Positions 1-64,000 of a stretch of DNA of 64,000 bases are shown in pieces. Source of the stretch: Alkalicella caledoniensis (lineage in GTDB: Bacteria; Bacillota; Proteinivoracia; Proteinivoracales; Proteinivoracaceae); NCBI RefSeq assembly GCF_014467015.1, contig NZ_CP058559.1, positions 2,666,001-2,730,000 of the forward strand. The letters run 5' to 3'. A model generated the notes under the pieces. That model made no database searches. It was given only the letters and a program-made list of their open reading frames with translations, and was not told the DNA's origin. Position 1 is the first letter of the stretch. Every line of letters starts with the position of its first letter. A program made the position numbers and the translations under genes.

Positions 1-1214
1 AAGCGTTAAAGCTTCATAAGGACAGTCAAGGTAAGCTAGCAGTGGTCAGTAAGGTAGAATTAAAGGACGCACAAGATTTAAGTTTAGCCTATTCACCAGG
101 AGTTGCAGAACCATGTATGGAAATACATAAAGATGTAAACACAGCTTATGATTACACTGCTAAAGGCAATTTCGTTGCAGTTGTATCAGATGGAACCGCT
201 GTATTAGGATTGGGTGATATCGGTCCAGAAGCTGCTTTGCCAGTAATGGAAGGAAAGGCTGTTCTGTTTAAAGCCTTTGCAGGAGTAGATGCATTCCCAA
301 TTTGCCTAGATACAAAGGATCCAGAAAAGATTATTGAGGTGGTGAGGTTACTACAGCCTACCTTTGGAGGAGTAAACCTAGAAGATATAGCAGCACCTCA
401 ATGTTTTGAAATAGAAAAAAAGCTAAAAGAAATATGTGACATCCCCATATTCCATGACGACCAACATGGTACAGCTATTGTAACAGTTGGAGGTCTTATT
501 AACGCTTTAAAGATTACTAACAGAAAAGCAGAAGACATTAAAGTTGTAGTTAATGGAGCAGGGGCATCAGCAATCTCTGTTACTAAATTAATTATGGGAT
601 TAGGTACAACTAATATAATTATGTGTGACAGCAAAGGTTCTCTATATGAAGGACGTACAGTTAGTATGAACCCATATAAGGATGAAATGGCTAGGATTAC
701 AAACCCTGAGAATCTAGAAGTAAGCCTTACAGAGGCTTTAAAAGATGCTGATGTATTCATTGGCCTATCTGTGGGTAATGTTGTTACTGAGGAAATGGTT
801 CAAGGTATGGCTAAAGATTCTATCATATTTGCCATGGCGAACCCTACCCCAGAGATTGATCCGGCCCTAGCTAAAAAAGCTGGTGCAAGGGTAATAGGTA
901 CTGGACGTTCTGACTACCCTAACCAAGTAAACAATGTACTTGCATTCCCTGGAGTGTTTAGAGGTGCATTAGACACAAGGTCTAAAGATATAAATGAAGA
1001 GATGAAAGTAGCTGCGGCTCAAGCCATTGCTAACTTAATTACAGAAGAAGAACTAAACGAAGAGTATGTTATACCAAATCCTTTTGATCCAAGGGTTGCA
1101 CCTGAAGTTGCTAAAGCTGTGGCAATAGCAGCCATGGAAACTGGGGTTGCTACAATTAAAGTTGACCCAGATGCTGTCTTAGAAAACACAAAAAAGCTGG
1201 CAACAATTAAGTAA
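1..1214 (+). CDS. NAD(P)-dependent malic enzyme, 5'-truncated by window edge
   Basis: Malic enzyme decarboxylates malate to pyruvate with reduction of NAD(P) in the cytosol. The reading frame is open to the left edge: codons from position 3 read ALKLHKDSQGKLAVVSK, which is the usual N-terminal part of the family, so the GTG at 42 is internal and the true start lies outside the window. Visible family segments are LSLAYSPGVAEP near the start, the catalytic region DDQHGTAIV in the middle, and the nucleotide-binding NGAGASAISVTKL. The visible 404 codons are close to the normal ~390-410 aa length, so only a few residues are missing. A strong terminator follows at 1264. Cofactor preference (NAD or NADP) cannot be read by eye. 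Confidence 0.95.
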   Translation, partial: ALKLHKDSQGKLAVVSKVELKDAQDLSLAYSPGVAEPCMEIHKDVNTAYDYTAKGNFVAVVSDGTAVLGLGDIGPEAALPVMEGKAVLFKAFAGVDAFPICLDTKDPEKIIEVVRLLQPTFGGVNLEDIAAPQCFEIEKKLKEICDIPIFHDDQHGTAIVTVGGLINALKITNRKAEDIKVVVNGAGASAISVTKLIMGLGTTNIIMCDSKGSLYEGRTVSMNPYKDEMARITNPENLEVSLTEALKDADVFIGLSVGNVVTEEMVQGMAKDSIIFAMANPTPEIDPALAKKAGARVIGTGRSDYPNQVNNVLAFPGVFRGALDTRSKDINEEMKVAAAQAIANLITEEELNEEYVIPNPFDPRVAPEVAKAVAIAAMETGVATIKVDPDAVLENTKKLATIK

Positions 1215-1263
1215 CAATCATAAAAGTAGTTGTTAAGTATCAATAAAAAGTAAATTGCTTGAT

Positions 1264-1291
1264 AAAAAAGCGTCTTACGACGCTTTTTTTA
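1264..1291 (+). terminator. Rho-independent terminator after malic enzyme
   Basis: Six-base-pair stem AGCGTC/GACGCT (1269-1274 with 1279-1284), extended by A/T pairs, with a TTAC loop and a run of T. It is 50 bp after the malic enzyme stop. Confidence 0.9.
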
Positions 1292-1425
1292 TTTTTTAAA
1301 AAGGATTTCTTTAACTTGATAAAGAATATATGAAATGAGGACATGGGATTATAAAAGTGTAAACAGTTATATGCAAGGTAGATTAAAACACAAATGGAAA
1401 AAGTATAAAAGAAAGGTGTGTTGCC

Positions 1426-1617
1426 ATGGTATTCCTCATAACCTTTATTTTTGTTTTTCTTGTCTTTGCCATGGAAGTTGGGGCAATCGCCCTAAAGATA
1501 ACGGGCATGGAAATAGGTAATGCAAGATTTCAAGCTCTTTCGGCACTAACTGGAACAGGATTCACAACTAAGGAAAGCGATGTAATTATCAAAGATAAGA
1601 TGAGAAGAGAATTATAA
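1426..1617 (+). pseudogene. N-terminal part of split TrkA-C membrane protein
   Basis: Encodes 63 aa: one strongly hydrophobic N-terminal helix, then the segment ARFQALSALTGTGFTTKE, which in related Firmicutes belongs to a single ~215-220 aa membrane protein ending in a TrkA-C (RCK_C) domain. The frame closes with TAA at 1615-1617, and the next frame continues with exactly the expected following sequence (next entry). A ribosome site (AAAGGTG) precedes the ATG. Inserting one base near 1613 would fuse the two frames as ...RREL-I-MSLMIIG. The gene is therefore either a one-base frameshift pseudogene, a sequencing error, or a pair coupled by the TAATG overlap. The function of the intact family is unknown to me; a ligand-sensing role is inferred only from the TrkA-C domain. 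Confidence 0.7.
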
Positions 1618-2081
1618 TGTCTTTAATGATAATTGGACATATCGGCCTTACGGTGATAGTTATATCAGCTGTAACCCTTAGTAGGGCAATTGCGTTATGG
1701 CAACTGTTTGCGGGGGCTTCTTTGATTTGCTTGGTTTATATAATTTCCACAAACAGATTTTTACTGACTAATCTGGATAAGGGGATTGAAAACCAGTTAA
1801 TTAAAAAATTAAGGCTTTCTAAAAAACCAGTGGAAGAAATACTACATTTAAGTGATGAATATAGTATTGCAGAGGTGGAATTAAGTGAGAACTGCCCCAT
1901 AATTAATAGAAGTTTAACTTCTTTACAATTAACGAAAAAGGATATTTTAGTACTGGCCATAAAGGGAGAGAATAGACTAATTTTAACACCCACTGGAAAT
2001 GATATAATTAAACAGGGCGAATCACTTGTAGTGTACGGAAAGTTAAAAAATATAGAAGAAATCATAAATTGCAACATATAA
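1617..2081 (+). pseudogene. C-terminal part of split TrkA-C membrane protein
   Basis: Encodes 154 aa: two hydrophobic helices (about residues 1-24 and 28-42), a charged linker, and a C-terminal domain of about 70 residues (from SIAEVELSENCPI to ENRLILTPTGNDIIKQGESLVVYG) that looks like a TrkA-C/RCK_C ligand-binding domain. The ATG at 1617 shares its A with the upstream TAA (TAATG), and there is no separate ribosome site, so expression would depend on re-initiation. Together with the upstream 63 aa it makes one normal-length protein. TrkA-C domains bind small ligands such as c-di-AMP in some potassium and exchanger proteins; no transport domain is visible here. Confidence 0.7.
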
Positions 2082-2103
2082 GAAGTGGAAAGGTGGGTTA
2101 AGA

Positions 2104-2295
2104 ATGTGGAAAGTGGTTTACATAGCGAACAATGATCGATTAGCAGAAAAAATAAAGAATAAGCTTTCTACCGAAGGGTTTATGGTGCAGTTAAGGGAAT
2201 TATCTAAAAATCCTCAAAAAAAAGGACAGGTAGAAATATTAGTCCCTAGATCAGAAGCTCCTGATGTAGTAGAATTTTTATCAGAATTTAGCTAA
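2104..2295 (+). CDS. Small DUF2007-like protein (63 aa)
   Basis: A 63-residue soluble protein beginning MWKVVYIANND, with alternating charged helix and strand segments and the ending VPRSEAPDVVEFLSEF. The pattern (strand, helix with EKIKNKLSTEGF, strand, 'ILVP' strand, C-terminal helix) is that of the small ferredoxin-like DUF2007/'putative signal-transducing' proteins found beside glycolysis or acc genes in many Clostridia. A ribosome site GGAAAGGTGG lies upstream. It sits between the split TrkA-C gene and the pfkA promoter. No function is established; assignment is by overall pattern. Confidence 0.7.
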   Translation: MWKVVYIANNDRLAEKIKNKLSTEGFMVQLRELSKNPQKKGQVEILVPRSEAPDVVEFLSEFS

Positions 2296-2301
2296 AAACT
2301 A

Positions 2302-2330
2302 TTGAAGTTATACTCAAATAAGGATAAAAT
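2302..2330 (+). promoter_or_regulatory. Sigma-A-type promoter for pfkA-pyk
   Basis: TTGAAG (2302-2307), 17-bp spacer, TAAAAT (2325-2330). It lies in the gap before pfkA and is the best match there. A small GTCC/GGAC hairpin near 2350 lies in the leader without a T-run. Confidence 0.6.
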
Positions 2331-2388
2331 AACAGTAACAACATTAGTGTCCCTGTGGGACATAAAAGGTCCATGAAGGTCAAGGTAA

Positions 2389-3366
<978 letters not shown>

Positions 3367-3378
3367 AGGAGGATATTC

Positions 3379-5130
3379 ATGAGAAGGACAAAAATCGTTT
3401 GTACCATTGGGCCAGCAAGTCAGTCGCCTGATCAATTAAAAAAACTCATGTTAGCTGGCATGGATGTGGCCAGACTTAATTTTTCCCATGGGGATTATGA
3501 AGAGCATGGAGCAAGAATTAAGAACATTAGAGAAGTTGCTAATGAGTTAGGTAAAAACATTGCAATTTTACTAGATACTAAAGGTCCTGAGATAAGGATT
3601 AAGAAATTTGCAGCTGGAAAAATTCAGTTACAAGACGGTGGTGAATTTACATTAACAACTGAGGACATCGAAGGGGATACTACAAAGGTTGCCGTAACAT
3701 ACGAAGGTCTTACAGAGGATGTTACTGTTGGAGACAAAATATTAATAGATGATGGCTTAATTGAACTTAAAGTTTTGGAAGTAGTAGGACCTAACATAAA
3801 GTGTCAAGTGCAAAATGGTGGTCCATTAAGTGATAGAAAAGGAGTTAACCTTCCTGGAGTTTCAGTATCCCTACCAGCAATGTCAGAAAAAGATTTAAAT
3901 GACATTAAATTTGGTATTGAACAGGATGTTGATTTCATAGCAGCATCTTTTATAAGAAAAGCATCAGATGTTATAGCTATTAGAAAAGTGCTAGAAGAAT
4001 ACAACAGTGATATACACATTATTTCTAAGATAGAAAACCAAGAAGGTGTAGACAACTTAGATGAAATCATCAAAGTATCTGATGGATTGATGGTTGCCAG
4101 AGGAGACTTAGGTGTTGAGATTCCTGTTGAGGAAGTACCACTGGCCCAAAAGCTTATGATTGAAAGTTGCAATAAAGCAGGTAAACCTGTAATCACAGCT
4201 ACTCAAATGCTAGATTCTATGATGAGAAATCCTCGACCAACTCGAGCTGAAGCCAGTGATGTAGCCAACGCGATTTTTGATGGCACAGATGCTATAATGC
4301 TTTCAGGTGAGACAGCTGCTGGTAAGTACCCAGAGGAATCTGTAAAAACCATGGCTCAAATTGCCCAAAGAGCTGAGCAAGCTGTACATTATGAGGAGAT
4401 TCTTGGCAAAAAAACTTTCACACCTAAGGCTTCAATAACTGACTCCATAAGTAGTGCAACATGTACAACAGCACAAAACTTAGGAGCAGCAGCGGTTATA
4501 ACATCTACTCAATCAGGCTTTACTGCGAAAATGGTTTCTAAATATAGACCAAAAGCACCAATTATAGCAGTAACACCAGATGAAAGAGTAGTTAGAAAGT
4601 TAGTTCTATCTTGGGGTGTTTTTCCAATACTTGGTGATCAAACTGAAAATACTGATGATATGTTCCAAGAAGCTATTACTAAATCCTTACAAGCAGGCTA
4701 TATAAGAGAAGGTGATTTAGTAATAATCACCGCTGGTGTCCCAGTTGGATTAGCTGGAACAACTAACCTATTGAAGGTTCATATTGTTGGAGATGTTTTA
4801 GTTAAAGGGACTGGAATTGGAAATACTGGCGTGTTTGGAAATGTGATTGTGGCAAAATCCGCTAGTGACTTTCAAAGTAAACAAGGACAAGGTAATATCT
4901 TAGTTACCGTATCTACCGACCGTGACTTAGTACCTTTCTTAGATGGGATCAAAGCTATAGTTGCAGAAGAAGCAGGACTAACATCACCTACAGCCATTAT
5001 CGGGCTATCAAAGGGTATACCAGTAATTGTAGGTGCAAGAGGTGCAACAAACCTATTAAAAGATGGCCAAGATGTAACAGTCGACCCACAAAGAGGACTA
5101 GTATACAAAGGCTTTGCAACAATTAAATAA
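3379..5130 (+). CDS. pyk: Pyruvate kinase with C-terminal PEP-utiliser-like domain
   Basis: Transfers phosphate from PEP to ADP to give pyruvate and ATP. The protein has 583 aa: a TIM-barrel with inserted B domain (about 1-330; [13 protein letters not shown] at the start, [10 protein letters not shown] and [12 protein letters not shown] for the metal/substrate site), a C-terminal allosteric domain to about 475, and an extra ~110-residue tail. The tail contains [12 protein letters not shown] and is the PEP-utiliser-like mobile domain typical of Bacillus and Clostridia enzymes, explaining the length. Ribosome site GAGGAGG at 3365. It is the last gene of the pfkA operon; a strong terminator begins 4 bp later. 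Confidence 0.97.
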
Positions 5131-5133
5131 ACG

Positions 5134-5163
5134 AAAACCCAGCGTATAACGCTGGGTTTTTTA
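5134..5163 (+). terminator. Terminator after pyk
   Basis: 11-bp stem AAACCCAGCGT/ACGCTGGGTTT with a 3-nt loop (5146-5148), followed by T-run. Confidence 0.95.
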
Positions 5164-5194
5164 TAACGTGCATCATATGAAGAAACTCCAAATT

Positions 5195-5222
5195 TTACAA
5201 TTATCAAAAGTTACTCTATAAT
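5195..5222 (+). promoter_or_regulatory. Promoter for fxsA
   Basis: TTACAA (5195-5200), 16-bp spacer, TATAAT (5217-5222), about 30 bp before the fxsA start. Confidence 0.6.
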
Positions 5223-5253
5223 TTATAATAAAAGGTAAAGGGGGAGATAATGA

Positions 5254-5646
5254 ATGCTTAGTAAGTTATTGATTATTTTTACTTTGGTCCCTTTAGTTGA
5301 GCTGTGGTTGCTTTTTGAAGTATCCAAATACATAGGTGGTGGTACAACTGTTATAATTGTTGCCATGACAGGATTTTTTGGGGTGATATTAGCCAAATCT
5401 CAGGGGCTTATGGTGCTAAGGCAAATGGCTGTTCGTCTATCTAAGGCAGAAATGCCTGCAGCCGGCTTAATAGATGGAGCATGCATATTAATAGGGGGAG
5501 CCTTTCTGCTAACTCCAGGGCTGCTAACAGATGCTGCTGGGTTCATGCTACTTTTCCCTATAACTCGTGGAATAATAAAAAAATACGCTAGAACAAAAAT
5601 ACAGCAGATGATTGAGTCTAACGACATATTTATTTATAGAAAGTAA
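5254..5646 (+). CDS. fxsA: FxsA family membrane protein
   Basis: A 130-aa inner-membrane protein of the FxsA (SuzR) family. Three or four hydrophobic segments are visible (about 5-22, 26-46 and 70-98), with the family sequence PLVELWLLFEVSKYIGGG near the N terminus and GGAFLLTPGLLTDAAG in the centre. FxsA in E. coli is known for relieving phage T7 exclusion by the F plasmid when overproduced; its normal role is not established. The ATG follows a GGGGGAGA ribosome site. The gene is monocistronic, with its own promoter and terminator. Confidence 0.9.
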   Translation: MLSKLLIIFTLVPLVELWLLFEVSKYIGGGTTVIIVAMTGFFGVILAKSQGLMVLRQMAVRLSKAEMPAAGLIDGACILIGGAFLLTPGLLTDAAGFMLLFPITRGIIKKYARTKIQQMIESNDIFIYRK

Positions 5647-5654
5647 TACACACA

Positions 5655-5685
5655 AAAAACTTGCCCTATGGCAGGTCTTTTTTTT
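5655..5685 (+). terminator. Terminator after fxsA
   Basis: 7-bp stem ACTTGCC/GGCAGGT (5659-5665 with 5670-5676), loop CTAT, and eight T from 5678. Confidence 0.85.
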
Positions 5686-5771
5686 AGCTCTGATTTTCCC
5701 TATAATCTATCATTATTTGATCTACATAAGAATATATAATCTATTAGATACTGAGGGGAGAGCTGATAAAG

Positions 5772-6011
5772 ATGCTACTAACTGATTGTAGAAAAGGGGA
5801 CGTAGTTGAAATAATGGATATACATGACAACTGGGCTAAGGAGCAAGTTATAAGGTTTGGAATTGTACAAGGTGTAAAGGTGACCTGTGTTTCCATAAGC
5901 ACCCACGGTCCCGTAGTTATAAAGAAAAATAATCAACAAATAGCATTGGGTTATCAAATAGCTAAAGAGGTAAAAGTTAAAAGAGGGGTGGGGGCATGGG
6001 GAAGAAAATAG
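5772..6011 (+). CDS. feoA: FeoA ferrous iron transport accessory protein
   Basis: A 79-aa SH3-like cytosolic protein that partners with FeoB. Family features are the opening 'LLTDCRKGDVVEI', the central IRFGIVQGVKVTCVS segment and the closing 'ALGYQIAKEVKV' strand. The gene overlaps feoB by 16 bp, so the two are translationally coupled. I looked for a clear Fur or DtxR/IdeR box upstream (5690-5770) and did not find one I would defend. Length is normal for FeoA (75-85 aa). Confidence 0.9.
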   Translation: MLLTDCRKGDVVEIMDIHDNWAKEQVIRFGIVQGVKVTCVSISTHGPVVIKKNNQQIALGYQIAKEVKVKRGVGAWGRK

Positions 6012-7792
6012 TATTAGTTGGCAATCCCAATGTAGGGAAATCAGTTTTTTTCAATGCATTTACTGGAGCCTATGTAGATGTGTCAAACTTTCCTGGGACT
6101 ACAGTTGATATAAGTGTTGGAAAATATAAAAACTATGAAGTAATAGACACACCAGGGGTATATGGGATATCGTCATTTAATGATGAGGAAAGGGTAACAA
6201 AGGAAGTAGTAATACAAGCAGATATGATTGTAAATGTAGTAGATGCTAACAATTTAGAGCGGGATCTGTTTTTAACACTACAACTTTTAGATATGGGTAA
6301 GCCAATGATTTTGGTGCTTAACATGATAGATGAAGCTAAAAAAAATGGAAGAGAAATAGACACATTCAAACTAAGTAACCTAATAGGGGTAGAGGTAATT
6401 AGTACTATTGCCACTAAAAAAATAGGTATAGATAAAGTGAAAGAGGCTATTACAAGGGCAAAGAAAGGTACAATGGATCAAAAAATATCCAGTGATATTA
6501 GCAAACTCCACAAATCACTGTCACAAGAAATTAGGCTTTTAATATTAGAAGATGACCAACCAGTCCTAGATAAGTATGGACTTAAAAAGAGAGGAAGGCG
6601 GGAAGAATACTATCTTTATAGAAGGCATAGGGTAAATGAAATCTGTAGGGAAGTTATAATGGATAGAAATATAAAAGATTCTATTAAACTTAGGTTAAGC
6701 AATATTTTGATACACCCACTATGGGGCAGCGTTTTTTTAGTTCTAAGTTTATTTTTAATATATATTTTCATAGGAGATATAGTTTCCCAGAGGATAGTGG
6801 ATTTTACGGAAGGGTATATTATGGGACAGTTAGTAGAACCTGGTTTAGTAGGTTTAATAAGTAAAGTGATAAATCCATCTTCTTTTCTAGGTAGTTTGCT
6901 AATAGGTGAATACGGAATTTTCACCCTTACCATTACATATCTTTTAGGTCTTTTACTTCCACTTGTATTGGGCTTTTACTTTGTTTTGGCCATAATGGAA
7001 GACAGCGGATACTTGCCTAGGATAGCAGTTTTGTTAGACAAACTGATGAATAAAATAGGTTTAAACGGTAAAGGAATTATACCAATAATATTGGGATTCG
7101 GGTGTGTTACCATGGCTACAATTACCACTAGGGTTCTTGGGTCACAGCGCGAAAGGACTATAGCCACTTTTCTTTTGGCTGTAAGCATACCATGTAGTGC
7201 ACAGCTTGCAGTAATCGTAGGACTTATATCACCCTTAGGTGGGTACTACATTGCCTTGTATATATTTGTTATGATTAGTATTTTTATAATTATAGGTAAA
7301 TTATTATCTGTTATTATGCCAGGCAAAAGTAGTGCATTATTAATTGACTTACCTCCATTGAGACTGCCACGGCTCAAAAATATAACCAAGAAAACATATC
7401 ACAAGACCATAGGTTTTTTACAGGATGCGGCACCTTTATTTGCCATGGGAGCTATGTTGATTGGTTTTCTACAGTATTTTGATATTTTATCAAGTATTCA
7501 AAACCTAATGACACCACTAACAGTTGATTGGTTAGGGCTTCCAAAGGAAGCGGCCAATGTTTTTATAATGGGGTTGATTAGAAGAGACTTTGGGACAGCG
7601 GGTCTTTACACATTGTCCCTCACTTCAAGTCAGGTGCTAGTTTCCTTGGTAACTATAACTTTGTTTGTACCATGTATAGCAAGCATGATGGTAATAATCA
7701 AAGAAAGGGGACTTTTTTCAGGGGTTATAACTTTTTTGTTAAGTATAGTAATTGCATTTTTTACGGGGGGGCTCCTTGCTATACTTGTATAG
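5996..7792 (+). CDS. feoB: FeoB ferrous iron transporter
   Basis: GTP-dependent Fe(II) uptake permease of the cytoplasmic membrane. The N-terminal G domain shows the P-loop GNPNVGKS (about residues 8-15), the G2-region FPGTTVD, DTPG (about 50) and NMID (G4, about 108). A helical linker follows, then a membrane domain from about residue 240 with two Gate-type halves, including the conserved GFGCVTMATITTR and an RRDFGTAGL segment. At 598 aa it is compact, lacking the long C-terminal extension of enterobacterial FeoB. No feoC is present. The ATG at 5996 lies inside feoA; the 'GTGGGGG' stretch just before it supplies a weak ribosome site. Confidence 0.95.
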   Translation: MGKKIVLVGNPNVGKSVFFNAFTGAYVDVSNFPGTTVDISVGKYKNYEVIDTPGVYGISSFNDEERVTKEVVIQADMIVNVVDANNLERDLFLTLQLLDMGKPMILVLNMIDEAKKNGREIDTFKLSNLIGVEVISTIATKKIGIDKVKEAITRAKKGTMDQKISSDISKLHKSLSQEIRLLILEDDQPVLDKYGLKKRGRREEYYLYRRHRVNEICREVIMDRNIKDSIKLRLSNILIHPLWGSVFLVLSLFLIYIFIGDIVSQRIVDFTEGYIMGQLVEPGLVGLISKVINPSSFLGSLLIGEYGIFTLTITYLLGLLLPLVLGFYFVLAIMEDSGYLPRIAVLLDKLMNKIGLNGKGIIPIILGFGCVTMATITTRVLGSQRERTIATFLLAVSIPCSAQLAVIVGLISPLGGYYIALYIFVMISIFIIIGKLLSVIMPGKSSALLIDLPPLRLPRLKNITKKTYHKTIGFLQDAAPLFAMGAMLIGFLQYFDILSSIQNLMTPLTVDWLGLPKEAANVFIMGLIRRDFGTAGLYTLSLTSSQVLVSLVTITLFVPCIASMMVIIKERGLFSGVITFLLSIVIAFFTGGLLAILV

Positions 7793-7860
7793 GCAATAAT
7801 TGTAGATTTACATTATATTATCACATTTAGATAAATACATATAAAAAGGCAGTTTATGTC

Positions 7861-7889
7861 TAGTCAGTATTTGCCACTTATGTTATAAT
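7861..7889 (+). promoter_or_regulatory. Promoter for ferredoxin gene
   Basis: TAGTCA (7861-7866), 17-bp spacer, consensus TATAAT (7884-7889). The -35 box matches four of six consensus bases. Confidence 0.55.
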
Positions 7890-7931
7890 GACAAGTGAAT
7901 AATTGCCAATAACTTTAAGGGGGTGTCTTGG

Positions 7932-8099
7932 ATGGCTTACAAAATCTCAGATGCTTGTATCGAATGTGGTGCATGTGAAGGTACCTGTCCGGTTTCAGCT
8001 ATCGCTGCTGGAGAAGGTCAATACATAATTGATGCTGATGCTTGTATCGATTGTGGTGCGTGCTGTGACTCTTGCCCAGTTGAAGCAATTTCAGAATAA
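7932..8099 (+). CDS. 2[4Fe-4S] ferredoxin (55 aa)
   Basis: A short clostridial-type ferredoxin, a low-potential electron carrier for enzymes such as pyruvate:ferredoxin oxidoreductase. Two cluster motifs are seen: CIECGACEGTCP (Cys 9, 12, 15, 19) and CIDCGACCDSCP (Cys 38, 41, 44, 48, with an extra Cys 45). The two halves are related by the usual internal duplication. The ATG is preceded by AAGGGGGTG. It has its own promoter and a very strong terminator, so it is expressed alone. A second ferredoxin of similar type lies at 24001. Confidence 0.97.
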   Translation: MAYKISDACIECGACEGTCPVSAIAAGEGQYIIDADACIDCGACCDSCPVEAISE

Positions 8100-8115
8100 T
8101 TTTTTTCATTCGTCT

Positions 8116-8152
8116 AAAAAACAGGACCGACTTAGTCGGTCCTGTTTTTTTG
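8116..8152 (+). terminator. Terminator after ferredoxin
   Basis: 11-bp perfect stem ACAGGACCGAC/GTCGGTCCTGT (8121-8131 with 8135-8145), loop TTA, T-run. Confidence 0.97.
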
Positions 8153-8167
8153 TATTTTATTGCCCGA

Positions 8168-9139
8168 ACAGTTGTAGGCAGGGCTTTAGCCATGTGCCCA
8201 CGAAATTGACAAAAAACCTCTAAACCTTGCCACGGATTAACACTGATTTAATGGGATTTTAAAGATACAAATATTAAAAAATGGCCACAGATCTACATGA
8301 TCTATATGATCTTAAAGGGCAGGGCTAAAATTACGGGCTTAGTCAAGGGGTTACCTGATTTTTGTGGAATCAATATAGGGGTTGAAGGTAAAAGGCTTAA
8401 TAACTGGCTTACATAGAAAGACTTTCTCCCCAAACGGTTGTAGGCAAGGCTTTAGCCTTGAGACCCACGAAATTGACTCTAACCCTCTAACCCTCGCCAC
8501 GGATTAACACTGATTTAATGGGATTTTTAAAGATACAAATATTAAAATATGGCCACAGATCTACATGATCTATATGATCTTAAAGGGCAGGGCTAAAATT
8601 ACGGCTTAGCCATGGATTTACCTGATTTTTGTGGTATCAATATAGGGGTTGAAGGTAAAAGGCTTAATAACTGGCTTACTGGAAAGACATTCTCCCAAAC
8701 AGTTGTAGGCAAGGCTTTAGCCTTGAGGTCCACGAAATTGACAAAAAACCTCTAAACCTTGCCACTGATTAACACTGATTTAAAAGGATTTTAAAGATAC
8801 AAATATTAAAAAATGGCCACAGATCTACATGATCTATATGATCTAAAAGGGCAGGGCTAAAATTACGGGCTTAGCCAAGGGGTTACCTGATTTTTGTGGA
8901 ATCAATATAGGGGTTGAAGGAAAAAGGCTTAAAAACTGGCTTACTGGAAAGACATTCTCCCAAACAGTTGTAGGCAAGGCTTTAGCCTTGAGACCCACGA
9001 AATTGACAAAACCAAACCCTGCCACTGATTAACACTGATTTACTCGGATTTTTAAAGGCAAAAAAACTAAAATCTGGCCACAGATCCACATGATCCAGAT
9101 GATCAAATAATTACATAAAGAGAAAAGAAATTATAGCAT
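8168..9139. repeat. Tandem ~265-bp repeat array 1 (three full units, one cut)
   Basis: Units start at 8168, 8434, 8699 and 8964, each headed by ACAGTTGTAGGC (or one mismatch) and a hairpin CAAGGC-TTTA-GCCTTG. Later landmarks repeat in order: 'CCACGGATTAACACTGATTT', 'GGCCACAGATCTACATGATC', 'GGGCAGGGCTAAAATTACGG', 'CAATATAGGGGTTGAAGG' and 'CTGGCTTAC'. Units are roughly 90-95% alike by eye. The fourth unit stops after the CACAGATC block and runs into a flank, AGAGAAAAGAAATTATAGCAT (9119-9139), that also ends array 2. No gene is seen in the array; frames crossing it are broken and unsupported. Confidence 0.9.
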
Positions 9140-9143
9140 GTGG

Positions 9144-9479
9144 TTATGCTTTATTTTTCATATGAAATTCTTTAATCTTTATGACATCCTTTCGTATAAC
9201 AAAAAAGCTAATTATAACAAGTGCGATAATGTTTCCCGCCAATATTTGGCCTACACCACTATGATCCCTAAACAAAAGTACATTAAAAAAGTACAAATAC
9301 ATAACTATTCTTGAAAACAGAGTGTTAATTAAATAAACATAAGAATCTTTTTTGAAAATAATAGATAGTACTATGTTTAGAAATAAAACAAATAACACCA
9401 CTTTTGCTCTTAACGGCAAAACCATAAAATTGATAGACAATATTTCCATAACCTCTAAAATTTTTTTCATCCCCCTCAA
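9144..9479 (-). CDS. Small hydrophobic protein of unknown function
   Basis: About 108-111 aa on the minus strand, the only gene between the two repeat arrays. It has a short amphipathic N terminus and three to four hydrophobic segments (around AKVVLFVLFLNIVLSIIF, IVMYLYFFNVLLF and AGNIIALVIISFFVI) and ends in a Lys-rich tail. I do not recognise a family. The start is uncertain: TTG at 9479 has no ribosome site, while ATG at 9470 directly abuts GAGGGGG, which is too close. An AGCAT/ATGCT hairpin lies just beyond its stop. Orientation opposite to all neighbours, the repeat-bounded location and the hydrophobic A/T-rich content suggest an acquired or relict gene. Confidence 0.5.
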   Translation of the reverse strand: MRGMKKILEVMEILSINFMVLPLRAKVVLFVLFLNIVLSIIFKKDSYVYLINTLFSRIVMYLYFFNVLLFRDHSGVGQILAGNIIALVIISFFVIRKDVIKIKEFHMKNKA

Positions 9480-9667
9480 AAAAAAAATAACTGTATCAAA
9501 AATTTGTTATATTTAAAATATTATATCATGAGTGGGGAAAAACTAATATAATTAATCCACAAATATCTTGAAATCTGGCAATAACAGTAAGAAAGTACTT
9601 TTCTCGAAAAAGACTAACTACTAGGCATCCAATGAGCTGGTTTCCACCCTAAAGACTTTCTCAACGA
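9480..9667. other. Intergenic stretch between small gene and repeat array 2
   Basis: No gene is seen. It holds the A/T-rich upstream region of the minus-strand gene (a TATAAT-like box on the minus strand near 9520) and then a short lead-in, CTAAAGACTTTCTCAACGA, that resembles the junction sequence before unit 2 of array 1. Confidence 0.5.
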
Positions 9668-10083
9668 ACAGTTGTAGGCAAGGCTTTAGCCTTGAGGCCC
9701 ACGAAATTGACAGCAACCATCTAAACCTTGCCACAGATTAACACTGATTTAATGGGATTTTAAAGATAAAAATATTAAAATATGGCCACAGATCTACATG
9801 ATCTATATGATCTTAAAGGGCAGGGCTAAAATTACGGGCTTAGCCATGGATTTACCTGATTTTTGTAGAATCAATATAGGGGTTGAAGGTAAAAGGCTTA
9901 ATAACTGGCTTACTGGAAAGACTAGTTGTAGGCAAGGCTTTAGCCTTGAGACCCAAGAAATTGCAGCAACCATCTAAACCCTCGCTACGGACTAACACTG
10001 ATTCTTAGAAAAAGATAAAAATATAGAATATGGCCACAGAACTATATGATCTCAAGAATTGTAGAGAAAAGAAATTATAGCAT
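9668..10083. repeat. Repeat array 2 of the ~265-bp family
   Basis: One full unit (9668-9920) and one cut unit (9921-10083). The same ordered landmarks as array 1 are present. The last unit is internally shortened (the CACTGATT and GGCCACAGA blocks remain) and ends with the same 21-bp flank AGAGAAAAGAAATTATAGCAT (10063-10083) that closes array 1. The shared flank indicates that array and flank were duplicated together. Confidence 0.9.
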
Positions 10084-10110
10084 ATGATTAGTTTAAAAAG
10101 TACTAAATTA

Positions 10111-10140
10111 ACAAAAACTACCTTAGGGTAGTTTTTTAGT
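10111..10140. terminator. Terminator-like hairpin upstream of the fab operon
   Basis: Stem AAAAACTACC/GGTAGTTTTT (10113-10122 with 10127-10136) followed by T-run. No gene lies directly upstream; it would insulate the fab promoter from read-through, and works as a hairpin in either direction. Confidence 0.7.
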
Positions 10141-10152
10141 TTGTCCCCCCTC

Positions 10153-10181
10153 TTGCAAATAAAAACACTTTAAATTATAAT
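10153..10181 (+). promoter_or_regulatory. Promoter of the fab-acc operon
   Basis: TTGCAA (10153-10158), 17-bp spacer, consensus TATAAT (10176-10181). Start of transcription is expected at about 10188, inside the palindrome described next. Confidence 0.8.
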
Positions 10182-10198
10182 TATTACCAAGTAATAAT
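10180..10198. promoter_or_regulatory. FapR-like operator at the fab promoter
   Basis: Perfect palindrome ATTATTAC-CAA-GTAATAAT. It fits the Bacillus FapR pattern (ATTAnTACC..GTAnTAAT) at nearly all defined positions and overlaps the -10 box and the predicted start point, a placement that would block initiation. FapR is a malonyl-CoA-responsive repressor of lipid genes. No fapR gene is in the window, so the regulator is inferred. Confidence 0.65.
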
Positions 10199-10238
10199 AT
10201 TAACATGTATTAATAGATATTAGAAGGAGGGTTTAATT

Positions 10239-11219
10239 GTGGGTTATAATGTGAAAATAGCAGGCGTAGGTTATAGTGTGCCTGAAAAGATACTTACAAA
10301 TAAAGATTTAGAAAAAATCGTAGATACATCAGACGAGTGGATTACCCAAAGGACCGGTATTCAAGAAAGAAGAGTAGCTGCAAAGGGGGAACCTACATCG
10401 TTCTTTGCAACCATAGCTGCCCAAAAGGCATTGGAGATGTCGGGAATACAGGCAGAGGAAATCGACTTAATAATCGTAGGTACTGTAACACCTGATATGG
10501 CATTTCCATCCACTGCATGTATTGTTCAGAAAAATATTGGAGCAAAGAAAGCCGCGGCTTTTGATTTAGAGGCTGCCTGTACAGGGTTTATTTATGGCAT
10601 GTCTGTGGCTACGTCTTTTATTGAGAACAATATATATAAAAATGTACTGGTAATTGGTGCAGAAACCCTTTCAACCATTGTTGATTATGAAGATAGAAAC
10701 ACTTGTATTCTTTTTGGAGATGGTGCAGGAGCTGTTGTACTTACTAAATCAGAAGAAAAACAAGTGTTAGCAATAGACCTAGGTGCAGATGGAACAGGGG
10801 GAGACCTGCTATCTAGACCTGCAGGAGGATCTTTAAACCCAATAACTGAAGAGAACATAAAAAATAGGGAACATTTTGTTAAAATGGCAGGTCAAGAGGT
10901 TTTTAAATTTGCAGTAAACATAATGAATGAAACCAGCAAAAAATGTATTGAAAAAGCTGGGTTAACAAATGAGAATATTGACTTTTTTATACCCCATCAG
11001 GCAAATATAAGAATCATTGAATCAGCAGTTAAAAGACTCAAAATATCACCTGAGAAAGTGTACATAAATCTGGATAAATACGGAAACATGTCTGCAGCAT
11101 CCATACCAGTAGCCCTAGGTGAAGCTGTGGAAAAGGGACTTATCAAAAAAGGTGATAATGTCTTAATGGTAGGTTTTGGTGGAGGATTAACATGGGGTGG
11201 AACCCTTATAAAATGGTAG
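10239..11219 (+). CDS. fabH: Beta-ketoacyl-ACP synthase III
   Basis: Starts fatty-acid synthesis by condensing acyl-CoA with malonyl-ACP. The 326-aa protein has the thiolase fold with catalytic Cys in AACTGFIYG (about residue 114), His in FIPHQANIRI (about 250) and Asn in YGNMSAASI (about 280), plus the C-terminal GFGGGLTWG. It uses a GTG start at 10239 behind AAGGAGGG (spacer 7), which is a much better site than any nearby ATG. First gene of a ten-gene operon under the promoter at 10153 and its palindrome. fabK follows after 12 bp. Confidence 0.97.
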   Translation: MGYNVKIAGVGYSVPEKILTNKDLEKIVDTSDEWITQRTGIQERRVAAKGEPTSFFATIAAQKALEMSGIQAEEIDLIIVGTVTPDMAFPSTACIVQKNIGAKKAAAFDLEAACTGFIYGMSVATSFIENNIYKNVLVIGAETLSTIVDYEDRNTCILFGDGAGAVVLTKSEEKQVLAIDLGADGTGGDLLSRPAGGSLNPITEENIKNREHFVKMAGQEVFKFAVNIMNETSKKCIEKAGLTNENIDFFIPHQANIRIIESAVKRLKISPEKVYINLDKYGNMSAASIPVALGEAVEKGLIKKGDNVLMVGFGGGLTWGGTLIKW

Positions 11220-11231
11220 GAGGTTTAAAAT

Positions 11232-12179
11232 ATGATTAAAACTAAAATATGCGATTTGCTAGGAATAGAACACCCTATTATACAAGGTGGAATGGCGTGG
11301 CTAGCTACATATGAATTAGCAGCAGCGGTATCAGAAGCTGGTGGACTTGGTATTATTGGTGCAGGTAATGCACCAGCAGACTGGGTAGCTGACCAGATAG
11401 ATAAGGTTCGCGAAAAGACAGATAAACCATTTGGTGTAAATGTTATGCTTTTATCACCCTTTGCGGAAGAAGTTATAGATGTTGTTATTGAAAAAAAAGT
11501 TACTGTTGTTACTACAGGTGCAGGAAACCCAGGTCCCTATGTTGATAGACTTAAAAAGGCAGGATGTAAGATTATCCCTGTTGTTGCATCAGTAACCCTA
11601 GCTAAAAGGATGGAGAGACTTGGAATAGACGCAGTAATAGCAGAAGGTATGGAAGCCGGTGGTCATATAGGTGACCTTACAACCATGTCCATGACTCCTC
11701 AAATTGTGGATGCAGTAAGTGTTCCTGTTATTGCAGCAGGTGGTATAGCAGACGGAAGAGGCTTTGCCGCTGCATTAGCATTAGGTGCACAAGGAATACA
11801 GATAGGTACTAGATTTGTGTGTGCCACAGAGTGTATAGCCCATGATGAGTATAAGAACATGTTTGTTAGAGCAAAAGATAGGGATACAGTTATTACAGGT
11901 AGAGCAACAGGTCATCCTGTAAGGGCACTTAAAAATAAATTCTCTAGGGATTTTGAAAAACATGAGAAAACAGGGGCTAGTAAAGAAGAATTAGAAATGC
12001 TAGGAGCTGGCAAATACAGAATAGCAGCCATTGAAGGTGACATCGTTGAAGGAACAGTTCTTGCAGGACAAAGTGCAGGTATGATTAAAAAAGTGGAGCC
12101 AGCCAAGGATATAATCGAGGATATAGTAAAGGGTTGTACACAAACCCTTAAGTTCATGGGGAGGGTTTACAGTGAGTAA
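11232..12179 (+). CDS. fabK: Enoyl-ACP reductase II (FMN-dependent)
   Basis: Reduces trans-2-enoyl-ACP with NAD(P)H through FMN, the last step of each elongation round. The 315-aa sequence is a nitronate monooxygenase-like TIM barrel: HPIIQGGMAWLA at the N terminus, EAGGHIGDLTTM (about 140-151, His for catalysis) and the phosphate-binding AAGGIADGRG and GAQGIQIGTRF segments. It serves in place of fabI, which is not in the cluster; FabK enzymes are intrinsically insensitive to triclosan. Its 3' end overlaps fabD by 8 bp. Confidence 0.95.
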   Translation: MIKTKICDLLGIEHPIIQGGMAWLATYELAAAVSEAGGLGIIGAGNAPADWVADQIDKVREKTDKPFGVNVMLLSPFAEEVIDVVIEKKVTVVTTGAGNPGPYVDRLKKAGCKIIPVVASVTLAKRMERLGIDAVIAEGMEAGGHIGDLTTMSMTPQIVDAVSVPVIAAGGIADGRGFAAALALGAQGIQIGTRFVCATECIAHDEYKNMFVRAKDRDTVITGRATGHPVRALKNKFSRDFEKHEKTGASKEELEMLGAGKYRIAAIEGDIVEGTVLAGQSAGMIKKVEPAKDIIEDIVKGCTQTLKFMGRVYSE

Positions 12180-13122
12180 AATCGCCTTTATTTTCCCTGG
12201 CCAAGGTGCACAGTTTGTTGGTATGGGAAAAGATATAATTGAGAACAACGAAACTGCCCTTAAAATTTATGATAAAGCCAATGATATTTTAGGGTATGAC
12301 ATCAAAAATATTATTTTAAATGGCCCTAAAGAACAACTAGACAGTACAGAAAACACCCAACCCGCTATACTAACAATGAGCTACGCATTATTAGAGGTTT
12401 TAAGAAGTGAAGGTATAACACCCCAAGGTGTAGCAGGCTTGAGTTTAGGTGAATACAGTGCACTTTTATCATCCCAAGTAATGGATTTTGAATCTGCCCT
12501 TCCTTTGGTTAGAAAACGTGCAAAATTTATGCAAAGTGCTGTGCCAGTAGGTGTTGGTGGAATGGTTGCTCTAGTGGGGATTAAAAAAGAAGGACTTACT
12601 GAACTTGTAGATAGTATAGAAAGTGGCTACCTAGCTGTTGCTAATTATAACTGCCCTGGACAATATGTTGTTACAGGGGAAAAAGATGCCATAGCAGAGA
12701 CAATGGAAAAGGCTAAGGAGTTTGGTGCTAGAAGAGCAATAAAACTTGATGTAAGTGGACCCTTTCACTCAAAATTACTAACAGAAGCTGGGGAAAATTT
12801 AGGAATAGAGTTAGACAAAATCCAATTACAAGATCCAGCAATTCCAATATATAGTAATGTCACAGCAAAAACCTATGAAAATAAATTAGAAATCAGAGAA
12901 TTATTAGTTAAGCAGGTAAGTAATTCTGTATTATGGCAACAAACCATAGAAAATATGGTGGCTGATGGTTTTACAGGTTTTGTAGAGGTAGGACCACAAA
13001 AAACTTTATCTGCAATGGTAAAAAAGATTAGTAAAGATGTATGGGTTAAAAATATTGAAGATAACGAAAGTCTTATGACTTTTATTAAAGAATTTAAGGA
13101 GGGAGTTCATGAAACTAAATAG
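12172..13122 (+). CDS. fabD: Malonyl-CoA:ACP transacylase
   Basis: Transfers malonyl from CoA to ACP. The 316-aa protein shows IFPGQGAQFVGMGK at the N terminus, the nucleophile elbow GLSLGEYSAL (Ser about 92), the substrate Arg in VRKRAKFMQ (about 117) and the catalytic His in SGPFHSKLL (about 200). It starts with GTG at 12172, inside the end of fabK (8-bp overlap), and its own end overlaps fabG by 14 bp, so three genes are translationally linked. The acyl carrier protein it loads is not encoded here. Confidence 0.96.
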   Translation: MSKIAFIFPGQGAQFVGMGKDIIENNETALKIYDKANDILGYDIKNIILNGPKEQLDSTENTQPAILTMSYALLEVLRSEGITPQGVAGLSLGEYSALLSSQVMDFESALPLVRKRAKFMQSAVPVGVGGMVALVGIKKEGLTELVDSIESGYLAVANYNCPGQYVVTGEKDAIAETMEKAKEFGARRAIKLDVSGPFHSKLLTEAGENLGIELDKIQLQDPAIPIYSNVTAKTYENKLEIRELLVKQVSNSVLWQQTIENMVADGFTGFVEVGPQKTLSAMVKKISKDVWVKNIEDNESLMTFIKEFKEGVHETK

Positions 13123-13852
13123 TAAGGTAGCTGTAGTTACAGGAGCCTCTAGGGGAATTGGCAAGGCAATTGCACTTAAGTTAGCTAAAGAAGGTGCAAA
13201 AGTTGTTGTTAATTACAACTCCAGTGAAGAGGAAGCCAACAAAGTTGTTGAAGAAATAGTAGCCTTAGGTAGCGAAGGAATTTCTATTAAAGCAGATATT
13301 TCAAACTTTCAGGATAGTCAAAGGCTTATAGATGAGGCAGTAAATGCCTTCGGCACCATAGATATACTAGTAAACAACGCGGGGATTACAAAGGACAATT
13401 TACTACTTAGAATGTCAGAAGAAGAGTTCGACAAAGTTATAGATGTAAACTTAAAAGGTTACTTCAACTGTACAAAAGCTGTATCAAGACTTATGTTAAA
13501 GAAAAAAGCGGGTAAGATAATTAATATTACTTCAGTTATAGGTATAACAGGAAATAGTGGCCAGTCAAACTATGCTGCTGCTAAAGCAGGAGTAATCGGT
13601 TTTACTAAGTCACTGGCTAAAGAGCTTGGTAGTAAAGGGATCAATGTAAATGCTGTGGCTCCAGGCTTTATTCAAACTGATATGACAGATAAGCTACCTG
13701 ACAATGTAAAAGAAAATATAGGTCAAAATATACCCCTAAAAGCCCTGGGTTTACCTGAGGATGTAGCAAATTTAGTAAGTTTTCTAGCTGGGGAAGAAAG
13801 TAAATACATCACTGGACAAACCATTGCAGTTGATGGTGGTCTAGCACTATAG
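13109..13852 (+). CDS. fabG: 3-oxoacyl-ACP reductase
   Basis: NADPH-dependent short-chain dehydrogenase that reduces beta-ketoacyl-ACP. The 247-aa length is typical. Visible motifs are the Rossmann TGASRGIGKA (about 12-21), NNAG (about 89), the catalytic Ser in ITSVIG (about 141) and YAAAKAG (Tyr/Lys about 154/158). It begins within fabD (14-bp overlap) behind AAGGAGGG. In many Firmicutes acpP lies between fabG and fabF; here fabF follows after only 21 bp and acpP is absent. Confidence 0.96.
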   Translation: MKLNSKVAVVTGASRGIGKAIALKLAKEGAKVVVNYNSSEEEANKVVEEIVALGSEGISIKADISNFQDSQRLIDEAVNAFGTIDILVNNAGITKDNLLLRMSEEEFDKVIDVNLKGYFNCTKAVSRLMLKKKAGKIINITSVIGITGNSGQSNYAAAKAGVIGFTKSLAKELGSKGINVNAVAPGFIQTDMTDKLPDNVKENIGQNIPLKALGLPEDVANLVSFLAGEESKYITGQTIAVDGGLAL

Positions 13853-13873
13853 TTTTAAGGGAGGCAAAATATA

Positions 13874-15115
13874 ATGAAAAATAGAGTTGTGGTAACTGGT
13901 TTAGGTACAATTACACCTGTTGGTAATACTTTAGAGGATTTTTGGAATAATTTATTAAAAGGGATAAGTGGAGTAGATTATATTACTTACTTCGATACCA
14001 CAGATTTTCCCACAAAGATTGCAGCTCAAGTTAAAGACTTTGATATAGAAAAGTACATGGACAAAAAAGAAGCAAAAAGAACAGATAAATTTGTTCAGTA
14101 TGGAGTAGGTGCAGCAGTTGAAGCATGGAGACAAGCAGAATTTCAAGAGGGTACTTACAACCCTGAAAGAGTAGGAGTTCTAGTGGGCTCAGGTATAGGT
14201 GGTATTGAGACCTTAGAGGAACAACATAAAGTATTTTTAAATAAAGGTGTTAGAAGAGTAAGCCCATTTTTTGTGCCCATGATGATTTCAAACATGGCAG
14301 CTGGACAAATATCCATATCCTTAGGCGCTAAGGGCCCAGTTTCATCTGTTGTAACAGCTTGTGCCACAGGTACAAACGCCATAGGTGATGCATTTAAAAC
14401 CATCCAGAGGGGCGATGCGGATGTTATGGTAGCAGGAGGTGCAGAGGCTTCAATTACACCAATGGGTCTTGGTGGTTTTTGTTCTGCTAGAGCTGTATCC
14501 ACAAACAATGATAACCCAAAGGGAGCAAGCAGACCTTTTGAAAAAAATAGAGATGGGTTTGTAATGGGTGAAGGGGCAGGAATAGTAATACTTGAATCCT
14601 TAGAGCATGCTCAAAAACGTGGTGCTAAAATTTTAGCCGAGGTCGTGGGTTATGGTGTTGCATCAGATGCATTCCACGTTGTACAGCCAGCACCGGGTGG
14701 TGAAGGTGGAGCTAGAGCTATGCAGCTGGCAATTAACGACGCTGGTATAAGTCCAAATGAAGTGGATTATATAAATGCCCATGGAACAAGCACTGACTTT
14801 AATGACCGTTTGGAAACAGAAGCTATTAAATCCATATTTGGTGACCATGCAAATAAGCTTAACATTAGCTCTACCAAGTCAATGACTGGTCATTTACTTG
14901 GAGCCGCAGGCGGTATAGAGCTTATAGCTTGCGTGATGTCAACTATGGAAAACAAGATTCACCCGACCATCAACTATGACACGCCAGACCCAGATTGTGA
15001 CTTAAACTATACACCTAACAAGATGGTGGAAAGAGAAGTGAATTACGCCATGTCTAACTCTTTAGGTTTTGGTGGACACAACGCTACTTTGGTGGTGAAA
15101 AAATGGAGAGATTAG
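13874..15115 (+). CDS. fabF: Beta-ketoacyl-ACP synthase II
   Basis: Elongating condensing enzyme of type II fatty-acid synthesis. 413 aa, with the catalytic Cys in [11 protein letters not shown] (about residue 164), the His pair in [12 protein letters not shown] (about 304) and [15 protein letters not shown] (about 341), and a closing [12 protein letters not shown]. The ATG follows AAGGGAGG. Its end overlaps fabZ by 13 bp. As the only elongating synthase in the cluster it is probably the main KAS of the cell and is the target of cerulenin-type inhibitors. Confidence 0.97.
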
Positions 15116-15552
15116 AAAATCTTAACATAGAAGATATAAAAAAAATAATACCCCATCGTTATCCTTTTTTATTGGTGGATAAAATAGAAGAGGTAGAGAT
15201 AGGGAAAAGGGCAGTGGGTTATAAAAATGTCACCGCAAACGAAGAGTATTTCAACGGGCATTTTCCCGATTATCCTGTAATGCCTGGGGTATTGATGGTA
15301 GAAGCAATGGCACAAGTGGGTGCAGTTGCTATCCTCTCAAAGCAAGAGAATAAAAACAAACTAGCTTTTTTTGCTGGAATTGATAAAGTAAGATTCAAAA
15401 AGCAGGTTATTCCAGGAGATGTGTTGAAACTAGAAGTGGAGATAATTTCTCAACGTGGACCAATAGGTAAAGGTCAAGGAACAGTAACTGTAGACGGCAA
15501 AGTGGCAGTTACAGCGGAATTAATGTTTGCCATCGCCGATAAACAGGCATAA
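15103..15552 (+). CDS. fabZ: 3-hydroxyacyl-ACP dehydratase
   Basis: Hot-dog-fold dehydratase that converts 3-hydroxyacyl-ACP to trans-2-enoyl-ACP. The 149-aa sequence has [14 protein letters not shown] near the N terminus, the catalytic [20 protein letters not shown] (His about 52, Glu about 66) and [17 protein letters not shown]. The start ATG overlaps the last codons of fabF. accB follows after 12 bp with its own AAGGAGGG site, joining the fab and acc halves in one transcript. Confidence 0.96.
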
Positions 15553-15564
15553 GGAGGGACAAAA

Positions 15565-16044
15565 ATGAAGTCAGAAGAGATTTTAAAAATAATAGAAGCA
15601 CTAGGTAAAACTGACCTTACTGAGTTTTCCCTGGAGCAAAAGGATTTTGTCTTAAAAATGGGTAAAGGAACTACACAAGTAATTAGAGAAGCAGAGATAG
15701 TGAGGCAAGCCCCTACTACAATAGAGTCAGTTGCTAGCCAACCTGTACCAGCTGAGCCTCAGAAAGTGGAGATCTTGGCAAAAGCCGAGGAAAGTCAAGA
15801 TAATTTAATCAAGGTGACCTCACCTATGGTTGGAACCTACTATCAATCTCCCTCACCAGAAGCACCAGCTTTTGTTAAGGTAGGAGACAGTATTGAAAAA
15901 GGTGACGTCCTTTGCATAATAGAGGCTATGAAATTAATGAATGAGATAGAAGCTAGTGAAAAGGGTAAAATTGTTAAGGTTCTAGTAGAAAATGGTGAAT
16001 TGGTGGAGTATGGTCAAACCCTTTTCCTTATTGAACCATTTTAA
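15565..16044 (+). CDS. accB: Biotin carboxyl carrier protein of acetyl-CoA carboxylase
   Basis: Carries the biotin that shuttles CO2 between AccC and AccD/AccA. The 159-aa protein has an N-terminal acidic helix region, a flexible Ala/Pro/Glu-rich linker (about 45-85), and a C-terminal biotinyl domain beginning [15 protein letters not shown], with the biotinylated Lys in [10 protein letters not shown] (about 125) and the usual 'thumb' sequence before it. Strong ribosome site AAGGAGGG at 15551. accC follows after 11 bp. Confidence 0.97.
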
Positions 16045-16055
16045 GGGGGATTCCC

Positions 16056-17396
16056 ATGTTCAAAAAAATACTAATCGCAAATAGGGGAGAAATCGCAGTA
16101 AGAATCATAAGGGCATGCAGGGAACTAGGTATTCAAACCGTTGCTGTTTACAGCATGCCTGATAAAGATTCCTTGCATGTTGAACTGGCAGATGAGGCCA
16201 TCTGTATAGGACCTGCAAACCCTAAGGAAAGTTACTTAAACATGCAAAACCTAATAACTGCGGCTAAAGCTACAATGGCCGACGGCATTCACCCAGGATA
16301 TGGATTCCTTGCAGAAAACCCAACCTTCGCTGAACTTTGTGATCAATGTAATATCGAATTTATAGGGCCAAAAGCCTTTGCCATTGAACAAATGGGGCAA
16401 AAGGCAGTGGCACGGGAAAAGATGATTGAAGCAGGTGTTCCTGTTGTACCAGGAAGTGAAGGCTTGGTTCAAGATGTGGAAGAAGGAGCTCGCTTGGCTG
16501 AAGAAATAGGATACCCTGTGCTTATTAAAGCTACAGCTGGTGGTGGAGGAAAAGGTATGCGCCTCGCAAAAACAGCCCATGAATTCAAAAAATCCATGGA
16601 AATGGCACAACAAGAAGCCCTAAACGCATTTGGAAATGGTGGAGTATATATTGAAAGATTCATAGAAAGACCCCGCCACATTGAAGTTCAGATCCTTGCT
16701 GATAAGTATGGAAACGTTGTTCACCTTGGTGAAAGAGAGTGCTCAATTCAAAGGCGACATCAAAAACTTATAGAAGAAGCACCGTCCTCAGTTATAACTG
16801 AAGAACTGAGGAACAAGATGGGTGAAACAGCTGTAAAGGCCGCAAAAGCTGTTGACTATAGTAGTGTTGGTACTATAGAATTTTTACTTGACAGCAATAA
16901 TAACTTTTACTTTATGGAAATGAATACTAGGATTCAGGTTGAACACCCTGTCACTGAGATGATTACCGGTGTGGACTTAATAGCAGAACAGATTAAGGTG
17001 GCTGCAGGTCTACCATTAGAATTTAAGCAAGAAGATATTCAGTTTAATGGTTGGTCCATTGAATGCAGGGTAAATGCTGAGGATGTAAATAAAAACTTCA
17101 TGCCAACACCAGGTAAGGTATCGAGATGGGTTACCCCAGGAGGCAACGGAGTTAGAATAGATAGCTCAGTTTATCAGGGCTATACCATACTGCCATTTTA
17201 TGACTCTATGGTAGGTAAGCTAATAGTTTGGGCACCCAGTAGAATTTTAGCCATTAAAAAGATGGAAAGGGCCCTGAAGGAATTTACTGTTGAGGGAATT
17301 TCAACAACTATCCCATTGGCGTTAAAAATCCTTAACCATCCTAAATTTATAGAAGGCGATTACTCCACTAAATTCTTAGAGGAAGAGCTTCTGTAA
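16056..17396 (+). CDS. accC: Biotin carboxylase subunit of acetyl-CoA carboxylase
   Basis: ATP-grasp enzyme that carboxylates the biotin on AccB. 446 aa, standard length. Motifs: N-terminal [20 protein letters not shown], glycine-rich ATP loop [12 protein letters not shown] (about 158-169), [17 protein letters not shown], and [16 protein letters not shown] (about 287-302), holding metal- and bicarbonate-site residues. The ATG follows AAGGGGG. Downstream accD begins 19 bp later with a GTG start. Confidence 0.97.
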
Positions 17397-17415
17397 AGCT
17401 TAAGGGGGAAGAAAA

Positions 17416-18279
17416 GTGTTATTCAAAAAAACAAAATACATCTCTTTAGATAGAACCAAGCATGGTGGGCAAGCAAACGATGTACCTAAGGGTATAGTAA
17501 AAAAATGCCCCCAGTGTCAACAGGTTCTGTTTCAGAGGGACTTAAAAAACAATCTAAACATATGTAACAAATGTGACCACCATATGACCCTTTCCGCTAA
17601 GGAAAGGGTAGAAGTCATTATTGATTTTGGTACTTTTGAAGAGTGGGACGGGGATATGGAGAGTACAGACCCCCTTGAATTTCCTGAATACAAAGAAAAA
17701 CTTGCTAAGGGACAAAAAATTACAGGCATGAAAGATGGAATAATTACAGGGTGTGGATTTATAAATGGCTCTAAGGCTGCCATTGCTGTATTTGAACCTG
17801 GATTTATGGGTGGGAGTATGGGTTCTGTGGTAGGTGAAAAAATAACCCGGGCCATGGAAAGGGCCATAAACTTAAAAGTACCTATGATAACCTTTAGCGC
17901 ATCAGGTGGAGCTAGAATGCAGGAAAGCTTGATGTCCTTATTCCAAATGGCTAAAACATCTGCAGCAGTTGAAAAGATGAATAACGAGGGTATATTATAT
18001 ATATCAGTACTAACAGACCCAACAACAGGGGGAGTTACTGCAAGTTTTGCATCCATAGGAGATATAATAATAGCTGAACCTAAAGCCCTTATAGGTTTCG
18101 CTGGCCCTAGGGTTATCGAGCAAACAATAAGACAAAAGCTTCCTGAAGGGTTCCAAAGGGCAGAGTTTCTCCTAGAAAAGGGATTTATAGACAAAGTAAT
18201 TCACAGAAAAGATCTCAAAGAAACCTTAGGTAACATTATTTGCCTCCATTCACTTAAGGGGGTTGGTAAGAAATGGTAG
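17416..18279 (+). CDS. accD: Acetyl-CoA carboxylase carboxyltransferase subunit beta
   Basis: One half of the carboxyltransferase that moves CO2 from carboxybiotin to acetyl-CoA. 287 aa. An N-terminal four-Cys zinc ribbon is visible: CPQC (about 32-35) and CNKC (about 51-54). The crotonase-like domain has ITFSASGGARMQESLMSLFQ (split over about 155-175) and TDPTTGGVTASFA. A GTG start at 17416 follows AAGGGGGAA at the correct distance. It overlaps accA by 7 bp, matching the equal amounts needed for the alpha2beta2 enzyme. Confidence 0.96.
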   Translation: MLFKKTKYISLDRTKHGGQANDVPKGIVKKCPQCQQVLFQRDLKNNLNICNKCDHHMTLSAKERVEVIIDFGTFEEWDGDMESTDPLEFPEYKEKLAKGQKITGMKDGIITGCGFINGSKAAIAVFEPGFMGGSMGSVVGEKITRAMERAINLKVPMITFSASGGARMQESLMSLFQMAKTSAAVEKMNNEGILYISVLTDPTTGGVTASFASIGDIIIAEPKALIGFAGPRVIEQTIRQKLPEGFQRAEFLLEKGFIDKVIHRKDLKETLGNIICLHSLKGVGKKW

Positions 18280-19220
18280 ATAATTTAGAGAGACAATTAT
18301 TAGAACTTGAAAAAAGGATTAAAGACCTAAAGGATTTTGCACTTGTACAAAATATTGATCTAAATCAAGAAATTGAGCTATTGGATAAAAAAGCTATTTC
18401 CATTAAGCAGGAGATATATAGCAACTTATCCCCTTGGCAAAAGGTACAAATAGCAAGACATAATAAACGTCCCACAACCTTACAATACATCGACCTTATT
18501 TTTGAGGACTTTATCGAGCTACATGGAGACAGACAATTTAGAGACGATCCATCCATAGTTGGGGGGATTGCCCGAATTGGTGACACTCCCATAACCATAA
18601 TTGGTCACCAAAAAGGAAAGGATACCAATGAGAATATTAAGCGTAATTTTGGTATGCCTTATCCCGAAGGCTACAGAAAAGCTTTAAGACTTATGGAACA
18701 GGCTGAAAAATTTGGAAGACCTATTGTTACATTTATAGACACACCTGGTGCATATCCAGGTATCGGAGCTGAAGAGAGGGGGCAAGGTGAAGCCATTGCT
18801 AAAAACCTAATGCGTATGTCTCACCTTAAAGTTCCCATAATTTGTATTGTTACAGGTGAAGGTGGAAGTGGTGGAGCACTGGCTTTAGGTGTAGGCGATG
18901 CCATGCTGATGTTAGCTAACTCAGTTTACTCAGTTATTTCACCTGAAGGATGTGCCGCTATCTTATGGAAGGATGCTTCAAGGGCACAAGATGCAGCTGA
19001 GGCCTTAAAGCTTACCGCTGATCACTTGTATGAACAAAAAATAGCCGATGAAATAATTCCAGAGCCCCAAGGTGGGGCACACAAAGATTTAAACAAGACA
19101 GCAGAAGCCATAAAAGAAGCTATAGAAAGACATCTGGACCTACTATCAGGCTTCAACAAGGAAGACCTTATAAAAAGGCGTTATCAGAAGTTAAGAAGAA
19201 TAGGGGAATATACAGAATAA
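18273..19220 (+). CDS. accA: Acetyl-CoA carboxylase carboxyltransferase subunit alpha
   Basis: Partner of AccD in the carboxyltransferase. 315 aa: an N-terminal helical coiled region (about 1-50), then the crotonase-like core with FIDTPGAYPGIGAEERGQGE (about 150-170), VTGEGGSGGALALGVGD and SVISPEGCAAILWKD. The start lies inside accD (7-bp overlap). It is the last gene of the fab-acc operon; a perfect terminator begins at its stop codon. Confidence 0.97.
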   Translation: MVDNLERQLLELEKRIKDLKDFALVQNIDLNQEIELLDKKAISIKQEIYSNLSPWQKVQIARHNKRPTTLQYIDLIFEDFIELHGDRQFRDDPSIVGGIARIGDTPITIIGHQKGKDTNENIKRNFGMPYPEGYRKALRLMEQAEKFGRPIVTFIDTPGAYPGIGAEERGQGEAIAKNLMRMSHLKVPIICIVTGEGGSGGALALGVGDAMLMLANSVYSVISPEGCAAILWKDASRAQDAAEALKLTADHLYEQKIADEIIPEPQGGAHKDLNKTAEAIKEAIERHLDLLSGFNKEDLIKRRYQKLRRIGEYTE

Positions 19221-19250
19221 AACCGCGAAATTTTTCGCGGTTTATTTTTT
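19219..19250 (+). terminator. Terminator after accA
   Basis: 11-bp stem AAACCGCGAAA/TTTCGCGGTTT (19220-19230 with 19233-19243) with a T-rich tail. Confidence 0.93.
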
Positions 19251-19326
19251 TTGATACCTACAACCTTCCTCACACTATCTCTCACTAAAAAGCACACACT
19301 ATATAAAAACTTAGTAATAAGAGCAG

Positions 19327-19555
19327 CAGTCAGGAAAAGCCTAGGGGGAAAAAAATATATAAATAGTCACGGGCCATTTGTTGTCAAGATGTCTTGAGCT
19401 TTTACACGGCACCCTTCGGGTATCACAGAATAATGGGATGCAAAGTAAGGAAAGATAAGCATCTTTGTCTTTTGCATTTCCGTGAGGGACAGAATTAGAT
19501 AGCCCATTTCTTCCGAGTAAAAAAGATCTGCCGTGACTATAAAGTAATCTTTAAA
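19327..19555. repeat. Structured repeat element, copy 1
   Basis: About 229 bp, shared with copy 2 at 19836. Closed by perfect 10-bp inverted ends ATAGTCACGG (19363-19372) and CCGTGACTAT (19531-19540). Inside are nested stems: TCAAG/CTTGA (19384-19397), CACGG/CCGTG (19405-19409 with 19480-19484), ACCC-TTC-GGGT (19411-19421) and ATGCAAAG/CTTTTGCAT (19438-19445 with 19469-19477). This could be a multi-stem RNA or a miniature mobile element; no coding frame is seen. I do not match it to a riboswitch family I know. Confidence 0.7.
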
Positions 19556-19835
19556 AAAAGACTTTCAAAACAATCTACCACTACCCTACACTAAAAAGCC
19601 TACACTATAAAAAGCAAACTTTAAATAGCGTATAAATATGACTATCTACAGTGAAGATAATAACTTTTAACTATCTGTGAATGAAAAAGTCTTTTGAATT
19701 TAAAGCATTAGAATCTCTCTTAAAAATCCCAGTATCAGTGTGCATATATTCTAATGCTCCTAATCATTATCTTTAAATCTCGTACGCTTTGTATGTTTTG
19801 ATAGTGTAAAGTAGTGGTAAAAAAGACCTATTAAG
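19556..19835. other. Gene-free spacer with inverted repeats between structured copies
   Basis: No gene seen. Contains an 11-bp perfect inverted repeat AGCATTAGAAT (19704-19714) and ATTCTAATGCT (19748-19758). A second inverted pair is related to CTACCACTACCCTACACT (near 19575) and AGTGTAAAGTAGTGGTA (near 19804). The 'TTCTAATGCTNCTAATCATTATCT' block (near 19750) recurs at about 20088 right after copy 2, so the repeat period extends beyond the structured core. Confidence 0.6.
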
Positions 19836-20071
19836 CAGTCAGGAGTCAGGAAAAGCCTAGGGGCAAAAAAATATATAATTACTCACGGACCATTTCATGT
19901 CAAGATGTCTTGAGTTTTTACACGGCACCCTTCGGGTATCACAGAATAATGGGATGCAAAGGGATGAAAGATAAGCAGCTTTTTATTTTGCATTTCCGTG
20001 AGGGACAGAATTAGATAGCCCATTTATTCCGAGTAAAAAAGATCTGCCGTGACTATAAAGTAATCTTTTAA
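19836..20071. repeat. Structured repeat element, copy 2
   Basis: About 90% identical to copy 1 over its length. The right end CCGTGACTAT (20047-20056) is kept; the left end ACTCACGG (19881-19888) carries one mismatch against it. The central block from CACGGCACCCTTCGGG through GGGATGCAAAG, and TTTCCGTGAGGGACAGAATT, is unchanged, while the apical part of the ATGCAAAG hairpin differs (about ten changes). Confidence 0.7.
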
Positions 20072-20353
20072 AATAGTATCCATATGTTCTAATGCTACTA
20101 ATCATTATCTAAAACCTACCTAAATAACTCTTGGTGTCAACTGGTGTGGTTTTTAATTGGTGATGATGGTGTCCGAAGGTTTTTAATTCTAGTGTAATTA
20201 GTGAAGAGATTTTTAGTGAAAGTTAGTGGCCTAGTATTTAGTTATCAAAATTTTCATCATTTTAAAGAAGCAGTTAAAAGGGCGAAATGCATACCTTCCA
20301 TAGATTTTGGTAACCATAACTAGTAGAAAATCAAACTAGTAGAGGTGAAATCC
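20072..20353. other. Gene-free region upstream of the NSS transporter
   Basis: No gene, tRNA or recognisable riboswitch seen. The first ~50 bp continue the repeat described above. Just before the transporter a short direct repeat AACTAGTAGA occurs twice (near 20318 and 20334). Confidence 0.4.
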
Positions 20354-21712
20354 ATGGAAAACAAGCATGAAAATCATGAGAACCGTGAACAGTGGGGATC
20401 GAGACTAGGGTTCATTTTAGCTGCAGCAGGTAGTGCCATTGGATTAGGCAACATCTGGAGGTTTCCTACAGTTGTAGGTCAAAGTGGTGGAGGCGCGTTT
20501 ATATTCTTATATCTCCTAATTATATTTGTTATAGGAATACCACTTATGATCGGTGAACTAACCATCGGCAGAAGAGGTAAAAGAAATATAGTAGGTGCTT
20601 TTCAAAAGATTAAGCCTGGTGGACCATGGTGGTTTATTGGTGCCCTAGGTGTTCTTGCAGGCTTTGTAATACTATCCTTTTACTCAGTTATAGCAGGGTG
20701 GGGTATTGCTTATATGTTTAAATTCCTGACAGGTCAACTGACAGGGTTAGAACCAGGGCAATCAGCTGATATTTTCGGGGCACTGGCATCAAGTCCCGTA
20801 GAACCCCTAATATGGCATGCAATTTTTATGGCTATGACCATAGGTATAGTTATATTTGGTATAGACAAAGGAATTGAGCGAGCAAGTAAAATAATGATGC
20901 CCATACTATTTGTATTGCTCTTTGTTTTAGCAATAAGAAGTGTTACCCTGGATGGGGCAATGGAAGGGGTACTATGGTATATAACCCCTGATTTTTCTGC
21001 CATTAACATTCAAACAATTCTAGGGGCACTAGGACAGGTGTTTTTCAGTTTAAGCTTAGGAATGGGTGCTATAATGACATATGGTAGTTACTTGCCCGAT
21101 GAGGAAAATATACCCTCTGCTGCAATGTTTATTTCCCTAGCAGATATAGGTATCGCTATTTTGGCAGGATTCATCATCATACCAGCAGTTTTTGCCTTTG
21201 GCTTAGAGCCAAATGCTGGGCCAGCATTGATCTTTATAACCCTTCCAGCAGTTTTTGGTTCCATGCCCTTTGGTAATCTAGTTGGAGCTTTGTTTTTCCT
21301 GTTGTTAACAATAGCAGCACTAACATCTGCCATATCTTTATTAGAGGTGCCTGTTGCTTACTTTATTGACGAACTAAAGTGGAATAGACTAAAAGCATCC
21401 GTGATAGTTGGGATAGTGATATTCCTATTAGGTATACCGTCTTCACTGTCTCAGGGACTACTTAGTAACAACTTATTTTTTGGTATGGAATTTCTAGACT
21501 TTATGGACTTTTTCTCCTCAAATCTATTACTACCAATAGGTGGTCTGTTGACAGCTATATTCATAGGCTGGGTCTGGGGAACAAGAAATACCGTAGACGA
21601 AATACAAAAGAAAGGTGTACATTTTGGTCTGAGAAGCCCATGGGGAATAATAGTACAATTCGTATTACCCATAGTGCTACTATATATACTTATTACAGGA
21701 TTGATTGGGTAG
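20354..21712 (+). CDS. Sodium-dependent transporter, NSS (SLC6-like) family
   Basis: A Na+-coupled secondary transporter, probably for an amino acid. 452 aa with about eleven to twelve membrane helices; the shorter eleven-helix form is common in prokaryotes. The signature unwound TM1 segment GSAIGLGNIWRFP (about residues 24-36) forms the substrate and sodium site, followed by GGGAFIFLYLL. ATG at 20354 is preferred over GTG at 20345 because AGAGGTG (20341-20347) lies six bases before it. The substrate cannot be read from sequence. It stands alone after a gene-free kilobase, with no partner genes. Confidence 0.93.
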   Translation: MENKHENHENREQWGSRLGFILAAAGSAIGLGNIWRFPTVVGQSGGGAFIFLYLLIIFVIGIPLMIGELTIGRRGKRNIVGAFQKIKPGGPWWFIGALGVLAGFVILSFYSVIAGWGIAYMFKFLTGQLTGLEPGQSADIFGALASSPVEPLIWHAIFMAMTIGIVIFGIDKGIERASKIMMPILFVLLFVLAIRSVTLDGAMEGVLWYITPDFSAINIQTILGALGQVFFSLSLGMGAIMTYGSYLPDEENIPSAAMFISLADIGIAILAGFIIIPAVFAFGLEPNAGPALIFITLPAVFGSMPFGNLVGALFFLLLTIAALTSAISLLEVPVAYFIDELKWNRLKASVIVGIVIFLLGIPSSLSQGLLSNNLFFGMEFLDFMDFFSSNLLLPIGGLLTAIFIGWVWGTRNTVDEIQKKGVHFGLRSPWGIIVQFVLPIVLLYILITGLIG

Positions 21713-21824
21713 GCCAAGGCCTGCCCTTTCCCCCTTATTTTAACTTGTAAATGAAAAGAAGGAATAATTTATTTTTTGTCAAATATAAGTTAAATATAAA
21801 GATTAGGCAAAGGGGGAAAAGTAA

Positions 21825-22178
21825 GTGAATGTATATGATAAAGCCCACGAGCTTGTAAAAGCATTAAAAGAGAGTCACGATTATAAAGAGTACATAAGAC
21901 TGGCAGAGCTTATTAAAAAGGATCTAAAAGCACAGGAGATGCTAATTGAGTTCCGTAAGAAAAACCTTGAGATCCAACAACGTCAATTAGCGGGAAAGCC
22001 AGTTGACCAAAGTAAGATAGACGAGGTCCAAAAGCTATATGATATTGTTAAGCTCAACAAAGATATCAATCAGTTCTTAGTTGTGGAGTATCGCTTAGGA
22101 AAGACCATGGTTGATGTTCAAAGGATTATTGGTGAGGGAGTTAAGCTTGAATTTGCTCCTCAAGAGACTGTACACTAG
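21825..22178 (+). CDS. YlbF/YmcA family protein
   Basis: A 117-aa all-helical protein (Com_YlbF family). It shows the family layout: N-terminal helix NVYDKAHELVKALKES, a central helix with AQEMLIEFRKKNLEIQQRQLAG, a 'GKPVD' turn, and a C-terminal helix VVEYRLGKTMVDVQRIIGEG. In B. subtilis YlbF, YmcA and YaaT form a complex that affects RNase Y activity and development; the role here is inferred from family only. It starts with GTG at 21825 behind AAAGGGGGAA. A short hairpin follows at 22195. Confidence 0.85.
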   Translation: MNVYDKAHELVKALKESHDYKEYIRLAELIKKDLKAQEMLIEFRKKNLEIQQRQLAGKPVDQSKIDEVQKLYDIVKLNKDINQFLVVEYRLGKTMVDVQRIIGEGVKLEFAPQETVH

Positions 22179-22194
22179 AAGTAAAAATTACTTA

Positions 22195-22218
22195 AGGGCC
22201 AACTTGGCCCTATATTTG
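22195..22218 (+). terminator. Weak hairpin after ylbF-like gene
   Basis: Stem AGGGCCA/TGGCCCT (22195-22201 with 22205-22211) but only a poor T-run, so termination may be partial and the amidohydrolase may be read through. Confidence 0.4.
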
Positions 22219-22237
22219 TGTGAAAAGAGGGATGTAG

Positions 22238-23779
22238 ATGGAAAGTGTTAGAAGATTATTTCATGGAAAAGGTATCATAAATGGTGATGGCGAGCTCATG
22301 ATTCATGATTGCATTTACTCAGAAAATGGAGTAATTGTTGATATAGGTTTTAAGGAGGATATGTTTCTTAGATATAAAGATGTACCAGTTGATTCATACT
22401 CAGGATATATTTATCCTGGCTTTATAGACTGTCACATACATCTTACTGGAACAGCAGTGGACATGCTATCTGTGGATTGCAGAAAAGTAGCTACTATGCC
22501 TGATTTGTTTGAATTGATATTTGAAAGGATTGCGTCAAGTCCTTCTAGTGCACTGATCTACTGTTCATATTTTGACCCAGACTCTTATTTGGAAAAGGGA
22601 TATCCAACTTTAGATTTGCTAGACACACTTTTTCCTAATAATCCTGTTTTCATAAGTCATATTGAGTGTCATGGTGGTGTTGTGAATACAAAATTTAAAG
22701 AAATTTGTATTCACCCCATGGACGATATTGATGGACTCATAGTGGGTGAGTACAACTCCAAAGCTAGACAATTCGTATTTAACATGCTAGGGGACGAGTA
22801 CAAGCTAAAGGGTCTTAAAATGGCTGAGGAAGAAGCCATCAGGCAAGGAGTTACTACTATCCATGCCATGGAAGGAGGGCAACTTTTCTCAGATAACGAT
22901 GTTGAACTAATACTTAATAATATTGACAAATTTTCAGTGGACTTAGTTGTATATCATCAAACACTAGATGTGGAAGTGGTCAAAGAGAGGGGCCTTAAGC
23001 AAATGGGAGGTTGTGTCCTTATAGACGGATCTAGCGGTGTTTATACAGCTGCTTTGACAGAGCCTTATAGATTACAACCAGATAAAAAAGGACTTTTATA
23101 TTTTGATAAGTCACAAATCGAAAATCTAGTTCTAAATGCTCAAGAGCAAAAAATACAAGTTGCCCTTCATTGTTGTGGTGACAGAGGCCTTGATTTCTTG
23201 ATGGATTGTTTTGAAGAAGTGAATAAAAAAGATCCCATATCCTCATTTAGACACAGAATAGAACATTTTGAGATCCCAAGACCTGACCAAATAAAAAGGT
23301 GTAAGGAACTAGGAGTTGTACTATCAATGCAACCTAGTTTTGACTATTTTTGGGGAGGTCCTGCTGGTGATTACTTTTATACATTAGGTGAAAGATGGCT
23401 TTGGACAAACCCTATCGGTAAAGTTATAGAAGAAGGTATTATAGTAGGTGGTGGTTCAGATAGTGGTGTGACACCCATATCACCCCTTTTAGGGATTCAT
23501 AGTGCAGTTAACCATAACAATCCCCATATGAGAATAAAGCCAGGTCAGGGAATAAAAATGTACACTAAAAATGCTGCTTATCTGACCTTTGATGAGGGAA
23601 TAAAAGGGGATATTAAAAAGGGCATGAGAACTAACCTAACAATTTTAAAGGAGAATATTTTAGAACTAGAAAAAAGCAGCATTAAAGATGTGAATGTCTT
23701 AGACACAATAGTTGCAGGAAAAAAGTTATTTAACGAAATACGACATAAAACGACATTTATGGGAGATAACAAGATGTAA
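22238..23779 (+). CDS. Amidohydrolase, YtcJ-like (Amidohydro_3)
   Basis: A metal-dependent hydrolase of 513 aa. The N-terminal strand region (about 1-60) leads into the metal motif GFIDCHIHLTG (HxH about residues 66-68). Further ligands are likely in the HCCGDRGLDFL (about 310) and RIEHFEIP (about 345) blocks, and in GGGSDSGVTPISP (Asp about 409), with the beta-sandwich completed at the C terminus (AGKKLFNE). These are the features of the YtcJ group, whose members act on varied amides. The substrate is unknown. It stands between the ylbF-like gene and the second ferredoxin, with a terminator 100 bp beyond its stop. Confidence 0.88.
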   Translation: MESVRRLFHGKGIINGDGELMIHDCIYSENGVIVDIGFKEDMFLRYKDVPVDSYSGYIYPGFIDCHIHLTGTAVDMLSVDCRKVATMPDLFELIFERIASSPSSALIYCSYFDPDSYLEKGYPTLDLLDTLFPNNPVFISHIECHGGVVNTKFKEICIHPMDDIDGLIVGEYNSKARQFVFNMLGDEYKLKGLKMAEEEAIRQGVTTIHAMEGGQLFSDNDVELILNNIDKFSVDLVVYHQTLDVEVVKERGLKQMGGCVLIDGSSGVYTAALTEPYRLQPDKKGLLYFDKSQIENLVLNAQEQKIQVALHCCGDRGLDFLMDCFEEVNKKDPISSFRHRIEHFEIPRPDQIKRCKELGVVLSMQPSFDYFWGGPAGDYFYTLGERWLWTNPIGKVIEEGIIVGGGSDSGVTPISPLLGIHSAVNHNNPHMRIKPGQGIKMYTKNAAYLTFDEGIKGDIKKGMRTNLTILKENILELEKSSIKDVNVLDTIVAGKKLFNEIRHKTTFMGDNKM

Positions 23780-23881
23780 GAGGGGGTAGTGGGTACATAT
23801 GGACTTTGACCAGTGTGGAAACATTTTTATATAATTAAACCATAATTAGGACAAGCTAATAATAATTATCCTTCTCCTATG

Positions 23882-23921
23882 CCTTCCAGATCACCCCCTC
23901 GTATCTGGGAGGTTTTTTTTT
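23882..23921 (+). terminator. Terminator after amidohydrolase
   Basis: 10-bp stem CCTTCCAGAT/ATCTGGGAGG (23882-23891 with 23903-23912, one G-T pair) followed by nine T. Confidence 0.85.
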
Positions 23922-24000
23922 GTGTATAAATACCAGAAAAAGGGGGAATATAATCAATAGGGTTTTAAAATCCTGTAATCATATCATGGAGGTGAATAAT

Positions 24001-24183
24001 TTGACTTATTTTATAAATCATGATTGCATTTCCTGTGGTGCGTGCGAGCCAGAGTGCCCCGTTGATGCCATCAGCGAAGGTGAAGACAAGTATGTTATTG
24101 ATGCTGCAAAATGTATAGATTGTGGAGCCTGTGCAGATGTGTGCCCAGTTGATGCACCACTACCAGCTGAAGAAGCTCAATAA
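24001..24183 (+). CDS. 2[4Fe-4S] ferredoxin (60 aa)
   Basis: Second bacterial-type ferredoxin in the window. Cluster motifs are CISCGACEPECP and CIDCGACADVCP, with an acidic C-terminal tail ending EEAQ that the first ferredoxin lacks. A TTG start at 24001 is chosen: GGAGGTG (23988-23994) lies six bases before it and the residues then begin LTYFINHDC, matching the normal ferredoxin N terminus. Longer forms from GTG/ATG at 23920 or 23985 would add a tail not seen in the family and overlap the ribosome site. Flanked by terminators on both sides, so expressed alone. Confidence 0.93.
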   Translation: MTYFINHDCISCGACEPECPVDAISEGEDKYVIDAAKCIDCGACADVCPVDAPLPAEEAQ

Positions 24184-24213
24184 AAAAACAGAATCGAGAG
24201 ATTCTGTTTTTTT
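24184..24213 (+). terminator. Terminator after second ferredoxin
   Basis: Stem AAAACAGAATC/GATTCTGTTTT (24185-24195 with 24200-24210), loop GAGA, T-run. Confidence 0.93.
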
Positions 24214-24338
24214 ATTCTATATAGGAGAATATAACATTTGATACTGATAACAAAAAAGATATCACTGAAGGGCTTAAACACTCAAAAATACCACAGACAA
24301 ATAAAATAATTTGTATTCACTATAATATAACTACTAAT

Positions 24339-24364
24339 TACTAGCTACTAGCTACTAGCTACTA
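24339..24364. repeat. 7-bp tandem repeat (CTAGCTA)n
   Basis: About three and a half copies of the heptamer in TACTAGCTACTAGCTACTAG..., lying in the gene-free gap upstream of psuK. Confidence 0.8.
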
Positions 24365-24401
24365 ACACAATACATTTTGACAATAATAACCAATGAATAT
24401 A

Positions 24402-24430
24402 TTGACAACAATACTTGGGAAAACTATACT
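24402..24430 (+). promoter_or_regulatory. Promoter of psuK-psuG
   Basis: Consensus TTGACA (24402-24407), 17-bp spacer, TATACT (24425-24430). Its position rules out gene starts upstream of about 24440. Confidence 0.8.
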
Positions 24431-24476
24431 GAACACATATATACATATATTAACAATAATTAAGAGGTGTGACTTA

Positions 24477-25586
24477 ATGGCTAATCTTACTGATAGGGAA
24501 GAACAAATTTTGAGGGTTTTAAAGAACGAGCCTATGCTTTCACAAGATGAATTATCTAATAGGCTAGAGATATCTCGTTCTGCTGTAGCTGTACATATTT
24601 CTAACCTTATAAAGAAAGGCTTTATCCTTGGAAGGGGATATGTATTTAACGAAGAAAAAAAGGTTGTAGTTGTTGGTGGTTCAAACTACGATCTCATAGG
24701 TGTGTCAACTATGCTCATAAAGGGAAAAACTTCAAACCATGGAAAAGTTACCACTGCAGTAGGTGGGGTGGGGAGGAATATTTCAGAAAATCTTGCTAAA
24801 TTAAATGTACCCACTACCCTTTTAAGTGCAGTGGGTAAAGATGGGCGTGGTGAACATATCTTGAAGCGCACAAAAGAAGCTGGGGTAGATGTAAGTCTAG
24901 TTTTAAAAACAGATAAGTATCCATCGGGAACATATATAGCTATTTTAGACCAGAAACAAGACCTAGAAGTGGGACTTGCAGATATGCAAATAGTTGATTT
25001 AGTTGATCGAGGGTACATAAAAGAAAACCTATTTGCCATGAACAATGCTCATATGGTTGTATGTGATACAAATGTACCTGTTGAAACCCTAGAAGTTCTA
25101 GCAGAGTATTGTAAAGACGTAGATTCTCTCTTTGTAGTTGAACCTGTTTCTGTGGATAAAGGGAAAAAAATAGTAGGATTGTTAGATAAAATTGATATTT
25201 TTACTCCTAACAAAGAAGAAATGGAAGCTATTTGTGGTTTTAATTTGGAAACTGAGGAAGACTATAAAAGGGCTGGGGAATTTGCCATGGGTAAAGGCAT
25301 TAAGATACTACTATTAAAGCTTGGGGCAAAGGGTTTATATGTACATAGTGATGATTATTGTAAAAACCACAAGTCCAAAGCTCGAAAAATTTTAGATGTA
25401 ACAGGGGCTGGAGATAGTTTAGTAGGAGGATTTTTAGCCGGTATATTCCATGGGTATAGCATTGAGGAATGTTGCCAGGCTGCTTTAGCTACAGCAGCAT
25501 ACACACTGGAGTTTGTTGATACCGTTGCCTACGATTTAAGTTGGTCAAAAATACATGATATATTGGGGGAAAATAATAATGTTTAG
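24477..25586 (+). CDS. psuK: HTH-PfkB fusion, probable pseudouridine kinase
   Basis: 369 aa. Residues about 1-60 form a winged helix-turn-helix ([20 protein letters not shown], then [19 protein letters not shown]), and the rest is a PfkB-type sugar kinase with [14 protein letters not shown] (about 95) and the anion-hole/catalytic [13 protein letters not shown] (about 303-315). Members with this arrangement, next to psuG, phosphorylate pseudouridine to the 5'-phosphate. ATG at 24477 is chosen because it follows AGAGGTGTG and because the promoter at 24402-24430 precedes it. The HTH suggests the kinase also regulates its operon; this is inference. It overlaps psuG by 8 bp. Confidence 0.88.
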
Positions 25587-26484
25587 CATAAAAATAAGCG
25601 AGGAAGTTAAAACTGCATTGGAAAACAATAAACCAGTGGTAGCCTTAGAAAGCACCATAATTTCACATGGCATGCCTTATCCTAAAAACTTAGAAACTGC
25701 TTTAGAGGTTGAAGAAGTGGTGAGAGCAGGTGGAGCAATCCCTGCAACCATTGCCATACTAGATGGTGTAATCAAGGTTGGTCTTACTGAAGCTGAGATA
25801 AAGCAACTGGCTCAATCAACGGATGTTATAAAGGTAAGTAGAAGGGATCTTGCATACGTTGTGGCCACAGGTAAAAATGGAGCTACAACAGTGGCTTCAA
25901 CCATGATCATTGCTGCTCTGGCAGGTATTAAGGTTTTTGCAACAGGAGGTATCGGAGGTGTACATAGGGGAGCAGAGAACACAATGGATATATCAGCGGA
26001 CTTAACAGAACTTGCCATGACAAATGTTGCCGTAGTATGTGCAGGAGTTAAATCAATACTGGATATAGGTCTCACCCTAGAATATTTAGAAACACATGGA
26101 GTTCCAGTTATTTCATACAAAACTAAGGAATTCCCCGCTTTTTTCAGTTCTAAAAGTGGCTTTCAATCTCCTTTAACTGCTGAGGATCCGAAAGAGATAG
26201 CTCAAACCCTTAAAGTAAAATGGGCCCTTAATTTAGATGGAGGTGCGGTTATAGCCAATCCAATACCTGAGGAATACGATTTTGATAGTCAGGTTATTAA
26301 TAAAGTAATAAAAGAAGCTGTAGAAGAATGTACACTGAGAAGCATTAAAGGCAAAGATGTTACACCCTTTTTACTGAAACGCATAGTGGAAATAACCGAT
26401 GGCAAAAGCCTAATATCGAATATAGCCCTTGTTAAAAATAACGCAAAGCTAGCTGCCAAGATTGCAAGGGAAATGTTAAACTAA
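25579..26484 (+). CDS. psuG: Pseudouridine-5'-phosphate glycosidase
   Basis: Splits pseudouridine 5'-phosphate into uracil and ribose 5-phosphate (reversibly), completing RNA-modified-base breakdown begun by PsuK. 301 aa with [16 protein letters not shown] (about 20-35), [10 protein letters not shown] (about 84, Lys and Asp), and [22 protein letters not shown] split in the central part. ATG at 25579 is preferred over upstream ATGs: it follows GGGGGA with correct spacing and overlaps the psuK stop by 8 bp, a typical coupled junction. yfmF starts 16 bp downstream and may be co-transcribed. Confidence 0.94.
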
Positions 26485-26500
26485 GGAGGTTTTCTAAATA

Positions 26501-27781
26501 ATGGGAGAACTCTTTGAAAGAGTTGAAATAAGTAAAGGAATAAACTTATATTTATACAACACAGATAAGTATAAAACAATTTCTGTAAGAGCCTTTCTTT
26601 ACACCAAAGTTGATGAAGAGATTACAAAGACTTCGTTAATACCATTTGTTCTTGCTAGGGGTACTGAAAATTACCCAGATAACTTGACTATACGCAGGGA
26701 ACTGGCCAATTACTATGGAGCACAGATGGGCACTGGGGTCACTAGACGAGGAGATGTGGTGCTAGTTGACTTCCGTATGGAGATGGTCAGTCCTCACTAT
26801 GTATCTGGCGATAGCTACGTGGAAAAATCGTTAGATGTATTAAAAGAAGTGATTTTCAATCCAAGGAAAGAGGGAGAAGGCTTCAAAGAAAGCTTTGTGG
26901 ATGTTGAAAAAGAAAACACAAAAAATAGGATTATGTCTTTGATTAACGATAAGGGAAGATATGCCTTTGAAAGGGCAGTACAGATCATGTGCCCTAACGA
27001 CCCTTATAAATACTATAAATATGGAAAAATCGAAGACTTGCCCAAAATAGATGCAGTAAATCTTTATGAAAAATACCAAGAGATTATCAACAACAGTCCA
27101 ATGGATATCTATGTAGTAGGTCACTTTGATAAAGAAAAAATATCCTCTATGATAAAAGAGAGGTTCAATGTACCAAGAAAAAGCTTAGTTCCAGTGGAAA
27201 AACCAATAAATACAGAACTCTTAGAATTTAAAGAAGTTGTTGAAGAAATGGATATTAACCAAGGTAAATTAGTTATGGGTCTAAAGACACCTATTACTAT
27301 GGAACATGAATTATATCCAGCTTTGCTTATATATAACGGAATTTTAGGTGCCTTTTCACATTCAAAACTATTTCAAAATGTTAGAGAGAAAGCTAGCCTG
27401 GCGTACTATGCAGGATCTAATATAGAATCCCTAAAAGGATTACTTTTCATCTTCGCTGGCATAGAACCTGCCACCTATACACAGACAGTAGAAATTGTTA
27501 AACAGCAACTGCAGGACATGAGGGATGGAAGCATTACAGAGAAAGAATTTTCTTATACCCTTGCGGGTCTCGAAAGTGGACTTTTGGAAACCTTTGATGA
27601 AGTCGGTGGACAAATAGGATTTGCTGTTGATGGCGGAATTATTGGAAAAACCATTACCATAACGGAACTATTGAAAAAAATAAAGGAAGTAACTGTGTCA
27701 GATGTGGTAAAGGTGGCACAAAGCGTGGAATTAGAGTTGATATACTTCTTAAAGGGAAAGGGTGATAGCAATGACAGTTAA
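26501..27781 (+). CDS. yfmF: M16-family peptidase-like protein, non-catalytic partner
   Basis: 426 aa, two M16-type half domains. It lacks the zinc motif HxxEH: where a peptidase would have it the sequence reads FVLARGTENYP. It keeps the later GVLGAFSHSKLFQNVREK-type region (about 290) that shapes the chamber. This pattern is that of YfmF, found with YfmH as an inactive/active pair, like alpha and beta subunits of mitochondrial processing peptidase. The start follows AAGGAGG. The gene overlaps yfmH by 11 bp. Substrate unknown; secreted peptides or lipoprotein signal fragments are possible. Confidence 0.9.
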   Translation: MGELFERVEISKGINLYLYNTDKYKTISVRAFLYTKVDEEITKTSLIPFVLARGTENYPDNLTIRRELANYYGAQMGTGVTRRGDVVLVDFRMEMVSPHYVSGDSYVEKSLDVLKEVIFNPRKEGEGFKESFVDVEKENTKNRIMSLINDKGRYAFERAVQIMCPNDPYKYYKYGKIEDLPKIDAVNLYEKYQEIINNSPMDIYVVGHFDKEKISSMIKERFNVPRKSLVPVEKPINTELLEFKEVVEEMDINQGKLVMGLKTPITMEHELYPALLIYNGILGAFSHSKLFQNVREKASLAYYAGSNIESLKGLLFIFAGIEPATYTQTVEIVKQQLQDMRDGSITEKEFSYTLAGLESGLLETFDEVGGQIGFAVDGGIIGKTITITELLKKIKEVTVSDVVKVAQSVELELIYFLKGKGDSNDS

Positions 27782-29048
27782 AACCCTAGAGTTTGCAGAG
27801 CTTAAAGAAAAGGCATATACTTGGGAAATTAAAAATGGTTTAACAGTGATTTATGTACCTAGACCCAACTTTAAGAAATCCTTTGGGGTATTTGCCACTA
27901 ACTACGGGGCCCTAGACTTTGCAGGGGAAGATTATGATTTTCCACCAGGGATTGCACATTTTTTAGAGCATAAGCTATTTGAGGGTCCTGAAGGTAATAT
28001 CGAAGACGAATTTTCTAAGCTAGGGATATCTGTTAATGCATTTACTACACATATCCATACCTGCTACTTTTTCTCGGCCACATCGAACTTCTATAAGGGA
28101 CTAGAACTGCTTATGGACTTCGTCCAATCAAGTCATTTCACTGAAGAGAATGTCCAGAAAGAAAAGGGGATAATTGCCCAGGAAATTGAAATGTATAGGG
28201 ATGATCCAAGCTGGGTAGTATATTTAAATTTCCTAAAGACCATGTATCCAAATCATCCTATTAATCGTGATATAGCAGGCACAGTAGAAGATATCATGAA
28301 AATAACACCACAAATGTTAGATGAGTGCTATAAAAGGTTCTACAACACTGGGAACATGGTTCTTTTAGTTACAGGTGATTTAAGCTTAGATGAACTGAAA
28401 GATTTCATTGAAAAAAATCAAAACGGAAAAAATATAGAAAAACTGGAGAAGTATAAAAGATCCACAAAAGTAGATGAATCAATACCGAAAAAAAAGACTG
28501 TGGAAGTTAAGATGAACGTATCAAGGGATATTTTATGTATGGGCTTTAAAGATAAAAAGGTTGGTGAAACAGGTAAAGAATTATTTAAAAAAGAAATATC
28601 TACACTACTATTGATGGAGACAATAATAGGTAAAGGGTCGAAGCTTTTTAATCAACTCTATGACGAAGGAGTATTAGATAATAGTTTTGGTGTTGAGTAC
28701 ACAGCTGAGGACGGTTACGGTCACACTGTTATAACCTTAGAAACAGAGGACCCCCACGGATTTATTGCAAGATTAGAATCAGAGCTAGAAGAAATAAAGA
28801 AGAATGGCCTTAATAAAGAAGAATTTGACCTAAATAAACGCAAACTTGAAGGACTTAATCTAATGGAAATTAACTCACTGGAAAATGTAGTTCTAGGTTT
28901 CATGGGAGACTACTTTAGAGACTCTAATTATTTTGAACGGATAGAGACAATTAGAGAAGTTGCCTTTGAGGATGTTGAAAAAAGATTGCAGGAACATCTG
29001 GATTTCGACATGTGTGGCATCTCAATAATAAAAAGAGAGGATAAGTGA
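27771..29048 (+). CDS. yfmH: M16-family zinc peptidase
   Basis: 425 aa. The inverted zinc motif HFLEH (His63, Glu66, His67) is present, followed about 75 residues later by the Glu-rich AQEIEMYRDDPSW expected for the third ligand. The fold is the M16B type (two repeated half domains). ATG at 27771 is chosen over GTG at 27762 because the N terminus and the GGGTGA site fit better. It is the catalytic partner of the preceding gene. A terminator overlaps its last codons. Confidence 0.92.
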   Translation: MTVKTLEFAELKEKAYTWEIKNGLTVIYVPRPNFKKSFGVFATNYGALDFAGEDYDFPPGIAHFLEHKLFEGPEGNIEDEFSKLGISVNAFTTHIHTCYFFSATSNFYKGLELLMDFVQSSHFTEENVQKEKGIIAQEIEMYRDDPSWVVYLNFLKTMYPNHPINRDIAGTVEDIMKITPQMLDECYKRFYNTGNMVLLVTGDLSLDELKDFIEKNQNGKNIEKLEKYKRSTKVDESIPKKKTVEVKMNVSRDILCMGFKDKKVGETGKELFKKEISTLLLMETIIGKGSKLFNQLYDEGVLDNSFGVEYTAEDGYGHTVITLETEDPHGFIARLESELEEIKKNGLNKEEFDLNKRKLEGLNLMEINSLENVVLGFMGDYFRDSNYFERIETIREVAFEDVEKRLQEHLDFDMCGISIIKREDK

Positions 29049-29070
29049 TAAAGCTTATCTTCTCTTTTTA
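29031..29070 (+). terminator. Terminator overlapping the yfmH stop
   Basis: Stem AAAAGAGAGGATAAG (29031-29045) with CTTATCTTCTCTTTT (29054-29068), one G-T pair, ending in T-run. Confidence 0.85.
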
Positions 29071-29513
29071 AATTTCCTATGGGGCTATATGATGTTCTCA
29101 TACACGTAAGAGGAAGTAGTTTTTCTAGGTCAACTAATTTATTTAATAAAATCGTAATACTTTCTTAAAGTCTAGGCAATGAAATTATATGATAATAAAA
29201 TAGGGAGTTGTATACTAGTATTGGCCTTTGGTTAGGGGCAGTGTAGTGCTGATACCATTAAGATAAAATGGATAAATATAAATAAATCAGTATCATAAGG
29301 AGTCAAAACAAACCACTGTCCCTCATCATGGTAGAGGATATTTTATCTTTATATAAACCTAGTAAAGATCATAAATATATTTTAACAAACTTGAGGGCTC
29401 TTTAAATGAGTCCTTTCTTCGTAAAACGAAATATTTATTGCAATGCTATTAACAAAAACAATAAAGTAAGATAAAATAATCATAACATAAAAAAGATATA
29501 CAAGGGGGTTGCT
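29071..29513. other. Gene-free region with a possible structured RNA
   Basis: No gene seen. A nested hairpin can form: AGGGGCAGTG (29234-29243) with CACTGTCCCT (29314-29323), and inside it TGATAC (29250-29255) with GTATCA (29290-29295). No terminator or ribosome-site pairing is obvious, so a leader role for the next gene is only a suggestion. Confidence 0.4.
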
Positions 29514-31115
29514 ATGAAAAAAATTATTGGCCTGGCTCTGATTTTAATTTTGGTTTTTTCTAGTATTAGCTTTGCTACAACAAGTGCTTTCTGGCCTGAA
29601 GGCTGGTCTGATGTTGAACAAATTGGTTCATACTCTAGGACCTTAGGGCAAGTACAATGGGTACAAATTGATGATACTATGCATTTTTTGTCTACTAAAG
29701 ATAAAGATGATGAACTGGTATTCCAACTAAAATCCTATTCTCTAGTTGACGCTAAAGTAGTGGGAGAAATAGACCTTTTTAGCACAAGTAGGGGAATACA
29801 GGATGTAAAGCTATACATTGATGATGAGTATATTTCTGTAATATGGGTTGATCTTGACAATAACCTAAACCAGTTTGTATATGATATCATATCGGAAAAA
29901 GGTGAAACAAAGCATATTTATAGAGGTCATAGGAATATATACACACCCTTTGTTACAAGAATAGGTGATAGTTGGCACTTCTTTTGGAGCCAAGTTTTTG
30001 AAGGAAGTACAAATATATTGCACGGTAGTGTAGATTCAAATGGAAACTTTACTAGGGATGAAAATGTGTTTTTGGGTAACGATGTGCTAAATCGTGTGGA
30101 AGATATAAAAATGCATGATGGCTTGCTTTATATTTCATGGGTTGGAGATGGTTCCCAAAGGGGTTTAGCAGGTCTTGTAAATGTATTTTTATCTATATTT
30201 GATGGAACACAGATAACTCAAACTGAACATATTGTACAATTTACTGGTGAGAGCTCTGGTAAGCCAAGGCTTACTTTAATTAATGATGAACTTCAGATCT
30301 TTTATGAATATGTTTCGGCAAGTACGCTTTCTGGTCAAAAATTCTTTAATATTTCAATTGTGGGCATAGGGGATGATAGTGAGCAAACTATATCTATACC
30401 TTCTAACACTGGATTTAGTATTGAAGGTGATGACTCAGATATCTTAAAACTAGTTACCACTAGATTTGTGGGAAACAACACAGAGCTTTTTTACTACAAG
30501 TACAACAATAAAACACAGTTGCAAGAACAGACGCGTTTGACATATAGCTCAAAAACATATTCAAACCCCATACTAGTTTCTTATGATGGATATGAATTTA
30601 TATTTTATGATGAGGGAATGGTTAGAAATAAGAGTTTGCTTGTTATTAATAATAAATTTGAGGGTACACCTACTGTTTGGAGAGAACTTGGAGTAGATGA
30701 GGAAAACGTTCTAGCATCACTCATATATAACTTAACATCTAACCTTATGATGGCAGCTCTATTTTCCTTTTATGGGACCATCTTTGCCGCTGGCATTTGG
30801 GCAGTTTTTGCCCTATTAAGGAAGTTTAAGGTTTTGTCTGGAGCCTCAGAGAATTGGAAATCGAATTTATTGCAAAGTATAGTTGCTTGCTTAGCAATGA
30901 CCTATACCATGGACTCTTTTTTAGTTGGTTATAATCACCAGATGTTTACACCTTTTCAAGTTTATGCATCTATTGCCGCCATAGCTTTAATTATTGTACC
31001 AATTTCCCTATCAAAATTGCGTTATGAAGATGTATCTTTACCTTTAGCTATACTTGGATATACAATGATATACATTATGATGTTCATGCATATAAGTATA
31101 ATTAGTTTTGTATAA
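29514..31115 (+). CDS. Secreted propeller-like protein with C-terminal membrane domain
   Basis: 533 aa. A signal peptide (about 1-23, KKIIGLALILILVFSSISFA) is followed by roughly 370 residues of repeated beta-strand units with W and aromatic pairs (for example SVIWVDLDNN, SWHFFWSQ, LLYISWVGD, EFIFYDEG), the look of a beta-propeller. It ends with about four membrane helices (from about 405). The propeller would face outward. I do not recognise the family. The ATG follows AAGGGGG. It is monocistronic, between a gene-free leader region and a strong terminator. Confidence 0.75.
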   Translation: MKKIIGLALILILVFSSISFATTSAFWPEGWSDVEQIGSYSRTLGQVQWVQIDDTMHFLSTKDKDDELVFQLKSYSLVDAKVVGEIDLFSTSRGIQDVKLYIDDEYISVIWVDLDNNLNQFVYDIISEKGETKHIYRGHRNIYTPFVTRIGDSWHFFWSQVFEGSTNILHGSVDSNGNFTRDENVFLGNDVLNRVEDIKMHDGLLYISWVGDGSQRGLAGLVNVFLSIFDGTQITQTEHIVQFTGESSGKPRLTLINDELQIFYEYVSASTLSGQKFFNISIVGIGDDSEQTISIPSNTGFSIEGDDSDILKLVTTRFVGNNTELFYYKYNNKTQLQEQTRLTYSSKTYSNPILVSYDGYEFIFYDEGMVRNKSLLVINNKFEGTPTVWRELGVDEENVLASLIYNLTSNLMMAALFSFYGTIFAAGIWAVFALLRKFKVLSGASENWKSNLLQSIVACLAMTYTMDSFLVGYNHQMFTPFQVYASIAAIALIIVPISLSKLRYEDVSLPLAILGYTMIYIMMFMHISIISFV

Positions 31116-31122
31116 AGTCATA

Positions 31123-31156
31123 AAGAAAGAGGGAGCAAAAATGCTCTCTTTTTTAT
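31123..31156 (+). terminator. Terminator after propeller-membrane gene
   Basis: Stem AAAGAGGGAGCA/TGCTCTCTTTT with an A-rich loop, followed by T-run. Confidence 0.88.
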
Positions 31157-31226
31157 TTAAGAAGGAATTTTTCCCCTCTTTAGAGAATAATAAGTATATA
31201 ATATTAAGAGATAGGAAGTGATTGAA

Positions 31227-32381
31227 ATGGCTAATATCTCAAAAATTAAAAATCCTACTACTATACAGTATGGGGAAGAATCCATCAACAGTCTCCCGAA
31301 GGCTTTGAAGAGCCTAAAAGCGAAGAAAATTTTAGTTATAACAGATAAAAGTATAATACAACACCAACTTTTTAAGAATGTAATGGTTTATGTTGACAAT
31401 CACTATGAGTATATATCCTACGATAAGATATCTGGAAATACAGATGTAAATATTGTATCTGAGGTTACGTCCCTGGCCATAGAAGAAAATGTAGATACCA
31501 TCATTGCCATTGGAGGCGGAGCTGTTATAGATACTGGGAAGGTTGCATCTTTAAAAGCTAAAAATAAAGATGAATGGGACTGGGGCGCTTATACCATTAA
31601 AGATAAGGAAAAACTAAATATGGTAGCCATCATTACAACTCTTACGTCAACTTTTTGTAATACACCCTTTGCCTTTATACGAGACCCCGGTAAGGAGACC
31701 ACAAGAATTCTTACAGGGGAAGGACTCTTTCCCGACGTAGCCATAGTGGATAGTAGACTAGCTATGACACTACCTTATAGCAAAAAAGTATCTGCCGTAA
31801 ATACTACCCTATCTACAATCCTAGAAGGGTATATTTCAACTCTGTCAACACCCTTTACTGATGCAATAACCCTAGGGGCATTAGAACTTCTTATGGATGG
31901 CATTAACTTGTTCTTATGGGATGAAAACAACACCAAAGGCTTAGAAAAGATACAGCTGTCAGGGGTACTAGCTTCATACGGAGTTAATAACGCCATGCTG
32001 GGAATTATTGCAGCCACTGCCAATACAATTTGTGGAAAATACCCTGTAGATTTCGGGGAAATATGTGGTGTAGTCATGTCGGAATATCTAGAACTAAATC
32101 TGTACTCAAAACTAGAAAAGTTTGCAAAAATAGCTAAAAGAGTTATCACAGATCCCGAAGCAGATACCATGTCAAAGGAACTCTTGGCAAAAGAAGGCCT
32201 TCATAAAATGAAAGAACTCCTTGATAAACTCAGATGTCCAAGAACATTATCAGAATTAGGAATACAGAAAAAAGACCTTCCTGATTTGGCAGAGAAAATA
32301 GCAGAAGATGATGGTCTATTAAGCTGCCCTGTAATACCAGATAGTCAGGAGATATTGTCCATACTAAAGGGACTTTACTAG
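31227..32381 (+). CDS. Iron-type alcohol dehydrogenase fold protein lacking metal ligands
   Basis: 384 aa, full-length for the Fe-ADH family. The nucleotide-binding GGGAVIDTGK (residues 96-105) is intact. In active enzymes the metal is held by one Asp and three His; here the matching positions read Thr193 and Thr197 (in AVNTTLSTILEGY), Ala262 (in IIAATANTI) and Phe276 (in VDFGE). All four appear replaced by non-ligands, so ordinary metal-dependent alcohol oxidation is unlikely. The alignment was made by eye around the conserved Glu200-Gly-Tyr. ATG at 31227 follows AGGAAGTGA. It could be an inactive regulator, a nucleotide-binding protein, or use another chemistry. Confidence 0.8.
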   Translation: MANISKIKNPTTIQYGEESINSLPKALKSLKAKKILVITDKSIIQHQLFKNVMVYVDNHYEYISYDKISGNTDVNIVSEVTSLAIEENVDTIIAIGGGAVIDTGKVASLKAKNKDEWDWGAYTIKDKEKLNMVAIITTLTSTFCNTPFAFIRDPGKETTRILTGEGLFPDVAIVDSRLAMTLPYSKKVSAVNTTLSTILEGYISTLSTPFTDAITLGALELLMDGINLFLWDENNTKGLEKIQLSGVLASYGVNNAMLGIIAATANTICGKYPVDFGEICGVVMSEYLELNLYSKLEKFAKIAKRVITDPEADTMSKELLAKEGLHKMKELLDKLRCPRTLSELGIQKKDLPDLAEKIAEDDGLLSCPVIPDSQEILSILKGLY

Positions 32382-32403
32382 AAGTATATGTAACTATTGG
32401 ATA

Positions 32404-32438
32404 TTGACAAAGACTACTACATTATGTTAAAATTATTT
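32404..32438 (+). promoter_or_regulatory. Promoter of tRNA-Leu(CAA)
   Basis: TTGACA (32404-32409), 17-bp spacer, TTAAAA -10 box, about 15 bp before the tRNA. Confidence 0.75.
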
Positions 32439-32449
32439 TTGTCAAATGT

Positions 32450-32534
32450 GCCGGAGTGGCGGAATGGCAGACGCACTTGACTCAAAATCAAGCGACCACA
32501 AATCGTACCGGTTCAAGTCCGGTCTTCGGCACCA
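32450..32534 (+). tRNA. tRNA-Leu (anticodon CAA)
   Basis: 85 nt including encoded CCA. Acceptor GCCGGAG/CTTCGGC, anticodon loop CTCAAAA giving CAA, long variable arm (class II), T-loop GTTCAAGTC. Confidence 0.96.
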
Positions 32535-32549
32535 ACTAAAAAATACACC

Positions 32550-32577
32550 TAAAAGCGTCTCTGGACGCTTTTTTTTG
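32550..32577 (+). terminator. Terminator after tRNA-Leu(CAA)
   Basis: Stem AAAAGCGTC/GACGCTTTT with a short loop and T-run. Confidence 0.9.
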
Positions 32578-32624
32578 TTAATAACTATTTCTCTCTCTAC
32601 AACTGACTAATAGGTTTTAAGGGT

Positions 32625-32651
32625 AAAAAAAACGCGTCTGTAGACGCGTTT
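32625..32651 (-). terminator. Terminator of the minus-strand zinc-ribbon gene
   Basis: Stem AACGCGTCT/AGACGCGTT (32631-32639 with 32642-32650); read on the minus strand it ends in a run of eight T. Confidence 0.88.
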
Positions 32652-32817
32652 ACCAGGTATACTCACAATCTTTGCATATAAAATCTTTATCTAGGTGTCC
32701 CCTACCATAAAAACCGAAAAAACCTTGTACACCTTCGTTGTCATTATCTACCTTTTCTACACTCATGCTATTACACTTAGGACAAGATGGAGCAACTTGA
32801 TTTTCTTTAACATCCAT
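32650..32817 (-). CDS. Small zinc-ribbon protein (55 aa)
   Basis: A 55-aa minus-strand gene. Two Cys pairs are visible, CPKC (residues 12-15) and CKDC (48-51), separated by an acidic then Gly/Phe-rich middle containing GFFGFYGRGHLD; this is a zinc-ribbon arrangement. The ATG at 32817 is preceded by GGGGG seven bases upstream, and a terminator starts at its stop codon, so it is a complete small transcription unit. I do not know a function; such small ribbons can be nucleic-acid-binding or chaperone-like. It points opposite to its neighbours. Confidence 0.85.
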   Translation of the reverse strand: MDVKENQVAPSCPKCNSMSVEKVDNDNEGVQGFFGFYGRGHLDKDFICKDCEYTW

Positions 32818-32991
32818 ACGCAAACCCCCATAGTAGATTTTTTTTGAAACAAGTGTAAATACGACTTAACGTTAGGATAGGCTATTTAATAAATTATATA
32901 CTGAATATAAAGAAAATAAAACAAAAAAATATTTTCTTTTTATAAAGATTATTGATAAAATAGGTTGAGAAACATTAAAAGAGGTTGGACT

Positions 32992-34167
32992 ATGGAAAAA
33001 TGGATTTTACATGTAGATATGGATGCTTTTTTTGCAGCTGTTGAAAAAAGAGATAATCCTACGTTAAAAGATAAACCAGTAATAGTTGGTGGGCACCCCC
33101 ATAAGTATCCGAGGGGTGTTGTTTCTACATGCTGTTATGAAGCAAGAAAATATGGTGTTAGGTCAGCTATGTCTACATATGAAGCTTTAAAAAGATGCCC
33201 TGGTGGTGTGTTTGTCTTACCTCAACAAGATAAATATACTGAAGTTAGCCGCGAGATTATTAAGGTTTTTTCCCAGTATACTCCGCTAGTTGAACCTATT
33301 TCAATTGATGAGGCATTTTTGGATGTTTCGGGGTGTGAAAAGCTATTCGGTAGTCCTTCTAATATTGCAGAGGGTATACAACGAAAAATCTTTGAAGTCA
33401 CATCGTTGACATGCTCTATCGGCATAGCTCAAAATAAGTTTTTAGCAAAGCTTGCATCTGATTTAAATAAACCAAATGGAATAACATTTATAAACCCTAA
33501 CGAAATAGAAAAAACACTAGACCCTCTGCCAGTGAGCAAAATTTGGGGAATAGGTCCTAAACAACAAAAAAAACTATATGATATAGGTGTTAAGACCATA
33601 GGAAATTTAAAGAGATTATCTGTGGAGCAACTAACACCACTATTTGGTATAAATGCTCCTAAGCTTTGGAATTTATCTAGGGGCATAGATGACAGGGTAG
33701 TTGAGACAGAGACAGTAATAAAATCAATCAGTAATGAACAAACTTTTATGGAAGATATAGAGGATATTGATATACTAAAGCATTACTTAGTGTTTTTGAC
33801 AGACAAAGTAAGTAGGAGAATGAGGAATCAAAATATAAAGGGAAAAACAATTACCCTTAAATTAAAATTCAGTGACTTTACCACATCTACCTCTCAGACA
33901 ACACTAGATGTACCAGTGAATCTACCATCGGAAATTTTTAATATTGCATTACCATTACTTAAAGGGGGAACAAAAAAAAGAAGAGTCCGTCTATTAGGTG
34001 TGGGAGTATCAAATCTATCCCTTGATGGTTCTGGAGAGCAAATGTCATTATTCGAAGACACATCATCTAAGGAAAAAGAGAAGAAATTGCAAGGGTCTAT
34101 AGATAATATCTTGGAGAAATTTGGGGATAAAGCATTATATAGGGCTTCATCTAAAAAGAATTATTAA
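32992..34167 (+). CDS. dinB: DNA polymerase IV (Y family)
   Basis: Error-prone polymerase for copying past damaged bases. 391 aa: palm/finger region with ILHVDMDAFFAAVE (catalytic Asp) and SIDEAFLDVS (Asp-Glu, about 104-105), thumb with helix-hairpin-helix (WGIGPKQQKKLYDIG), and little-finger domain to the C terminus with a QMSLFED segment, which matches the beta-clamp-binding motif. ATG at 32992 after AGAGG is preferred to ATG at 32965. It is followed after 12 bp by an ECF sigma gene. Confidence 0.96.
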   Translation: MEKWILHVDMDAFFAAVEKRDNPTLKDKPVIVGGHPHKYPRGVVSTCCYEARKYGVRSAMSTYEALKRCPGGVFVLPQQDKYTEVSREIIKVFSQYTPLVEPISIDEAFLDVSGCEKLFGSPSNIAEGIQRKIFEVTSLTCSIGIAQNKFLAKLASDLNKPNGITFINPNEIEKTLDPLPVSKIWGIGPKQQKKLYDIGVKTIGNLKRLSVEQLTPLFGINAPKLWNLSRGIDDRVVETETVIKSISNEQTFMEDIEDIDILKHYLVFLTDKVSRRMRNQNIKGKTITLKLKFSDFTTSTSQTTLDVPVNLPSEIFNIALPLLKGGTKKRRVRLLGVGVSNLSLDGSGEQMSLFEDTSSKEKEKKLQGSIDNILEKFGDKALYRASSKKNY

Positions 34168-34179
34168 GGGGGGGAAAAA

Positions 34180-34755
34180 ATGGATCCCTTATTCGAGAAG
34201 AAAATAATAGCAGGAATGATAGCTAAAGAAGGATGGGCCTTTGAAAAATTTGTGGAAAACTATCAAAAGGATATTTACAATCTAGCTCTCAAGTATACAT
34301 CAAATCAAGAAGATGCTTTGGATATAACCCAGGAGGTTCTATTAAGAATTTTACGGAAAATAGAGACTTTTAAAGGGAACAGCAAACTTTCAACATGGGT
34401 GTATCGTATAACAGTAAACTATTGTAAAGACTATATTTCAAAACATAGGAAAATCCAAAATGTATCCATAGATAAACCCGTTGAAAACTCTGATGGAGTG
34501 CTTTATATGGACATTGAAGACCCAGAAAAAAAACCCTTAGAAGTGGTAGAAGAAACTGAACAAAAGCAGCTTCTTCACAAATGTATTGCAATGTTAGACA
34601 GTGATCAACGAGAAATAATTATATTAAGATATATTAATGAATTATCATATGATGAAATAGAACAGATTCTAAAAATACCTGAAGGGACCATAAAATCTCG
34701 CCTAAATAGAGGTAGAAAAAAACTTGCTAAACTTTTGCAAGAGCAGGAACCCTAG
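34180..34755 (+). CDS. ECF-type RNA polymerase sigma factor
   Basis: 191 aa. Sigma region 2 (about 20-85: FVENYQKDIYNLALKYTSNQ and the DALDITQEVLLRILRKI -10-binding part) and region 4 (about 125-185: DSDQREIIILRYINELSYD, then IPEGTIKSRLNRGRKKL) are both clear, with no region 1 or 3. The ATG follows AAGGGGGG. The next gene, 40 bp on, encodes its likely anti-sigma factor. dinB lies immediately upstream, so polymerase IV and the sigma factor may share a transcript. No -35/-10 pair typical of ECF autoregulation could be defended upstream. Confidence 0.94.
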   Translation: MDPLFEKKIIAGMIAKEGWAFEKFVENYQKDIYNLALKYTSNQEDALDITQEVLLRILRKIETFKGNSKLSTWVYRITVNYCKDYISKHRKIQNVSIDKPVENSDGVLYMDIEDPEKKPLEVVEETEQKQLLHKCIAMLDSDQREIIILRYINELSYDEIEQILKIPEGTIKSRLNRGRKKLAKLLQEQEP

Positions 34756-34795
34756 ACTAAAAATAGCGTCTAATAAGTAAAGGTGGTGGGGAACA

Positions 34796-35386
34796 ATGAA
34801 TTGTTCAGATTTTGAAAGACTAATAGACAAAGCTTTAGAAGATGGTTTATCACATGAAGAGAAGGCATATTTTGATAAGCATATATCTTCGTGCCAGAAA
34901 TGTAGGGAAGAACTTAAGGAACTACAAGACATAGAAACTGCTTTGCATTCGTTAAATAAAATAGACCCCCCTGTTAACCTAAAAGATAACGTAATTAAAG
35001 CAGCATATGATCAGGGCTTGCTTATAAATAAAAAACAGCATAGAATAAGTTTACTATCTAAGATTTGTGCAGTAGCCGCTTCCTTTTTATTGTTGTTCAT
35101 GTTAACTGATGTTTTTAGCCTATATCCCATTACAGATGGATCTAAAAACGATACACAAAAATTCATAGTCCAAGGGGAAGAGCAACTTAATAAGGAGGAC
35201 TTAGAAAGGGACATAGTTTTAAATGGCGAAGACAGTCCTGAAGATGAAGGAACAATTACGGGTATGGATGTATTGAACACCAATGCCGACCATATAAGTG
35301 AAACATCAAATTTAGTTTTAATTTTTGCTTGTTTATTATTGTTTGCACCTTTAGTACGGGATGTGTACAAAAAAAGAAAAAACTAA
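34796..35386 (+). CDS. Membrane anti-sigma factor with zinc-finger (ZAS) domain
   Basis: 196 aa. The N-terminal zf-HC2/ZAS motif HISSCQKC (HxxxCxxC, about residues 30-37) would clamp the ECF sigma factor. A membrane helix lies at about 80-103 (SKICAVAASFLLLFMLTDVF), then an acidic external segment (about 110-165) and a second helix near the C terminus (LVLIFACLLLFAPLV). Two membrane helices place both ends in the cytosol, unlike the usual single-helix RsiW form. Signal and protease are not evident. Confidence 0.88.
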   Translation: MNCSDFERLIDKALEDGLSHEEKAYFDKHISSCQKCREELKELQDIETALHSLNKIDPPVNLKDNVIKAAYDQGLLINKKQHRISLLSKICAVAASFLLLFMLTDVFSLYPITDGSKNDTQKFIVQGEEQLNKEDLERDIVLNGEDSPEDEGTITGMDVLNTNADHISETSNLVLIFACLLLFAPLVRDVYKKRKN

Positions 35387-35416
35387 AAAGTGGCTTAGAT
35401 AAGCCGCTTTTTTTCT
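35387..35416 (+). terminator. Terminator after anti-sigma gene
   Basis: Stem AGTGGCTT/AAGCCGCT (one G-T pair) with AGAT loop, followed by seven T. Confidence 0.88.
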
Positions 35417-35487
35417 TTTAGGAAGGTTTTAGCTTTCATTTGGTGAATACTATAATTATAATAGAATCAAAGGAGTGGAGTTTATTA

Positions 35488-37980
35488 ATGAAAAAGGCAA
35501 TTATAATAGACGGAAATAGTTTAATATACCGGGCATTTTTTGCTCTACCATTGTTACAAACTGTCAATGGCGAGTATACAAATGGTGTCTATGGTTTTAC
35601 AACAATGCTATTTAAGGTACTTGAAGAAGAAAAACCTGATTTTATAGCAGTGGCACTAGATAAAGGGAAAAAAACCTTTAGACATGATACTTATAAAGAA
35701 TATAAAGGCCATAGGCCAAAGATGCCAACAGAGCTATCAGGTCAATTTGCCCTACTTAGAGAAATGCTCGAGCTGATGAATATTACATACTTCCAGCTTG
35801 AAAACTACGAGGCTGACGATATAATAGGTACCTTTGCTAAATTAGGGCAAAAAGAAAATATTACCACAACCATTGTAAGTGGTGATAAAGATGTGCTCCA
35901 GCTAATTGATGAGAAAATTCATGTGTTACTGACTAAAAAAGGCATAAGCCAAACTATTAAGTATGACACAATTAAAATACAAGAAGAATTTGGACTAGAC
36001 CCATTACAACTCATTCAGGTTAAAGCGCTTATGGGTGATAGCTCTGATAATATTCCAGGGGTAAAAGGTGTTGGGGAAAAAACAGCTTTAAAGCTAATAA
36101 AAAACTATTCTAATTTAGAGGGTGTGTATGAGAATATTGATAAAGCTGGGGGGCCTAAATTAAAGGAAAACCTTGCTGATAACAAAGAAGTAGCATTTAT
36201 GAGTAGGGAATTGGCTACAATAAATACTGCTGTACCAGTGGAAATAAACTTCGATGACCTAGTTCAAAGAAAGTTTAGTCCTGACTTGGTGGCTTTTTTT
36301 AGACGACTTGAATTTAATACACTTATACCAAAGTTAGATATAGATGAAGAAGTTAGGGAGAAAATAGAGCTATCCTGCGAAAAATATAAAACCACACAAG
36401 AGGGAGAAATATCTATATTACTACACAGTGATAAGTTATACTTAGCCACATGTGAGGAAAAAGTATACTATACAGAGGATATTGAGGAGATTAAATCAAT
36501 ACTAGAAGATAAAAGATTGAAGAAAATATGTTTTGATTATAAGGCACTATTACACTATGCAAAAGATAGGGATATAGCTGTGCAATCAGTAGTATTTGAT
36601 GTATTTTTAGCAGCATATCTTTTACAAGCCGATAAAAATACTTATAGCATAGAAGACCTAGTTCAACACTACCTAACAGTTAATCTTCCCAGCGATGAAG
36701 ATGATCCTGTGGAAAAAGTCTATTATTTATATAAACTTTACTCTCCCATGTCAGAGCAAATCGATAATACTGGGGCAAATATGCTGCTGTATAACATTGA
36801 AATGCCATTGAGTGAAGTGTTATGTGACATGGAAAGGGAAGGAGTTTCTGTGGATAAGGGATATTTAGAGGAATTAAGCTGTGATTTGCTAAAAAGGCTT
36901 GAGGAATTAGAAGTAAACATATGGGGCTATTCAAAGGACAAATTTAATATAAACTCTCCTAAACAATTAGGTGTTGTACTTTTTGAAGAACTGAACCTAC
37001 CAGTTCTTAAAAAAACTAAGACTGGCTACTCTACGGATGTATCTGTACTTGAAAAGCTACAGGGAGAACACCCCATAATAGATCATTTATTGTCCTATAG
37101 AACATTGGCTAAGCTTAGATCCACATATGCCCAAGGACTAAAATCTTTAATAAAACAAGATGATAAAATACACACTACATTTAATCAGACCATAACAGCT
37201 ACAGGGAGATTATCTAGTACAGAACCCAACCTACAAAATATACCAATACGACTTGAAGAAGGTAAAAAAATTCGTAAAGCTTTTATTGCTCCAGAAGGCA
37301 AAGTATTGGTCTCTTTGGACTATTCACAAATAGAACTGAGGATACTTGCTCACATGTCCCAAGACAAAAACTTAGTTGACGGATTTATAAAAGGTCAAGA
37401 TATTCATCAAAGGACAGCTGCTGAGGTATTTGGAGTAGAGCTAGACTCTGTTACAGAACAACAAAGAAGACATGCTAAGGCTGTAAACTTTGGAATAGTA
37501 TACGGAATGAGCGACTTTGGTCTATCACAGAGTTTAGCAATTCCTAGGAAAGAGGCAAAGGAATATATTGATAAGTACTTTGAAAAATATGAAGGTGTAA
37601 AAACATTTATTGATAAAACAATTGCCGTATGTAAGGAAAAAGGCTATGTGGAAACCATGTTTAACCGTCGCCGATTCATACCAGAGATAAATAGCTCTAA
37701 CTTCAATAGGAGATCCTTTGCAGAAAGAACTGCAGTGAATACTCCAATTCAGGGAACGGCGGCAGATATTATAAAAAAAGCTATGGTAGACTTTCGCTGT
37801 GGTAGTAGTGAAGCAAAATTGTTACTTCAAGTACATGATGAACTTGTTTTTTTAATAGATGAAGATAAAGTACAAGAAAATATTTCACAGTTGATAAATA
37901 TAATGGAAAATACCGTTAAGCTAGATGTGCCACTAACAGTGGATTATAAATGGGGAAATAACTGGATGGAACTAAAATAG
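35488..37980 (+). CDS. polA: DNA polymerase I
   Basis: Repair and Okazaki-fragment polymerase. 830 aa: N-terminal 5'-3' exonuclease (about 1-290; IIIDGNSLIYRAFFA, NYEADDIIGT, MGDSSDNIPGVKGVG), a central 3'-5' exonuclease-like domain (about 300-460) in which the acidic metal ligands are not evident, as in other Firmicutes, and the C-terminal polymerase (LDYSQIELRILAH, RRHAKAVNFGIVYG, LQVHDELVF). ATG at 35488 follows AAAGGAGTGG and is better than the upstream GTG at 35440. First of a run polA-mutM-ytaF; mutM begins 12 bp later, linking base-excision repair enzymes. Confidence 0.97.
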   Translation: MKKAIIIDGNSLIYRAFFALPLLQTVNGEYTNGVYGFTTMLFKVLEEEKPDFIAVALDKGKKTFRHDTYKEYKGHRPKMPTELSGQFALLREMLELMNITYFQLENYEADDIIGTFAKLGQKENITTTIVSGDKDVLQLIDEKIHVLLTKKGISQTIKYDTIKIQEEFGLDPLQLIQVKALMGDSSDNIPGVKGVGEKTALKLIKNYSNLEGVYENIDKAGGPKLKENLADNKEVAFMSRELATINTAVPVEINFDDLVQRKFSPDLVAFFRRLEFNTLIPKLDIDEEVREKIELSCEKYKTTQEGEISILLHSDKLYLATCEEKVYYTEDIEEIKSILEDKRLKKICFDYKALLHYAKDRDIAVQSVVFDVFLAAYLLQADKNTYSIEDLVQHYLTVNLPSDEDDPVEKVYYLYKLYSPMSEQIDNTGANMLLYNIEMPLSEVLCDMEREGVSVDKGYLEELSCDLLKRLEELEVNIWGYSKDKFNINSPKQLGVVLFEELNLPVLKKTKTGYSTDVSVLEKLQGEHPIIDHLLSYRTLAKLRSTYAQGLKSLIKQDDKIHTTFNQTITATGRLSSTEPNLQNIPIRLEEGKKIRKAFIAPEGKVLVSLDYSQIELRILAHMSQDKNLVDGFIKGQDIHQRTAAEVFGVELDSVTEQQRRHAKAVNFGIVYGMSDFGLSQSLAIPRKEAKEYIDKYFEKYEGVKTFIDKTIAVCKEKGYVETMFNRRRFIPEINSSNFNRRSFAERTAVNTPIQGTAADIIKKAMVDFRCGSSEAKLLLQVHDELVFLIDEDKVQENISQLINIMENTVKLDVPLTVDYKWGNNWMELK

Positions 37981-37992
37981 GAGGAAGGAAAA

Positions 37993-38811
37993 ATGCCAGA
38001 ACTACCAGAAGTGGAAACCATTGTTACAGGGTTGAAGCCTAACCTTGAAGGAAAATTAATACATGATGTTCAGGTATTTAATAAAAGAACCATTACAAAT
38101 CCTAAAGATATTGAAGGATTTGTTGCGACCATTAAAAAAACTACTATAAATGAGGTAACTAGAAAAGGTAAGTACATCGATATAATATTAGATAATAAAA
38201 TGCATCTCATTATTCATCTAAGAATGACAGGACAATTGATTTATAGTAATAAAGAAATGGACTTTACACATCTTCGGGCGATGTTTAAGCTAGACAATGG
38301 GTTGTTATATTTTAACGATATTCGTAAATTTGGAACCATATCCTTATTACATCAAGATGAGCTACTACTTGAAAAGGGATATCATACCTTGGGTGTAGAA
38401 CCTTTAAGCAATGAGTTTAGTGACTGTTATTTAAAAGAAAAGATAAAGGGAACTAGGCCAGTAAAGAACTTTATTTTAGATCAGACAGTTATAGCAGGAC
38501 TGGGCAACATATATGCCGACGAGTGCCTATTCTTAGCTAATATAAATCCTAAGAGACCTGTAAATACACTAGATGATATGGAGATAACTCTATTAGTAGA
38601 TGCAATAAAGGAAGTATTAAGTAAGGCAATCGAAAATAGGGGAACTACTTTTAGTGACTACAAAGATTCCTATGGTGGCAAAGGCGAAAACCAAAACTTT
38701 TTAAAGGTTTACGGAAGAGGCAAGGAAGACTGTTTTAAATGCGGTAAAAAACTGTCATCTGATAAAATTGGGGGAAGAACCACTGTTTTTTGCCTAGATT
38801 GTCAGAAATAA
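37993..38811 (+). CDS. mutM: Formamidopyrimidine-DNA glycosylase
   Basis: Removes 8-oxoguanine and ring-opened purines and nicks the strand. 272 aa. The N terminus MPELPEVETIV gives Pro2 (nucleophile) and Glu3; RKGKYI (Lys about 57) and the helix-two-turn-helix region GLGNIYADECLF are present, and a C-terminal zinc finger CFKCGKK...CLDC (about 247-270) is intact. Ribosome site AGGAGGAAGG overlaps the polA stop. Terminal gene order polA-mutM is common in Firmicutes. Confidence 0.97.
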   Translation: MPELPEVETIVTGLKPNLEGKLIHDVQVFNKRTITNPKDIEGFVATIKKTTINEVTRKGKYIDIILDNKMHLIIHLRMTGQLIYSNKEMDFTHLRAMFKLDNGLLYFNDIRKFGTISLLHQDELLLEKGYHTLGVEPLSNEFSDCYLKEKIKGTRPVKNFILDQTVIAGLGNIYADECLFLANINPKRPVNTLDDMEITLLVDAIKEVLSKAIENRGTTFSDYKDSYGGKGENQNFLKVYGRGKEDCFKCGKKLSSDKIGGRTTVFCLDCQK

Positions 38812-38888
38812 TTATCACTAAAAATGCCCAATTCCATAATATGAATTAGACCATGTCATTTGATTCAACTAATCAAGGTGGTGATATT

Positions 38889-39512
38889 ATGGAAATATGG
38901 GCAATAGTGTTTTTATCTATAGCAGTATCTTTGGATGGTTTTGGAGCAGGGTTCGCATATGGACTAAATGGAATACGAATTAACACTATTTCAAGAATAT
39001 TGATATCCCTAGCTTCTGCTTTTGCAATTTACCTTTCCTTACTAGCAGGAGCTTTTCTAGGAACAGTGTTAAACCCAGGTTTTTCTAAAAACCTTGGGGC
39101 TCTACTTTTGTGTGTTATGGGAATATATATATTTACGCAAGAGTTGAAGTTTATACTAGATAAAGGTGAGATACCCAATGATTTTTATACTAAAAGTTTT
39201 TTTCAGAAGGTTTTTATTCTGTTAAAACAGCCTAGTATAGCTGATTTTGACAAATCAGGAAATATATCAGGTATGGAAGTTTTCTTTGTTGGCTTTGCCC
39301 TGGCCATGGATGCATTCGGTGCAGGGTTTGGAGCAGCACTATCTGGCTCTAATCCATTGATGACATCAATTTTTGTAGGCATATTTAAGTTTTTCTTGTT
39401 AAGCACTGGAATGACAATGGGTAAAAAACTTAACAAAATACCCTACCAAGGAGTTATACTTTTGATGCCGGGGTTGATATTTTTCTCCATAGGTGTATTT
39501 AACTTTATATAA
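38889..39512 (+). CDS. ytaF: Sporulation membrane protein YtaF (MntP-like)
   Basis: 207 aa with six membrane helices in two related halves (SLDGFGAGFAYGLNGI near the start and AMDAFGAGFGAALSG in the second half), the layout of the MntP/LysE-like exporter fold. In B. subtilis ytaF sits next to mutM and coaE, as here, and is annotated as a sporulation gene. The start ATG at 38889 follows AAGGTGGTGA; an earlier in-frame ATG at 38853 has no ribosome site. The transported ion is unknown. Confidence 0.9.
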   Translation: MEIWAIVFLSIAVSLDGFGAGFAYGLNGIRINTISRILISLASAFAIYLSLLAGAFLGTVLNPGFSKNLGALLLCVMGIYIFTQELKFILDKGEIPNDFYTKSFFQKVFILLKQPSIADFDKSGNISGMEVFFVGFALAMDAFGAGFGAALSGSNPLMTSIFVGIFKFFLLSTGMTMGKKLNKIPYQGVILLMPGLIFFSIGVFNFI

Positions 39513-39537
39513 AGTGAAAGCTCAGCTTTCACTTTTT
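39511..39537 (+). terminator. Terminator after ytaF
   Basis: Stem GTGAAAGCT/AGCTTTCAC with a single-base loop region and T-run. Confidence 0.9.
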
Positions 39538-39713
39538 TACATATCCGGACATTATAAATATTCCCTTTAGGGTGGGACCCCTTAGCTACTTACAAACAGG
39601 TTGTATTTTCGTGTTTATACCATTTAACAGAAATTACTCTTGAAGGATAAAGGTAAACAATGTAGAATAATATATATTTAAGCAAATACTATATAAAGGT
39701 GGGAGGTAGCCGT

Positions 39714-40319
39714 ATGATAAAAATAGGTCTAACTGGAGGCATAGCCAGTGGAAAAAGCACCATTTCCAAAATACTTAAGGGACTTGGAGCCAAAATAATC
39801 GATGCAGATATAGAAGCAAAGGCCGCCTTAAAGCCTAATGCAGAGCCATGGCAGTTATTAATTAAAGAGTTCGGTAAAGAAATACTTAAAAATGATCAAA
39901 GTATCGATAGAAGAAAACTAGGTAATATGGTTTTTGGTGATAAACAAAAGTTAAATAAACTAAACAGCATAGTACACCCCTTTGTAATCGAAAGAATAAA
40001 AGGAAAAATAGCATACATGGAACAAAAAGGGGATATAAAAGCAGTTGTCCTAGATGCTCCACTATTAATTGAAACCAATTTACACAATTTAGTGGATGAG
40101 GTGTGGGTTGTGGATGTGGACACAAAAACACAAATTAGTAGGTTAATAAAAAGGGATAAATACAATGAAGAGCAAGCTAAAAATCGTTTAAAAGCTCAGC
40201 TTTCTCAAGAAGAAAGATTAAAATATGCTACAGCTGTTATAGACAACACCGGTGGTAGAAGACATACAAGAGAACAGGTTACAAAATTGTGGAACAATAG
40301 AGTAGAAGAATTAAATTGA
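39714..40319 (+). CDS. coaE: Dephospho-CoA kinase
   Basis: Last step of coenzyme A synthesis, phosphorylating the ribose 3'-OH of dephospho-CoA. 201 aa. Walker A loop GLTGGIASGKST (about 5-16), 'IDADIEAKAAL' after it, the core VVLDAPLLIET, and the C-terminal lid QLSQEERLKYATAVIDNTGG. ATG at 39714 follows GGAGGTAG. The transglycosylase gene begins 13 bp later. Confidence 0.96.
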   Translation: MIKIGLTGGIASGKSTISKILKGLGAKIIDADIEAKAALKPNAEPWQLLIKEFGKEILKNDQSIDRRKLGNMVFGDKQKLNKLNSIVHPFVIERIKGKIAYMEQKGDIKAVVLDAPLLIETNLHNLVDEVWVVDVDTKTQISRLIKRDKYNEEQAKNRLKAQLSQEERLKYATAVIDNTGGRRHTREQVTKLWNNRVEELN

Positions 40320-40332
40320 TGAGGTGTTTACC

Positions 40333-40884
40333 TTGAGAAAATCCTACAAGTTGGTCATTATTGTTACAATCCTAACATTATGTATTGCATATTTATTACA
40401 GAATCAACTACTATGGAATAAAGTCTACCCCATTGAATATAAAGATGTAGTATGGGAAAACAGTGATAAGTATGAAGTAGATCCCTACTTGATTTTAGCC
40501 CTTATGAAGGTTGAAAGTAGATTTGATACAGATGCTGTTTCCAAAAGGGGTGCAAAAGGTTTAATGCAACTGATGCCTGATACAGCTCTATGGATTGCTG
40601 AGCAAAATGACATAGAAATAACAGAGTTTGATCTTTATAAACCTGAAGTAAACATACCCCTTGCCATTTGGTATATGAGGCAACTAATCAACCAGTTTGA
40701 CGATGAAGTGGTGGCAATAGCAGCATATAATGCAGGACGGGGTAATGTACGCAGATGGATAGATGAGGGAGTATGGGATGGAACTATTGCAAACTCTCAA
40801 TCCATACCCTTTGGAGAGACCAGAGAGTATGTTTTAAGGGTATCCATTGTATGGAAGAAATACCATGATATCTACGTTAATTAA
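40333..40884 (+). CDS. Membrane-anchored lytic transglycosylase (SLT domain)
   Basis: Cuts peptidoglycan glycan strands outside the membrane. 183 aa: an N-terminal signal anchor (about 5-25), then an SLT domain with ALMKVESRFD (catalytic Glu about 56), KGLMQLMP (about 73) and AIAAYNAGRGNV (about 130), complete to the C terminus. A TTG start at 40333 is preferred, with GAGGTG (40321-40326) six bases upstream; the GTG at 40324 lies inside that site. It follows coaE closely, as in B. subtilis-like relatives. Confidence 0.92.
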   Translation: MRKSYKLVIIVTILTLCIAYLLQNQLLWNKVYPIEYKDVVWENSDKYEVDPYLILALMKVESRFDTDAVSKRGAKGLMQLMPDTALWIAEQNDIEITEFDLYKPEVNIPLAIWYMRQLINQFDDEVVAIAAYNAGRGNVRRWIDEGVWDGTIANSQSIPFGETREYVLRVSIVWKKYHDIYVN

Positions 40885-40902
40885 TTCTTTTTAAATTAGG
40901 TC

Positions 40903-40931
40903 TTGTAATTCCTCGATTATCGTAATATAAT
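40903..40931 (+). promoter_or_regulatory. Promoter of first binding-protein gene
   Basis: TTGTAA (40903-40908), 17-bp spacer, consensus TATAAT (40926-40931). Confidence 0.75.
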
Positions 40932-41011
40932 GTAACTGTAACATCCTTGTAACTATAAAAAAATATATAGTCCCATCGTTGGACAAGTACAAGGTTAGAT
41001 CTGTTTTATAA

Positions 41012-41030
41012 TTTGCCCGTTAGAGGCAAA
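41012..41030 (+). other. Leader hairpin upstream of first binding-protein gene
   Basis: TTTGCC/GGCAAA stem with a 7-nt loop, about 30 bases before the ATG. A similar stem (TTGCC/GGCAA at 43037-43053) lies upstream of the second copy. Confidence 0.5.
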
Positions 41031-41061
41031 TAAAATATAAACTATATTAGGGGGTTATTAA

Positions 41062-42711
41062 ATGTTCAAAAAGACAATCTTAATGGCTATTAGTTTAGTA
41101 CTAATCGTTGGATTGGCAGTTGGTTGTTCACCACCTGACACTCAAGTTGGTGGTACATTCAGATGGGGAGTTGGTTCTGACCCAGCACTTATGAACCCAA
41201 TCCTTTACCAAGATGCTACATCAGGTGAATTTATCGATCGTATGTTTGAAGGCTTAATAAGATACGATGAGAACCTTGAAAGAGTTCCTTTGCTAGCAGA
41301 TAGCTGGGACTTTGCTGATGACTTTTTATCAGTAACTTTCTATCTTAAAGAAGGCGTACTATGGCATGATGGTGAACCATTCACTTCAGAAGACGTAGTG
41401 TTTACCTTTGAAACAATGATGCATCCAGATTATCCAGGTGTTCGTGCATCCATGTTCTCAACACTTGAAAGTATTGTGGCACTAGATGAGCACACTGTAC
41501 AATTTAACTTAAAAGAAGAATTTGGTCCAGTTATGAACAACTTAGGATTTAACATTATTCCTAAACACATCTACTCTGTAAACCCAGAAAATGGGGAGCC
41601 ATGGCCAATTGCTGACCTAATGGATCACCCAAACAACTATGACAACGTAGTTGGTACAGGTCCATTCGTATGGAAAGAGTGGAAAACTGGTGAGTATATT
41701 TCTTTCACTAGAAACGAAAACTACCACGTTGAAGGTGTTCCTTACTTTGAAGAATTCCTAATGACTATTTATGGTGGATTAGAAGCTATGATGATGGCTC
41801 TTGAAGTTGGTAATGAGCTAGATTATGGTACAATCCAAGCAGATAAAGTTGCTGATATGGAAAAGAAAGGTCAAAATGGTGATGAAACATACGAACTAAT
41901 CACATATGATGGTCTTTCATACTCATATATCGGTATGAACCAAAAAGAAGGTCTTTTTGGAGAAGGTAACGAGAACTTCTTCCAAGACTTAAGAGTGCGT
42001 CAAGCTATAGCTCACGCAGCTCCAATTGAAGACATGATTCAAAACATTTACTCAGGTAATGCTTATAGACTACACAGTTCTGTACCAAGAAGTTCTTGGG
42101 CTTATAGCGAAGAAGGTCTAACTAAGTATGACTATGATTTAGAAGCAGCAGCAGCACTTTTAGATGAAGCTGGTTGGGAATTAAGCGCTGATGGTTTTAG
42201 ATATAAAAACGGTCAAAAACTTAGCTTCGAGTTAGCAACTAACGCATCTAACCAAATGAGGGTAGACGTTATCACTATTATGCAAGATGAGTTAACTAAA
42301 ATCGGTGTTGAGGTTAGACTTGAGGCTATGGAGTGGCAAGCATTCCTAGACCATGTTACAAAGGAAAAAGATGCTCATGCATTTGTTTTAGGTTGGAACT
42401 TAGCAGTTGATCCAGATGCATACTCTATCTTCCACTCTGCTGCTACAAGCAACAACAACAGTATCTATTATGCTAACGAAGAAGCTGACTACTGGATTAT
42501 GAAGGGTAGAAACTCTTTAGATATCGAAGTTAGAAAAGAAGCTTACGCTGAATTAGCTAAAATTCTTTCCCATGACTTACCATACGTATTCCTTTTCGCT
42601 CCTAAGAGCGTAGATGCTATTAGAACAGGTATTGAAGGATATACTGTAGGTCAAACAGGTCTGTTCTTCATGGAAAACTGGAGATACTCAAACGTAGAAG
42701 AAGCTAACTAA
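41062..42711 (+). CDS. Peptide ABC transporter substrate-binding lipoprotein, copy 1
   Basis: 549 aa, family 5 (Opp/Dpp/App-type) extracellular solute-binding protein. The N terminus has a lipobox LAVGC (Cys about residue 22), so it is a membrane-anchored lipoprotein. Family segments include FRWGVGSDPALMNP, GVLWHDGEPFTSEDVVFTFE and the closing region of the large lobe. It is about 85-90% identical to the next gene over most of its length. A strong terminator separates the two, and the promoter at 40903 serves this copy. The BCDF components are encoded at 45315-49270. Confidence 0.93.
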   Translation: MFKKTILMAISLVLIVGLAVGCSPPDTQVGGTFRWGVGSDPALMNPILYQDATSGEFIDRMFEGLIRYDENLERVPLLADSWDFADDFLSVTFYLKEGVLWHDGEPFTSEDVVFTFETMMHPDYPGVRASMFSTLESIVALDEHTVQFNLKEEFGPVMNNLGFNIIPKHIYSVNPENGEPWPIADLMDHPNNYDNVVGTGPFVWKEWKTGEYISFTRNENYHVEGVPYFEEFLMTIYGGLEAMMMALEVGNELDYGTIQADKVADMEKKGQNGDETYELITYDGLSYSYIGMNQKEGLFGEGNENFFQDLRVRQAIAHAAPIEDMIQNIYSGNAYRLHSSVPRSSWAYSEEGLTKYDYDLEAAAALLDEAGWELSADGFRYKNGQKLSFELATNASNQMRVDVITIMQDELTKIGVEVRLEAMEWQAFLDHVTKEKDAHAFVLGWNLAVDPDAYSIFHSAATSNNNSIYYANEEADYWIMKGRNSLDIEVRKEAYAELAKILSHDLPYVFLFAPKSVDAIRTGIEGYTVGQTGLFFMENWRYSNVEEAN

Positions 42712-42726
42712 TAGCTTTCTATAATC

Positions 42727-42773
42727 CAAAAAGAGCCTTGTCAACATAAGTTGACAAGGCTCTTTTTGGATTA
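42727..42773 (+). terminator. Terminator between the two binding-protein genes
   Basis: About 20-bp stem (CCAAAAAGAGCC... with ...GGCTCTTTTTGG) around an ATAA loop. A very strong hairpin with T-run inside the 3' arm. Confidence 0.93.
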
Positions 42774-42865
42774 TTACCAATTTTACCTCTTATCTTGATT
42801 CTGTATCACAATTCAAACACTATTTGAAGCCTGCAAAATTATTGCAACATTTTTTTACAAAAGTA

Positions 42866-42894
42866 TTGCAATGTATGAAATGTTAGTGTAATAT
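42866..42894 (+). promoter_or_regulatory. Promoter of second binding-protein gene
   Basis: TTGCAA (42866-42871), 17-bp spacer, TAATAT (42889-42894). The rest of the 300-bp gap after the terminator holds no gene. Confidence 0.65.
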
Positions 42895-43079
42895 AAATGT
42901 AACGAAAGAGATATAAAAAGCACAATTAAGTAAATGAGTATCAAAAATGACCTATGAAGTAATATATGTGTAATAAAATATACCTTTCGGTAATAAATAT
43001 GTAAAAATACTTAATGGAATTAACACAAGCTAATTTTTGCCTCGCAAGGGCAATGAAAAAAACTAAAGGGGGCTTTTAA

Positions 43080-44723
43080 ATGAAGAAGGTTATGTTGGTA
43101 CTGCTTTCACTAACTCTAATCGTTGGTTTAGCAGTAGGATGTTCACCACCTGACGACAATATTGGTGGTAGATTTAGATGGGGAGTTGGTTCTGATCCAG
43201 CACTTATGAACCCAATTCTGTATCAAGATGCTACATCAGGTCAGTTTATTGATCGTATGTTTGAAGGTTTAATGAGATACGATGAGAACCTTGAAAGACA
43301 GCCTTTACTGGCAGATAGCTGGGATTTCTCAGATGATTTCTTAGAAATTACTTTCTACCTAAAACAAGGAGTTAAATGGCATGATGGTGAGCCTTTCACT
43401 GCTGATGATGTAGAGTTCACATTTAAGACCATGATGCATCCAGATTACCCAGGCGTTCGCGCTTCAATGTTCTCGACACTTGAGGATGTTATCGTAATCG
43501 ATGAGCACACAGTTAAATTTACTCTTAAAGAAGAGTTTGGCCCAGTTATGAACAACTTAGGATTTGCTATTATTCCTAAGCACATCTTCTCTGTAGATGC
43601 TGATGGTAACCCACAAGCAATCGCAGACCTTATGGATCATCCAAACAACTATGACAACGTAGTTGGTACAGGTCCATGGAAATGGAATGAGTGGAAAACT
43701 GGTGAGTATATTTCTTTCACAAGAAACGAGAATTATCACCAAGATGGCCTTCCATACTTTGAGGAATTTATAATCAATATCTATGGTGGGTTAGAAGCTA
43801 TGATGATGGCTCTAGAAGTTGGTAACGAGCTAGACTATGGCGATATTCAAGCAGATAAAGTTGTTGATTTACAAAAGAAAGGCCAAGACGGTGATGGAAC
43901 TTACGACCTAGTACAGTTCGATGCACTTTCTTACACCTATATTGGTATGAACCAAAAAGAGGGTCTTTTTGGAGAAGGTAAAGAAAACTTCTTCCAAGAC
44001 TTAAGAGTGCGTCAAGCTATAGCTCACGCAGCTCCAATTGAAGACATGATCCAAAACATTTACTCAGGTAATGCTTATAGACTACACAGTTCTGTTCCAA
44101 GAAGTTCTTGGGCTTATAGTGAAGAAGGTCTAACTAAGTATGATTATGATTTAGATGCTGCTGCTGCACTTCTAGACGAAGCTGGTTGGGAAGTAGGAGC
44201 TGATGGATTAAGATATAAGAACGGTCAAAAACTTAGCTTCGAGTTAGCAACTAACGCATCTAACCAAATGAGGGTAGACGTTATCACTATTATGCAAGAT
44301 GAACTAACTAAAATTGGTGTTGAAGTTAAACTTGAGGCTATGGAGTGGCAAGCATTCCTAGACCATGTAACAAAGGAAAAAGACGCTCATGCATTTGTTT
44401 TAGGTTGGAACTTAGCAGTTGACCCAGATGCATACTCTATTTTCCACTCTGCTGCTGTAAGCAATAACAACAGCATCTACTACGCTAACGAAGAAGCTGA
44501 CTACTGGATTATGAAGGGTAGACAGTCTCTAGATATCGAAGTTAGAAAAGAAGCATATGCTGAATTAGCTAAGATCCTTTCTAAAGACTTACCATATGTA
44601 TTCTTATTCGCTCCTAAGAACACTGCTGCTATAAGAACTAACATCGAAGGATATGAATTAGGTCAAACTGGTCTATTCTTCATGGAAAAATGGCACTTTA
44701 AAAGTGGAGAAGAAGCTAACTAG
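43080..44723 (+). CDS. Peptide ABC transporter substrate-binding lipoprotein, copy 2
   Basis: 547 aa, tandem paralogue of the preceding gene, with the same lipobox LAVGC and the same family-5 segments. Differences cluster between about residues 150-290 (for example the HQDGLPYFEEFIINIYGG and DLVQFDALSYTYIG stretches) and at both ends, while the C-terminal half is nearly unchanged, also at DNA level. This suggests recent duplication or gene conversion with change in part of the binding face. It has its own promoter and terminator. Confidence 0.93.
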   Translation: MKKVMLVLLSLTLIVGLAVGCSPPDDNIGGRFRWGVGSDPALMNPILYQDATSGQFIDRMFEGLMRYDENLERQPLLADSWDFSDDFLEITFYLKQGVKWHDGEPFTADDVEFTFKTMMHPDYPGVRASMFSTLEDVIVIDEHTVKFTLKEEFGPVMNNLGFAIIPKHIFSVDADGNPQAIADLMDHPNNYDNVVGTGPWKWNEWKTGEYISFTRNENYHQDGLPYFEEFIINIYGGLEAMMMALEVGNELDYGDIQADKVVDLQKKGQDGDGTYDLVQFDALSYTYIGMNQKEGLFGEGKENFFQDLRVRQAIAHAAPIEDMIQNIYSGNAYRLHSSVPRSSWAYSEEGLTKYDYDLDAAAALLDEAGWEVGADGLRYKNGQKLSFELATNASNQMRVDVITIMQDELTKIGVEVKLEAMEWQAFLDHVTKEKDAHAFVLGWNLAVDPDAYSIFHSAAVSNNNSIYYANEEADYWIMKGRQSLDIEVRKEAYAELAKILSKDLPYVFLFAPKNTAAIRTNIEGYELGQTGLFFMEKWHFKSGEEAN

Positions 44724-44778
44724 TTTACAATTTTCGGCGTAGCCAAAGCCAGGCAAAGGCCGAAATGACTCCCTAATT

Positions 44779-44815
44779 TCCCCCTCTAGAAAGTTCTAGA
44801 GGGGGCTTTTTATTT
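44779..44815 (+). terminator. Terminator after second binding-protein gene
   Basis: 12-bp stem CCCCCTCTAGAA/TTCTAGAGGGGG with a 2-nt-centred loop and T-run. A weaker TTCGGC/GCCGAA hairpin precedes it at about 44733-44766. Confidence 0.93.
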
Positions 44816-45063
44816 TGACTAGTTAATCAAACAAACACAACTAAAATATATAAATTTATTTTAAAAAAAATAAGTTGTTGTATCATTTCCTTTAATACAG
44901 TATCATTAAGAGATGTAATACAGATACTTAGCACACAGAAATAAAGAAAACACTATAGTACTGGTATTTATGGTGTTATGTGATTTCAAGTTCAAAAATT
45001 ATAAGTACCTGTTATAATTTAATCTTTGGTACTTTATCGATTTAAAGTGGCAAAAAAACGCTA

Positions 45064-45092
45064 TTGACAGATTACTGTATTCGTTTTATTAT
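45064..45092 (+). promoter_or_regulatory. Promoter of the permease-ATPase operon
   Basis: Consensus TTGACA (45064-45069), 17-bp spacer, TATTAT (45087-45092). A long leader of about 215 bases follows, with a small AGGAAGA/TCTTCCT hairpin near 45216; the 44816-45063 stretch shows no gene. Confidence 0.75.
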
Positions 45093-45314
45093 GTTAACAT
45101 TGAACTAATAATATAGTAGAAAATTGTCGTAGAATTACAGAAAACTTAAAGGGGCAGCAGGAATTTTACTATATTTAATAGAATAGTATTATGAATAATC
45201 ACTTGTTAATAGTTTAGGAAGACAATCTTCCTAACTTGAGATACTTTCTAAATATAAGGGGGAAAGACTCAGTATTGCCTGGCGTTGGCAAAAATTAAAA
45301 AGGAGGTTTTGCTA

Positions 45315-46289
45315 TTGAAAACGTATCTTATTAGAAGACTGCTTCAAATGATACCTTTATTCTTCGGTATTACCATTGTTTCATTTTCGATTGTTCACTT
45401 GGCTCCAGGAAGTCCAGTTGACTTGTTGGCTGGTGACCCAAACATTACCCCAGAAGACATAGCTAGAATGGAGGAAGCCCTTGGACTTAACAGACCAATT
45501 CATATCCGTTATTTTGAGTGGGTAGGAGATATGGTTAAAGGTGACTTCGGTAATAGCTTTAGGCAAGGTAAAGCAGTAAGTGCCCTTATACTAGAAAGAT
45601 TACCTAATACAATGATACTAAACATATTTGCGTTGTTGATTTCCCTTTCGGTATCCATACCAGTAGGAATTTTCTCAGCAATTCGCCAGTATTCTTTGGC
45701 TGACTATCTTGCAACATTCCTTGCTTTCTTCGGTGTAGCCATGCCAAACTTCTGGCTTGCATTATTACTTCTTTACTTATTCTGGGTTAGGTTGCAAATA
45801 TTGCCTGGAAGTGGTAGAGGGACCTACGGTTGGACTGTTGAATCTGTTGGTTGGCACTGGTACTTTATAGATAGAGCTAAACACATGATTCTACCAGTAT
45901 TTGTATTAAGTGTTAGTACCATGGCATCATTTACTCGTTTCGTAAGAACAAGCATGCTTCAAGTAATCCGTGAGGACTATGTAAGAACAGCTAGAGCAAA
46001 AGGTTTATCTGAGAGAGTGGTTATATATAAACATGCTCTTAGAAACGCTATGATACCTCTAGTAACCATATTAGCCATGTCAATTCCTGGTCTAATTGGT
46101 GGTTCTGTAGTTATTGAACAAATTTTCTCTTGGCCTGGTGTAGGCTCCCTATCATTTAACTCAGTTATGGGAAGGGACTACAACGTTGTTATGGCATTTA
46201 ACACCATAACTGCAATGTTGACACTTGTATTCATGCTACTTGCTGATATAGCATATGTGGCAGTTGACCCAAGAATAAGATTCGACTAA
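45315..46289 (+). CDS. Peptide ABC transporter permease, B component
   Basis: 324 aa inner-membrane permease of the Opp/Dpp/App type with six helices. The ABC-2-like coupling ('EAA') loop is seen in RTARAKGLSERVVIYKHALRN split at about 228-247, and the C-terminal IEQIFSWPGVGSLSFNSVMGRDY block is characteristic of the DppB/OppB subunit. A TTG start at 45315 is chosen since AGGAGG (45301-45306) lies eight bases before it; the frame is open upstream but unsupported. The C component follows 27 bp later. Confidence 0.92.
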   Translation: MKTYLIRRLLQMIPLFFGITIVSFSIVHLAPGSPVDLLAGDPNITPEDIARMEEALGLNRPIHIRYFEWVGDMVKGDFGNSFRQGKAVSALILERLPNTMILNIFALLISLSVSIPVGIFSAIRQYSLADYLATFLAFFGVAMPNFWLALLLLYLFWVRLQILPGSGRGTYGWTVESVGWHWYFIDRAKHMILPVFVLSVSTMASFTRFVRTSMLQVIREDYVRTARAKGLSERVVIYKHALRNAMIPLVTILAMSIPGLIGGSVVIEQIFSWPGVGSLSFNSVMGRDYNVVMAFNTITAMLTLVFMLLADIAYVAVDPRIRFD

Positions 46290-46316
46290 GTTAAATAAGT
46301 GAAAGGGGGAGAAAAA

Positions 46317-47240
46317 ATGTCAAACAGCGAATTAAATGTTAAGAAAACAAAAATCGATGGAAAAAAGCTACTTGAAGAGGCAAAAAAGAACTCTAAAGAC
46401 AGTAGTATGTTTAGAACATTTGTTAGAAGATTTAAAAGAAGTAAAACTGCTGTTTTGGGTTTGATACTTTTGAGTATAATGTTCTCATCAGCAATTTTGG
46501 CTCCACTTTATCCACATAAATATACGGAAACTAACTTAAACAACAACCTAGCTGCACCAAGTATTTCCCATCCAATGGGTACTGACCGTCTAGGTAGAGA
46601 CATTTTTGCAAGAGTACTTCATGGAGGAAGGGTTTCTCTTGCCGTTGGATTTATTGCTGTTGGTATCTCAGCAACCATAGGTATACTAATTGGATCCACT
46701 GCCGGCTATTTTGGTGGTATGGTTGATAATATATTGATGAGGTTCACAGAGGTTGTAATGGTTTTCCCGCAGCTATTTTTGATTTTGACAGTTCTAGCTG
46801 TAGTAAAAGGCGGTGGAATAATGCTTGTAATGGCCATTATTGGTCTTACAGGTTGGACTGGTATCTGTCGTCTAACTAGGGGTGAGTTCCTAAGTTTAAG
46901 GGAAAGAGATTACACATATGCAGCAAGATCCCTTGGTGCAAATGACCTAAGAATCATCTTTAAACACATCCTACCAAATGCCATGGCTCCCCTTATTGTT
47001 TCGATAACTCTAGGTGTTGGTGGAGCTATACTGACAGAAACTACGTTGAGTTTCTTAGGTATAGGAGTTAGGCCGCCAGATCCAAGTTGGGGTAACGTAT
47101 TAAGTGATGGTAGACAATACCTAACACGTGCACCATGGATGAGCACATACCCAGGAATATTTATATTCGTAACTATACTAGGATATAACTTCCTAGGTGA
47201 TGGTTTAAGAGACGCCTTAGACCCTAGACTAAAACAATAA
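46317..47240 (+). CDS. Peptide ABC transporter permease, C component
   Basis: 307 aa. A cytosolic N-terminal stretch of about 40 residues rich in Lys is followed by six helices; the N-terminal OppC signature ([15 protein letters not shown]-like, about 30) and the '[20 protein letters not shown]' block are visible, as is the coupling loop [23 protein letters not shown] at 46317 is preferred, behind AAAGGGGGAG. It pairs with the B component to form the pore. Order BCDF is the standard one. Confidence 0.93.
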
Positions 47241-47262
47241 CCTTAGGAAAGTGGGTGAAACA

Positions 47263-48231
47263 ATGTCAGAAAAGTTGCTTACTGTAAAAAACTTAAAAAC
47301 TTACTTCTATACCGAAGACGGTGTAGTTCCAGCTATAGATGGGGTTAACTTTGATGTTGCTCCAGGAGAAACTTTGGGTATTGTAGGTGAATCTGGTTGT
47401 GGTAAAAGTGTTACATCACTATCTGTAATGCGTTTGATTCCCAACCCACCAGGTAAAATTGAAGATGGAGAGATTACCTTTGATGGTAAAGATTTATTGG
47501 CCATGTCTGAAGCCGAAATGAGAAAGATTAGAGGAAATGAAATCTCAATGATTTTCCAAGAGCCAATGACCTCTCTAAACCCTGTATATACAATTGGTGA
47601 TCAGTTAACTGAGGCAATAAAACTTCACCAAGGTAAGAACTCAAAAGAAGCTACAAAACATGCAATCGAAATGCTTAAGCTAGTAGGTATTCCACTACCA
47701 GATAAAAGAGTTAACGAGTATCCTCATCAATTAAGTGGTGGTATGAGACAAAGGGTTATGATTGCTATGGCTCTTTCATGTAATCCTAAACTGTTATTTG
47801 CTGATGAGCCAACAACTGCGCTGGATGTTACTATACAAGCTCAGATTTTAGAGCTTATGAAAAAGCTTAAAACAGAACTTGGTACATCTATTATTATGAT
47901 TACCCATGACTTGGGTGTTATTGCAGAAATGGCAGATAGAGTTATTGTAATGTACGCAGGTAGAGTTGTTGAAGAGGGCCCAGTATTAGATATTTTTAAA
48001 GATCCTCTTCATCCTTACACAGAAGGACTTTTAAACTCTATTCCTAAAATAGAGGGAGAAAAGGAAAGACTTAAACCTATCGAAGGTGTAGTTCCTAACC
48101 CACTGGATATGCCAAGCGGATGTCGTTTCCACCCTCGCTGTCCTTATGTCACTGATCGTTGTAAGGAAGAAATTCCTACCCTTCAGGATAAAGGTAAGGG
48201 AAGAAATGTTGCTTGTTTTTTAAGATACTAA
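47263..48231 (+). CDS. Peptide ABC transporter ATPase, D component
   Basis: 322 aa. Walker [11 protein letters not shown] (about 42-51), signature [15 protein letters not shown] (about 152), Walker [15 protein letters not shown], and H-loop MITHDLGV. The C-terminal OppD/DppD extension with [17 protein letters not shown] (about 283) holds Cys residues that in homologues bind a [4Fe-4S] cluster. ATG at 47263 follows an AGGAAAGTGGG site. Confidence 0.93.
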
Positions 48232-48244
48232 GGGAGGTGGAGAA

Positions 48245-49270
48245 ATGACTGAAGTAGCTGAAAAAGATCTACAGACCCAAGTTGGCGAAGAGCAATCACC
48301 AGAGACACCGATTCTTGAGGTAAAAGGCTTACAAAAATATTTCCCTATTAAAGGTGGAGTATTTTCTAGAACCGTTGCCAATGTAAAAGCAGTTGATGGA
48401 ATCGACTTCTATGTAAACAAAGGGGAAACCCTTGGTATAGTAGGTGAGTCAGGTTGTGGTAAGTCAACAACTGGTAAAACTCTATTAAGGCTAATTGAGC
48501 CATCTGCAGGTCAAGTGTTATATAAAGGTAAAGATATATTGAAATTTGACAGAGAGCAAATGCGTAGATTGAGAAGAAACATGCAGTTCGTATTTCAAGA
48601 TCCATACTCTTCTCTTAATCCAAGGATGACTGTTGGTGACATAATCGGAGAACCTCTGGAAATTCACAACATCGCTAGGGGTGCAAACAAGTATGCTAAG
48701 GTAGCGGAACTACTAGATATAGTTGGCCTAAGTCCATACCATATTCGTCGTTATCCCCATGAGTTTAGTGGTGGTCAAAGACAAAGGATTGGTGTTGCTA
48801 GGGCATTAGCACTAAACCCTGAAATTGTTATCCTAGATGAGCCAGTATCAGCACTTGATGTTTCTATCCAATCACAGGTTATTAACTTACTTGAGGACCT
48901 TCAGAAAGATCTAGGTTTAACATACTTGTTTATCGCCCATGACTTAAGTGTTGTAAGGCATATAAGTGACAGGGTAGCTGTTATGTACCTTGGTAAAATG
49001 GTTGAGATGGCATCTAAAGAGGACCTATATCAAAATCCACAACATCCGTATACCCAAGCCTTATTATCAGCTGTTCCTATCCCAGACCCCAGTGTTCGCA
49101 GGGAAAAGATTATCCTTCAAGGTGACGTTCCGTCCCCTGTTAACCCTCCATCTGGATGTAGGTTCCATACCCGCTGTAGATACGTTATGGATATCTGTAA
49201 AAAAGACATCCCAGAATTTAAAGACATCGGTAATCAACATTTCGTTGCATGTCATCTTCATAATAAGTAA
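48245..49270 (+). CDS. Peptide ABC transporter ATPase, F component
   Basis: 341 aa. An N-terminal acidic tail (about 1-20), then the OppF-type ATPase: Walker [14 protein letters not shown], signature [15 protein letters not shown], Walker [13 protein letters not shown], and the C-terminal [18 protein letters not shown] Cys motif as in the D component. It heterodimerises with D to drive peptide import. Ribosome site AGGGAGGTGG upstream. Last gene of the operon; terminator at 49274. Confidence 0.93.
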
Positions 49271-49273
49271 TAT

Positions 49274-49308
49274 AAAAGGTGGAGTTATAAAAGCTCCACC
49301 TTTTTTTA
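49274..49308 (+). terminator. Terminator after peptide transporter operon
   Basis: Stem AAAGGTGGAG/CTCCACCTTT with a 9-nt loop and T-run. Confidence 0.9.
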
Positions 49309-49340
49309 AACAAAAAATAAACTGAAAAGGGAGAATGTTT

Positions 49341-51488
49341 GTGAAAAAGTGTATTGTTTGTATAATTATACTTGTATTATTATTTTCCCAAACAGTTTTA
49401 GCAGAAGTTTTAATAGATAACCACCACAAAAATTATAACACTATAAAATGGGAAGAGATTTTTGAAGAATTTGATACACCCCCTTGGTTTCCTATAGACA
49501 TAAAAGTTTTGGAGAATTATAGTGTATATATCATCGAAAAACCAACTTTTGATATCCTAAGTACAGAGAAAAGAGAAATCAAAAAGTTTATAGAGCAAGG
49601 TGGAACTGTACTATTACTTACTGAATACGAAGATCTTCAAAAAATGAATAACTATGGGTCACTAGTAGAAGAGCTAGGCTTTAGCTTTATACCTAAAATA
49701 TTTATTGATACACCGGACTATGATAGTCCTAAAAGATTTTACAATCACTTTAGCACCCCACTAGTTACAGGCTCAAGAGAGTTTGATTTAACTGTGAGAA
49801 ATATTTACCCACTACAACAATCGGAAAAATATACTGAAACTTATAAGGCAAAAGGAAGTTATACGGGATTTAGCTTAGTAGACAATGTATTACAAGACAG
49901 TGAAGAGTTTCACAATCCTATCTTAGGGGCAAAGATCTCCCACGGAGAAGGAAACCTCATTCTTCTATCTGGTATGTACCGATACGACTTAGAATTTACT
50001 GGTGCCATAACTAGCATACTTGACACACACCTTCGAGGTAATACGAAAAACAAGCAATTTAGTGAACTACTGCTACTTCAGGCTGCCATAGAGGATATAT
50101 ACTGGGAGCAAAACACTTCCCAACTAGGGTACGCCTTAGAGGATGCATGGAAGGCATATTACACAGGTGACCATGTGAGTGTTAACCAGCTGATTGACTC
50201 AATGGAAGAACTCTTCGAAGTAGATAATAATTACTCTGTTAGAAGTATCTATGCCCTTTTATTGGGTGTAGTGTACTTAACCCTTCTTCTAACAGCTAAA
50301 AAAACTAAGATACACCATAAATATATACTTATTATAGGGGTTATTTCAATTGGCTGGCTTACTAGTTATAATATCCTAAGAGCCGTAAATTCTTTTCATA
50401 GATGGCAGTTTATACTACAATTTCTTTCCCTGGGAGGGTTATTTGCACTGGCCACATTTAGGAGGAGAAATCTAATTGATTGGGGCAAAAAAGTTATTTT
50501 GATTTCTCTATTTCTTTTATACTGGTATAGTGCATCTCTCCCTAATCATATAACCATAGATAGATATTTTTTAAATAAGCCATTGATTGATCCAGAAAGT
50601 GTACCAATTCAACTTCTTATAGAGGAATTTAGGGAAAGGGACCTAGAAGGGGCTCAACTAGCCCGAGAAGTAGATGCTTTTGTAAATAGAATTATCACAT
50701 ATCGTGAGGAAGATATAGACTTACACATGACACCCATAGAGACCCTAAAATATAAAGAAGAAGATTGCGATGGTATAGCTATAGTCATAGCTTCTATTTT
50801 AGACGGATTAGGTATGGATGCCTATGTGGCCATAAACTCAGTTCACGCATGGGTACAGGTTGATTTAGACAACGGGGAATCCATTGGGCTTTCAACCCCT
50901 TACACAACATATTTTTATAGCCAAGATAAAAATGGATTTAGGGAAGTCAAAATTTATAACTATATCAATGCCTATCTAACGAAGTTTTACACAAACGCAA
51001 TTATCAATAGTATGATAATCGCATACTTTCCAAATGTGCTTAGCTGGAAGCTGGCCCTTGATTATAGTATCATTGTAGTCATAGGTATTTTAATTGTTTC
51101 CTTAAGTAAATTTCTAGCTCAAATAAACTCAACCTATGTACTATCTATTTTTATTTTTTACCTTTTAAGTGTTAGAATGATATCTACCTTAAAATATACA
51201 CATATCAAAAAAGAGATTGCAATATTGAAAGCTGTCATTACTGTTTCCACTTTCTTAACTTTAATAGTAGCCATCCCAATCCTAACTCTATTTACAATGG
51301 ATAACTTGAATGACTTTCATTTATTCTTTGCGGTGGTAACCTTGCTGATCCTATATATTGGGGTAATTAGTACGTTTAGAAGAGGCCTTAAGTATCAGAT
51401 AAACATCCTATTCAGGATTTTTGTAAAAAAAGAGGAAATAGATTATAATAAAGAGCAAGAGCAAATAACTTTTTTTGAGGAGCTGTAG
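49341..51488 (+). CDS. Large membrane protein with transglutaminase-like segment
   Basis: 715 aa. A signal peptide (about 1-22) is followed by an extracellular region of about 270 residues (including a Rossmann-like stretch EQGGTVLLLTEYEDLQ), then four helices (about 305-400), a second outer region, and further C-terminal helices (about 560-680). In the outer region KEEDCDGIAIVIASILDGLG (Cys about 476) and NSVHAWVQVDLD (His about 502) have the spacing and look of a transglutaminase-like Cys-His core. I do not recognise the whole arrangement. GTG at 49341 is chosen with AGGGAG about seven bases upstream; the ATG at 49335 abuts that site. It precedes a small membrane gene by 3 bp. Confidence 0.75.
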   Translation: MKKCIVCIIILVLLFSQTVLAEVLIDNHHKNYNTIKWEEIFEEFDTPPWFPIDIKVLENYSVYIIEKPTFDILSTEKREIKKFIEQGGTVLLLTEYEDLQKMNNYGSLVEELGFSFIPKIFIDTPDYDSPKRFYNHFSTPLVTGSREFDLTVRNIYPLQQSEKYTETYKAKGSYTGFSLVDNVLQDSEEFHNPILGAKISHGEGNLILLSGMYRYDLEFTGAITSILDTHLRGNTKNKQFSELLLLQAAIEDIYWEQNTSQLGYALEDAWKAYYTGDHVSVNQLIDSMEELFEVDNNYSVRSIYALLLGVVYLTLLLTAKKTKIHHKYILIIGVISIGWLTSYNILRAVNSFHRWQFILQFLSLGGLFALATFRRRNLIDWGKKVILISLFLLYWYSASLPNHITIDRYFLNKPLIDPESVPIQLLIEEFRERDLEGAQLAREVDAFVNRIITYREEDIDLHMTPIETLKYKEEDCDGIAIVIASILDGLGMDAYVAINSVHAWVQVDLDNGESIGLSTPYTTYFYSQDKNGFREVKIYNYINAYLTKFYTNAIINSMIIAYFPNVLSWKLALDYSIIVVIGILIVSLSKFLAQINSTYVLSIFIFYLLSVRMISTLKYTHIKKEIAILKAVITVSTFLTLIVAIPILTLFTMDNLNDFHLFFAVVTLLILYIGVISTFRRGLKYQINILFRIFVKKEEIDYNKEQEQITFFEEL

Positions 51489-51491
51489 TAT

Positions 51492-51764
51492 ATGAACTAC
51501 TATGATAAAAAAAGAGACAAACGTAGTAAAACCTACGAAGAACTAATATACAATGAGCCAACACAAGAGGAGAGAAAGGTTCAAAACGTAAATATCTCAA
51601 CTAAGGATGGGTGGATTCTGGTTTTTACAGCATTTAGGGTCTTTCTACCACAAATACTTCTATTTATTATACCTCTTCTTATTATATCCCTTTTATTAAT
51701 GTACTTCTTTCCAACAACAGATGAGCAAATGATGATGAATATGGTTTTAACACTAGTGAGTTAA
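51492..51764 (+). CDS. Small single-helix membrane protein
   Basis: 90 aa. The first half is polar and charged (NYYDKKRDKRSKTYEELIY, cytosolic by the positive-inside rule), and one long hydrophobic span (about 44-75, ILVFTAFRVFLPQILLFII and on) follows. No family recognised. It begins 3 bp after the large membrane gene and is probably co-translated with it, so it may be a partner. The ribosome site (GAGGAG) lies in the end of the upstream gene. Confidence 0.7.
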   Translation: MNYYDKKRDKRSKTYEELIYNEPTQEERKVQNVNISTKDGWILVFTAFRVFLPQILLFIIPLLIISLLLMYFFPTTDEQMMMNMVLTLVS

Positions 51765-51835
51765 GGCACACGATCAAAAAAGTTCAAAAAAAGCTACCAG
51801 TAGTATTCTCGAAATAATTTACCAATAAAACAATA

Positions 51836-51865
51836 TTGACAATAAACCTAAGTCTAATATATAAT
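51836..51865 (+). promoter_or_regulatory. Promoter of tRNA-Leu(GAG)
   Basis: TTGACA (51836-51841), 18-bp spacer, TATAAT (51860-51865). Confidence 0.8.
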
Positions 51866-51877
51866 ATTAAAGTAATT

Positions 51878-51962
51878 GCGAGAGTGCTGGAATCGGCAGA
51901 CAGGCACGCTTGAGGGGCGTGTGTCTTAGGGCGTACGGGTTCAAGTCCCGTCTCTCGCACCA
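51878..51962 (+). tRNA. tRNA-Leu (anticodon GAG)
   Basis: 85 nt with encoded CCA; acceptor GCGAGAG/CTCTCGC; anticodon loop TTGAGGG; long variable arm. Confidence 0.96.
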
Positions 51963-51996
51963 TTTTTTTATTAAATAACAATGTTTTAAATAAGTA

Positions 51997-52025
51997 TTGA
52001 CATAATGTCGCATAAATGATAATAT
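51997..52025 (+). promoter_or_regulatory. Distal promoter of tRNA cluster
   Basis: TTGACA (51997-52002), 17-bp spacer, TAATAT (52020-52025). Confidence 0.7.
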
Positions 52026-52082
52026 AGTTAATGTTGCACGAAGAAATGAACCACAAGGTTTTAAACAAAAAATAAAAAAGTG

Positions 52083-52111
52083 TTGACAAATGACATAAAA
52101 AAAGTTATACT
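52083..52111 (+). promoter_or_regulatory. Proximal promoter of tRNA cluster
   Basis: TTGACA (52083-52088), 17-bp spacer, TATACT (52106-52111), about 30 bp before tRNA-Asp. Confidence 0.82.
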
Positions 52112-52140
52112 AATAAATGTCGCTGAGATAAAAAAAACAT

Positions 52141-52217
52141 GGAGCTGTGGTGTAGAGGCCTAACATGCCTGCCTGTCACGCAGGAGACCGCGGGTTCGAC
52201 TCCCGTCAGCTCCGCCA
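52141..52217 (+). tRNA. tRNA-Asp (anticodon GTC)
   Basis: 77 nt with CCA; acceptor GGAGCTG/CAGCTCC; anticodon loop CTGTCAC; T-arm GGGTTCGACTCCC. Confidence 0.96.
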
Positions 52218-52224
52218 TTAACTT

Positions 52225-52300
<76 letters not shown>

Positions 52301-52313
52301 TCAACACAAATAT

Positions 52314-52388
52314 GCGGAAGTGGCTCAGTGGTAGAGCATCGCCTTGCCAAGGCGAGGGTCGCGGGTTCAAATCCCGTCTTCCGCTCCA
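52314..52388 (+). tRNA. tRNA-Gly (anticodon GCC)
   Basis: 75 nt with CCA; acceptor GCGGAAG/CTTCCGC; anticodon loop TTGCCAA. Confidence 0.96.
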
Positions 52389-52398
52389 AATTTAATTT

Positions 52399-52473
52399 GG
52401 CGGCATAGCCAAGTGGTAAGGCAGAGGACTGCAAATCCTTTACTCCCCAGTTCAAATCTGGGTGCCGCCTCCA
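52399..52473 (+). tRNA. tRNA-Cys (anticodon GCA)
   Basis: 75 nt with CCA; acceptor GGCGGCA/TGCCGCC; anticodon loop CTGCAAA. Confidence 0.96.
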
Positions 52474-52501
52474 AAGCTTACCTTAAAACTCAATACACCC
52501 T

Positions 52502-52589
52502 GCCGGGGTGGCGGAACAGGCAGACGCAAGGGACTTAAAATCCCTCGGGCCAAAAGCCCGTACCGGTTCGATTCCGGTCCTCGGCACCA
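52502..52589 (+). tRNA. tRNA-Leu (anticodon TAA)
   Basis: 88 nt with CCA; acceptor GCCGGGG/CCTCGGC; anticodon loop CTTAAAA; long variable arm. Third leucine isoacceptor in the window. Confidence 0.96.
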
Positions 52590-52602
52590 CTTTAAAAATT
52601 AA

Positions 52603-52630
52603 CTACCTGAGAGAATATCTCAGGTTTTGA
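52603..52630 (+). terminator. Terminator-like hairpin inside tRNA cluster
   Basis: ACCTGAGA/TCTCAGGT stem followed by a short T-rich stretch between tRNA-Leu(TAA) and tRNA-Val. It may attenuate rather than end transcription, since no new promoter is seen before tRNA-Val. Confidence 0.5.
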
Positions 52631-52645
52631 TTTATATAAATATAT

Positions 52646-52720
52646 GGGTTCGTAACTCAGCGGGAGAGTGCTACCTTGACAGGGTAGAAGTCGCGCGTTC
52701 AATCCGCGCCGGACCCACCA
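52646..52720 (+). tRNA. tRNA-Val (anticodon GAC)
   Basis: 75 nt with CCA; acceptor GGGTTCG/CGGACCC (one G-T pair); anticodon loop TTGACAG; T-arm GCGCGTTCAATCCGCGC. Confidence 0.94.
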
Positions 52721-52732
52721 TAAACTAATACA

Positions 52733-52757
52733 TGCAGCCCGGATGGCTGTTTTTTTA
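52733..52757 (+). terminator. Terminator at end of tRNA cluster
   Basis: CAGCC/GGCTG stem (52735-52739 with 52745-52749) and eight T. Confidence 0.85.
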
Positions 52758-52866
52758 TACCCCTTTCGGAATTTTTTCTTTTTTATTTATTGACAAATTA
52801 ACTGTATATAACATCCCTTGCACTCATATACTATTTTTAGATAGTGTGACAAAAGGGGGGAAAAAC

Positions 52867-53751
52867 ATGAAAAATGTAACAATCAGTGCTAAGCGGTACA
52901 TGGATCAATTTAGGTTCTGCTTAGAAGACAAATTACAACCCCTAAAGAAACTTGGGGTAAACATAGATGTGACCGAAGAATATAAGGGGAATATGACTTT
53001 TTTGGGCTGTTCATTTAGAAACACCACTTTAGCAAATCTAGACTATGAAAAAATGGCTGTTAGCAATATTGCAGAGGCCTTAGCAAGCTACATAGTTGAC
53101 GTATTAGAGAAGCCTTTGATAGATAAGCTTATTAAAAGCACATATAGCGAAACAAGTGAAAAAGAGCAGAACATGATTTATATAAAAACCTTAGAACTCA
53201 TAAGGATTAGGAATCATCAGCACTCGAGGGATATAAGGTTAAAGAAAATCATGGCTGAAAAGCTTGTGGATTATTTTGATAAACAATGGCAGATAAACAT
53301 AGAGGGATTTGTTAGATTTAGACTACAAGAATATATGACGGACTTAACATCCGTAATGGAAGAAGCAAAAGAAGAGGTTGTTGTTGAAAAAGAATATAAT
53401 GATTTTATAAAGCTTCTTAGATACTTTGTTGATATTCAAGAACCAAAAGTAACCTATGCACATCTTATGAAAAAGAAAGGAAAATATATCTTAATTGATA
53501 GTAACGATGACATCATTGCTGAAGAAGCATGTGGAGATCTAAATGGTTGTGATGCAATTATAAGTTGCCTAGTTACTTACGCTCCTGAAAAAATTCATGT
53601 TCACATAAAGGACTTTTACTCAGATGAGGAAGTTTTAACTACAGTAAACAATATATTTGATGATAGAGTTGTACTATGTCTTGGGTGTAATACTTGCGCA
53701 GAGATCAAAGATAATAAGATTTCTTCGTTAGAAGATACGAATAAAAGCTAG
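52867..53751 (+). CDS. ytxC: YtxC family sporulation protein
   Basis: 294 aa, mostly helical, with no signal or membrane segment. It carries the family pattern with KTLELIRIRNHQHSRDI, an acidic mid-part (EVVVEKEYNDFIKLLRYFVD), and a C-terminal region ending in CLGCNTCAE. YtxC is a 'putative sporulation protein' whose gene in B. subtilis lies just before thrS and infC. The position here, 2 kb before infC, fits that order. The start ATG at 52867 follows AAAGGGGGG; the longer open frame to 52732 covers a terminator and a promoter-like region, so it is not used. No enzyme function is known. Confidence 0.85.
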   Translation: MKNVTISAKRYMDQFRFCLEDKLQPLKKLGVNIDVTEEYKGNMTFLGCSFRNTTLANLDYEKMAVSNIAEALASYIVDVLEKPLIDKLIKSTYSETSEKEQNMIYIKTLELIRIRNHQHSRDIRLKKIMAEKLVDYFDKQWQINIEGFVRFRLQEYMTDLTSVMEEAKEEVVVEKEYNDFIKLLRYFVDIQEPKVTYAHLMKKKGKYILIDSNDDIIAEEACGDLNGCDAIISCLVTYAPEKIHVHIKDFYSDEEVLTTVNNIFDDRVVLCLGCNTCAEIKDNKISSLEDTNKS

Positions 53752-53779
53752 GTCCCTTATAAGGGACTTACGCTTTTTT
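53751..53779 (+). terminator. Probable terminator after ytxC
   Basis: Palindrome GTCCCTTATAAGGGAC (53752-53767) starting at the stop codon, with a T-run a few bases later (53773-53778). Confidence 0.6.
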
Positions 53780-53794
53780 AAAAAGTTTTAGTAC

Positions 53795-53822
53795 CATTAC
53801 AAATAAAAAAAAGGGAATTCCT
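53795..53822 (+). repeat. 28-bp direct repeat, left of insertion sequence
   Basis: Runs from CATTACAAATAA to GGGAATTCCT and is identical to 55629-55656. Probable target-site duplication of the insertion sequence between them. Confidence 0.85.
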
Positions 53823-55628
53823 GTCAACCATTTTTGAAAATGTCCTAAAAAAGTCTTAACATAAGCACCAGATTTCTGGTGCTAAATTCTAAAAACACTT
53901 TTCAGAATAGTTATGCTATTAACTTTTAATACTGCGACAATCTGTTGTTGTTCATGGCTTTCACAAAAGACAGTTGTAGCCGATGCTTCAGCTTCGGCTG
54001 ACATTCAAAATGAACAGTATGATGGTAGGACTTTGTACTCGCCGTAAAACAAAAAGGCAGTGCCTAGAATGCACCTTGTTTTTGCGTAACTTTAATAAAC
54101 CTAGTGATTTCTAAGATTCTTGCTAAGCTATGTTGTTCCTATGTAATTGCTTTTTTAAATATCTTTCAAATGATGCCTGTTTCCATGGGTGACTCATTGG
54201 AGGAATATATTTTTTCTTAGGTTTCTCAGGAAGAGTTGCTAGATCAAATGCTTTTGAAGAGGGTTTATGATGTGGTAGCAACTCAAGCAAATAAACCTGT
54301 TCACCAATACAGCAGTAAATGTCCCCATCAAAGGCTTTAATGACCATAGCTGTAGTACCCTTACGGTAATGCACTGCAACTCCATAAGCATTAACAGGCA
54401 GATAATACTCATTATGATATTTAATACAACTCCCATTATCAATTTTTCTAGAAGAAATTACCGCCAGTGTTAGATTGATTTTATCATTATCTGGTTGCGT
54501 TTCGAACACAGATTTGATACTATCAATAGGTAAAGCGAATCGCTTGTTGAATTTTTTTATGTAGGAGTAAAGGAATTTGTTTGCCTCCTCAATTGAGGAG
54601 ACACCTCTCAAGCGTAGCTCTACGACTAGGCGGGATTGAAGAGTGCCAAATACTCTTTCAACCCGCCCTTTTGCTTGTGGAACGCTAGATGTCTGAATGT
54701 CGATTCCTAACTGCTTACATGCATATCCGAACTGAGTAAATGTATCTTTTTCAACTGAAGCTTCTTTTTTCTTTTCGTATTTTCTTTTATACTCAAATAC
54801 AGTGCGATTATCTGTAAAAAACTGATAAGGGATTCCATAGTTAGTTAGGACCTGATTAAGAACATTGTAGTAGCCTTTTAACGTTTCCTGCTCATCAAAG
54901 TAAGCGCCTAACATTTGCCCTGTGGCATCATCGATTGCTACATGAAGGTGTGTTTTTATGCCACCAAACCACTCATGCATGGAAGCGTCCATTTGGAGCA
55001 TTTCTCCAAAGTAAGCACACCTAGGACGCCTAGGATGAGAGTCCTCTATATCTAAAATGGAGCTTTGAATGACAGCTGCCTTCTTCATAGATTTAGTTTT
55101 AGCTTGAAGATCCTTTAGTTCTTTCTTCAATGCTTTCCTAGAAGATCGTGTTGCCATTGGCGAAAGGATGAACTCTTTCCTAAGAATAGAAGTAATGGTA
55201 CCGACAGATACTTTGATGTCTTCCATCTCATTAAGAAGCTCTGAAAAATGGGTTAGATTACAATCATAATACTTAGTGCGGTATAAGTCTAAGATTAACT
55301 TCTTGGTATCTTCAGATAAGGTTATTGAAGGTTGCCTACCACGGTTTCCATGAATGAAAAAAGCTTTACCTTTTTCTTTATACCCTTTGATTAGCCTACT
55401 GATATGCCTAGGTGTACACCTGATTTTAAGGGCTGCAGTTTTCTTGTTGCCATTAGTTTCTACCAACTTTTTAATTATTTCATATTTCTGATTCTCATCC
55501 ATAGTTAATATCACCTTTCTCATCTTGTCCACCTCATTTTTATAGTCATGAGGGTATTATAATATATGAATTACTTTTAGGACATAATCTTTTGTGGTAT
55601 AACTAGACATTATCATATATGAATCATA
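53823..55628 (-). mobile_element. IS1202-like (ISNCY) insertion sequence
   Basis: About 1.8 kb with one transposase gene on the minus strand, flanked by an exact 28-bp direct repeat. Related sub-terminal motifs occur at both ends in inverted orientation: ATGTCCTAAAA at left (53841-53851) and TTTTAGGACAT at right (55575-55585). From memory, IS1202-type elements make target duplications of about 24-29 bp, which fits. The exact right tip is unsure: TGTC-type tips could instead place it near 55609. The left non-coding arm (53830-54120) holds a hairpin CACCAG/CTGGTG and an ACAGTTGTAG-headed hairpin at 53970. Confidence 0.8.
54123..55523 (-). CDS. Transposase, IS1202-like (ISNCY)
   Basis: 466 aa. 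An N-terminal helix-turn-helix region (NKKTAALKIRCTPRHISRLIK and following, about 25-60) and an integrase/rve-type DDE core: LQMDASMHEWFGG (first Asp about 180), QFFTDNRTVFEY (second Asp, about 240) and QAKGRVERVFGTLQ (Glu, about 290). The 'DASxHxWF' wording is typical of the IS1202/ISNCY group. No frameshift or stop is seen, so the enzyme looks intact. ATG at 55523 follows AGGTGG five bases upstream; the in-frame GTG at 55532 lies within that site. Confidence 0.92.
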   Translation of the reverse strand: MRKVILTMDENQKYEIIKKLVETNGNKKTAALKIRCTPRHISRLIKGYKEKGKAFFIHGNRGRQPSITLSEDTKKLILDLYRTKYYDCNLTHFSELLNEMEDIKVSVGTITSILRKEFILSPMATRSSRKALKKELKDLQAKTKSMKKAAVIQSSILDIEDSHPRRPRCAYFGEMLQMDASMHEWFGGIKTHLHVAIDDATGQMLGAYFDEQETLKGYYNVLNQVLTNYGIPYQFFTDNRTVFEYKRKYEKKKEASVEKDTFTQFGYACKQLGIDIQTSSVPQAKGRVERVFGTLQSRLVVELRLRGVSSIEEANKFLYSYIKKFNKRFALPIDSIKSVFETQPDNDKINLTLAVISSRKIDNGSCIKYHNEYYLPVNAYGVAVHYRKGTTAMVIKAFDGDIYCCIGEQVYLLELLPHHKPSSKAFDLATLPEKPKKKYIPPMSHPWKQASFERYLKKQLHRNNIA

Positions 55629-55656
55629 CATTACAAATAAAAAAAAGGGAATTCCT
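55629..55656 (+). repeat. 28-bp direct repeat, right of insertion sequence
   Basis: Identical copy of 53795-53822. Its last base is the first T of the infC promoter -35 box, so the insertion stopped just short of that promoter. Confidence 0.85.
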
Positions 55657-55684
55657 TGACAAAGTACTTAAATAGTATTAAAAT
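55656..55684 (+). promoter_or_regulatory. Promoter of infC-rpmI-rplT
   Basis: TTGACA (55656-55661), 17-bp spacer, TAAAAT (55679-55684). It lies directly against the insertion-sequence target repeat. Confidence 0.8.
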
Positions 55685-55689
55685 ATATA

Positions 55690-55830
55690 AAGTAAAGAAG
55701 AGGCCATCCGCTTCTCACCTTATGACCAAGCTTTAGGCTACGAGTTGTCAGGTTAAATACCAATAAGATAATACAGATAATACTTTTGTATTCTTTATGG
55801 GCGGATGGTTATATCCGCCCATTTTTTGTT
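55690..55830 (+). promoter_or_regulatory. L20 leader (ribosomal protein autoregulation)
   Basis: Matches the Firmicutes L20 leader that lets excess L20 stop infC operon transcription. A terminator stem ATGGGCGGAT/ATCCGCCCAT (55797-55806 with 55813-55822) with T-run lies before infC. An upstream strand CCATCCGC (55704-55711) is perfectly complementary to GCGGATGG (55801-55808) and would open the terminator, giving two exclusive folds. Confidence 0.88.
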
Positions 55831-55907
55831 GTTCTTTTGGGCATGCCAATTACGCATCAAATCATAGAATTTGAGTGTTTGTGGAAAATACCAGGAGGTG
55901 AAAAGTT

Positions 55908-56417
55908 ATTAGTAATAAAGACTTATTGATTAACGAGGAAATCAAAGTCAAAGAGATTCGTCTAATAGACGAAGAAGGAAATCAAGTTGGTGTAACTGCT
56001 ACTAAAGAGGCTCTTAAAACAGCTCAAGCTAAAAATCTTGATCTTGTAGAAATAGCCCCTCAAGCTAAGCCACCAGTTTGCCGTATTATGGATTATGGAA
56101 AATACAAGTACGAGCAAAGTAAAAGAGAAAAAGAAGCTAGGAAAAATCAACATGTTATCACAGTAAAAGAAATTCAGGTTAGACCAAAGATCGATGAGCA
56201 CGACTATCAAACCAAACTAAGGAACATAATCAAATTCCTAGAAGGTAAGGATAAGGTTAAAGTAACCATCAGATTCAGGGGTCGAGAAGTTGCATATGCT
56301 AACCAAGGAAAAGAAATCTGTGAGAGAATAGCTGAAACAACTAAAGAAATAGCAGTTGTTGAAAAACCTGCTAAACTTGAAGGTAGAAACATGATAATGG
56401 TTTTAGCTCCAAAATAA
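55908..56417 (+). CDS. infC: Translation initiation factor IF-3 (AUU start)
   Basis: Prevents 50S joining and proofreads the start codon in 30S complexes. 169 aa from the proposed start: N-terminal domain (about 1-80, with [20 protein letters not shown]) and C-terminal domain (about 85-169, with [15 protein letters not shown] and VTIRFRGRE). No ATG, GTG or TTG fits the ribosome site AGGAGGTG (55893-55900); seven bases beyond it is ATT at 55908, giving the normal infC N terminus (I/M)[12 protein letters not shown]. The TTG at 55926 would drop conserved residues. An AUU start is the known device for IF-3 autoregulation. First gene of the L20-controlled operon. Confidence 0.93.
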
Positions 56418-56442
56418 AACCCTTGGAAGGAGGCTTTTTATA

Positions 56443-56634
56443 ATGCCAAAGATGAAAACCCACAGTGGTGCTAAAAAAAGATTCAAGAAAACCAAAAAAG
56501 GTAAAATCAAAAGAAGTCATGCTTTTACAAGTCACATTCTAACTAAGAAAAGTGCTAAAAGAAAGCGTAACCTTAGAAAAATGGGTCTAGTTAGCAAAAG
56601 CGACGTAAAAAGAGTACTTAAACTTTTACCATAG
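56443..56634 (+). CDS. rpmI: 50S ribosomal protein L35
   Basis: 63 aa, very basic, with the family start [20 protein letters not shown] and the HILTKKS segment; complete length. Ribosome site GGAAGGAGG. It lies 25 bp after infC in the standard infC-rpmI-rplT order. It binds 23S rRNA in the large subunit. Confidence 0.97.
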
Positions 56635-56663
56635 TCTAATTAAAGAAAAAGGAGGTATACGAG

Positions 56664-57020
56664 ATGCCAAGAGTAAAACCAGGTGTTCAAACTAGGAAAC
56701 GTCACAAAAAAATATTAAAGCTTGCTAAAGGCTATTATGGCGCTAAAAGCAAGATTTTCCGTAAAGCAAATGAGCAGATTCTAAAATCTTTATCATATGC
56801 ATACAGAGATAGAAAAAACCGTAAGAGGGACTTCAGAAAGCTTTGGATCGCAAGAATCAATGCTGAGGCTAGAAACAATGGTCTTTCTTATAGCAGAATG
56901 ATTAATGGTCTTAAAGTTGCTGGTGTTGATATCAACCGAAAAATGCTTGCCGATTTAGCTGTTAATGACAACGCTGCATTCGCACAACTAGCAGAACTAG
57001 CAAAAAGCAAACTTAACTAA
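56664..57020 (+). CDS. rplT: 50S ribosomal protein L20
   Basis: 118 aa, basic, with an extended N-terminal tail ([20 protein letters not shown]) and the globular C-terminal half ([19 protein letters not shown], then [20 protein letters not shown]). It is needed early in 50S assembly and represses its own operon through the leader at 55690. Ribosome site AAAGGAGG. A terminator follows. Confidence 0.97.
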
Positions 57021-57022
57021 CT

Positions 57023-57048
57023 AAAAGCGCAAATCTGCGCTTTTTTTA
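57023..57048 (+). terminator. Terminator after rplT
   Basis: AGCGCA/TGCGCT stem (57026-57031 with 57036-57041), A-rich before and T-run after. Confidence 0.9.
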
Positions 57049-57209
57049 GCATTGAAATAGCTGCCAATAAGTAGTAGGCCTTAGAGCACAGGGGCGCTAG
57101 CGTCGATTGTAAGGTAAAAAAACTTAGCACTATTGCGGCTAACTACAAAATGAATAATCATTAATTTAAATCATAAACTAGAATAGATAGGCGAAAGGAG
57201 GTATACCTG

Positions 57210-58547
57210 ATGCCTAAGAAAAAAGTTGCACTTTCCCCGGCTAGGGTTTTAGTAGGTGGTTTCCTAGGGCTAATACTCATAGGTACCATACTTCTATCTT
57301 TACCCCAAGCTTCTGTAGAGGGAAGACTCCCTGTTTTTGATGCCTTGTTTACAGCTACTTCCGCCGTTTGTGTAACTGGACTTGTAGTTGTAGATACTGG
57401 AACTCATTTTACTATATTTGGACAAGTGGTAATAATGATTTTAATACAGGCTGGTGGATTAGGCTTTATGACCATGGCTACACTTTTCTTTTTAATTTTA
57501 GGTAAAAAAATAACCCTTAAAGAAAGGTTGGTTATGCAAGAGGCACTAAATCAATTTTCCCTTGAAGGTCTAGTAAGGCTAACAAAAACAATATTGGTTT
57601 TTACTTTAGTAATCGAGGGATTAGCTGCTTTGATATTGGGACTTAGATTTTCCGTTGATATGGGCTTCCGTACAGGTATGTATATGGGAGTTTTCCACTC
57701 AATTTCTGCATTTAGTAACGCAGGTTTTGACCTAATGGGTAGCGTTGGTGGATCAAGTATGACAGCATACTGGAACGATCCACTTGTTAATTTAGTAATT
57801 ATTGGGTTGTTTGTTTTTGGCGGACTGGGCTTTACAGTACTTGTTGATATCTATAATAGAAGACCTATTAAAAAAATGGCTTTACATAGTAAATTTGTAT
57901 TGTTACTAACAGCAATATTGCTGGTGGTAGGTTTCTTGGGAGTTTTTATATTAGAGTATAACAACCCTGAAACCATAGGGGAAATGACTTTTATTCAAAA
58001 GATACTTCCATCTATTTTTACAGGGGCAACTACAAGGACAGCAGGATTTAATACATTAGATACTGGGGCTTTAAACCCAGCAACACTGTTTTTTATGTTA
58101 GTGTTAATGTTCGTAGGAGCTTCACCTGCATCTACAGGTGGTGGTATAAAGACGACTACCTTTGGTGTTCTATTAGTGTCTGTAGCAGCTATGATAAAAG
58201 GTAAAGAGGATGTTGACTTATTTTCCAGACGCTTACCTATGAATATAATTCTTAAGGCCCTTGCTATAATTGTAATTGGGTTGATAGTAGTAGGAGTAGC
58301 TACAATTATTTTGGCTCAGACTGAGCAACACGACTTTTTACAAATAGTTTTTGAAGTAGTTTCTGCATTCGGTACAGTGGGACTTTCGACGGGTATTACT
58401 TCTGAGTTAAGCGTTGCAGGAAGAGGCATAATAATAGTGATAATGTTCATGGGCAGAGTTGGTCCATTAACAATGGCTTTAGCCTTTGGGCAAAGACTAA
58501 AACCGAGCAAAATCCGCCATCCGGAAGAGAAGGTTTTAGTGGGTTAA
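57210..58547 (+). CDS. ktrB: Potassium uptake membrane subunit KtrB
   Basis: 445 aa, TrkH/KtrB family with four repeated membrane-pore-membrane units. The selectivity-filter-like regions are visible: TSAVCVTGLVVVDTGTH (about 50), SAFSNAGFDLMG (about 168), TGATTRTAGFNTLD and SAFGTVGLSTGIT (about 390). ATG follows AAAGGAGG. It works with the cytosolic gate KtrA encoded 15 bp downstream. K+ uptake is often sodium-dependent in this family and controlled by c-di-AMP. Confidence 0.94.
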   Translation: MPKKKVALSPARVLVGGFLGLILIGTILLSLPQASVEGRLPVFDALFTATSAVCVTGLVVVDTGTHFTIFGQVVIMILIQAGGLGFMTMATLFFLILGKKITLKERLVMQEALNQFSLEGLVRLTKTILVFTLVIEGLAALILGLRFSVDMGFRTGMYMGVFHSISAFSNAGFDLMGSVGGSSMTAYWNDPLVNLVIIGLFVFGGLGFTVLVDIYNRRPIKKMALHSKFVLLLTAILLVVGFLGVFILEYNNPETIGEMTFIQKILPSIFTGATTRTAGFNTLDTGALNPATLFFMLVLMFVGASPASTGGGIKTTTFGVLLVSVAAMIKGKEDVDLFSRRLPMNIILKALAIIVIGLIVVGVATIILAQTEQHDFLQIVFEVVSAFGTVGLSTGITSELSVAGRGIIIVIMFMGRVGPLTMALAFGQRLKPSKIRHPEEKVLVG

Positions 58548-58562
58548 AAGGAGGTAATAATA

Positions 58563-59210
58563 ATGAAGGAATTCGCAATTATTGGTTTAGGTAGATTTGG
58601 AGCAGCTGTGGCTAAAACTTTATATAACATGGGCTATGAGGTTCTTGGAATTGATATAAATGAGGAAAGAGTTCAAGAAGCTAGGGACTATACCACACAT
58701 GCTGTACAAGTTGATGCAATAGATGAAAATTCCCTAAAGGCATTGGGAATAAGAAACTTTGATGTTGCAATCGTGGGAATCGGTCAAGACATTCAAGCTA
58801 GCATTTTAACGACCCTTATTTTAAAGGAAATGGGTATAGAATACGTTGTATCAAAGGCTCAAAATGACTTGCACGGCAAAGTTCTGTATAAGACAGGGGC
58901 TGATAGGGTGATTTTCCCAGAGCGAGATATGGGTGTGAGGGTAGCTAACAACTTAACAAGTACAAATATTTTAGATTATATTGAACTAGCACCTGACTAT
59001 AGTATAGTAGAAGTAACGGCACCTGGTTTCATGGTTGGGAAAACCCTGATGGAGCTTGATCTAAGGGCAAAGTATTCTATAAACGTTGTTGCTATTAAAT
59101 CAGGTAAAGATATCAATGTTGCACCAGTGGCTGAAGCAGAAATTCAAGATGGTGATATTTTAGTTGCCATCGGAAGTAACGATAAGCTGAAAAAAATAGA
59201 GGAGCGGTAA
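58563..59210 (+). CDS. ktrA: Potassium uptake regulatory subunit KtrA
   Basis: 215 aa cytosolic RCK protein. An N-terminal nucleotide-binding Rossmann fold (IIGLGRFGAAVAKTL, with acidic VLGIDINEERV at the ribose site) is followed by a C-terminal TrkA-C domain (about 135-215, SIVEVTAPGFMVGKTLMELD) that in homologues binds c-di-AMP. It forms the octameric ring gating KtrB. Ribosome site AAAGGAGG. The methyltransferase gene begins 2 bp later, so all three genes are one unit. Confidence 0.95.
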   Translation: MKEFAIIGLGRFGAAVAKTLYNMGYEVLGIDINEERVQEARDYTTHAVQVDAIDENSLKALGIRNFDVAIVGIGQDIQASILTTLILKEMGIEYVVSKAQNDLHGKVLYKTGADRVIFPERDMGVRVANNLTSTNILDYIELAPDYSIVEVTAPGFMVGKTLMELDLRAKYSINVVAIKSGKDINVAPVAEAEIQDGDILVAIGSNDKLKKIEER

Positions 59211-59212
59211 AA

Positions 59213-59962
59213 GTGGTAATTACCTCTTCAAGTAATAAAATTGTTAAAGATATTTTAGATATAAAGCGAAAAGGTAAAAAGAGTAGTAGTCAACTGCTAT
59301 TTTTTGAAGGGCAGCGATTGGTTGAAGATGTTTTAGCTTGCGGTGCTGAAATTGAGACGCTAATAATAAGGGAAAGTAGCTCTGAGAAATACTCGCATAT
59401 TTGTACTAATAATAAAGTTATATTTTCAGACAAGTTATTTGAACATATATCTGGAACAGTTAATAGTCAAGGTATTGCACTGCTAGCCAAAAGACCTATA
59501 CTACCCATAGGTGGAGGTAAGCTATTCTTAGCCTTAGATAGGGTACAAGACCCAGGAAACCTAGGGACAATAATAAGAACAGCTCTAGCTTGTGACGTTG
59601 ATGGAATCTTTTTGCTTAAAGGAACAGTGGATCTATACAATGAAAAAGCCCTTAGATCTACCATGGGAGCAATTTATAAGATTCCAATCTACATAGATGT
59701 TGAAATGGATCATCTGGTTAACTTTATCAAAGAGCAAGGGATAACACCTATAAAGGCAAGCATAAAGGGAGAACAGTTATATGACAAAATACCCAAAGGG
59801 AAATACATGGTATTTGTTGGTAATGAAGGAAATGGCTTATCACAGGAAGTTGAAGAACTTGAAGGTTTAGATGTTAGAATTCCCCTTTATGGTGATATAG
59901 AATCTTTGAATGTGGCTGTGGCAACGGGTATAATACTATATGGAATCAAAGGAAATGAATAA
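59213..59962 (+). CDS. SpoU/TrmH-type RNA 2'-O-methyltransferase
   Basis: 249 aa, SPOUT knot family. An N-terminal substrate-binding part (about 1-95, with FFEGQRLVEDVL) precedes the catalytic domain: DRVQDPGNLGTIIRTA (motif 1, about 103-118), FVGNEGNGLSQEV (motif 2, about 201-213) and IPLYGDIESLNVAVATGI (motif 3). The pattern matches YsgA-like rRNA methyltransferases that often precede pheST in Firmicutes. A GTG start at 59213 is used, 2 bp after ktrA. The exact modified nucleotide is not readable. Confidence 0.93.
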   Translation: MVITSSSNKIVKDILDIKRKGKKSSSQLLFFEGQRLVEDVLACGAEIETLIIRESSSEKYSHICTNNKVIFSDKLFEHISGTVNSQGIALLAKRPILPIGGGKLFLALDRVQDPGNLGTIIRTALACDVDGIFLLKGTVDLYNEKALRSTMGAIYKIPIYIDVEMDHLVNFIKEQGITPIKASIKGEQLYDKIPKGKYMVFVGNEGNGLSQEVEELEGLDVRIPLYGDIESLNVAVATGIILYGIKGNE

Positions 59963-59997
59963 ACAAGAATTAAACTTTAAAATGAGCCCCAAGTAAA

Positions 59998-60026
59998 TTG
60001 CAAATTGTCAGTCAATATGATATAAT
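59998..60026 (+). promoter_or_regulatory. Promoter of yqzL-like gene and pheST
   Basis: TTGCAA (59998-60003), 17-bp spacer, consensus TATAAT (60021-60026). Confidence 0.8.
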
Positions 60027-60058
60027 AACCCTACCGACTATGACCGGAGGGGAAAGCC

Positions 60059-60154
60059 ATGGGATACAAAGAATTGTATTGGGAGCTTTTTATTAAAACC
60101 GGAATTTTAGCCTTTTATGTTCAGTATAGGCAAATGTGTAAGAAAACATCGTAA
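60059..60154 (+). CDS. YqzL-like small protein (31 aa)
   Basis: A short gene between the promoter and the T-box. It begins MGYKELYWELF, continues IKTGILAFYVQYRQM and ends KKTS; the 'W..F..TG...AYL.Y'-like spacing resembles the YqzL family, small Firmicutes proteins of unknown function. A strong ribosome site GGAGGGG lies six to seven bases before the ATG. Translation of it would occur on the leader of pheST before the T-box decision, so it might be expressed even when the T-box terminates. The family match is by eye over very few residues. Confidence 0.55.
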   Translation: MGYKELYWELFIKTGILAFYVQYRQMCKKTS

Positions 60155-60159
60155 AAAGA

Positions 60160-60386
60160 TAATGCGAAAGAGAGTAAACTATTTATGTGCTATAACAGGG
60201 AATGAGGTCAGGACTGAGAGCCTCTATGGTGTAAGGTAGTTGAAATTCACTTTCAAATCGGTGAAGTGAAAAGCCAGTAGTTTCACCCGGTTGACTCCGT
60301 TATGGGTCTTTGAGTGGCTGTAAATAGCAAATTGGGTGGTACCGCGGAAATCTCCGTCCCATATGGGAGTCGGGGATTTTTTTTGT
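60160..60386 (+). promoter_or_regulatory. Phe T-box leader
   Basis: Uncharged tRNA-Phe binds to allow read-through into pheST. The T-box ATTGGGTGGTACCGCGG lies at 60331-60347. Stem I pairs GAAAG (60166-60170) with CTTTC (60250-60254) and AACTA (60177-60181) with TAGTT (60237-60241); the loop between holds GAAATTCA with specifier codon TTC (60246-60248), Phe. The terminator AATCTCCG/CGGGGATT encloses TCCC/GGGA and ends in eight T. Confidence 0.93.
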
Positions 60387-60524
60387 TATCAAGAAAAGAA
60401 ATATAAGTCGAGAGTATTTATAAGCATTAATTCCGCAAAGGGATTCTGTCCAACTAACCAGCTAACACTGAAAACTAACTGCAAAATAACTGTAAAACAA
60501 ACAATAGAAATGGAGGAAGAACAA

Positions 60525-61556
60525 ATGAAAGATAAATTATCAGAGTTACAAAGTATCGCTTTAGAGAATATCGAAGATGCTCAAACCCTTGCTCAGCTGG
60601 AAGAGTATAAGGTCAACTACTTAGGTAAAAAAGGAGAAATCACTTCAATCCTTAGGGGTATGGGATCATTGTCTGCAGAAGAAAGGCCTATACTAGGTCA
60701 AATGGCAAACGATGTCAAGGAAAAGATTCAACAAGCAATTACAGATAAAATTGTAAGCCTAGAAGAAAAGGAACTTTTACTTAAGTTAGATGAGGAAAAA
60801 ATAGATATATCTTTGCCTGGTACAAAAAAATCTGTTGGTAGTTTACACCCTCTTACTTTAGTTCGTAGAGAAATGGAGCAAATATTCCTAGGCATGGGTT
60901 ACGATATAGTTGAAGGACCAGAAATAGAAACAGATCACTATAACTTTGAAGCCCTTAACTTGCCGAAAAACCATCCTGCTAGAGATATGCAAGATACTTT
61001 CTATATCACTGAAAATATATTGCTGAGGACACATACATCTCCTGTACAGGCACGAACCATGGGTAAAAGGGCACCAGAAGTTCCCCTTCGCATTATCAGT
61101 CCAGGAAGGGTATTTAGAAAAGATGATGATGCAACACACTCGCCTATGTTCCATCAGGTTGAAGGTTTAGTAATAGATAAAAACATAACCCTTGCAGACT
61201 TAAAGGGGACACTCTTACTTTTCGCAAAGCAGATGTTTGGTGAAAAACAACAAGTTAGGTTACGACCAAGTTTCTTCCCATTTACAGAGCCCAGTGCAGA
61301 AGTTGATATAAGCTGTTTCTCTTGTGAAGGGAATGGTTGTGGTTTGTGCTCCCAAACTGGATGGATTGAGATACTAGGAGCTGGCATGGTGCATCCAAAT
61401 GTTCTTGAAATGGGTGGGTATGACCCAAATGAAGTTCAAGGATTCGCATTTGGAATGGGTGTAGAAAGAATAGCTATGCTTAAATACGGTATAAGTGACA
61501 TAAGAGAATTTTACAATGGTGACTTAAGAGTAGTACAACAATTCGCTAGGGGGTAA
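60525..61556 (+). CDS. pheS: Phenylalanine-tRNA ligase subunit alpha
   Basis: 343 aa. An N-terminal coiled-coil (about 1-85) binds tRNA-Phe; the class II catalytic core follows with motif 2 ([20 protein letters not shown], about 195-215) and motif 3 ([17 protein letters not shown], about 310-326). ATG at 60525 follows GGAGGAAG; in-frame starts farther upstream fall inside the T-box and are rejected. It forms the alpha2beta2 enzyme with PheT, encoded 6 bp downstream. Confidence 0.97.
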
Positions 61557-61562
61557 AACATA

Positions 61563-63971
61563 ATGAAAATATCATATAATTGGTTAAAAGAATATATAGA
61601 TTTAAGCTTAACACCAGAGCAGCTTGCTGAAACATTGACTAAAGCAGGAGTGGTTGTAGAACATGTAACCAAACCTTTTGAAGCATTCTCAGGTATCGTG
61701 GTAGCTGAAATTAAAGAAATCGAAAAACACCCCGACGCAGACAAACTATCTGTGACTAAGGTTTTTAACGGACAAGAGCTTTTACAAGTTGTTTGTGGTG
61801 CGAAAAACATAAAGGTTGGACAAAGGGTCCCATTAGCCCAGGTAGGAGCAGTGTTGCCAGGTGATTTCAAAATTAAGAAATCAAAGCTTAGGGGAGTCGA
61901 ATCCCAAGGGATGCTATGTTCGTCAGATGAATTAGGCTTAGATTTAGAGCTAGAAGACGGTATTATGATATTACCTGAGGATTCACCCATCGGTGAAGAT
62001 ATTAGAGTGTTCCTGGGATTAAATGATTCCATCTTACTACTTGATTTAACGCCTAATCGCAGTGATTGTCTAAGTATTCTAGGTGTTGCTAAAGAAGTAG
62101 CTGCTTTAACAGGTTGTGAATTAAAAATGCCTCAGGGCTATGAAAATGAGCAAGGTCAAGGCAGCTTTACTGTGGAGATAGCCACTTCTGACTGCAAAAA
62201 CTATGTAGCCCAAGAAATAAGAGGCATAAAAGTAGGCCCTTCACCACTTTGGTTGCAGATAAAACTATTAAAAGCAGGAATGAGACCCATAAACAATGTT
62301 GTTGATATAACAAACTTTGTCATGTTAGAGTATGGTCAACCTTTACACGGTTTTGATATGGATAAAATCCCAAGTAAGAAAATAGTTGTTAAAAACAGTC
62401 AAAGTCAGCAAGAAATTCAAACCCTAGACGGTCAAAAAAGAAATTTGCCTGAAGGGACCCTTACAATAACTGATGGAATAGCTCCTTTAGCCATTGCAGG
62501 TGTAATGGGTGGAGAGAACAGCGAAGTAGATGAAAATACTTGTGATATTCTTATAGAGTCTGCATATTTTAACAATATAGCTGTTAGAAAAAGTGTAAAA
62601 GCTCTAAATCTAAGATCTGAAGCTTCTTCACGCTTCGAGAAATCTGTTGCCCCACTATATATTAAAGATGCAGCACTAAGAGCAGCCTTTCTACTAGAAG
62701 AAATCTGTGGTGGGAAGATAACAGGAACTAACCTAGTTGGTGATTTTACCCATGACCCTAAGGAGATTGATCTAGACCCTAAAAAAGTAAACTCCTTACT
62801 AGGTATACAGGTGAGTACAGAAGATATAGCTACTATACTTAAGAGTTTAGGATGCATTGTTAAAGGTAACGGAGATAAATTAAATGTAGTCATACCACAT
62901 CATAGAGTGGATATAACTATTGATGTAGACCTAGTGGAAGAAGTTGCAAGAATTTATGGGTATGACAATATCCCATCAACATTACCAGAAGGCAAAACAA
63001 CTGCTGGTAAGTATTGCTTCAGCCAACAGATGGTAAATGATCTTAAAGATTTATTAGTAGCTCAAGGTGTAAGGGAAGTAGTAACATATCCATTTATATC
63101 ACCAGATAGCTTTTTGAAAACACAGCTAGAACCCACCATGGCAATTCCCCTTGCGAATCCTCTAGGGAAGGAGAATAGCCTTATGCGTACATCCATGTTG
63201 CCATCAGCACTAAATAGTGTGGCATATAACTTAAACCACAATAACGATAATATAGCGTTATTTGAGTTTGGGAAAACATATATAGGCAAATTGCCCTTAG
63301 AGACACTTCCCCAGGAAAACGAAGTACTGGTTGTTGCTCAAGTGGGTGAACACGAGAAAAATCATTGGCTAACTGGAAAAGGTATCAAAAAGGATTTCTA
63401 CTCAATAAAGGGTATTTTAGAAAGTATAATGACTCTATGTAAAATAGATGAATGGGAAATTAAAAGGGATATATGTCCTCAATTTCACCCAGGGCGTAGC
63501 GGTGCTGTTTATGTTTGTACTCGGCAGGTAGGCTACATTGGTCAACTACATCCTATGGTAGCAAAAAACTGGGATATTAAAGAAGAGGTATATATTTTAG
63601 AGCTAAATTTAACAGAACTAATGGAGAAAGCATCTCAAGAGTTTAATTATAAATCTGTAGTTAAATTCCCTGCAGTTGTAAGGGACATTGCTGTTATTGT
63701 AGATAAAGATCTAGATGCAGGTGTACTTGTTAAGACAATTAAAGGATTAAATCCTATGATTACATCGGCAGAAATTTTTGATGTTTACTCTGGTAAAGGT
63801 ATTGAAGAAGGTAAAAAGAGTATAGCAATAACTTTTACCTTACAAAAAGCAGGAACCCTAAAGGAAGAAGAAATTACATTTTTCACTAAGAGAATTTTAA
63901 CAACCTTAGAGGATAGGCACGGTGCTAAGCTACGTCAAATAAAGATAGTAGAAAAGAAGGAATTGGCTTAA
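61563..63971 (+). CDS. pheT: Phenylalanine-tRNA ligase subunit beta
   Basis: 802 aa, standard length. Domains in order: tRNA-binding EMAP-type fold (about 40-150, GIVVAEIKEIEKHPDADKLS), B3/B4 editing domain (about 210-385), B5 (about 405-470), catalytic-like core, and the C-terminal FDX-ACB anticodon-arm-binding domain (about 705-800, KFPAVVRDIAVIVD). Complete inside the window, with 29 bp of following sequence. ATG follows AGGGGG. Confidence 0.97.
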   Translation: MKISYNWLKEYIDLSLTPEQLAETLTKAGVVVEHVTKPFEAFSGIVVAEIKEIEKHPDADKLSVTKVFNGQELLQVVCGAKNIKVGQRVPLAQVGAVLPGDFKIKKSKLRGVESQGMLCSSDELGLDLELEDGIMILPEDSPIGEDIRVFLGLNDSILLLDLTPNRSDCLSILGVAKEVAALTGCELKMPQGYENEQGQGSFTVEIATSDCKNYVAQEIRGIKVGPSPLWLQIKLLKAGMRPINNVVDITNFVMLEYGQPLHGFDMDKIPSKKIVVKNSQSQQEIQTLDGQKRNLPEGTLTITDGIAPLAIAGVMGGENSEVDENTCDILIESAYFNNIAVRKSVKALNLRSEASSRFEKSVAPLYIKDAALRAAFLLEEICGGKITGTNLVGDFTHDPKEIDLDPKKVNSLLGIQVSTEDIATILKSLGCIVKGNGDKLNVVIPHHRVDITIDVDLVEEVARIYGYDNIPSTLPEGKTTAGKYCFSQQMVNDLKDLLVAQGVREVVTYPFISPDSFLKTQLEPTMAIPLANPLGKENSLMRTSMLPSALNSVAYNLNHNNDNIALFEFGKTYIGKLPLETLPQENEVLVVAQVGEHEKNHWLTGKGIKKDFYSIKGILESIMTLCKIDEWEIKRDICPQFHPGRSGAVYVCTRQVGYIGQLHPMVAKNWDIKEEVYILELNLTELMEKASQEFNYKSVVKFPAVVRDIAVIVDKDLDAGVLVKTIKGLNPMITSAEIFDVYSGKGIEEGKKSIAITFTLQKAGTLKEEEITFFTKRILTTLEDRHGAKLRQIKIVEKKELA

Positions 63972-64000
63972 ATTTGTTGAAATATACAAAAAGAATTGTA

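Follow-up and report, generated by a model that had tools for sequence, protein, structure and literature searches.

A full-length iron-containing alcohol dehydrogenase-fold protein of Alkalicella caledoniensis with all four metal ligands replaced and a conserved, remodelled cleft

What becomes of an alcohol dehydrogenase when every residue that should hold its iron is gone and the fold is kept? A gene of Alkalicella caledoniensis (GCF_014467015.1) raises this question. It lies in the 64,000-nt stretch analysed here, referred to as the window (NZ_CP058559.1, positions 2,666,001-2,730,000, forward strand), and its features are collected in Table 1. The open reading frame is unbroken, and although a GTG located 9 bases 5' of the ATG could also serve as a start, the ATG has the better RBS by eye. 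The protein matches Pfam families PF00465 (2.9e-32) and PF25137 (1.9e-25), both above the cut-off, and its AlphaFold2 model (pLDDT 92.7, pTM 0.91; 47 aligned sequences) reproduces the full-length two-domain fold of the iron-containing (type III) alcohol dehydrogenases (Fe-ADHs). In Foldseek the best 50 matches were all Fe-ADHs, with TM scores of 0.91-0.94 to FucO (the closest, at 0.94), the methanol dehydrogenase of B. methanolicus and 1,3-propanediol dehydrogenase, solved relatives that share 22-25% sequence identity with the protein. Profile match and fold together place it in the Fe-ADH family by descent and confirm an earlier view of it, formed from the sequence alone, as full-length. The genome encodes three other Fe-ADHs, all ordinary, at genome positions 1086822, 2258383 and 2551510. 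Two orthologues, each 49% identical to the A. caledoniensis protein, were found in genomes G002 and G004, both from another genus of the same family (g3); we refer to the three proteins as the trio.

Table 1. Features of the metal-less gene and its surroundings, in window positions
Feature	Position	Strand	Basis
Fe-ADH-fold protein without metal ligands, 384 aa (ATG at 31227, stop codon ending at 32381)	31227..32381	+	ORF, PF00465 + PF25137, AF2, TM
GGGAVIDTGK (residues 96-105), motif of the pyrophosphate loop, with Ala99 where GGGS is canonical	31512..31541	+	alignment
TTLTSTFCNT (residues 137-146) in place of the canonical TTxGTGSEVT loop	31635..31664	+	alignment
Thr159 at the position of a Lys 100% conserved in the other aligned Fe-ADHs	31701..31703	+	MAFFT alignment
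Thr193 in place of ligand Asp; Leu in both orthologues	31803..31805	+	phmmer/MAFFT alignments
Thr197 in place of ligand His; Thr in both orthologues	31815..31817	+	phmmer/MAFFT alignments
Ala262 in place of ligand His; Ser in both orthologues	32010..32012	+	phmmer/MAFFT alignments
Asn266 where an active-site His is usual (aligns with FucO His267)	32022..32024	+	alignment; PMC5125639
New VD[FY]GEICG motif (D275-F276-G-E278-I-C280-G281), nearly invariant, over the last ligand	32049..32069	+	trio alignment
yfmF, conserved upstream neighbour, M16-peptidase-like	26501-27781	+	NCBIfam 'EF-P 5-aminopentanol modification-associated'
yfmH, conserved upstream neighbour, M16-peptidase-like	27762-29048	+	NCBIfam 'EF-P 5-aminopentanol modification-associated'
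Gene for a 533-aa protein	29514-31115	+	
Hairpin resembling an intrinsic terminator, with a T-run, 3' of the preceding gene	31131..31155	+	by eye, weak evidence
TATAAT box, then RBS-like AGGAAGTG, 5' of the metal-less gene	about 31198 (TATAAT)	+	by eye, weak
tRNA-Leu(CAA), conserved downstream neighbour; landmark of the locus across the five family genomes	32450..32534	+	

The sequence-only reading had aligned the Asp/His/His/His iron ligands by eye with Thr193, Thr197, Ala262 and Phe276. The same four residues occupy the ligand columns in phmmer alignments against solved Fe-ADHs and in a MAFFT alignment of the protein with 51 other family members, and the ligand-bearing helices are free of gaps in these and in the HMM alignments. 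Realignment thus restored neither Asp nor His to the site, in favour of the by-eye assignment. Each member of the trio has none of the four ligands (Phe276, at the position of the last His, is Tyr in both orthologues), and alignment of the three proteins revealed no invariant His. Such a complete loss is exceptional: among 137 distinct homologues from the phylum of A. caledoniensis, the DHHH signature is present in 128, and only the trio has no ligand at all. Five others are real Fe-ADHs with one or two ligands changed (EHHI twice, HHHA, VHYH and DQHH), and the remaining one is a distant and probably non-Fe-ADH protein (about 32 bits to PF00465) in which the ligand columns are meaningless. Four of the partly altered proteins, L124 (HHHA; genome G159), L167 (VHYH; G209), L005 (EHHI; G021) and L163 (EHHI; G349), retain the GGGS motif and the Lys; their sites are possibly independent steps away from Fe2+.

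The cofactor site has fared less uniformly. The GGGAVIDTGK string, which had been taken as an intact NAD-binding motif, is present and keeps the GGG-x-x-D-x-x-K core of type III alcohol dehydrogenases, but the GGGS Ser, a residue shared by all (100%) of the other Fe-ADHs in the alignment, is altered in two of the three proteins (GGGA in A. caledoniensis and GSGD in G002; GGGS only in G004), and Lys159 and the GTGSE loop are lost. Since GGGS has become GSGD in the G002 orthologue, the geometry of the cofactor site is itself not strictly kept. Asp102, Lys105, Thr137 and Thr138 of the dinucleotide site are retained in the A. caledoniensis protein, and together with GGG in two of the three members of the trio. 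By contrast, no member of the trio keeps Gly140, Glu144, Lys159, Gly191, His266 or any of the ligands; Thr159 and Asn266 are shared by the three orthologues, the latter at the position of FucO His267, a residue with an active-site role (PMC5125639). Judging from these residues, nucleotide binding is possible without being certain. The A. caledoniensis protein lacks every signature of a metal-dependent alcohol dehydrogenase that we tested, and we infer that it cannot function as one.

Metal-free members of this fold are already known. Maleylacetate reductases reduce ketones without the metal (PMC5125639); they are reported to lack the ligand Asp (replaced by Asn or Arg) and to retain the conserved histidines (PMC5125639, PMC5741723), as in their basic motif LHHKLCHTLGG (PMC5741723). 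The corresponding segment of the metal-less protein, IIAATANTICG, has no His, and maleylacetate reductases (GraC 3w5s, 3hl0 and PcpE) are structural matches to it whose sequence matches are weak. The best NCBIfam profile was that of ErcA (NF041833), an Fe-ADH relative with a regulatory role in the ethanol oxidation of Pseudomonas; identity with ErcA was rejected on the score, 154.3 bits against an equivalog cut-off of 550 bits. We found in the open-access literature no description of an Fe-ADH pseudoenzyme clade of this kind.

The history of the gene can be followed at its locus. In a family sample of five genomes (G000-G004) from three genera (g1, to which A. caledoniensis belongs, g2 and g3), the trio genes share the same position, 3' of yfmF-yfmH and 5' of tRNA-Leu(CAA). 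The two g2 genomes have the tRNA 31 and 26 bp after yfmH, with no gene remnant between. Because A. caledoniensis is closer to g2 than to g3 in several genes near the locus, most clearly in YfmF and YfmH, the simplest history is that the family ancestor had the metal-less gene and that g2 then lost it. When 398 genomes of the phylum were searched, the orthologues (772 bits) stood apart from the next match (154 bits), and the plasmid search returned, among the matches listed, only ordinary Fe-ADHs with less than 27% identity. A GTDB-wide scan with signature peptides of the trio detected no more orthologues, its only matches being two ordinary Fe-ADHs; within the genomes searched, the clade is therefore restricted to this family. 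The trio forms one clade with 100% support. Its stem is 2.47 substitutions per site long and its inner branches measure 0.2-0.6, and we read this long stem followed by short branches as a burst of change and subsequent constraint.

The signs of constraint concentrate where catalysis used to take place. Ordinary members keep 42-48 of the 48 near-invariant columns (at least 90% conserved among them) and the trio only 19-21, with 27 fixed replacements of conserved columns. Among the newly fixed residues are Thr194, Ser196, Thr197, Asn266, Asp275, Glu278, Cys280 and Cys367, and the ligand positions themselves are fixed only in part (T/L, T, A/S and F/Y). Invariant positions nonetheless make up 57 of 82 in the former active-site segments and 110 of 302 elsewhere (odds ratio 4.0, p = 1.6e-7), a comparison to be read with two reservations: family motifs guided the choice of the blocks, and in any protein the residues buried in the core are better conserved. 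Because these segments are the most conserved part of the trio despite the lost family columns, the pocket was rebuilt, not left to drift. Pairwise dN (NG86) ranged from 0.18 to 0.44, similar to neighbouring housekeeping genes; for most pairs dS was either undefined or at saturation, hence no omega is quoted. The syntenic orthologues, the strong purifying selection and the over-conserved, remodelled pocket support the sequence-only reading in so far as it sees a kept fold without the metal site. That reading had gone on to suggest a new activity or a regulatory role; between these two the sequence does not decide.

We conclude that the protein is not an ordinary dehydrogenase and probably does a new job. 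The best explanation, to which we give a probability of roughly 0.45 as a whole, is that the gene is an old, lineage-specific paralogue within the Fe-ADH family and its product a ligand-binding pseudoenzyme with a remodelled cleft, in a role such as sensor, regulator or accessory protein. In one burst the gene would have lost its Fe2+ site altogether, along with most of the signature for catalysis and cofactor binding; from then on strong purifying selection would have held it, with its interdomain cleft rebuilt. A small ligand could then be bound in a cleft that, by motif alignment, would be lined by T194/S196/T197, N266, D275/E278/C280 and C367. The ligand may still be a nucleotide, held through the retained GGG-D-K loop, with no hydride transfer of the Fe-ADH type. 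We also counted in support that the two g2 genomes, which are without the metal-less gene, are also without every ordinary Fe-ADH, whereas both kinds of gene occur in g1 and g3. Against this explanation, neither a regulator nor an operon nor a ligand came to light for the protein. Furthermore, the loss of a metal is no proof of lost catalysis, as the metal-free maleylacetate reductases show (PMC5125639), and strong conservation of the cleft is equally expected of a new enzyme.

The last two points lead to a second explanation, which we regard as a substantial but tentative possibility: a metal-independent enzyme with a new active site, either an NAD(P)H reductase that, like maleylacetate reductase, relies on other acids or a non-redox enzyme working through Asp275, Glu278, Cys280 and Cys367. 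The fold offers a precedent for metal-free catalysis in maleylacetate reductase (PMC5125639), the dinucleotide-site residues persist in two of the three proteins, and the new invariant polar residues (D275, E278, C280, C367, N266 and T197) sit on active-site motifs. However, Lys159, Glu144 and His266 are gone from all three orthologues, one of them carries GSGD at the pyrophosphate loop, and the last-ligand position, being Phe or Tyr, provides no constant acid.

That the protein is a non-catalytic subunit or decoy which joins the cell's ordinary Fe-ADHs in an assembly and tunes them is in our view unlikely. The distribution of the genes invites the idea, with one to three ordinary Fe-ADHs in each of the three genomes that have the metal-less gene and none in the two without. 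Yet the sample amounts to five genomes from three genera, the genomes without the gene are the smaller ones, and the absence in g2 may reflect co-loss or genome reduction, which five genomes are too few to tell apart. No one ordinary Fe-ADH orthologue is common to all three genomes, and a hetero-oligomer with one particular ordinary Fe-ADH was rejected on this ground.

The genomic neighbourhood provides another lead. The two M16-type genes upstream are YfmF and YfmH above the NCBIfam cut-offs, and the reductase of the last step of the EF-P 5-aminopentanol modification is YmfI (PMC5885033), a short-chain dehydrogenase (SDR) whose fold is unrelated to that of the metal-less protein and which has no motif in common with it. 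In three Bacillus-like genomes YmfI directly follows yfmH, the position that the metal-less gene holds in g3. Each of the five family genomes encodes a YnbB homologue and an EF-P that has the Lys32 loop. We found no YmfI in g1 or g3, where the best SDR is FabG by the NCBIfam cut-off (window 13109-13852 in A. caledoniensis), and g2, which lacks the metal-less protein, has a YmfI-type SDR at 270 bits besides FabG (L177:1489-2220 and L178:1495-2226). A metal-free Fe-ADH could thus have taken over the last step from the unrelated YmfI, with the new acidic residues D275 and E278 perhaps holding the amino-ketone. In the phylum sample, however, most genomes with YfmH lack YmfI anyway (about 9 of 31 have a clear one), and what follows yfmH differs greatly from genome to genome. 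The replacement is therefore only faintly indicated; the eroded cofactor site also speaks against a reductase role, and we consider the takeover quite improbable. EF-P aminopentanol modification is itself patchy within this one small family.

The linkage to yfmH is loose as well. The gap between yfmH and the metal-less gene is 52 bp in G002 and 343 bp in G004, and in A. caledoniensis a gene for a 533-aa protein and a hairpin separate the two. With such variable spacing and an inserted gene, the metal-less gene is not a constant member of an operon. From the hairpin and the promoter-like elements read by eye (Table 1), it looks separately transcribed in A. caledoniensis; a scan for hairpins listed the same terminator-like stem on the opposite strand. 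The 533-aa protein starts with what resembles a signal peptide, continues with a long beta-rich stretch that by eye looks like a propeller and has membrane segments at its C-terminus; it matched no Pfam or NCBIfam model. Its relatives are confined to G004 and G002, at other loci, and G009, and its gene stands between yfmH and the metal-less gene only in the A. caledoniensis genome. In G004, two recombinase-like ORFs (L080:5726-6697 and L080:4516-5565) lie directly beyond tRNA-Leu(CAA), which separates them from the metal-less gene; the tRNA appears to serve an integrated element as attachment site.

Two further explanations carry little weight. The complete loss of catalytic residues and the missing gene in g2 might suggest a decaying, functionless remnant of an Fe-ADH, but this is very improbable, because the orthologues are syntenic, their ORFs are intact in all three genomes at 49-74% protein identity, dN is low against saturated dS and the former active site is conserved above average; the random decay that would have undone the sequence-only reading is not what the orthologues display. 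Misalignment, with canonical Asp and His ligands supplied by other residues, is barely conceivable given the gap-free ligand blocks and the absence of an invariant His.

For the metal-free Fe-ADHs known so far, the reported change is the loss of a single ligand with the histidines retained, whereas the trio has lost the entire catalytic signature and yet conserves the rebuilt pocket better than the rest of its sequence. Automatic annotation can be expected to label the protein an 'iron-containing alcohol dehydrogenase', which is almost certainly wrong for the purposes of metabolic models. If the EF-P lead were true, the gene would represent a non-orthologous replacement in the modification pathway of a translation factor. 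The trio is a plain example from nature of how an enzyme fold is put to new use.
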